Below, piece after piece: positions 1 to 27,564 of a stretch of 27,564 nucleotides of DNA. The stretch is from a virus. Under the pieces are notes generated by a model. The model was not told where the DNA came from. It did no database searches and worked only from the letters and a program-made list of their open reading frames with translations. Made by a program: the position numbers and the translations under genes. The DNA lies in the IMG/VR virus record IMGVR_UViG_3300049726_000281, positions 1 through 27,564 of that record; one strand, written 5' to 3'. How positions within the stretch are numbered: position 1 is the first letter of the stretch; each line of letters opens with the position of its first letter.

Positions 1-1539
1 TCCGGCCGCGAAGTTGTCCTTGTAGGTCGAGTTGCCGGAGAAGACCTTGCGCCAGTCGCCACCGGTCGTGTTCCCGGATTGGTCGAGAGAGAACCAGTCG
101 CCATAGGCTGCGGGGTCCGCGCCCAAGACCTGGCGGATGCCGTAGGTGGGTTGGTTGGGCCAGCCGTGCTGCGCCTGGCCATCGAGCGTGCTGCCGACGA
201 AGACGGCGCCGGCGCTGCCCATGGCGACCGGATTCCCGTTCAGGTCTTCGTAATGCGCGGCAGTGTAGGAGATGAGCGGTCCTTCGCCAACGATCCCCAG
301 CGCCTCGTAGAAGTCGCTCTCATCGCGGCCCGCCGCGATCTTGCAGTTCACCGGCATTTCGCTGTCGGTGTAGATCTCCGGAACGACCTGGTCGTAAATG
401 GAATCCGAGACCAGCGACACGCTGGTGATGCTCGACCGCCCGAAGCCGAAGACGCCGGTGGAGTTGTCCTTGATGGTGACTCCCTGCGGCTCCGCGATCA
501 TCGCGCCGTAGTACCGCTTCATGCCGTGAGCGAGGCAGCCGTTGGGAGTATCGTATCCCTTGTCGCACTTGGTCGGATCGCCACTCGGGAAATGGACCAG
601 ATCCATCGCGCCAGCGCTCGCGTACGGGCACGCGCCGACGTTGAACGCCTTCCAGCACGAGCGCGATACCTTCCGGGTCGGGTAGGGGAGATTCAGTTCG
701 TAGAGGCCGTCGGCGGCGGTGACCTTGAACTCCGCGCCGGAATCGAACTGCCAGTTGATGATGTCGCCTTTCCAAAGGTCGAGCTTGATCTGCTGCCCGA
801 CGTGGTAGAGCGAGAACTCGAGAGTCGCGCGGAACAGGTCCACGTCGTTCGCCAGGTCCCGCATCACGCGGTCAGCGTTGCCGAAGGTGAAGGTGGCGTC
901 GTCGGCCTCGTTCCCCATGCCCTGCGAGATGCCATCGAAATCCACCAGGCGCGGCAGGTACAACTGCGCACCGATGGTGCAGCGCCGGTCGGAGAGATAG
1001 ATGGCGGGGTAGCCGCTCTGGAGAGGCTGGATCTTGATCAGCGGAATCATCTGCTGCACCTGCGACAGCAGAGCGTCCTGTAGTGCCTGCGGCGGGAACC
1101 GGGTCACCGTCGAGGAGAGCGTGTAGGTGGGGTTCGAAGCCGGGATCTCGACCAGCGTCACGCCCAGGGTGCAGGCGTGGTCCGCGAGCATCTCCCAGGA
1201 CAGAGGTTCGTTGGCGAACCGGCAGGTGTAAGCGGTGGTGCCGTTGCCGCCATCGTTGGGCGCGTTGTAGGTGAACGCGCCGTAGGGACCGTACTTCAAC
1301 TCCCAAAAGTCGCGGAGCGCGCGCCGGTCAGCGTCACGCAGGAAGGCGCGCCGCACGGTGAAGCGTTTCGCGCCCGCGCCCAGCAGGAACCGCTGCTCGA
1401 TCTTGGCGTTGCCGCTCCCAAACTGGTGGATCGCCACGTCCGGATGGTTCGACCGCCCGAAGGGGTAGTCCGCAACTACGGGGAACGTGCCGGAGACGGC
1501 GATCTCCGGGACCGTGATGTTGCCGAGTTGATCGGGCAT
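1..1539 (-). CDS. Tail tip/hub protein, gpM-like domain fused to gpL-like Fe-S domain (partial, C-terminus off window)
   Basis: The frame is open for 513 codons from an ATG at 1539 to the left window edge, so the C-terminus is missing. Residues about 40-132 look like a distal-tail (gpM/DUF2460-like) domain: a basic strand, RALRDFWELKYGPYGAFTY, then a strand ending in LVEIP. The middle part contains four cysteines, C295, C304, C325 and C335 (CWK, GACPY, KCDKGY, NGCLAHG). They are spaced like the C-terminal cysteines of lambda gpL and the DUF2163/BR0599 family, which in lambda bind a 4Fe-4S cluster. The position after the tape measure agrees with lambda H-M-L order. It follows the upstream gene by 3 bases without a clear ribosome site, suggesting translational coupling. 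The role would be the tail-tip hub connecting tube and fibre. The gpL assignment rests on cysteine pattern and synteny, not on a search. Confidence 0.75.
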   Translation of the reverse strand, partial: MPDQLGNITVPEIAVSGTFPVVADYPFGRSNHPDVAIHQFGSGNAKIEQRFLLGAGAKRFTVRRAFLRDADRRALRDFWELKYGPYGAFTYNAPNDGGNGTTAYTCRFANEPLSWEMLADHACTLGVTLVEIPASNPTYTLSSTVTRFPPQALQDALLSQVQQMIPLIKIQPLQSGYPAIYLSDRRCTIGAQLYLPRLVDFDGISQGMGNEADDATFTFGNADRVMRDLANDVDLFRATLEFSLYHVGQQIKLDLWKGDIINWQFDSGAEFKVTAADGLYELNLPYPTRKVSRSCWKAFNVGACPYASAGAMDLVHFPSGDPTKCDKGYDTPNGCLAHGMKRYYGAMIAEPQGVTIKDNSTGVFGFGRSSITSVSLVSDSIYDQVVPEIYTDSEMPVNCKIAAGRDESDFYEALGIVGEGPLISYTAAHYEDLNGNPVAMGSAGAVFVGSTLDGQAQHGWPNQPTYGIRQVLGADPAAYGDWFSLDQSGNTTGGDWRKVFSGNSTYKDNFAAG

Positions 1540-1542
1540 GGC

Positions 1543-1854
1543 TCAAACTGCGGGCGTGATGCTGAGATTGCCGCCCGCCGTATCCTGGATCACTGCAGCT
1601 TTGTCGGTCGGGCTGCAAATGAAGTATTCGGGCACCTTCGCCGGCAGGAACATCGATGTCGCCGTCGCGGTCGGGTTGGGGCCGAAAGCGATGTGGCAAT
1701 CGGTGGTCGATACCACGCGCACCACTACGCACCCGAGCACCGCGCTCTGAACCGACGAGGCGGCGTATGCGAGGGCCTGCGCGGCGCCTGGCTTGACGGC
1801 GGGGAAGGCGCTGCCGGGAACGCCGCAAACGGCGGTGATCTTGCTGGTAACCAT
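1543..1854 (-). CDS. Small putative tail structural protein, unknown
   Basis: A 103-residue protein with an ATG preceded by AAGGAGG at very short spacing. It is rich in Ala, Val, Thr and Ser and reads like a small beta-rich domain (SAVLGCVVVRVV, PEYFICSPTDKAAVIQDTAG). It has no signal peptide or obvious motif and I do not recognise the family. It lies between two genes with distal-tail-like domains and ends 3 bases before the hub gene, so it is almost certainly made with the tail tip. A minor tail or tail-decoration protein is possible. Confidence 0.7.
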   Translation of the reverse strand: MVTSKITAVCGVPGSAFPAVKPGAAQALAYAASSVQSAVLGCVVVRVVSTTDCHIAFGPNPTATATSMFLPAKVPEYFICSPTDKAAVIQDTAGGNLSITPAV

Positions 1855-1875
1855 GATCCTCCTTGGAAGACTGCG

Positions 1876-2277
1876 CTACGCGAGTTCCAGCAGTTCGATC
1901 TGAACGTCGGACCTTCCTGGTCCGGACGACTGCTGCCAGTCACCGTTGAACCGTACTGTGTACCGGCCAACGGTTGCGACGCCCGTTGGATCGTACGAAA
2001 ACTTCGGGTTGGTGTCGTACGGATCGTAGAAGTAGAACGGTTCGGTGGACCCGTTCCGCGCGTCGAAGAAGTTCCGAAGCGCCATCAGCGCGGCGGGCGT
2101 GAGGCGCTTGGCTTGCCGCCACCGCCGCCTGCTATTGGTCGCCAGCACCGACCGTTGCGATTCCCCGTTCTTGTACTCGTTCTCGATCAGCGGGTACGCC
2201 CGCTCGTGGACGAATGACTTGCTCAGCGACAGCGGAAGCACAGTGGTCGGGGCTGCGTTTAGAACTGAGCCGGGCAT
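1876..2277 (-). CDS. Distal tail protein, gpM/DUF2460-like
   Basis: A 133-residue protein from the ATG at 2277, one base after the tape-measure stop codon. A TTG at 2289 would add four residues and overlap the tape measure. The C-terminal two thirds carry basic strands followed by ALRNFFDARNGS, a PFYFYDPYD loop and a strand ending in VQIELLEL. This is the layout of phage distal-tail proteins (lambda gpM, DUF2460) that join the tail tube to the hub. Position directly downstream of the tape measure supports this. The same pattern recurs in the first 130 residues of the gene at 1-1539, so the two look paralogous. Confidence is good for the role and moderate for the family name. Confidence 0.72.
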   Translation of the reverse strand: MPGSVLNAAPTTVLPLSLSKSFVHERAYPLIENEYKNGESQRSVLATNSRRRWRQAKRLTPAALMALRNFFDARNGSTEPFYFYDPYDTNPKFSYDPTGVATVGRYTVRFNGDWQQSSGPGRSDVQIELLELA

Positions 2278-2278
2278 T

Positions 2279-5200
2279 TTAGCTGACAATCGTTCCGGGG
2301 CTCAACTGAAGACTGGTGAGCTCGCGCCGGTTCGCGTTCGATTTCGTCGCGGCCATGGAGGCGCTCTGCACCAGGCGCGGGTTGTTGGTGATGGCCTGAA
2401 CCGCTTGGCCCTGGAGCAGGGCGGTCGTGGCGGGCCCGTCGAGTTGGATTACCAGCCCGCCACCGGACGGAGTGCCGGCGCCGATCTGGTCTAGGCCGGG
2501 CAGGCCTCCCAGCGCCGGAAGCGGGGTGCCGTTGTTGTACTGCGGCGACTGGAACAACGACCCGCCCGTCTCGACCAGCGACAGGGGCGTCACGGTGCCG
2601 GGCATGCCGGTCGTCTTCTGGCCGGTGGTCATGGCGTACAACTGGATCAGGTCGCGGATCTGGGGCGAGCGGATCGCCATGTCGATGTTGCCACCGAACT
2701 CGGATTTGGTCATATCCACGATCTGCTTCAACACGCCCTTGTCCGCGATATCGACCCCGTAGAGCGCCTTGATCTTGTCCTTCGTCTTCTCTGTCGCGCC
2801 CTTCACGAACAACCGCACGATGCCCGCGACCGCTCCGGCGATGCCACCGATGGCCGCACCAAGCGGACCGCCGAACTTGTACCCGATCAACGCGCCGCCC
2901 GCCGTGGTCTCCGCGACACCGAGCTTGCCACCGCGCCGAAGACCGTCCATCGCGAGCAGAGCGCCACCCATGAGCGCGGCGTCCGATTTGCCGAGGGCTT
3001 GCAGCTTGTCGCCAAACGATCCGTACTGGCCGATCCAGCCTCCGGTGGCCATGCGCCCGCCACCCATATCGACCCACTTGTTGTCGCCAAACCCGAAGAA
3101 CGACTTGAGGCCCGGCAACATGCCAGCCAAGCCCGCCTTCGAGAAGATCCCTCCGGCCGCTGGTGCGGCGCCCATCCCAGCACCGCCTCCGGACGAGGAC
3201 GGCACGAACGGCGGCGTCCCGCCCACCGCCGCGCCGGGGAAGAGGGCGTTCCCGCCCGATCCGAAGATTGGAGGCAGGATCGTCCCCAGACCACCGCCGC
3301 CACTGCTGCCGGGAACGAACGGAGGCGTTCCGCCAGCCGCGCCGCCCGCAAACGCCGGGACCGCGCCAATCCCGAGGAGGCCGCCCAACGTGCCGAAGAT
3401 CCCGCCCCCAGCGCCCTTGCCGACGCCGCCCTGCTGCATCTGCACGTTCGCGCCGGGGACGAACAGGTTCATCAGCATCGCCGCCACGCGCGAGGTCACG
3501 ACGTCCTTGATGGCGGTAAGCAGCGCGGTCTTGAGCGAGTTCCCGATGGCCGACCACACCGACTGCGACTTGGTCACGAGAGCGTCGAAGACGCCGCCAG
3601 CCTGCTGCTTGAGCGATTGGAAGATACTCTGGTACTGGTCCGTCACCAGCTTGCGCGTGGACGTCGCGCCCTTTACCTGCGCAACGTCGATCTCCGTGGT
3701 GGTGGCCTTCTGGAGCGCGTCCCTCTCGTGCTGGCCCAGTTCGCGGATCTTGTTGCCGATCTGGTCGAGATAGGGCTCGTAGAAGATGCCCTGCGCCATC
3801 GCCGCCTTCTTCGCCTCGTCCACCTGGCGTTCCGTGCGGGCGTCGATCTCCTCCAGTTCGATCCTGGTCCGCTCTTTCATGGCCTGGATCTCGATGGCGG
3901 TCTTGGCGTTCTCCAGCGCGACCTTGTCCTGAAGCGTACGCGCGTCCACCGACTCCAGTTGGGCCAGTTGCAGATTCTTCCGTTGCTCGACCGCCGAAAT
4001 CGCCGCCGAACGGCCCTGGTCCTCGATCTTGTCCTGCCACTCACCCGTCTGTTGCCAAACGTACAACTGCTGTTGGAAGGGCTTGATGAACCATTCCTCG
4101 AAACGCTTTTGAGACCGGGAAGCAAGCGCCTTCATCATGGCGTCGGTGCGGCGCGCCTCCTCCTCGTTGAACCGCATGTCGAACGCCGCGATCTTCTCCG
4201 CGGTGCCCGTGTGAATCCGTTCCAGCGCGGCCGCGCTCAGCGCCACCTGCTGAACCACCCCGCTCTTTTCATCGACGCGCGTGGCCATGCGCTCGATCTC
4301 GCGCTTTTCCTCCTCGCGGATCTTGGCGACGCCAGCGGTGCGTTCCTGCATTGACAGCAGCACCACGTTGAGCGATTCCTTCGCCGCCTCCGTCTCCGAC
4401 GACGTGGCCTCGATGATTTTCATCGAGTCCTCGATGCGGGCGCGCGCCATGTCGTGCTCCGCGCCCTTGCGGTCCTCGACAGCCCGCATGTAATATTCCT
4501 GGCTGGTCTTCTCGGCCTGCAGCCGTGTTTTCCGATCCGCCAGCATGCGGTCGAGCTCCGCGTCGGTCGGTTCGTGCTTTGGCTTCTCCGGAGCCTTCCT
4601 GGAATCCAGCGTTTTGAGATAGTCGATGATGGTGTCCTTGGTAGTCTTCGGCGGCGTCATGCCACGCTGAATCCACCACTCCGGCGTCTCCCGCAACCGC
4701 TGGTTGATCTTCTTGATGGCCTCTGCTGTGGTGTCGAGATTCTTGTTGCCCTGAGCGTGTTCGAGTAGCTTGTTCCCGGCCCACCAGACCGCCAGGCCGG
4801 CCGCAACCGGAGGGATCAACCGTGCGACGGCGGCGAGCGCGACCTCCGCGCCCACCAATGCGCCGGTCAAGCCGTTACTGATCGCGAAGGCAACGGTCCT
4901 GATCATGGCGATTCCGCCCATCATGGCTTCGAATCCAACTGCCGCCACCTTGAACAGCCTCATCGCCACGGTGACCGTGCCCAGCGCGGCAGCCAGAACG
5001 AGGACGCCCTCGGCAAACTTCACCACCAGAGTCGAGTTGTCCTTCAGGAAGCCGACGAGTTCGCGCAGGTGGCCGACCCACTCCTTCAGGAGCCCCTGGA
5101 ACTGCGATCCGACCGCTTCCCTCAAGCTATCGACATCGCGGCCCAGCGCTTCTGTCTGTTCCTTCAAGCTCCCGGTTTGCGCAGCGGCCGAGCCCTGTAG

Positions 5201-5887
5201 TTTCGTCGCCTCCCGCATGATCGCGGCGCGCCGAACCTCATGAATGTCGTTCTCGCTAAGCGTCTTCCCGTGCAGTTCAGCCAGTTTCTGGGCTCGCTCC
5301 GTCTCTTTGTTGAGATCGACGAAGATCCGCAACTCCCTCAGCCCGCGACCGCGCCCGGACTCAATCGCCGTGATGATCTGCTCCAGCGCCTCGCTCGCCT
5401 TCAACCCGGAAGTGCTGACCGCGGCGGCATCCTTGGCGACCTTCGCGAGACCCTCCGCTTTTTCGAGGCTCAGATCCGCGATGATCATCTTCTGGACAGC
5501 GCCCTCGGATTCGGCCATCGTGAAGCCGATCCTCTTGATGGCCTCGACCACCTTCATCGCGGCCTCTTCGCTATCGCCGTGCCGCTGCGCCAGCGACTTC
5601 GTCACCACCTCCATGCGCTCAGTATTGGCAGCGTACTGCGCCGCCCCGATGGTCCACTCCCTCGCCCAGTCCAACGCCCTCTTGATCGAGTCCGCGAGCA
5701 GGTTGCCAGCAGTAGCGCCCTTGACCATGCTGGCCGTCATGCCGTCGATCCCGGCAGACGCGCCCCGCGCAGCCTTCCCCGCAGCCTGCTCCATGCCGGA
5801 CAGACCGGTGTTGACGCTCTTGATCGAGGCGTTCGCCTTGTTGACGTCCACCTCGACGACGAGTTCAAGCTTATTATCGGCAGCCAT
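2279..5887 (-). CDS. Tail tape measure protein
   Basis: At 1202 residues this is the longest gene in the window and sits where lambda H sits. The N-terminus (MAADNKLELVVEVDVNKANA) is typical of tape measures: short beta strands, then helices. Residues about 280-375 contain several hydrophobic, probably membrane-active segments (LVVKFAEGVLVLAAALGTVTVAM, given here only as an example region). A long charged coiled-coil region follows to about 760. The C-terminal third is Gly/Pro/Ala-rich with a repeated GGTPPFVP block, then more hydrophobic helices. Tape measures fix tail length and pass into the tail lumen. No strong ribosome site precedes the ATG. A plus-strand gene now separates it from the chaperone gene that normally lies immediately upstream. 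Other long frames over this gene are shadows of its GC-rich codons. Confidence 0.93.
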   Translation of the reverse strand: MAADNKLELVVEVDVNKANASIKSVNTGLSGMEQAAGKAARGASAGIDGMTASMVKGATAGNLLADSIKRALDWAREWTIGAAQYAANTERMEVVTKSLAQRHGDSEEAAMKVVEAIKRIGFTMAESEGAVQKMIIADLSLEKAEGLAKVAKDAAAVSTSGLKASEALEQIITAIESGRGRGLRELRIFVDLNKETERAQKLAELHGKTLSENDIHEVRRAAIMREATKLQGSAAAQTGSLKEQTEALGRDVDSLREAVGSQFQGLLKEWVGHLRELVGFLKDNSTLVVKFAEGVLVLAAALGTVTVAMRLFKVAAVGFEAMMGGIAMIRTVAFAISNGLTGALVGAEVALAAVARLIPPVAAGLAVWWAGNKLLEHAQGNKNLDTTAEAIKKINQRLRETPEWWIQRGMTPPKTTKDTIIDYLKTLDSRKAPEKPKHEPTDAELDRMLADRKTRLQAEKTSQEYYMRAVEDRKGAEHDMARARIEDSMKIIEATSSETEAAKESLNVVLLSMQERTAGVAKIREEEKREIERMATRVDEKSGVVQQVALSAAALERIHTGTAEKIAAFDMRFNEEEARRTDAMMKALASRSQKRFEEWFIKPFQQQLYVWQQTGEWQDKIEDQGRSAAISAVEQRKNLQLAQLESVDARTLQDKVALENAKTAIEIQAMKERTRIELEEIDARTERQVDEAKKAAMAQGIFYEPYLDQIGNKIRELGQHERDALQKATTTEIDVAQVKGATSTRKLVTDQYQSIFQSLKQQAGGVFDALVTKSQSVWSAIGNSLKTALLTAIKDVVTSRVAAMLMNLFVPGANVQMQQGGVGKGAGGGIFGTLGGLLGIGAVPAFAGGAAGGTPPFVPGSSGGGGLGTILPPIFGSGGNALFPGAAVGGTPPFVPSSSGGGAGMGAAPAAGGIFSKAGLAGMLPGLKSFFGFGDNKWVDMGGGRMATGGWIGQYGSFGDKLQALGKSDAALMGGALLAMDGLRRGGKLGVAETTAGGALIGYKFGGPLGAAIGGIAGAVAGIVRLFVKGATEKTKDKIKALYGVDIADKGVLKQIVDMTKSEFGGNIDMAIRSPQIRDLIQLYAMTTGQKTTGMPGTVTPLSLVETGGSLFQSPQYNNGTPLPALGGLPGLDQIGAGTPSGGGLVIQLDGPATTALLQGQAVQAITNNPRLVQSASMAATKSNANRRELTSLQLSPGTIVS

Positions 5888-5966
5888 GCTGTTGGCGTTA
5901 GACTATGGTGAAGGCAGCGCGAAACTGCCTTGAAAAGAAGCAGAGCCACGCCAAAGGAGAGGGTCC

Positions 5967-6023
5967 ATGGAACAAAAGGGCTTCGCTGCGAAGTCCCCCT
6001 GCCGCTGGCTCTCGAACGAGTAG
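5967..6023 (+). CDS. 18-residue leader ORF before the zinc-motif gene
   Basis: An ATG at 5967 is preceded by AAAGGAG, the best ribosome site near the plus-strand gene. It opens an 18-codon frame (MEQKGFAAKSPCRWLSNE) that ends in TAG at 6021-6023. One GCT codon later, in the same frame, comes the ATG of the six-CxxC gene, whose own upstream site is weak. It may be a leader that couples translation to the next gene, or the former N-terminus split by a nonsense change. No evidence shows that it is translated. Confidence 0.4.
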   Translation: MEQKGFAAKSPCRWLSNE

Positions 6024-6026
6024 GCT

Positions 6027-6533
6027 ATGGGCTATTGTCCCTACTGCAAACATCAAGTTGCGCCCCGGACGGAAGTCTGCCCTGGTTGTGGCAACACTTG
6101 GTTTCAATTCAAGACTGGAGCCAGAACGAAGACAGTAGTTACCACCAGATGCACAAGCTGCTGGAATCGTGGCTACACGGACCAACACGAGAACAATAGA
6201 TGTCCTGCCTGCAACGGAAAGGCGAAACGGGACGGATTCTGGAGCACCTGGATCTGCGAATCTTGCGTTGGTAGTGGTTGGATCTCCTCGACAAAGCGCG
6301 TAACGTGTAGCCAGTGCCAGGGAAAAGGAACTGTTTCAGTCACCCTTGAATTCGTCCAGTGGGTTGACACCCGCATTTGCGTAGCGACATGGCATCAGAA
6401 GTATCATGGGCATCCTGATCACCGTGGATCTCTGAATCAGCAGGAAATCGATGGCGTGGTCGAGACGCAAATGCCCTTGATAAGTGACATAGATCCAGAA
6501 TGGGCACAGCGCGTGAAAGACGCGGTTTCCTGA
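6027..6533 (+). CDS. Zinc-ribbon / DnaJ-type cysteine-rich protein (phage cargo gene)
   Basis: A 168-residue protein with six CxxC pairs at C4/C7, C18/C21, C42/C45, C59/C62, C77/C80 and C94/C97. The first two pairs form a zinc ribbon (CPYC, CPGC). The last four resemble the DnaJ cysteine-rich domain repeat CxxCxGxG (CTSCWNRGY, CPACNGK, CESCVGSGW, CSQCQGKG). The C-terminal 60 residues have no cysteine and are unrecognised. It runs against all neighbouring genes, between the tail chaperone and the tape measure, and its GC (lines counted by hand at about 53-57%) is lower than the flanking tail genes. It looks like a moron gene. A zinc-dependent protein-binding or chaperone-adaptor role is possible but not shown. 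No J-domain is present. Confidence 0.75.
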   Translation: MGYCPYCKHQVAPRTEVCPGCGNTWFQFKTGARTKTVVTTRCTSCWNRGYTDQHENNRCPACNGKAKRDGFWSTWICESCVGSGWISSTKRVTCSQCQGKGTVSVTLEFVQWVDTRICVATWHQKYHGHPDHRGSLNQQEIDGVVETQMPLISDIDPEWAQRVKDAVS

Positions 6534-6593
6534 ACGCCGATCACGCGAACAGTCATGCGCCTCGATCCCTAGAGGAGCCAAGCAAGATAACCT

Positions 6594-6926
6594 TCATCGT
6601 CTTGCTCCGCTTAACTTTTCTCTCTCAAGAATGTCTCGCTCTTCGGCGACGATCAGCATCGCCTGGAACTCGTCCGCGCGAATTTCGTCTAGGCCGATGT
6701 GAACGCCCAGTTTCAGCGCGCTCATCAAGTCGAGAGCGCGGCGGATGAGCAGTCCCTTCTCCGCGCATTGGGCGGCGTCCAGCCGGTCGAGTGGGCAGTG
6801 GTCGCAGCGCTGGCCGTCCTCTTCCGGTGCATCGGGGCACAGGCCGGGATCGCACAGTTCCTCCCGGCGCAGTGCCCAATGCACTAGGAACCGGAACGAC
6901 GGATCATCCGGCCACTCCCCCGCTAA
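6594..6926 (-). CDS. Tail assembly chaperone extension (T part of G-T), reached by -1 frameshift
   Basis: This frame continues the chaperone gene at 6923-7534 after a slip of -1 at its last sense codon. The zero frame reads ACT TTT TAG; slipping back one base in the run of five T gives TTT TTA GCG and opens 110 more residues (LAGEWPDDPSFRF...). No ATG, GTG or TTG lies near the start of this frame, and its codon use and sequence look coding. The extension contains a cysteine cluster (ELCDPGLC, RCDHC, QC) and a helical C-terminus. In lambda the analogous G-T fusion binds the tape measure and recruits tail tube subunits. The full fusion would be about 313 residues. Confidence 0.72.
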   Translation of the reverse strand, partial: LAGEWPDDPSFRFLVHWALRREELCDPGLCPDAPEEDGQRCDHCPLDRLDAAQCAEKGLLIRRALDLMSALKLGVHIGLDEIRADEFQAMLIVAEERDILEREKLSGARR

Positions 6927-7534
6927 AAAGTTGCGTCGCGGTCCTCCGCGAATGCGGTGTCCATCGCGTCGATGGCAGCCTTCACCGCGACCGCTTGGTG
7001 GATGATGGGCACCTCGCCGGCGTATCCCTCGGTCGAGGTCGCGAGCTTCTTGTAGAGCGCCGCGGCGGACCCGATGTTGATGGTCACCTCCTGCCGGCCA
7101 AACGGCATGTCGAGCAGCCGCGCGAAGCCTCGTCGGTACTCGAACACGTCCTTGGCCGAGGGCATCTTCAGCAGGTGGACGGTCGTCGCGCCCAGGACCC
7201 GGAGAGTGACCTTGAACGCGTCGCCGTCCGGAACTACATCGTCCACTTCCGCCAGGCTCAACTGCTCGACCACCTTCATGGCTTCGAAGGCATCGACCTC
7301 CGGGTCCTCGCCGTCGCGGATCTTGGCCAGGAGTGTGGCGTCCACGTCTTCGCCGTTGGCGACGGTGGTCTCGGAGATGCCGCGTCCCAACTGCTTCACC
7401 TGCACCTTGCGGCGTCGCTGGCGTCCGATCCATTCGTCATCGGACGGAAAACGGACGCGGACGGACTTCACGCCGCCCGGAGTCCGGAGGTTGATTGCGA
7501 TGGGCCTACTCGCGTCGAATACTGGGGTTTCCAT
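6923..7534 (-). CDS. Tail assembly chaperone (G-like)
   Basis: A 203-residue protein from the ATG at 7534, chosen because AAAGG lies 9 bases upstream; an in-frame ATG at 7543 overlaps that site. It sits between the tail tube gene and the tape measure, the position of lambda G. The N-terminus is a beta domain with a basic stretch (WIGRQRRRKVQVKQLGRG), followed by helices. It ends in ACT TTT TAG, where a -1 slip would make the longer G-T form. The product should coat the tape measure during tail assembly and be absent from the virion. The family call is by position and frameshift architecture. Confidence 0.75.
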   Translation of the reverse strand: METPVFDASRPIAINLRTPGGVKSVRVRFPSDDEWIGRQRRRKVQVKQLGRGISETTVANGEDVDATLLAKIRDGEDPEVDAFEAMKVVEQLSLAEVDDVVPDGDAFKVTLRVLGATTVHLLKMPSAKDVFEYRRGFARLLDMPFGRQEVTINIGSAAALYKKLATSTEGYAGEVPIIHQAVAVKAAIDAMDTAFAEDRDATF

Positions 7535-7548
7535 GGGTTTCATCCTTT

Positions 7549-8589
7549 CTATTGGCAGATAGCGTCCACATTGCACTTCGCGACCGCCGTGATGATGCCG
7601 TTGGTCGCGTCGTAGATCGGGGTCGCCTCCACCGCGACCGTAACGATCTGGTCCGTCTCGCCCACTTCCGCCGTGGCGAATGCCACCTTCTGCCACGTGA
7701 TGTCGAGCGAATTGTTGGTGTCGAACTGGAGGTGCATCACCGCCGTGCCGGTGGTCTGCGCCTTGAGCAACGTCAACTCCGTGGAGTTGTGGTCGAAGCG
7801 GGCGACGAACTTGAGAGCGCCCGCCCGGTTGCCGAATTCCAGCCTGCCTCGAATCGCGCCGGTGGTCGCATCGCCCGACGTCTGGAAGCCGGAGCCAGGA
7901 TAGAAGCCCGCATCCATGCGGATGTTGTTCTTCCAGGACGTTTCGAGCGAGACGATGTTCTTGCTCGTCACGTAGTCAACGCCGTTGATCGTGAGCGTCA
8001 GTGACGCGGACGGCAGGAGCTTCTCCACCGTCGCGGCGGGCATGGTGATCGCGGAAGGCTCCGTCAGTTTCCCGCTGCCGTGGAACTCGACGTTGATCTT
8101 GCTGTTGGCGCGGCCCGGCCCGGAGCCAATCGAGATCGTCCATCCCTCGACCGCGCAACCGGGCATCAGCCGGTCGATCACGGAGCCGGCACCCGGGCGG
8201 ATCTGCTCCACGAAGGAGAAGTACGGCAACTCCGTCGCGTCGCCGTTCGCCGGGATCAGCGGAGTGCAGGTGTAGATCCAGTTGGGCGTCGTGCCCGACT
8301 TCACGACCTTGCCCAGCCCGAACGTCATGGCCCACGCAGCCATCTCCGCGCTCAGGTACTTTTCGAGCGTGCCGCCCGTGTCCCAGGACGTTTTGAACGT
8401 CTGGGTCGCGAACTCATGGCCCTTGCCATACTCCTCGGCGTCGTTCTCCGTGTTCAGTTTCGGGTTTGCGAGTTGGGCGTTGAGCTTCTTCAGGCGCCAC
8501 ATCGCCGCGACCAGATTGGCGGTCGCGATATCGGTCTGCTTGCCGAAGCCGAAGCAGATCAGTACTTCTTGCAGTCTAGTCGTCGACAT
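7549..8589 (-). CDS. Major tail tube protein
   Basis: A 346-residue protein whose ATG is preceded by AGGAGG at 9 bases. It begins with a conserved-looking segment (MSTTRLQEVLICFGFGKQTD) and is rich in beta strands, Thr and Gly, ending in a strand-rich domain (TDQIVTVAVEATPIYDATNG). This suits a tail tube subunit that polymerises around the tape measure (lambda gpV role). It is longer than lambda gpV, so an extra domain is likely. It lies between the tail terminator-like gene and the chaperone, as expected. A function other than the tube is unlikely in this position. Confidence 0.8.
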   Translation of the reverse strand: MSTTRLQEVLICFGFGKQTDIATANLVAAMWRLKKLNAQLANPKLNTENDAEEYGKGHEFATQTFKTSWDTGGTLEKYLSAEMAAWAMTFGLGKVVKSGTTPNWIYTCTPLIPANGDATELPYFSFVEQIRPGAGSVIDRLMPGCAVEGWTISIGSGPGRANSKINVEFHGSGKLTEPSAITMPAATVEKLLPSASLTLTINGVDYVTSKNIVSLETSWKNNIRMDAGFYPGSGFQTSGDATTGAIRGRLEFGNRAGALKFVARFDHNSTELTLLKAQTTGTAVMHLQFDTNNSLDITWQKVAFATAEVGETDQIVTVAVEATPIYDATNGIITAVAKCNVDAICQ

Positions 8590-8731
8590 GCGTCGTTACC
8601 TCCTGAGTGTTGGCCGGCGGATCGCATTGGCTGTAGCCAGCGACTAACAACGGCGTCAGAACGTCGGGCGTCGCATCGACCTCCATGGGTTCGCCCAGGC
8701 CCCACGGCGGCACCAACCATACCTTCTCCAT
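8576..8731 (-). CDS. Small tail-region protein, unknown
   Basis: A 51-residue protein from the ATG at 8731, just after the upstream stop codon (8733-8735). A longer in-frame start at 8794 lies inside the upstream gene and is less likely. The sequence (KVWLVPPWGLGEPMEVDAT then LTPLLVAGYSQC) has the form of short phage proteins found before tail tube genes. No function is known to me. Its last bases overlap the start of the tail tube gene, which points to coupled translation. Confidence 0.6.
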   Translation of the reverse strand: MEKVWLVPPWGLGEPMEVDATPDVLTPLLVAGYSQCDPPANTQEVTTHVDD

Positions 8732-8732
8732 C

Positions 8733-9200
8733 TCAGTCGTCCCCCATTTCGGTGAATGAAAGCGGCACTTCGAAGTAGTCCAGGCCCTCCGCATCTGTCT
8801 GCCGCTGAATCGTGGGCAGGTCCATCGCGTTGCAGGACGGGTGGACGGTGGCGTTTTCGAGGGCGATCCCCGCCCCGGTCGGCACGCCCTTGACGATCAA
8901 ACGAAACAGCCGGTAGTAGGCGGTGCCAACGGTCGTTTCCTCCTTGGCGCGCAGGAACAACGTGATCTGGTGCTTCCACACGTCCACGCCGCCGAACGCG
9001 CCCGGCTGCGTCCCCTGCCAGACGACCATGATCGAGGGCGACGCCATCTGGTGGAGAGCGTGGGTGAGGCTGATGTTCTTCGGGTAAGAGTCGTGGTACG
9101 CATAAATGCGCGTCGGGTCGCTACCCACCTCGGTCACCAGCGCCGGGATGTCGCGCAGCATCCCGACCAGGTTGTTGACGATTTCAGAAGGGTCGATCAT
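8733..9200 (-). CDS. Tail terminator-like protein (gpU position)
   Basis: A 155-residue alpha/beta protein that starts with MIDPSEIVNNLVGMLRDIP and contains strands such as ITLFLRAKEE and a C-terminal YFEVPLSFTE strand. This resembles tail terminator/minor tail protein U families, which cap the growing tail and join it to the head. It overlaps the preceding gene by 4 bases (ATGA) and is two genes upstream of the tail tube, matching lambda order Z-U-V. The assignment is by synteny and fold pattern. Confidence 0.65.
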   Translation of the reverse strand: MIDPSEIVNNLVGMLRDIPALVTEVGSDPTRIYAYHDSYPKNISLTHALHQMASPSIMVVWQGTQPGAFGGVDVWKHQITLFLRAKEETTVGTAYYRLFRLIVKGVPTGAGIALENATVHPSCNAMDLPTIQRQTDAEGLDYFEVPLSFTEMGDD

Positions 9201-9652
9201 AGTTGCTTACCGCCAAGGGACTTCTCCAGCAACAGGCGCGATTTGTTCTCGATCAGGATTCGATTCGTGGCGTCGAGCACGGCGGTTCTGTTCCTCGGCG
9301 AGAACACGATCCACGGCTCGATCTTGTTGGTGATCCACGCCTTGATCCTGTCCTTGCGCGTGGAGTTGCTGGCCTTCGCCTTGTTCTCGCTGACCGTCCG
9401 GACCTGGAAGTTCCGCTGCATGTCGCCGGTGAGCATCAGGTTGCGGCGGTTGCCTTTCCCCAGCTTCGTTTTCCGGATGGCGTATCGCTTGGTGAGGGGC
9501 TTCGCGGAGGAGTCGGTCGGACCTTCCGCTGCCGCGAGGCGGTTCTTGACCGCCGCCACGCCGACGTTCCCGATCTTGAACATCTGCGTCTGCCGGAAGT
9601 TCAGCCGGTCCAGCCGGATCTGCTTCTTCTGATAGATCCGAATCGAAGGCAT
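9197..9652 (-). CDS. Tail completion / virion morphogenesis protein (gpZ or HK97 gp10 position)
   Basis: A 151-residue, strongly basic protein. A central segment RRNLMLTGDMQRNFQVRTV is like the LTGxLxxSF block of phage tail-completion proteins. The N-terminus is helical and Lys/Arg-rich. It sits between the FII-like joiner and the U-like terminator, as lambda Z does. It overlaps the next gene by 4 bases. The role would be in finishing the tail end that meets the head. The exact family is not certain. Confidence 0.62.
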   Translation of the reverse strand: MPSIRIYQKKQIRLDRLNFRQTQMFKIGNVGVAAVKNRLAAAEGPTDSSAKPLTKRYAIRKTKLGKGNRRNLMLTGDMQRNFQVRTVSENKAKASNSTRKDRIKAWITNKIEPWIVFSPRNRTAVLDATNRILIENKSRLLLEKSLGGKQL

Positions 9653-9659
9653 GTGAGCC

Positions 9660-9959
9660 TCACCCGTGCTTTCTCATCGATATCGAGGCTCCGCCAGCCG
9701 GATCGCTGGCCACCTCGAACACGGTGTAGGTGGTCCCGTCGACGGTTGCCAGATCGCCCGTTTCCGGCCGCGCGCCGAAGCCGGCTAGATTGACGAACAG
9801 GCGCACGTATACCCCATCCTGGTGGCGCTCTTCATCGGTGTCCTTCTGCAGGACGCCGGTGATCGGAAACGGAGCGCCGCCTGCGGCACGCTGGTAGGTG
9901 ACGACAGAGCCAAACGTCTTAAGGCAGGCCTGGTTGAGCGCGGCGAAGGGAGTAGACAT
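9660..9959 (-). CDS. Head-tail joining protein, FII-like
   Basis: A 99-residue protein with the pattern of the lambda gpFII family: an N-terminal segment MSTPFAALNQACLKTFG, then GVLQKDTDEE, DGVYVRLFVNLAGFGARP, and a terminal beta pair GDLATVDGTTYTVFEVASD. gpFII forms the ring between the head connector and the tail. Its position after the capsid genes and before the tail completion genes supports this. Confidence 0.72.
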   Translation of the reverse strand: MSTPFAALNQACLKTFGSVVTYQRAAGGAPFPITGVLQKDTDEERHQDGVYVRLFVNLAGFGARPETGDLATVDGTTYTVFEVASDPAGGASISMRKHG

Positions 9960-9971
9960 TGCCGGCCCTCC

Positions 9972-10448
9972 CTAGAAGGTGTGGACGCGGTAGGCGACCT
10001 TGACCTTCAGCAGCGCGTCGTTGGCGGCGTTGCCCGTGAACTCGCCCGCCCCAAGGTTATGCAGCACGAGCGGCTGGTTCTCGGCCACGGTTCGAGCGGT
10101 GATCGGATCGAGCTTCGCCAGCCCATACGTGATCTGGTCGGCGGCCTGGTCGATGAAACCGGTCGTCTCGATGGTCTGCGAGACCTGTACGCTGGTCCCG
10201 TCCTTGTATCTGACCGCCAGGTTCGCCGTCGCCTCGGCCAGCACGTTGGTTCCGGCCTTCAGCATCACGACCGCCGACAGAAACTCCAGCATCTTGCCCG
10301 TGCCCGGCGCCGGGACCAGCGTCTTCGGCGTCGCGCGGAGAGCCTTGATGTCCGCGTTCGAGAGCAGGACGTCGGCGTACCTCAGGTCGCTGGTGCCCTG
10401 CGACAGCAACGGAGCAGCGAACTTGCCTTTAACCTTTTGAGCGCCCAT
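9972..10448 (-). CDS. Phage head-region structural protein, unknown
   Basis: A 158-residue protein with AAGGAG 10 bases before its ATG. It is rich in Ala, Val and Thr, with likely beta strands (LEFLSAVVMLKAGTNVLAEA, then LAVRYKDGTSVQVSQTIE). It has no recognisable motif. It lies between the major capsid region and the FII-like joiner, overlaps the preceding small gene by 20 bases, and is probably a virion component. A head-fibre or decoration role is possible, but I do not recognise the family. Confidence 0.65.
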   Translation of the reverse strand: MGAQKVKGKFAAPLLSQGTSDLRYADVLLSNADIKALRATPKTLVPAPGTGKMLEFLSAVVMLKAGTNVLAEATANLAVRYKDGTSVQVSQTIETTGFIDQAADQITYGLAKLDPITARTVAENQPLVLHNLGAGEFTGNAANDALLKVKVAYRVHTF

Positions 10449-10692
10449 GAGTGGGTTTCTCCTTCCGATGTTTGGTTTGAGGATTCGCGGAAGACTCGAC
10501 CACCATCGTGATCTTCCGCAGTTCGTACAACTGCCGCAGCAGTCGTGTGTAGAGGCGCGTCGGGCCCGGTTCGGCCGGAGGAGGCGGCATCGCCTCCCCC
10601 GGTTTCATGGGGACGCCGTTGAGCACCGGCAAGCGCGCGGTGACGAGGAATCGGGCCGAAGGGTCGAACTTCGGCAAAGAGCGATAAGCCAT
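10429..10692 (-). CDS. Small head-region protein, unknown
   Basis: An 87-residue protein with a strong ribosome site (GAGGAGG) 7 bases before ATG. The middle is Pro-rich (PGEAMPPPPAEPGP) and the C-terminus is basic and probably disordered (KHRKEKPTHGRSKG). It follows the major capsid gene by 17 bases and overlaps the next gene by 20. The location compares with lambda FI, which helps packaging and prohead maturation, but there is no sequence evidence for that role. Confidence 0.55.
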   Translation of the reverse strand: MAYRSLPKFDPSARFLVTARLPVLNGVPMKPGEAMPPPPAEPGPTRLYTRLLRQLYELRKITMVVESSANPQTKHRKEKPTHGRSKG

Positions 10693-10709
10693 CGAATGCC
10701 TCCTCTCGA

Positions 10710-11699
10710 CTACGCGATTGCGCTAGTGAAGAAGTACCCGAGTTCGGACGCCACCAGCTTGGTGTCGAAGGCCATCTCGATCTCGACGATGTCGCTGGCG
10801 ATGATCTCCCAGCGGTACCGCTTGATCCGGTTGCCCTCGTTGCCCGCACCGAGATAGCCGGTCCAGGAGAAGGTGTAGGCAGCGGACGGCGTGAGCAGGC
10901 CGGGGTTCGGCGCGACGTTGCAGAGCAACGCGCTCTTGGCCCCGATGAAGGAATGCGCGGCGGTTTGCCCCTCAGCCGCCGTGTTCTCAATGCTGCCCAT
11001 CACGAGGATGCGGTCCAGTTCGAGAATCGCGGCCAGAGCCTCGCGGCTGACCGTGGCGGGGCGACCCGCCGTCTGGCCGTACTTCACGCGGTCCACCAGA
11101 TCCGGATGGTCGATGAGCTTCAGCCACACCGGCTCCGACAGCACCAGCGTGTTGGCCGGATAGCCCGTGGCCTGCTTGATGGCCAGCTTGCCGGCGCGGA
11201 CGTCCTCGATGGGGTTGGACGCGGGGTCGTTCCACTGAAGAAACTGGCTGGCGGTGGGTCCGGCGGCGACGCCGGTCATGTCGGTGTTCCACTTGCCCGT
11301 GGTGAACAGGTTGGCCGCGAAGATCTTCTCGCGCCGGATCAACGCCTGCTGCGAGAGGAACTCCGTGGCATCGCGGTCCATGTTGAGGACCGCGTCGGCG
11401 TTCCCGCGCAACTGGTCCGGAATGGGTTTGGCCTCGCCCCACACGTCGGCGAAATAGGTCGGCGTGTTGTCGAGGCGGTAGCCGACGCTGGCGGCCGGAG
11501 TGCCGGGCGCGCGGCGTTGCATTTGATCGCGGAAGAAGTCGCCGCGATTGTAGACGTAGTAGCGGTCGCTCTGCTTGGTCACCGGAATGATGGGGCAGAC
11601 CTGCGCGGCCACAAACTGGTCCTGGCTCTGAAGGTACGCGATGCTGATTTGGGTCAGCGGCGTATTGACGTGAACGTCACCGGGAGTCGGCGTATACAT
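10710..11699 (-). CDS. Major capsid protein
   Basis: A 329-residue protein in the gpE position, close to the 341 residues of lambda gpE. It follows the decoration-protein gene and a protease/scaffold gene, and precedes head-tail joining genes. The sequence has the layout of an HK97-fold capsid protein: an N-terminal arm with PTPGDVHVNTPLTQISIAYL, an E-loop-like stretch (FFRDQMQRRAPGTPAASVGY), a helix with DATEFLSQQALIRREKIFA, and a C-terminal beta-rich A-domain (RWEIIASDIVEIEMAFDTKL). AAAGGAG lies 12 bases before ATG. It would form the icosahedral shell. Confidence 0.88.
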   Translation of the reverse strand: MYTPTPGDVHVNTPLTQISIAYLQSQDQFVAAQVCPIIPVTKQSDRYYVYNRGDFFRDQMQRRAPGTPAASVGYRLDNTPTYFADVWGEAKPIPDQLRGNADAVLNMDRDATEFLSQQALIRREKIFAANLFTTGKWNTDMTGVAAGPTASQFLQWNDPASNPIEDVRAGKLAIKQATGYPANTLVLSEPVWLKLIDHPDLVDRVKYGQTAGRPATVSREALAAILELDRILVMGSIENTAAEGQTAAHSFIGAKSALLCNVAPNPGLLTPSAAYTFSWTGYLGAGNEGNRIKRYRWEIIASDIVEIEMAFDTKLVASELGYFFTSAIA

Positions 11700-11729
11700 G
11701 ATGGTTCATTGCTCCTTTTCTGGTTGCTT

Positions 11730-12095
11730 CTACCGCTGGAGGATCAGCAGCACCGGGACGATGTCGCCGGCGGCGCCAGCCGCGGCAAGTGCCTTCGCCA
11801 GGATCTTGCCCGAGGACTGGGTGATCGCCTTGCCGTTGGCGTCTGCCTCGAGCAGCGCGCCATTCGCGAACGACGCGCCTGCCATGACCCGGGCGATTTG
11901 ACCGGGGAAGGACGCCAAAGCACAGGGCCGGCCCTGCGCGTTGGCGCCGAGTGCGATGACGCCGTCCGACGCGAGACCCGCGCCGACGACCGCCACCTGC
12001 CCGCTGGCGTTGATCGTCCCGAACTGAAATTGCTTCGTGGACAGGTCGGCGCTAGCCGGGACCGAGACCGTTTGCAGACTGACTTCGTAAGCCAT
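11730..12095 (-). CDS. Capsid decoration protein (DUF2190/gpD-like position)
   Basis: A 121-residue protein with AAAGGAG 9 bases before ATG. The sequence is Ala/Gly/Val-rich with a repeated beta pattern (ASADLSTKQFQFGTINASGQ, VAVVGAGLASDGVIALGA) that is typical of small capsid-decorating or stabilising proteins of the DUF2190 type. It lies between the protease/scaffold gene and the major capsid gene, exactly where lambda D lies. It probably binds the expanded capsid surface. Confidence 0.72.
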   Translation of the reverse strand: MAYEVSLQTVSVPASADLSTKQFQFGTINASGQVAVVGAGLASDGVIALGANAQGRPCALASFPGQIARVMAGASFANGALLEADANGKAITQSSGKILAKALAAAGAAGDIVPVLLILQR

Positions 12096-12133
12096 AATCG
12101 ATTGCTCCTTTTCGGTTGGATTGGCTCGCCGCC

Positions 12134-12598
12134 CTAGTTCGCCCGCGCGGGGGCCGACTTCTCAGCGAGGTACTGCTGGTAAAGCTCGGGGTGGAGTTTC
12201 ATCGCCTCCACGTATGCCTGCGCGAACGGGATATTGCGGCTCGCGGCCAGTTGCTGGGCGGCAGAGTTCAACTGCGCTTCCGCGCCGGTGGGGCTGCCTT
12301 GCACGTGCGATTGCACCGCCGTGCGCTGCGACTCCTGGGCCTTGAGCGCCAGGAGGTGCTCGCGGACCTGAGCCACCGTCTTCTTGCTCGCGATCAGTTC
12401 CGCGACCAGTTCGGGATGGCCGGAGAGAGCGCAGAGCACCGCGATCTCCTCATACTCCGCGCGCAGGCGAGTTTCGATGGCGGCGGCATCAACCACCGGC
12501 GTGGCCGCGGCGGAAGCAGGTACTTCCGGGGGTTTCACTTCGGCGGGCACCGGCGGTGCAGCGGGGTCTGCCGTGTTCTTCTCGACTTCCTGACTCAT
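12134..12598 (-). CDS. Nested scaffold protein (Nu3-like), internal in-frame start
   Basis: Within the protease gene, an in-frame ATG at 12598 (codon 316) is preceded by AAAGGAG at 8 bases, as good a ribosome site as any in the window. It would give a separate 154-residue product made of the protease's C-terminal domain. The sequence is Pro/Ala/Glu-rich at first, then helical and charged (IETRLRAEYEEIAVLCALSG, QVREHLLALKAQESQRTAV), as in scaffolding proteins. Lambda makes its scaffold Nu3 from an internal start in gene C in the same way. Expression is inferred. Confidence 0.62.
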   Translation of the reverse strand: MSQEVEKNTADPAAPPVPAEVKPPEVPASAAATPVVDAAAIETRLRAEYEEIAVLCALSGHPELVAELIASKKTVAQVREHLLALKAQESQRTAVQSHVQGSPTGAEAQLNSAAQQLAASRNIPFAQAYVEAMKLHPELYQQYLAEKSAPARAN

Positions 12599-13543
12599 CG
12601 TCATTTCTCCTTTCGGGATTTGCGTTGCGGCAGACGCCGCCACGCGAGCTTGTTTGCGCGCCGTCGCCGCTTCGAGAACGGCGTCCAACGCATCGTCAAA
12701 AGTTCCGACCTGGTCCGCGAAGCCGGCGCTGATGGCCTTCTCCGCGTAGTACAGGCCCGCCTCGGTGTTCCGGACCAACGCCGGTTTCATCTCCCGGTTG
12801 CGCGCGACCGTGCCCACGAACATGTCGTAGAGGCGGTCGATTTCGGACTGCAATTCGTCCTTGGCCGAACTGGACAACGCCTCATGCGGGTTGAAATCGT
12901 TCTTCCTGGCGCCCGCAAAGATCGCGGTGTACTTCCTGCCGACCTTCTCGTCGAAGCCCGACTGATCCAGGTGCAATGCGATTACGCCGACGCTGCCCAC
13001 GCCGCCGGTGCGCGTCACGAACAGGCGCTGCGCGCTGCTGGCGATGGCGTACGCCGCAGAGAACGCATCGTCGTCCGCGATGGCGAAGCACGGCTTTTCC
13101 GCCCGCGCGCCGTAGATCTCGTCCGCAAGGTCGAACAGACCGCCGACCTCGCCGCCAGGCGAGTCTACGTCGAGCAGGATGCCTTGAATGCGCGGATCGC
13201 GCACCGCGTCCTGGAAGTCCGCGCGGATGCTCTCGTAGGACTGGAGTCCGGACGCGGCATCGAGCCAACTGGCCTTCTTGACCAGCGTCCCGGAGACGCC
13301 GATGACCGCAACGCCCTCCGGGGTCACCAGATACGGCTTCTGGCTCCGGGCCGCGTCGTCCAGCTCGTCCGGATCGTCGCCTCCGTCCAGGGGATTCTGT
13401 GTCACACCGATTTCGAACTCGCATGGAAGGACGCCGAGTCGCGGCCCGATTGCCTGGAGAATGACGCTCAACTTCTGCGGCTGGATCAGCAGCGGAACGC
13501 CGAAGACCCGTCCCGCAAGGTGCGGGAGATAGTTCGTTTTCAT
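12134..13543 (-). CDS. Prohead protease, S49 (SppA/lambda gpC family) with C-terminal scaffold domain
   Basis: A 469-residue protein overlapping the portal stop by 4 bases (ATGA). Residues about 70-290 are an S49 peptidase domain: GVAVIGVSGTLV, ILLDVDSPGGEVGG near 122-135, the nucleophile segment DDAFSAAYAIASS with Ser162, and TGGVGSVGV near 179-187. Lysines at 200-214 are candidates for the catalytic base of this Ser/Lys family. Residues 316-469 form a charged helical scaffold-like region with its own ribosome site. In lambda, gpC cleaves scaffold and portal during prohead maturation. Position between portal and capsid genes agrees. Confidence 0.88.
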   Translation of the reverse strand: MKTNYLPHLAGRVFGVPLLIQPQKLSVILQAIGPRLGVLPCEFEIGVTQNPLDGGDDPDELDDAARSQKPYLVTPEGVAVIGVSGTLVKKASWLDAASGLQSYESIRADFQDAVRDPRIQGILLDVDSPGGEVGGLFDLADEIYGARAEKPCFAIADDDAFSAAYAIASSAQRLFVTRTGGVGSVGVIALHLDQSGFDEKVGRKYTAIFAGARKNDFNPHEALSSSAKDELQSEIDRLYDMFVGTVARNREMKPALVRNTEAGLYYAEKAISAGFADQVGTFDDALDAVLEAATARKQARVAASAATQIPKGEMTMSQEVEKNTADPAAPPVPAEVKPPEVPASAAATPVVDAAAIETRLRAEYEEIAVLCALSGHPELVAELIASKKTVAQVREHLLALKAQESQRTAVQSHVQGSPTGAEAQLNSAAQQLAASRNIPFAQAYVEAMKLHPELYQQYLAEKSAPARAN

Positions 13544-15180
13544 TTCTTAGGCTCCTTGCGCTTCGGCTTCGGAGGTTTGGGCTTGGGCGGCTCCGGTGGC
13601 GAATCGACTGGCGCGCCGCCGTCCGGAGCCTCGGCACCGTCGCCGGTATCCAGGATGTTCGCCGCCTGGCCGCGCGCATCCGTCTTTCTGGGATCGGAGT
13701 CGAGAACCAGGCCCAACCGGTCGGCGCGCTCGTTGTCGCGGGCCATCTGCTCGTCCACCTCTTCCTCGTCCATCCCCGTCTCGTTGATGGACATGCTCCG
13801 CGCCTTCAGGCCAGCGCGAATCGCCATGATCTCGGCCTTGACGTCCTTCTCCGGATCGACCCAGGCCCACTTCGGCGTGTGCCACTGGACCGCCAGGTAG
13901 TCGTCCCGGTTGGCCATGTAATCGCGGGCGTCAAGCTTGCCCGCCAGCACCGCCTGCTCCACGAACGCGCGCCAGGTCGGGCGGCAGAACTGGTAGATGA
14001 AGACGCCAAACTGGATCTGCTCGCACAGGCGCCGGAAGGAGAGGATGCCGGCCCGGATCGACGAATAGCTGGTCTTCGACAGATCGCCGGTGAGCATGTC
14101 GTAGGGCAGGCCCAGCCCCGCAGCGATCCGCAGTAGCTGAATGCGCTCAAAGGACTCGTAGTTCCCGCCGACATCGGCGGGCTCGCTGAACTTCACGTCC
14201 TCGCCAGGCTCCAACTCGGTCATGGTGCCCGCCTCGAGTTGCGCCACCGCGACGCCCTGCTCGCCCGATCCGGCCACGCCTCCGGCGTCGGTTGCTTCCT
14301 GCGGCGCAGCATTCGGGAAGAACGCGTCGTCCGGATTCTGACGGGTGATGAAGCCCATCATCATAGCGGCGAACTTCTTCCGCAGCAGTTCGGCGTCGTC
14401 GTACTGGTCGAGTTCCCACAGGCGCACCAGCGCGTTCGCCATCCACGGCACGCCCCGCAATTGGCCAGGCCGGAGCGACCGGAACAGATGCATGACCTCC
14501 GCGGCCGGCACCCGCATCAGTTCTAGGTCGGTGGGGAAGAAGATTCTCTCGCCCGGGTGCTGCTTGTAGAAGTAGTAAGCCGTGCGGCGTCCGGACGGGT
14601 CGAACTCGATGGACGCGCGCACGACGTTCCCCTGCGGCGTGTTCGGCGTGGGCCGCGCCAGGTAGAATGGCAACTGCTCCGCTTCGATCAACTGGAATTG
14701 AAGCGGCACGCTCAGACCCTCGCGGAGGTCGCGGTCGTGCCTGCGCGCGAAGCACTCGCCGCCCTCGACCATCGACCGGAACGCGAGCGCCTGCAGGCCG
14801 TAGATGTCGGTCATCCCGGCGGCGTCCGCCTCGTTTGCCCAGAGCGACCAGAGCGCCTGGAGCTTTTCCTTGACCGCCAGCTTCGGGTGCATCGACTGCG
14901 GCTTGATGCCGGTGCCGATGGCGTTGCACACCCACTCGTCCACTGCCTTCGATGCCCACCCGTCCTTGCGGATGATGTCGCGGGACCGCGCCACCAACTG
15001 ATCCGCGCTCTGATACCAGACGGAGTTAATGGCGTCGCGCGTTGTGACCCAGTTGCCCAGCCGCCGGCCAACCGTGGCGCCCTCGTACGGCGAACCACTG
15101 GCGCGGCGGGTGGGAGCCTGCGCGGGCACACCACTCCCGCCGCGCCGGATGCGGGTCAAAAATGAGTTCAGGTTGAACAC
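13540..15180 (-). CDS. Portal protein, lambda gpB family
   Basis: A 546-residue protein with the sequence pattern of lambda-type portals: WYQSADQLVARSRDIIRKDGWA, AVDEWVCNAIGTGIKP, FRSMVEGGECFARR, and LELMRVPAAEVMHLFRSLRPGQLRG, then LLRKKFAAMMMGFI and a highly acidic/Pro-rich C-terminus. Lambda gpB is 533 residues. The portal forms the dodecameric ring for DNA entry and head-tail joining. The predicted start is GTG at 15180 with no Shine-Dalgarno site. The in-frame region upstream is open for 28 codons without any start codon, then reaches TGA at 15265-15267. It directly follows the inserted defence operon, so the original start may have been altered. Confidence 0.9.
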   Translation of the reverse strand: MFNLNSFLTRIRRGGSGVPAQAPTRRASGSPYEGATVGRRLGNWVTTRDAINSVWYQSADQLVARSRDIIRKDGWASKAVDEWVCNAIGTGIKPQSMHPKLAVKEKLQALWSLWANEADAAGMTDIYGLQALAFRSMVEGGECFARRHDRDLREGLSVPLQFQLIEAEQLPFYLARPTPNTPQGNVVRASIEFDPSGRRTAYYFYKQHPGERIFFPTDLELMRVPAAEVMHLFRSLRPGQLRGVPWMANALVRLWELDQYDDAELLRKKFAAMMMGFITRQNPDDAFFPNAAPQEATDAGGVAGSGEQGVAVAQLEAGTMTELEPGEDVKFSEPADVGGNYESFERIQLLRIAAGLGLPYDMLTGDLSKTSYSSIRAGILSFRRLCEQIQFGVFIYQFCRPTWRAFVEQAVLAGKLDARDYMANRDDYLAVQWHTPKWAWVDPEKDVKAEIMAIRAGLKARSMSINETGMDEEEVDEQMARDNERADRLGLVLDSDPRKTDARGQAANILDTGDGAEAPDGGAPVDSPPEPPKPKPPKPKRKEPKK

Positions 15181-15349
15181 GGATCGAAAGGAGGAACGCG
15201 AGGGAACTTGATCTAACTGCTCTGCCTGCCAGAGTGTTGGGTTGCCAGTTGGCTGCCCGCCTGTTCAGTAGACGTCACCGCGTCTTTCGCGGGTCGGCTG
15301 CTTCAACTTCCCGGATCGGGACGTCTGGCCCGCGTCACAACAATTACGC
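15181..15349 (-). other. Junction spacer between the defence operon and the portal gene
   Basis: This 169-base stretch holds the other junction of the insertion. The half next to the portal is open in the portal frame for 28 codons but lacks a start codon. A 5-base stem (CCGCG/CGCGG, 15278-15292) is present but has no T-run, so I do not call it a terminator. Confidence 0.45.
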
Positions 15350-17236
15350 CTACTCCGACTCCTCGGCCTCCGTCGGCAACGGGATGAGTCGGTCTTCCTC
15401 CGAAAGACGGAGCCGGACGTACGCATCTGCCTCTGGCGGAACATTCCCGTCGGCCACAATAATTTGAAGCGTGTCCCCGAGCTCTTTCGAGAGGGCGATC
15501 AGATACTTATATGCGTGATGCACACGCTCCAGGTCGTATCCCTCTTGGCCAACATTCGTCGTCAAGCCGTCGATCATCAAGATGTTCGGCAACGCTAGGC
15601 CCAGTTGTATCGCCGTCTTCTGATGGGCAATTGCGTAGGCGACGTTTACAAGTGTCTGCAATCCTTGCGAACTGAGATCGTCAAATCTTCTGCCGTCGAG
15701 AATGGGGAGATATGTCTTGCGATCCAGGGCGGAGCGGGGTTGTTCAGAAAACCGTGGGACTGCCAGCGTCCTTAGACTGCCCTCGAAATTCTCCTCGAAT
15801 ACCTTGATTCGTTGTTCTGAGACATCCTGCCGAGTCTTCAACACCTCCAACGTTCCTTCTAACTCGCCCTTTTCGAACTCAAGACGCGTGCGCTCTTCAG
15901 TAACATTATCTAGCTTGTCGTACAGTCGCAAGTAGTCTTCGAGTCGCGTGATAAGCGCTAACGCTGCTGGCCGCTCGCTGGCGGTCCGCGCGATAGCAGA
16001 TGCCGAGTCCGATACATATGTGTGAATCTTGAAGTCGAGCTCATGGGCGGCCCGTTCTCGCTCTCTCCCTAGGTCGATGAGACGGCGTTCTAAGCTTCGA
16101 GCCGACACCTTGTGAGATTCCAAAAGCTCCTCGGTCTCTTCGATCTGAGCTGCTACCCGATCCTGCTCGCTTATGAAATCCTTGCGATCAAGCATGGGCG
16201 CTGGAACTTGTAGGCAGAGACTGCACACGTCCGGATCAGTGCGACTCTCGTCCATTGTCGCTCCGCAACGTGGGCAGAGGATGAATTCAAAATCGGTGAG
16301 ATATGTCTTCGCGATGATAGTCTTGGTCAGCCGTTTACTCTGAGAGCCCAACTGCTTGATTAGTCGGTTCAACTGCTCTACGCTCCCCACTTCACGTTCA
16401 GTCTCAACCTGTGCCCAAGCGATTTGTTCATCGAGTCGCAACACCTCAGACCCAAGAACCTGCACCTCGTCCGTTCCCTTTGCTGTTTCATTCGCCTGAA
16501 CTGCACGCTCCTCGATCGCTGCGAGATTGCTCCGTGCTCCGTGTAGCTGCTCAATTAGCACCGCTCGATTCTCCCAGGGTGTGCCGGCAAGAATCCGTTG
16601 AAAGCTAGACTCCTGCGATGCGAGCTGCCCGAGTTCCGTGTTGACCTGGTGGAGACGTTCCTGTACACGGTAGACATCCGCGCTGTAGATTCCGTAAAGC
16701 ACCTCAAACACGTACTTGCGCTTCACATTCTTGAACGGATCCCGATGTCCGAATACGCTGTTGTCTATTGTCTCCTGGGACAACACACAATAGAGAAAGA
16801 AGTCGTTAATCGATACGGGCGTTAGATCGCTGTCGGGACGGGACGGAGCCGACGGGACCCGCAGATCAGGTAACCCGAGGGTGCGAAGAAGCCACTGCCC
16901 GTAGGTGTATGGGGCAGATGCATCAACGACGAGAGCAGGAAGTCGGAGGGCAGCTCCGAGCCCCGAGATGTCTATCTTCGCGTTCTTTGTTGTCGTGAAA
17001 GGCCGTACGACGGAAAACTGATGGTCTCCGAGGACGAGTCGGCCGCCAATCGCGGCAACGTGTTGTCGCACCTCAAGCGGAAAGTTCTCCAAGCCGGTTC
17101 CGAAAAGCCCGTGACAGAGCCGGATGAGGGTCGTTTTGCCAGAAGCAATGGGACCGGTGATTATGTTCAGCCCTGGTGAGAACTCAACATCTCTCTTCGT
17201 CCCGATCAGTTGAATACTTTCAATCCGCGCTCTCAT
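15350..17236 (-). CDS. SMC-like ABC ATPase of a Lamassu / ABC-three-component defence operon (LmuB-type)
   Basis: A 628-residue protein from the ATG at 17236, which overlaps the preceding stop codon (ATGA). Residues 28-36 are a Walker A motif (GPIASGKTT) right after a short beta strand, as in SMC/RecF ATPases. Coiled-coil arms flank a zinc-hook-like pair, C321-P-R-C324 and C338-S-L-C341. The C-terminal head has a signature-like segment SSQGLQT near 522 and a Walker B strand NILMID ending at D556. Residue 557 is Gly where ABC ATPases usually have the catalytic Glu. In Lamassu the SMC-like subunit senses invading DNA and releases the nuclease. The region's GC is visibly lower than that of the phage genes. 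A different SMC-like DNA-repair ATPase is the alternative, but the three-gene context argues against it. Confidence 0.85.
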   Translation of the reverse strand: MRARIESIQLIGTKRDVEFSPGLNIITGPIASGKTTLIRLCHGLFGTGLENFPLEVRQHVAAIGGRLVLGDHQFSVVRPFTTTKNAKIDISGLGAALRLPALVVDASAPYTYGQWLLRTLGLPDLRVPSAPSRPDSDLTPVSINDFFLYCVLSQETIDNSVFGHRDPFKNVKRKYVFEVLYGIYSADVYRVQERLHQVNTELGQLASQESSFQRILAGTPWENRAVLIEQLHGARSNLAAIEERAVQANETAKGTDEVQVLGSEVLRLDEQIAWAQVETEREVGSVEQLNRLIKQLGSQSKRLTKTIIAKTYLTDFEFILCPRCGATMDESRTDPDVCSLCLQVPAPMLDRKDFISEQDRVAAQIEETEELLESHKVSARSLERRLIDLGRERERAAHELDFKIHTYVSDSASAIARTASERPAALALITRLEDYLRLYDKLDNVTEERTRLEFEKGELEGTLEVLKTRQDVSEQRIKVFEENFEGSLRTLAVPRFSEQPRSALDRKTYLPILDGRRFDDLSSQGLQTLVNVAYAIAHQKTAIQLGLALPNILMIDGLTTNVGQEGYDLERVHHAYKYLIALSKELGDTLQIIVADGNVPPEADAYVRLRLSEEDRLIPLPTEAEESE

Positions 17237-17751
17237 AGCGTTTGTCCCCAAGAGCTGTTGACGACTTCGGGAAAATGCTGATAGATGAAATCCTTCAGCC
17301 AACTTCCACTCTTATCGAAATGCGTCTTAAGCAGTTTCACGGCTCGGGCGGCGTCTTGCCACGGTTCGGTCAACGCGATCCGAGACGCTAGGCGTTGACC
17401 TGTGGACGTAGCGCGGTACCCGATTCCCGTTGCCGTTGGGACGGGAACGACGAGGCCTCTTCCTATCAGGCTTCCGAGAATAGCGAAATATGCGGGGTCC
17501 CAAGGTCCGTACCTGTAACGCAGCATCCGCGTTTCAATGGTTTCGTCGATCTCCGAAGATTGAGGAAAAATGACCTTCGGAACATGTATAGAAAGAGCCC
17601 GCTGTAGGAAGGAAGGGTACCGGAGAAGAAAATCTAACTTCGCGAGTTTCGTGCGGCCCTCCAGGCTGTTCTTGGATGTGGTGAATGCATTGATCAACAG
17701 CAGCAGACGAGCTTCGCCCTCGGCCGTCGGCTGAAACAGTTCCTTACGCAT
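17233..17751 (-). CDS. Middle component of the ABC-three-component / Lamassu operon (LmuC-type)
   Basis: A 172-residue protein from the ATG at 17751, overlapping the upstream nuclease gene by 8 bases; it overlaps the ATPase gene by 4. An in-frame ATG at 17802 lies deeper in the nuclease gene and is less likely. The sequence suggests a winged-helix protein: helices LLLLINAFTTSK and RTKLAKLDFLLRYPSFLQRA, then MLRYRYGPWDPAYFAILGSL and a C-terminal wing and helix. This KLDFLLRYP-type N-terminus is characteristic of middle components in ABC-three-component systems, as I recall the family. It would bridge the ATPase and the nuclease. Confidence 0.78.
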   Translation of the reverse strand: MRKELFQPTAEGEARLLLLINAFTTSKNSLEGRTKLAKLDFLLRYPSFLQRALSIHVPKVIFPQSSEIDETIETRMLRYRYGPWDPAYFAILGSLIGRGLVVPVPTATGIGYRATSTGQRLASRIALTEPWQDAARAVKLLKTHFDKSGSWLKDFIYQHFPEVVNSSWGQTL

Positions 17752-18904
17752 CAGCGATCCCCCAGCCGGTTTGACACTTATCAGAGAGGTCACAGATGGC
17801 ACCTAGGAGCAGGTCGGGATCGTTTTGGAAGAGACCTTTGTTGTCGATAATTGGGTATTGCTGACCGAGCACCTGCAGCAATGCGTTCCATATCGCAGCG
17901 GCTGGCGCTCTTCCCGAGCCGTGTTCATTCACGAGACCGTGGGCTCTTATGAGTAGCCGCATCTGCACATTTTCGAGCGCACCATCCTCGTACATTTGAG
18001 AGGACAAGAGCTCATACTCACGTTGACTTGCATAAGCGCGTAATGTCTTAGCGTGCTGGATGATGTCCGGTGAAGCGCCCCCCATGATTAGCTTCTGCTC
18101 CAAGATCGTGGGAGGTTGTTCGTTGTTGTCGATGAGACGCTTCAGAAGCGGCTGGGGTGCGGCCGTTAGTGGCTGCACGATGGTTTGGAAATGCTCCCTT
18201 AACAACTGCTTCTGCAGGAAGAGGTTTTGGGCCTTGCCGCGAAGGACACCGCGCGTGAGGAACGTATGTTTCCAATTATGGGGGAGGACTTTGGCTTGCA
18301 TCGCCCCGTAGATCAACATCAACATACGGTCGTAGATCTCGTCCAATGCCGACGCGGGGAGGTGCCCCGCATGATTGACGAGCAAACGAGTGTTTTGTGC
18401 TTGAATGGTTTCTCGCGTTGGATATGAATGGACGATGCGAATGCGTTTGGCGAAGGCCCCGCATTCAGCGACGTCGATCTTTAAGGACTTCTCCAACTTC
18501 TCCAAAAGAGTGGCGTCGCACCGCCCATCTGCAGTTAGCAGCTTCTGCAGTAGATCTTTTTGTTGAACAGCTCCTTCAACGTGTAGCTCTAGGGTAGCTG
18601 GAAGAGAGTCGAGAATCCGGTGCGAGCGAAGGAGACTGTGCAGCCCTCCGCCTTTGGCTGTGAGGTCTCTTAACTTCCAGGGCCCCCTCTCAAGGTCCCG
18701 TGTTTTGATCTGGAGAAAACGCCAGCCCGTGTTGAATTGAACGGCGATATCTTCGATGTGCTCGGCTACGACGCACACTACGTCGCCGCCAAGGGCGCAA
18801 TTTAGACAGAACGGAAAGGCAATATGGGCTTGGTAGCAGTATCGCTCAAACGTGACACGCCCAGAGTCGTCAGAGGGAAGAAGCTGCGAGGCGTCAGGGG
18901 GCAT
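17744..18904 (-). CDS. Cap4/DUF4297-type dsDNA nuclease effector of the Lamassu operon (LmuA-type)
   Basis: A 386-residue protein from the ATG at 18904. An upstream in-frame ATG at 19036 would add 44 residues that do not look coding. The N-terminus is a PD-(D/E)xK nuclease of DUF4297/Cap4 type: GRVTFERYCYQAHIAF, then acidic residues E48/E51/D52 (AEHIEDIAVQF) and the core strand with Q65-I-K67 (FLQIKTRD). Cap4 nucleases are effectors in CBASS and in Lamassu. The rest is helical and probably contacts the middle component and the ATPase. It is the first gene of the three-gene operon. No convincing promoter is visible in the 246 bases before it. The nuclease call is from motif pattern. Confidence 0.82.
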   Translation of the reverse strand: MPPDASQLLPSDDSGRVTFERYCYQAHIAFPFCLNCALGGDVVCVVAEHIEDIAVQFNTGWRFLQIKTRDLERGPWKLRDLTAKGGGLHSLLRSHRILDSLPATLELHVEGAVQQKDLLQKLLTADGRCDATLLEKLEKSLKIDVAECGAFAKRIRIVHSYPTRETIQAQNTRLLVNHAGHLPASALDEIYDRMLMLIYGAMQAKVLPHNWKHTFLTRGVLRGKAQNLFLQKQLLREHFQTIVQPLTAAPQPLLKRLIDNNEQPPTILEQKLIMGGASPDIIQHAKTLRAYASQREYELLSSQMYEDGALENVQMRLLIRAHGLVNEHGSGRAPAAAIWNALLQVLGQQYPIIDNKGLFQNDPDLLLGAICDLSDKCQTGWGIADA

Positions 18905-19150
18905 AGAATGAGCTTCACTAGCGTGGCCCCGGCGCGCTGTTCGGTAGCCACGACAAGCAATCTTCGCCAGTATCCAGTTTAACCGCATTTGCGAGGGCCG
19001 TGGAGGAGGACACGTTTTTGATGTTCCGATGGGCACTTCGTGACTCGCACTTTCCAGCGTTGACCGTCTCGGACAGATGGTCCACAGTCGGCATTCTGGC
19101 GAATCGGTTTCGACTGGTCGGCAAGGGTCTAACGAACCAAATCGGCAACT
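18905..19150 (-). other. Spacer between gpW-like gene and defence operon
   Basis: This 246-base stretch separates the phage joiner gene from the inserted operon. It must hold the left junction of the insertion and possibly the operon's promoter. No clear -35/-10 pair, terminator, or direct repeat shared with the other junction (15181-15349) was found by eye. Short open frames here look like chance. Confidence 0.5.
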
Positions 19151-19354
19151 TTAGAAGCCCTTGGCTCCCGACAGTTGGTACTGCCGAACGCGCTTACCGG
19201 ACTGCTGGTTCAGTGAGCTTTGCACAACCGAAATCGCACGCTGCAACTCCTGCACGGAACGGTAGGTCATGCTCCGTCCCTCGAAGGTGACCGTCAACGT
19301 GCCGGAGGCCAGCGCCTCCTGCAACGCATCCAAGTGACTCTGCGTATACGCCAT
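19151..19354 (-). CDS. Head-tail joining protein, gpW family
   Basis: A 67-residue protein, about the length of lambda gpW (68 residues). It has the same layout: an N-terminal helix (SHLDALQEALASG), a beta hairpin TLTVTFEGRSMTYRS, and a C-terminal helix VQELQRAISVVQSSLN with a short basic tail ending in GAKGF. AAAGGAGG lies before its ATG at good spacing. gpW stabilises packaged DNA in the head and lets FII bind. It follows the large terminase by 12 bases, exactly as in lambda. Normally the portal gene would follow at once; here the defence operon intervenes. Confidence 0.85.
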   Translation of the reverse strand: MAYTQSHLDALQEALASGTLTVTFEGRSMTYRSVQELQRAISVVQSSLNQQSGKRVRQYQLSGAKGF

Positions 19355-19366
19355 GGCCTCCTCCTT

Positions 19367-21298
19367 TCAGAACCGGCCCCACGTCCGACGCCTGGGCTGG
19401 CGCGGTTGTGGCTGCGGGCGCGATCCCGCTGGCGCGGCCGGAGCAGCCGGAGACGGTTTCTCCGGACCTTTCGGCACGCCCATGCGGTCCTCAATCGCCC
19501 GCCAGTGTTTGTCCTGGTATCGGTCGAGCCCGATCCTGCTCGCCGCCGCCCGAGCGTAGACCCTGCAATCCAGGGCCTCATTGCGTTCGCGCATCTTCTG
19601 CCACTCGTGACGCCGGTAGCCCTTCACAATCTTCGTGACCAGTTGCTCGGCGGTAATCTGCTTGAAGTACTCTTCGCTGTAGCGCGGGAAGTGGCAGTAC
19701 CCGGGCGGGAAAGTTTGCCCCTGCTGGAGGTCCTCGTCGGTGGGCCGTTCGAGGCGTAGCCAGCGGTACAACTCCTCTTTCGCCATGCCGGAGTTGACCG
19801 GCCAGACCTTCACGCCCCGCTTGATCTTGGCGCCGAGGGGTCCGATTTCAATCGGCGCGGGGTTGCCCAGAAGTGCTGCCGCGCGCGAGTCGCCCTTGAT
19901 AACGACCACACGATGGCCCTGTTTCCTGGCCCACTGGTAGACCTCCGTCGCGGCGTACCCGGAATCCACCGCCAGTTGTGTGATCGGCACTTCGAGACCA
20001 CTCGCGCTCGTGAACGTTTCGTTCAGGAGTCCGGTGAGCCTATCCCACACCTGCGGGCGTGAGGTGTCGCCTTCGAGCACGCGGTAGTCGACGGACCACG
20101 ACTCTTTTCCGCGCCCCCAGGCAACGATCTCAACCTCGATGCGGTCCTTCTGGACGTCCGCGCCCGCCGTGAGGAACAGACCGCCGCGTGGGATGATGCC
20201 GGTCTTCAAATCCTCGCGCCGGTCGTACAGCACCTTCCAGTCCGGCGCCTCGCCCAGCATCGTCCAGGTCTCGCCGAGGACGGTGTTCACGAAGACCTGG
20301 AGCAATGAGGAGTTTTTCTGCGCCTGCTCGAACTGCTTGGCGGCGTCTCCCCACGAGAACCAACCGACCGGGCTGTACAGGCTGGAGATGTGGAAGCCAG
20401 CCGTCCTGCCGTCGCCCTTGGCACCGGCGCGCCACTGGCCGCGCGCCAGCATCGAATGCTTCTGGTGGTTGCGAATCTCCTGGCCGCAGTGCTCGCAGAC
20501 GTACACCGCGCTCTGCGGATCGCCCTTGGGCCACCGCAGTTGCGCGAACTTCAGAATCTGGAACTCGCGGCAAGTCGGGCACGGCACCCAGTACTTCCGC
20601 TGGTCGCTCTCCTCATACGCCGCCTCGATCCGGCTCATGCCGGTGATCTTCGGCGTCGATACCAGAAGCACCTTGCGGCGCGCGAAGGTCCGCGTGCGCG
20701 CCAGGGCCAGCGTGATCGGGTCGCCTTCGCCCTCTACATCGCCGGGGTAAGCGTCCACCTCGTCGAGGAACAGGTACCGCGCCGCCATCGACCGGAGGCC
20801 GACCGCGCTGTTCGCACCGGTCATCACCAGCACGCCGCCCGGAAAATCCTTCGACAGAACCGTGTTGCCGGAGTCGCGCGACCGGGGATCGCGGACGAGC
20901 TTCCGCAGCACCTCCGACTCCTCGATCAGCGGCTCGATGCGCTGCTTCGAGTTGCGCTTGGCCATCTCGACGGTCGGCTGAACCGACATCATCGGGCCGG
21001 GAGCCTGGTGGATAACGTACCCCATCCAGTTGTTGCCACACTCCGTGCCACCGATCTGCGCGCCTTTCATGAACGCCACGCGCTCGATCAGGGACGACGG
21101 CGAGAGGCAGTCCATGATCTCGCGCAAGTAGGGCGTGCGCTCCGTGCGCCAGCGTCCGTGCTCTGCGGATGCGCGTTGCGAGAGCCAGCGGTAGCGGTCG
21201 GCCCACTGCGAGATGGTGAGCAGCGGGTCCGGCCGCGCGCCAGCCGCGGCGGCAGCAGCGTAGATCTCTTCAGCCGTTAGATTCGTCGGCAAAATCAT
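19367..21298 (-). CDS. Terminase large subunit, GpA family
   Basis: A 643-residue protein, close to lambda gpA (641). The ATPase domain has a Walker A-like loop KGAQIGGT at 78-85 and a Walker B RYLFLDEVD with D179/E180. A zinc-binding pair CPTC (240-243) and CEHC (268-271) lies between ATPase and nuclease parts, as in GpA proteins. The nuclease has candidate acidic metal ligands in TAGADVQKD (D381) and AVDSGY (D445). The C-terminus is Pro/Arg-rich. The protein cuts and translocates phage DNA into proheads. It overlaps the small terminase by 29 bases. Confidence 0.95.
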   Translation of the reverse strand: MILPTNLTAEEIYAAAAAAGARPDPLLTISQWADRYRWLSQRASAEHGRWRTERTPYLREIMDCLSPSSLIERVAFMKGAQIGGTECGNNWMGYVIHQAPGPMMSVQPTVEMAKRNSKQRIEPLIEESEVLRKLVRDPRSRDSGNTVLSKDFPGGVLVMTGANSAVGLRSMAARYLFLDEVDAYPGDVEGEGDPITLALARTRTFARRKVLLVSTPKITGMSRIEAAYEESDQRKYWVPCPTCREFQILKFAQLRWPKGDPQSAVYVCEHCGQEIRNHQKHSMLARGQWRAGAKGDGRTAGFHISSLYSPVGWFSWGDAAKQFEQAQKNSSLLQVFVNTVLGETWTMLGEAPDWKVLYDRREDLKTGIIPRGGLFLTAGADVQKDRIEVEIVAWGRGKESWSVDYRVLEGDTSRPQVWDRLTGLLNETFTSASGLEVPITQLAVDSGYAATEVYQWARKQGHRVVVIKGDSRAAALLGNPAPIEIGPLGAKIKRGVKVWPVNSGMAKEELYRWLRLERPTDEDLQQGQTFPPGYCHFPRYSEEYFKQITAEQLVTKIVKGYRRHEWQKMRERNEALDCRVYARAAASRIGLDRYQDKHWRAIEDRMGVPKGPEKPSPAAPAAPAGSRPQPQPRQPRRRTWGRF

Positions 21299-21761
21299 TC
21301 AGGGCCTTCCGAATCTCAGCCGTGAGGAGCGCATGCACCGTGGCCTCTACGGTCTCGGCGGCAAGCATCGCCGCCAGGCGGTCGGGGATGTTGATCATCG
21401 CGTCGCGGAACTGCCGGAACTTGTTATAGGCGGCGACCTGGACCTCTTGGCCCGAAACGAGCTTCGCGATCCGTTCCTCGTAGTCGATCTTGGCGAGGCG
21501 CGCCTGGTAGTGCTCGCGGACCGCCCGCGCCTTCGTGTACTGCGACGCGCCGAAAACCTCGCCGTCCTCCTCCGGCTGGCCGCGCCGGTCCACCGGGGGG
21601 GCTTGGGTCTGGGTGTTACGCGTCCACTCCGCGTCGGCAATCTCGGAATCGATCTGGCCGTTGGGCAACGTGTGGATGCGACCAGTCCCGATGGCCTTCT
21701 GGACCGTACTGGCCGAGACTCCGCGATGGCGGGCGTACGCGCGCTGGCTCATTGCTGGCAT
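21270..21761 (-). CDS. Terminase small subunit (Nu1-like)
   Basis: A 163-residue protein beginning with a winged-helix/MerR-like DNA-binding segment (SQRAYARHRGVSASTVQKAI, then GRIHTLPNGQID), as in lambda Nu1. A middle linker rich in charged residues and a C-terminal helical region (YQARLAKIDYEERIAKLVSG, RDAMINIPDRLAAMLAAET) match Nu1-type small subunits. It would recognise the packaging site and recruit the large subunit. Either ATG at 21761 or 21752 could be used; no strong ribosome site is seen. It is divergent from the H1-like gene, so 21762-21854 probably holds promoters for both. Confidence 0.85.
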   Translation of the reverse strand: MPAMSQRAYARHRGVSASTVQKAIGTGRIHTLPNGQIDSEIADAEWTRNTQTQAPPVDRRGQPEEDGEVFGASQYTKARAVREHYQARLAKIDYEERIAKLVSGQEVQVAAYNKFRQFRDAMINIPDRLAAMLAAETVEATVHALLTAEIRKALNDFADESNG

Positions 21762-21854
21762 GCGTCTATTCCCGAAAAAAGCCCTTGCCTTCCGGGGCGA
21801 CCGGAGTGATGAATCGTCATGCGCGGATCAACCGCCAAAAGGAGAAACAGCACC

Positions 21855-22295
21855 ATGAAGAACGCAGAAGCCACCAACACCACGGAAACCGCCGCCCTTG
21901 CGGAACAGGGCGCGCAGGTTGCGCCGGAGAAGGCCGCCGCGAAGAAGGCTGCCAGCCACAAGAAGGGCGCGCCCAAGGCCAAGAAGGGCGCGAAGAAAGC
22001 CGCCAAGCAAGCCAAGGTCGCGCCGAAGAAGCAGGCCAAGGCGAAGGGCACCAGCAAGAAGGCCGCCAAAGTGAAGCAGGCCGGGGTGCCGCGCGAGTTC
22101 TCGAAAAAGGCCATCGTCCTGGACCTCCTGCGCCGGCCCAAGGGCGCGACGATGGCCGAGATAGCCAAGGCCACCGACTGGCAGAACCACAGCATCAGGG
22201 GCTTCATCAGCGGGAACCTCACCAAGAAGATGGGCCTCAAGGTCGAGTCCACCAAGAACGACGCGGGCGAACGGACGTACAAGGTCGCCAAGTAA
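21855..22295 (+). CDS. DUF3489 protein with histone H1-like Lys/Ala tail
   Basis: A 146-residue protein from the ATG at 21855, chosen because AAAGGAG lies just upstream. An ATG at 21819 would add 12 residues. Residues about 20-78 are almost all Ala, Lys and Pro (KKAASHKKGAPKAKKGAKKA), resembling histone H1 tails. The C-terminal part fits DUF3489: KKAIVLDLLRRPKGATMAEI, then TDWQNHSIRGFISG and a short VESTKNDAGERTYKV wing, a winged-helix pattern. It probably binds DNA without much sequence preference. It is the only plus-strand gene in the right half and looks like a cargo gene. Its job in the phage is unknown. Confidence 0.82.
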   Translation: MKNAEATNTTETAALAEQGAQVAPEKAAAKKAASHKKGAPKAKKGAKKAAKQAKVAPKKQAKAKGTSKKAAKVKQAGVPREFSKKAIVLDLLRRPKGATMAEIAKATDWQNHSIRGFISGNLTKKMGLKVESTKNDAGERTYKVAK

Positions 22296-22322
22296 AAGCC
22301 TCCCGCCTGCTTTCCCCCAACG

Positions 22323-22352
22323 CCGCCGCCGGGTTCAACGATCCGGCGGCGG
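22323..22352 (+). terminator. GC-rich hairpin between converging genes
   Basis: A perfect 10-base inverted repeat, CCGCCGCCGG at 22323-22332 and CCGGCGGCGG at 22343-22352, with a 10-base loop. It lies between the stop of the H1-like gene (22295) and the stop of the minus-strand gene ending at 22363. It is followed on the plus strand by TTGTCGTT, only a weak T-tract. Position suggests a terminator usable from both sides. Confidence 0.6.
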
Positions 22353-22362
22353 TTGTCGTTCG

Positions 22363-22776
22363 TCAGTGCCCGCCGGCGTCCTTGGCGTCCCTGATGGCCG
22401 ATGCCAACCCGGCGATCTTCAACAAGACGGTCTCCTCACGCAACAGCCCTGCGATGGTCCTCATCCCGATGTCCTCGACCAGTTTCGTGATCCGCAACTG
22501 CAAGCCGTCATCGCGCAACATGGCGGCAGATGCCTTGGAGGTAACCTCGTCCACCATCGCGGCGAACTGCCTCTGGACGCCATCCTCGCGCACGTGACAC
22601 TCCGATGTCCGCACGAAGGTCCCGTTGATCCGTTGGAGGAAGCGGTTCTCCAACTCGGCGATTTCCTTGCGCACCTCCGCCACCACGGCGCGGCTTTGCA
22701 GGCCGACATAGGCGCCAATGAAGCCGGAGACCAGGCCCAACGCCGGGATCAGGATTTGAAACACGTTGTTTTCCAA
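22363..22776 (-). CDS. Small membrane protein with coiled coil, unknown
   Basis: A 137-residue protein that starts at TTG (22776), with GAGAGG 5 bases upstream. Residues 5-27 (FQILIPALGLVSGFIGAYVG) form one membrane segment; the rest is a charged amphipathic helix with heptad-like spacing (VVAEVRKEIAELENRFLQRI). It might be a holin-like, spanin-like or membrane-anchoring phage protein, but I do not recognise it and no lysis gene is nearby. Its start overlaps the reading frame before it. Confidence 0.6.
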   Translation of the reverse strand: MENNVFQILIPALGLVSGFIGAYVGLQSRAVVAEVRKEIAELENRFLQRINGTFVRTSECHVREDGVQRQFAAMVDEVTSKASAAMLRDDGLQLRITKLVEDIGMRTIAGLLREETVLLKIAGLASAIRDAKDAGGH

Positions 22777-22904
22777 GGAAGCCTCTCAAGAATGTGGAGC
22801 TCGGCCGACCAGTCCGAGAGCGCCAGGCACAGGCCCTGGAGATCGGGATTCCCGGCGCGGATCTCAGCTTCGATCTGGGCACGCTCCCGGCGGCAGCGAG
22901 CGAT
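22749..22904 (-). pseudogene. Coding-like frame lacking a start codon, after methyltransferase 2
   Basis: From 22904 the frame reads IARCRRERAQIEAEIRAGNP, then DLQGLCLALSDWSAELHI, and ends in TGA at 22749-22751. This has the regular helical look of small phage proteins. There is no ATG, GTG or TTG in the frame. It is in the same frame as the methyltransferase gene, directly after its TGA. An ATG at 22908, overlapping that TGA, is one base out of frame; deleting one A would give a normal start. It is a frameshifted gene, an assembly error, or a non-standard start. Confidence 0.4.
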
Positions 22905-24149
22905 TCATGCCGCGACACCCAAGCGCTCTGCGGCGACGTCCGCAAACGTCCGGCCGTCGGCTTCGAGTGTGGCCGTCTTCCCGCTGAAGTCCATGAATCG
23001 CCGGCAAACGACATCGCAGTACCTCGGCTCCAACTCAATCAACCGCGCCTGACGCCCTGATTTCTCGCACGCGATCAGCGTCGTTCCCGACCCTCCGAAG
23101 ACGTCAAGAATCGTGTCGCGCGTCTTGCTGCTGTTGCGGAGTGCATGCTCTACGAGTTCGACCGGCTTCATGGTCGGGTGCTCCAGATTCGCCATGGGCC
23201 GCTTGATGAACCACACGTCGCCCTGGTTCCGGTCGCCGCACCAGAAGTGATCCGTGCCCTTGCGCCACCCGTACAGGATCGGTTCGTACATTCGTTGGTA
23301 GTCCGACCGGCCAAGCGTGAAGTGGTGTTTCGCCCAGATCACGAACGTGGACCAGTGGCCTCCCGCGTCCGTAAACGCCTGGTAGAGCGTGTGCAACTCA
23401 GACGAAGACATGCAGACGTACATCGCGCCTTTGCAGACCGCCAGCATGTTCGCGCACGACTCGCGCAGGAAGTCGTAGAACTTCCCGCCGAGCGCGTCGT
23501 TGCCGATCCTAAGCTTCTTCGCGGTCTTGCCGACGTAATCGACGTTGTAGGGCGGGTCCGTGAAGACCATATCCGCAAGCCCGCCGGCCAGAACCGTCTG
23601 AATCGCCTCCATGCTGGTCGCGTCGCCACACAGCAGGCGATGATCGCCCATCACCCACACGTCTCCGGGCACTGTAACCGCGTGCTCCGGCTCGTCGGGA
23701 ACGGCATCCTCGTCCGTGAGGCCCTCGCGAGTCTCCTCCGGATCGCGTAGGATCTCCTCCAGTTCCTCATCCGAAAAACCGACCAGATCGAGATCGAAGC
23801 CATCGTCCTGAAGGGCGTCCAACTCCACGCGCAACATCTGTTCGTCCCATCCGGCACTGAGCGCCAGGCGGTTATCCGCGAGAACGAGCGCGCGCCTCTG
23901 CGTCTCCGAGAGGTGATCGAGCACGATGACCGGCACCTCGGCCATCCTGAGCTTGCGCGCCGCGGCCAAGCGCGCGTGGCCGGCAATAATCACGCCGTCG
24001 GCGCCCACGAGAATCGGGTTCGTCCAGCCAAACTCCACGATGCTGGCGGCGACCTGGGCGACTTGCTCGTCGCTGTGCGTCCTGGCGTTCCTGATATACG
24101 GCAGGAGGCGATCCACGGGCCACTGCTCGATCTGGAGATCCGTTCTCAC
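22905..24149 (-). CDS. ParB-like domain fused to DNA methyltransferase (DPPY type, probable N6-adenine)
   Basis: A 414-residue protein from a GTG that overlaps the upstream stop (GTGA). Residues about 1-135 are a ParB/sulfiredoxin-like domain (PYIRNARTHSDEQVAQVAAS, GVIIAGHARLAAARKL). The catalytic part has motif IV DPPY at 198-201, then HPTMKP at 324-329 and motif I DVFGGSGTT at 349-357. The order IV before I marks a beta-class enzyme, and DPPY suggests N6-adenine methylation. ParB-methyltransferase fusions are common in phages. The enzyme would modify phage DNA, probably against host restriction. No restriction endonuclease is next to it. Its ParB half resembles that of the neighbouring gene. 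Confidence 0.9.
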   Translation of the reverse strand: MRTDLQIEQWPVDRLLPYIRNARTHSDEQVAQVAASIVEFGWTNPILVGADGVIIAGHARLAAARKLRMAEVPVIVLDHLSETQRRALVLADNRLALSAGWDEQMLRVELDALQDDGFDLDLVGFSDEELEEILRDPEETREGLTDEDAVPDEPEHAVTVPGDVWVMGDHRLLCGDATSMEAIQTVLAGGLADMVFTDPPYNVDYVGKTAKKLRIGNDALGGKFYDFLRESCANMLAVCKGAMYVCMSSSELHTLYQAFTDAGGHWSTFVIWAKHHFTLGRSDYQRMYEPILYGWRKGTDHFWCGDRNQGDVWFIKRPMANLEHPTMKPVELVEHALRNSSKTRDTILDVFGGSGTTLIACEKSGRQARLIELEPRYCDVVCRRFMDFSGKTATLEADGRTFADVAAERLGVAA

Positions 24150-25711
24150 GAAGCCTTCCTTTTGCGTGGGCCGTAGTAGGGGTTGGGGCCGTTGTGCTTG
24201 ATTGCACGCGCGTCGTTCTGCCTCGGATTCAGTACCTGGTCTGCCGGGACGCCGCGAGACTCCGCAACGGCTGCGAAGGTTTCGCCGGTGGCTGCGAGGA
24301 CCGGCGTGTCGCCGGTCAAGTTCGTGACCCGGCGGACGATCACGTCGCAGTAGGCCGGGCTGATCTCGCAGCCATAGCCCCTCCGGTCGAGCAACGCCGC
24401 CGCGGCCATCGTGCTCCCGCTTCCCATGAAGGGGTCGTAGGCCACGTCTCCGGCGTCGGAAAATGCCTTGATGAAGAATTCGGGCAGCGCTCGAGGGAAT
24501 GGCGCAGAGTGCGATCCCTGAGTGCTCTCTGTTGTAGCCTCGATGACGTTGCTCGGCCGCGCGAGGCCCTCATGCCTGCCGTCCATCAGTTTGCGGCGCA
24601 TGTGGCCCCATCCCTGCGATCCCTGTGGAGGCAAGGAGGCTGCTGCCCCACGCGGGCCCGTCCCCAGCAGGCCGCTCCCAGATCGGGATTTTGGATTGTC
24701 TGGCGAGTAGTCGAAACAGTCCTCCGACACGTGGCCTACTGCCTCAGGCCGGAACTTGATCGATTGCTGCCGGCAAAAGTGAAAGATCGGCTCCCAAGCG
24801 TTCTTGAATCGGTTTCCCCAGCCGCCCGGTACGCCGTTATCGGTCTTGCGCCAGCAGAATTCATCGACGAATCGCCAACCCCACTGCCGCCGGTGCGCGA
24901 TTACGAGGTCCTTCACGTACAGATTACGCTCCCCTTCGTCGGCGTGCTCCTTGATGTTGAGGAAGTAGGAGCCATCGGGCGCCAGAATCGACTGGACTCC
25001 GGCCGCAACCGCGCCGAACCACCCCACGTACTCGTCCGGAGGGATCGGCTCAAACCCGCTGGTGGGATCATACTCGCGCTGCGTCGCGTAGGGCGGCGAG
25101 GTCACGACGACGTCGGCCACCACATCGCCGAATAGAGCGCGAATGACATTCCCGTCGCGGCAGTCGCCGCAGATCAGGCGGTGGGCACCGATCAACCACA
25201 CGTCGCCGGTCTGGGTTACCGGCTGGGCTGGAGGTTCGGTGACCTCATCGGCCACATCCTGCGGCGGCGCGTCGCCGCCTTCGAGCAGCGCCTCCAGTTC
25301 CTCGTCGCTGAAGCCGACGACGGCGAGGTCCATGCCGTCCTTTTCGAGCTCGCGCAGTTCGGCGGCAAGGATTTTCTCGTCCCATCCGGCATTCATCGCG
25401 AGCTTGTTGTCCGCGATGATGTACGCCCGCCGTTGAGTCTCGCTGAGGTGGTCCAGCACCACCACCGGAACCTCCGGGAGGCCCAACTTGCGGGCAGCCA
25501 GGAGGCGACCGTGGCCGGCGATAATCCCATCCATCGAGTCGACGAGGATCGGATTGGTGAAGCCGAACTCAACGATGGACGCCGCGATCTGCGCTACCTG
25601 TTCGGCGGTGTGCGTGCGCGCGTTCCTCGCGTACGGCACCAGCCGGTCGGTCGGCCAGATTTCGATGCGCCGCGCCATCGCGGGCGTTATTGTCGCCGGA
25701 AGTGTCGCCAT
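24146..25711 (-). CDS. ParB-like domain fused to DNA methyltransferase (SPPY type)
   Basis: A 521-residue protein from the ATG at 25711. A GTG at 25810 and an ATG at 25678 are alternatives, and none has a clear ribosome site; the match to the paralogue begins near 25678. Residues about 12-140 are a ParB-like domain (PYARNARTHTAEQVAQIAAS, GIIAGHGRLLAARKL). Motif IV is TSPPY at 204-208 and motif I is DPFMGSGST at 426-434, a beta-class order. SPPY is typical of N4-cytosine enzymes and some N6-adenine ones. A long region between the motifs (about 330-400, Gly/Ser/Pro-rich) is probably target recognition. The C-terminus is basic (YYGPRKRKAS). It is tandem with, and paralogous to, the next gene. 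Confidence 0.88.
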   Translation of the reverse strand: MATLPATITPAMARRIEIWPTDRLVPYARNARTHTAEQVAQIAASIVEFGFTNPILVDSMDGIIAGHGRLLAARKLGLPEVPVVVLDHLSETQRRAYIIADNKLAMNAGWDEKILAAELRELEKDGMDLAVVGFSDEELEALLEGGDAPPQDVADEVTEPPAQPVTQTGDVWLIGAHRLICGDCRDGNVIRALFGDVVADVVVTSPPYATQREYDPTSGFEPIPPDEYVGWFGAVAAGVQSILAPDGSYFLNIKEHADEGERNLYVKDLVIAHRRQWGWRFVDEFCWRKTDNGVPGGWGNRFKNAWEPIFHFCRQQSIKFRPEAVGHVSEDCFDYSPDNPKSRSGSGLLGTGPRGAAASLPPQGSQGWGHMRRKLMDGRHEGLARPSNVIEATTESTQGSHSAPFPRALPEFFIKAFSDAGDVAYDPFMGSGSTMAAAALLDRRGYGCEISPAYCDVIVRRVTNLTGDTPVLAATGETFAAVAESRGVPADQVLNPRQNDARAIKHNGPNPYYGPRKRKAS

Positions 25712-25827
25712 TGGGTTACGAACTTCGAGAAATGCCGCCCCGTTCGCGCCCAGGTGCCCCGTGTCGCACCGGATGGCACCAGGTTGGCTGGTTGGCCCAC
25801 CCGCCGCCACGGGCGCGCCCTGGCCGC

Positions 25828-25851
25828 CCCTGACCGCCTGACCACCTGACC
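25828..25851 (+). repeat. Three tandem 8-base units (NCCTGACC)
   Basis: CCCTGACC, GCCTGACC and ACCTGACC follow each other without a gap, upstream of the first methyltransferase. They may be a regulator binding site or chance low-complexity sequence. Confidence 0.45.
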
Positions 25852-25871
25852 GCCCCTTTTCGCGCCGGACG

Positions 25872-26282
25872 CTAGCGAAGTTGTGCTATCCGTAAACGCG
25901 CCGGAGTTTTCGGCCCGGTAGTACCTTTAGATTCGTGGCAGCACGGGACGAGGCAGTCCGCGACGACCCGGAGGAAGACTACCCGCGTCTCCCGTGGCGC
26001 ATACGTCTTCCCATCGCGGGCGCCGCCAAGATGCTTCAGTTCCCAGGTCGGCCCGTGCTCCAAAGACTCTTTGAAGCTGTACTTGGTACCCATAACGGAA
26101 CTGGCCGAGAGCGGCCGCGGCTCACCAGGACGGAGGAAGAGGGTCGCTCGGTTGATGTGGCCCTTGCGATGGCGAACCACGCGCGCCACGAGTCCGGCCG
26201 ATTGGAGCCTTGCCAACCGCTGTTCGGACACGCAGGCGTACAGACTACCATCGGCCTGATAGACGGGAATCGAAACGTTCAT
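25872..26282 (-). CDS. Small protein, unknown
   Basis: A 136-residue protein from the ATG at 26282; a longer frame from 26399 has a less coding-like start. It begins MNVSIPVYQADGSLYACVSE, then has a possible helix-turn-helix-like stretch (RLARLQSAGLVARVVRHRKG) and a basic C-terminus. I do not recognise it. It lies just upstream of the methyltransferases and may be their regulator, but that is a guess from position only. Confidence 0.5.
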   Translation of the reverse strand: MNVSIPVYQADGSLYACVSEQRLARLQSAGLVARVVRHRKGHINRATLFLRPGEPRPLSASSVMGTKYSFKESLEHGPTWELKHLGGARDGKTYAPRETRVVFLRVVADCLVPCCHESKGTTGPKTPARLRIAQLR

Positions 26283-26892
26283 GACTCTTGGGCACACGTG
26301 GAGTAGCAGGAACCGCTGCGGGAAGGAGATTCGCGAGCGTCCCGGCGCTCGGCTTGACGCGGAAGCGATACAACTGTGCGCCCGTTCTAATTCTCTCAAA
26401 AACCGAATGGAGGGTCAATGCTTTTTTTCGATCATCACCTTTGTTTTCTGTTGGTTGAGAGCATCCGCGACGTCAAAACACCACGTGATGGCTACCATGC
26501 ATACCATGGCTACCAACGCTCCCGGATGCACGTCCGGTTGGGAGGCGACGCTCATATAGGGAGGGGAGATTCTTCTTCCTGGCAGACAACAGGACCAATG
26601 ATGGCTACCATGGTTACCACGAGTACCAAGTGATTACAAACAGTGGAGGTTCATTGGTATCCATGAAGGTCCATGGCTACCATGGCCGTTTGACCGGATT
26701 CGGCCGTGCTCGTCCGCGTTGGTCGCACGATTGCTCCACGCGTGCGCGCGGTTGAACGGCCTTCTCAAAGTCGTCGTCCAAGACGAAGAATTAGGTTCGC
26801 TATATAGGGAGATGCGTCCCAATCGATACCGTGGCTCCCAAACGGCTGTAGGTCGAGGCCGTCAACGGCCCTACCGGCACCTGCGATCAACA
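26283..26892. other. Non-coding stretch with dyad cluster
   Basis: About 610 bases without a supported gene. It contains the TGG-N3-CCA cluster (26488-26684), a further copy at 26832-26840, and two copies of ATATAGGGAG (26554-26563 and 26802-26811) 248 bases apart. These AT-rich repeats may be promoter parts, but no -35 partner was found. Short frames here use repeated ATG/ACC codons from the repeats and look spurious. Confidence 0.6.
26488..26684. repeat. Cluster of six TGG-N3-CCA inverted repeats (operator-like)
   Basis: Six short dyads lie in under 200 bases: ATGGCTACCAT at 26488, 26601 and 26673, ATGGCTACCAA at 26506, ATGGTTACCAC at 26610 (overlapping the one before it) and TTGGTATCCAT at 26654. 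Each has TGG and CCA arms with a 3-base centre. The irregular spacing rules out a tandem repeat or CRISPR. A repressor or replication/partition protein binding region is possible. Confidence 0.65.
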
Positions 26893-27564
26893 TCACGGCA
26901 CGAACTGCACGCCCTTGTCTGGCAAGCCCGCCGACTTGAAGATCCGCTTGAAAAAGTCCTCGGTCTGCCGAGCAAAATCTCGGCACAAGCTCATTGAAAT
27001 CCACACCTCCCGGCGCGCTACACTCCCGTCGGGAAAACGCAGTTTGCCGGGATATGCCAACAGCAATCGTTCGCGCTCTGCATCCAGGCCGGCCCATTTA
27101 CCGCCGCGGTGAGCAATCACATTTCGCAGCTTCTGCAGATTCTGAAGATGCGGCCAAGCCGGATCCTCCTTGACGGTCAGGGCAGCGACCCTTTTCAGAT
27201 AGAGCGCCGCGCGCTCGATCCCATGGCCGGCGGTGTCGTGCAATCCGAAATTCGAACCCCGCATGCGGCCAACCCGCTCAGCAAACGAGTCCAGCTGCGC
27301 TTCAACCGTCGAGTGGAGAAGGATAACGACAGAGTCTGCGGCCAGCGTCGGAATCCAGCGCCCAAACTTCTCGTCCAGGACCTGCCGTTCCACATCAAAA
27401 TCACCGAAGTCCCATTTCTGCTCCTCGGCCATTTCCTTGAGCGCCTGGCGCTCCTGCCGTTCCACCTCGGGGATGGCTTTATCCATGGCCTCCAAGAAGG
27501 CAGTCGTCCCCATAAGGCGTTCAAAGGTCTCGATAACCAAAGGATCAAATCGGATCTTGGCCAT
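26893..27564 (-). CDS. HEPN-domain protein, possible RNase or defence/toxin component
   Basis: A 223-residue protein whose ATG is at the very right edge. Helical throughout. Residues 147-152 read RNVIAH inside LQKLRNVIAHRGGKW, the R-x4-H motif of HEPN domains, many of which are RNases in toxin-antitoxin, abortive-infection or CRISPR-linked systems. An upstream helical region (ILLHSTVEAQLDSFAERVG) fits a HEPN helix bundle of the RiboL-PSP-HEPN sort. No antitoxin partner is seen downstream; one could lie upstream, outside the window. A non-catalytic HEPN is possible. Confidence 0.65.
   Translation of the reverse strand: MAKIRFDPLVIETFERLMGTTAFLEAMDKAIPEVERQERQALKEMAEEQKWDFGDFDVERQVLDEKFGRWIPTLAADSVVILLHSTVEAQLDSFAERVGRMRGSNFGLHDTAGHGIERAALYLKRVAALTVKEDPAWPHLQNLQKLRNVIAHRGGKWAGLDAERERLLLAYPGKLRFPDGSVARREVWISMSLCRDFARQTEDFFKRIFKSAGLPDKGVQFVP

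Follow-up and report, generated by a model that had tools for sequence, protein, structure and literature searches.

Why does a gene for a small, Cys-rich protein run against the tail operon of a phage, between two genes that are normally adjacent? The question is posed by IMG/VR record IMGVR_UViG_3300049726_000281, of which all 27,564 nucleotides were analyzed (hereafter, the window). The head–tail operon of the window lies on the minus strand and encodes a terminase, head–tail joining protein, portal, protease, decoration, capsid, major tail protein, chaperones, and tape measure protein (TMP). Among these names, only that of the head–tail joining protein derives from a family match; the terminase was recognized by tblastn, and several others follow gene order. 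The gene of interest, called the zinc-protein gene below, occupies a short cargo segment between the GT-type tail chaperone extension and TMP (Table 1). At approximately 6923–6950 on the minus strand, the preceding chaperone ORF ends with ACT TTT TAG, and GT continues through AAC TTT TTA in the other frame. This arrangement is consistent with a candidate G/GT-type −1 frameshift, as in HK97, by which the G chaperone is probably joined to GT.

Table 1. Features of the zinc-protein locus and of the second cargo, in window coordinates.
Feature	Position	Strand	Basis and remarks
TMP gene	2279..5887	−	1202-aa ORF, relatives; left border of cargo
Cargo segment, ~0.7 kb	5888..6593		Junction comparison; absent in empty-site relatives
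Dyad AAGGCAG-N7-CTGCCTT	5911..5931		Repeat search; upstream of leader ORF
Shine–Dalgarno (SD) region of leader ORF	5953..5962	+	Core AGGAG at 5955–5959; duplex energy −8.9 kcal/mol
Leader ORF, 18 codons, strong SD	5967..6023	+	Translation, SD energies, shuffle test
Zinc-protein gene	6027..6533	+	ORF and translation, 168 aa, orphan
Zinc-protein modules	Residues 4–21; 42–101; C-terminal 60 aa		Zn ribbon; four DnaJ-type Cys repeats; tail
GT-type tail chaperone extension	6594..6950	−	Right border of cargo; last codons replaced by cargo sequence
G-type tail assembly chaperone	6923..7696	−	ORF order; same G/GT order annotated in HK97
Lamassu LmuA, LmuC, LmuB (second cargo)	15350..19036	−	PADLOC; between head–tail joining protein and portal

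A Cys-Rich Protein Seen in One Phage

A preliminary description of the locus had reported a plus-strand gene with six CxxC motifs, opposite in strand to the tail operon, whose product combines a zinc ribbon with four DnaJ-like repeats but has no J-domain. The ORF and all six motifs (CPYC, CPGC, CTSC, CPAC, CESC, and CSQC) agree with that account, and shuffling the protein's own residues produced six or more CxxC motifs in just 4 of 100,000 trials. The layout holds as well, with the refinement that two of the repeats are degenerate. Repeats 3 and 4 are canonical CxxCxGxG, whereas repeat 1 reads CxxCxxxG and repeat 2 reads CxxCxGxA, so that the protein departs from the four CxxCxGxG units of a DnaJ/Hsp40 chaperone. 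Two Pfam families were matched below their gathering cutoffs, namely DnaJ_CXXCXGXG (PF00684; residues 77–107, E 7e-7, score 29.8 against a cutoff of 32.7) and Zn_ribbon_3 (PF13248; residues 3–23, E 3e-4). Pfam and NCBIfam revealed no J-domain with an HPD motif, PADLOC revealed no defense family, and none of the three revealed a toxin–antitoxin (TA) family. The only PDB matches were weak ones to DnaJ, and structure prediction from the single sequence was uninformative (pLDDT 45). The resemblance to the DnaJ zinc domain is thus one of Cys-rich repeats, with half of PF00684 matched; unlike DnaJ, the zinc protein lacks the J-domain and the client-binding C-terminal domains; its N-terminus bears an additional zinc ribbon, and its C-terminus is novel.

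No full-length relative was found in IMG/VR (searched with peptide words and a zinc-ribbon DNA pattern), among INPHARED phages, in 35 related viral records, or in 257 genomes of the order. The 297 genomes of the phylum yielded DnaJ and stand-alone Cys-repeat proteins without a full-length relative, and PLSDB plasmids yielded DnaJ only. GTDB contigs contained a single 100% identical copy, located in the same phage, with all other matches being to DnaJ-type repeats. By these comparisons the protein is new, having been seen nowhere else in the collections searched, while the kind of element that it represents is already known.

The Leader ORF

The preliminary description had further assigned the best ribosome site to an 18-codon ORF that ends in TAG one codon ahead of the gene's ATG, in the same frame, and had proposed a coupled leader, a readthrough-extended N-terminus, or a nonsense mutation. 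Both observations stand. The duplex energy of the leader SD lies in approximately the best 2% of random positions and resembles that of most phage genes, compared with −2.5 kcal/mol at ATG 6027, which is close to the random median. Translation gives, in one frame, the leader (5967–6020), TAG (6021–6023), GCT, and ATG 6027. When the upstream DNA was shuffled, an ATG-initiated mini-ORF with a strong SD that ended ≤12 nt from the gene start arose in approximately 0.2% of cases, or 2% if GTG and TTG starts were allowed. This test is post hoc, as it was chosen after the pattern was seen; with that reservation, the leader ORF is probably real.

Of the three readings, coupling of the leader to the zinc-protein gene by termination–reinitiation fits best. 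With initiation at ATG 6027, the product would open directly with the zinc ribbon (MGYCPYC), and a coupled leader is favored because the ribbon begins exactly there, which is the usual layout for such proteins. The stop-to-start distance of 3 nt would also suit reinitiation. The other two readings fared less well. They imply a gene that originally started at 5967 and has either decayed by a nonsense mutation at TAG 6021 or is extended by low-level readthrough of that codon. A common frame for leader and gene, together with a good SD that belongs to the leader, would be expected in that case, although a shared frame has a one-in-three chance of arising anyway. The direct succession of ATG 6027 and the ribbon, as expected for the fold, and the intact remainder of the ORF argue otherwise, as does a second record. 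PLEM01000027, a contig of the same phage binned in a Bryobacterales metagenome-assembled genome (MAG), has an identical leader and gene with the same TAG. Over 4,472 bp, only two SNPs, both outside the zinc-protein gene, separate it from the window, and a sequencing error at the TAG is therefore improbable. We regard a decayed or extended gene as unlikely.

The dyad upstream of the leader ORF is a possible candidate operator. A consensus scan found no sigma-70 promoter upstream of the leader ORF, and no terminator above chance was found for the zinc-protein gene; a terminator-like site on the minus strand (5981–5993) was itself within chance. RNA structure around the leader was no stronger than in shuffled sequences (z −0.23), and an attenuator or riboswitch-like leader was dropped on this basis.

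A Cargo Hotspot Between GT and TMP

The surroundings of the gene were compared among the best 80 viral-contig matches to the major tail protein, a nonrandom sample, supplemented by relatives of TMP. After removal of contigs duplicated between the searches, and with the window counted in, 68 contigs display both GT and TMP; eight pairs in the sample have identical tail-protein genes. The junction is empty in 30 of the 68, where GT terminates within the opening codons of TMP, and this overlap bears out the original impression that the zinc-protein gene splits two normally adjacent genes. In the other 38, the two genes are separated by 268 to 3761 bp. The borders are consistent among contigs, with the cargo abutting the TMP start codon and replacing the last few GT codons. 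The cargos comprise 17 unrelated types, including HicAB, Gp49/HTH, REase-ARP, nSTAND, TIR-TPR, DUF6883/DUF4926, and M48 families. TA modules form the commonest cluster (18 members, typed by members), and an OMP and a beta-propeller look like host-fitness genes rather than defense genes.

The tree of the major tail protein requires 18 changes between empty and filled junctions, with at least 10 gains or losses forced by well-supported branches. Five other cargos occupy the junction in the nearest relatives of the window (L002–L006, tail proteins 95–97% identical): a PIN-like toxin with an antitoxin, read from sequence (L002); REase-ARP (L003); a Gp49/HTH-type TA module, assigned by cluster (L004); two unnamed genes (L005); and, as a single cargo, a 1132-aa TIR-TPR protein (L006:10112-13510) that is likely an anti-phage sensor–effector. 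In L007, with a tail protein 94% identical to that of the window, the junction is empty. The GT/TMP junction is a cargo hotspot in the phage group of the window, which explains both the strand and the position of the zinc-protein gene.

The composition of the zinc-protein gene is foreign, with a GC3 of 0.56 versus 0.85–0.88 in phage core genes; the GC content of the cargo segment as a whole is 0.54, versus 0.62 for the window. A blastn search with the cargo flanks found no DNA shared with the cargos of other relatives, and hence no promoter cassette common to them.

Three cargos contain truncated duplicates of the TMP 5′ end (two each in L158 and L030, one in L055), which measure 87 to 308 bp and are 82–98% identical to the intact start. 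They suggest that new cargo may come in together with a TMP start, keeping one TMP copy intact; the window's own cargo contains no truncated TMP copy. Separately, the junctions of L042 and L046 carry a Cys-rich cargo on the opposite (minus) strand, whose product reads MTCPACG...CDCG before a hydrophobic stretch. The L042 protein, like the zinc protein, starts with a Cys motif.

Relatives of the tail protein were detected in 39 of the 257 genomes of Bryobacterales, the order of the MAG. Because some are embedded in contigs of 4–9 Mb, we take these relatives to be prophages. Their GT/TMP junctions are likewise empty or filled, with cargos that include TIR, YhcG/DUF1016, HicAB, PIN, HSDR_N-like, and AAA proteins. 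The best explanation is that the window derives from a temperate siphophage of Bryobacterales (Acidobacteriota).

A Probable Gene for the Lysogen

Given the location of the gene, its foreign composition, the empty or otherwise filled sites, their turnover, and the prophage relatives, we consider it likely that the zinc-protein gene is a moron in the GT/TMP hotspot of a temperate Bryobacterales siphophage, expressed during lysogeny by way of leader reinitiation. The junction is vacant in L007 and 29 other contigs, and in relatives it holds HicAB, Gp49/HTH, REase-ARP, nSTAND, TIR, YhcG, and PIN. In the lysogen, a dedicated promoter would drive plus-strand transcription of the gene. Ribosomes loaded at the strong site at 5953–5962 would read the 18 leader codons, terminate at TAG 6021, and, after a gap of 3 nt, begin again at ATG 6027. 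Once lytic growth sets in, late transcription would cross the gene in antisense and turn it off, as is proposed for phi80 TaiEcA. The product would be a small, soluble zinc protein whose Cys4 modules probably bind a protein or nucleic-acid partner. The negative promoter scan and the cargos that look like host-fitness genes count against the model, as does an opposite orientation that is common among cargos but not universal; in a hand tally of unrelated cargos, which used mechanical ORFs where a cargo had no family match, 17 main genes oppose the tail operon and 8 share its strand.

Lysogenic expression, lytic silencing, and protection or modulation of the lysogen are inferred from three precedents. 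The nearest, by analogy, are HK97 gp15 in terms of place and phi80 TaiEcA in terms of orientation. The HK97 annotation places gp15 between gp13/14 and the TMP gene, and gp15 is a superinfection-exclusion moron (PMC10883804). In each case, a temperate siphophage has a single small accessory gene inserted precisely where its frameshifted chaperone pair meets TMP. However, gp15 shares the strand of its tail operon and, at 62 aa, is predicted to reside in the inner membrane, whereas the zinc-protein gene is on the opposite strand and encodes a Cys-rich product preceded by a leader ORF; its translation contains no long hydrophobic stretch. TaiEcA (tail assembly interference, noncontiguous operon) is a defense gene that is divergent within a Q-controlled late operon, and its authors propose that late transcription switches it off in the lytic cycle (PMC11364771). 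The zinc-protein gene is similarly an accessory gene set against a late operon and could be silenced by late transcription. The likeness is one of orientation, and TaiEcA differs in being located upstream of the packaging module and in having demonstrated anti-phage activity, which for the zinc protein is putative. The third precedent, staphylococcal Tha/Ith, provides a comparable antisense switch (PMC11087260).

Since the zinc protein has neither an orthologue nor a defense-family match, any functional reading rests on location. Its location and neighbors make protection or modulation of the lysogen the most likely role of the protein, with superinfection exclusion as one example. We propose more tentatively, as a possibility, that the zinc-protein gene on its own encodes a new effector of anti-phage defense or superinfection exclusion, with expression restricted to the lysogen by opposing late transcription and the dose set by termination–reinitiation at the leader.

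Other functions were weighed against that of a lysogen-expressed moron. Residues 55–85 weakly match PHROG 6060 ("anti-termination protein Q-like", E 0.0037), and there is a weak match to an annotated Q protein, as might be seen for a Q-like antiterminator or RNA polymerase-binding regulator acting on the late operon that the gene interrupts. The PHROG match nevertheless covers the Cys repeat alone, at 31 residues rather than the full length, and the gene lies inside the tail operon, far from the late-operon start and so outside the location of a Q gene. All close relatives lack the gene, and their late operons must work without the zinc protein, making a regulatory role quite improbable. The prevalence of TA modules at the junction, such as HicAB and Gp49/HTH, raises the thought that the zinc protein belongs to a TA pair, as antitoxin or as the other component, and some antitoxins (e.g., MqsA) have zinc sites. 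We hold this to be very doubtful, as the 0.7 kb cargo fits only one long plus-strand ORF, which leaves just the 18-codon leader as a partner, and the protein matched no TA family. Lastly, a holdase-like zinc chaperone that assists TMP in tail assembly, which the DnaJ-type repeats adjoining the tail chaperone and TMP could indicate, is scarcely credible for a gene on the opposite strand that is foreign in composition, encodes no J-domain, is missing from relatives with a similar GT (88–95% identical) and TMP N-terminus (59–67% identical), and has its place filled by unrelated genes.

Acidobacteria prophages use the GT/TMP junction as a well-defined, anchored slot for many unrelated genes, a sizable fraction being defense or TA genes. 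As the same slot holds the HK97 exclusion moron, immunity genes of prophages may generally be lodged at this junction, which can be searched by means of its two flanking genes, even on short metagenome contigs. The hotspots of P2 and P4 prophages, which carry diverse anti-phage systems (Rousset 2022, PMC9122126), are likewise small, high-turnover loci between two conserved phage genes. They differ from GT/TMP in phage family, host phylum, and junction, and a defense role is putative for most GT/TMP cargo. Candidate anti-phage genes of the little-studied Acidobacteria phages would include the zinc-protein gene and the remaining unnamed cargos. In this soil Acidobacteria virus, the zinc-protein gene is probably one more passenger serving the infected cell.

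Other Features of the Phage

The window carries a second cargo, a complete-looking Lamassu system predicted to comprise LmuA (a Cap4-type nuclease), LmuC, and the SMC-like LmuB, with PADLOC E values of 2.5e-18, 2.8e-8, and 8e-84, respectively, and GC3 values of 0.58–0.61. LmuB is shared with L008 at 97%, and the GT/TMP cargo of L008 differs from that of the window. The joint between the joining protein and portal is nearly closed in L010 and L020 and spans 0.5–0.8 kb in L003 and L011; being nearly closed or differently filled in relatives, it represents a second cargo site.

At the edge of the record, a minus-strand protein (26893–27564) displays an RNxxxH-like HEPN motif (LRNVIAHRGGKW) and a weak PADLOC match to RTasHEPN (E 0.001). 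Also on the minus strand, two tandem ORFs at 22905–25810 resemble, as read from their translations, fusions of a ParB domain with a DNA methyltransferase.
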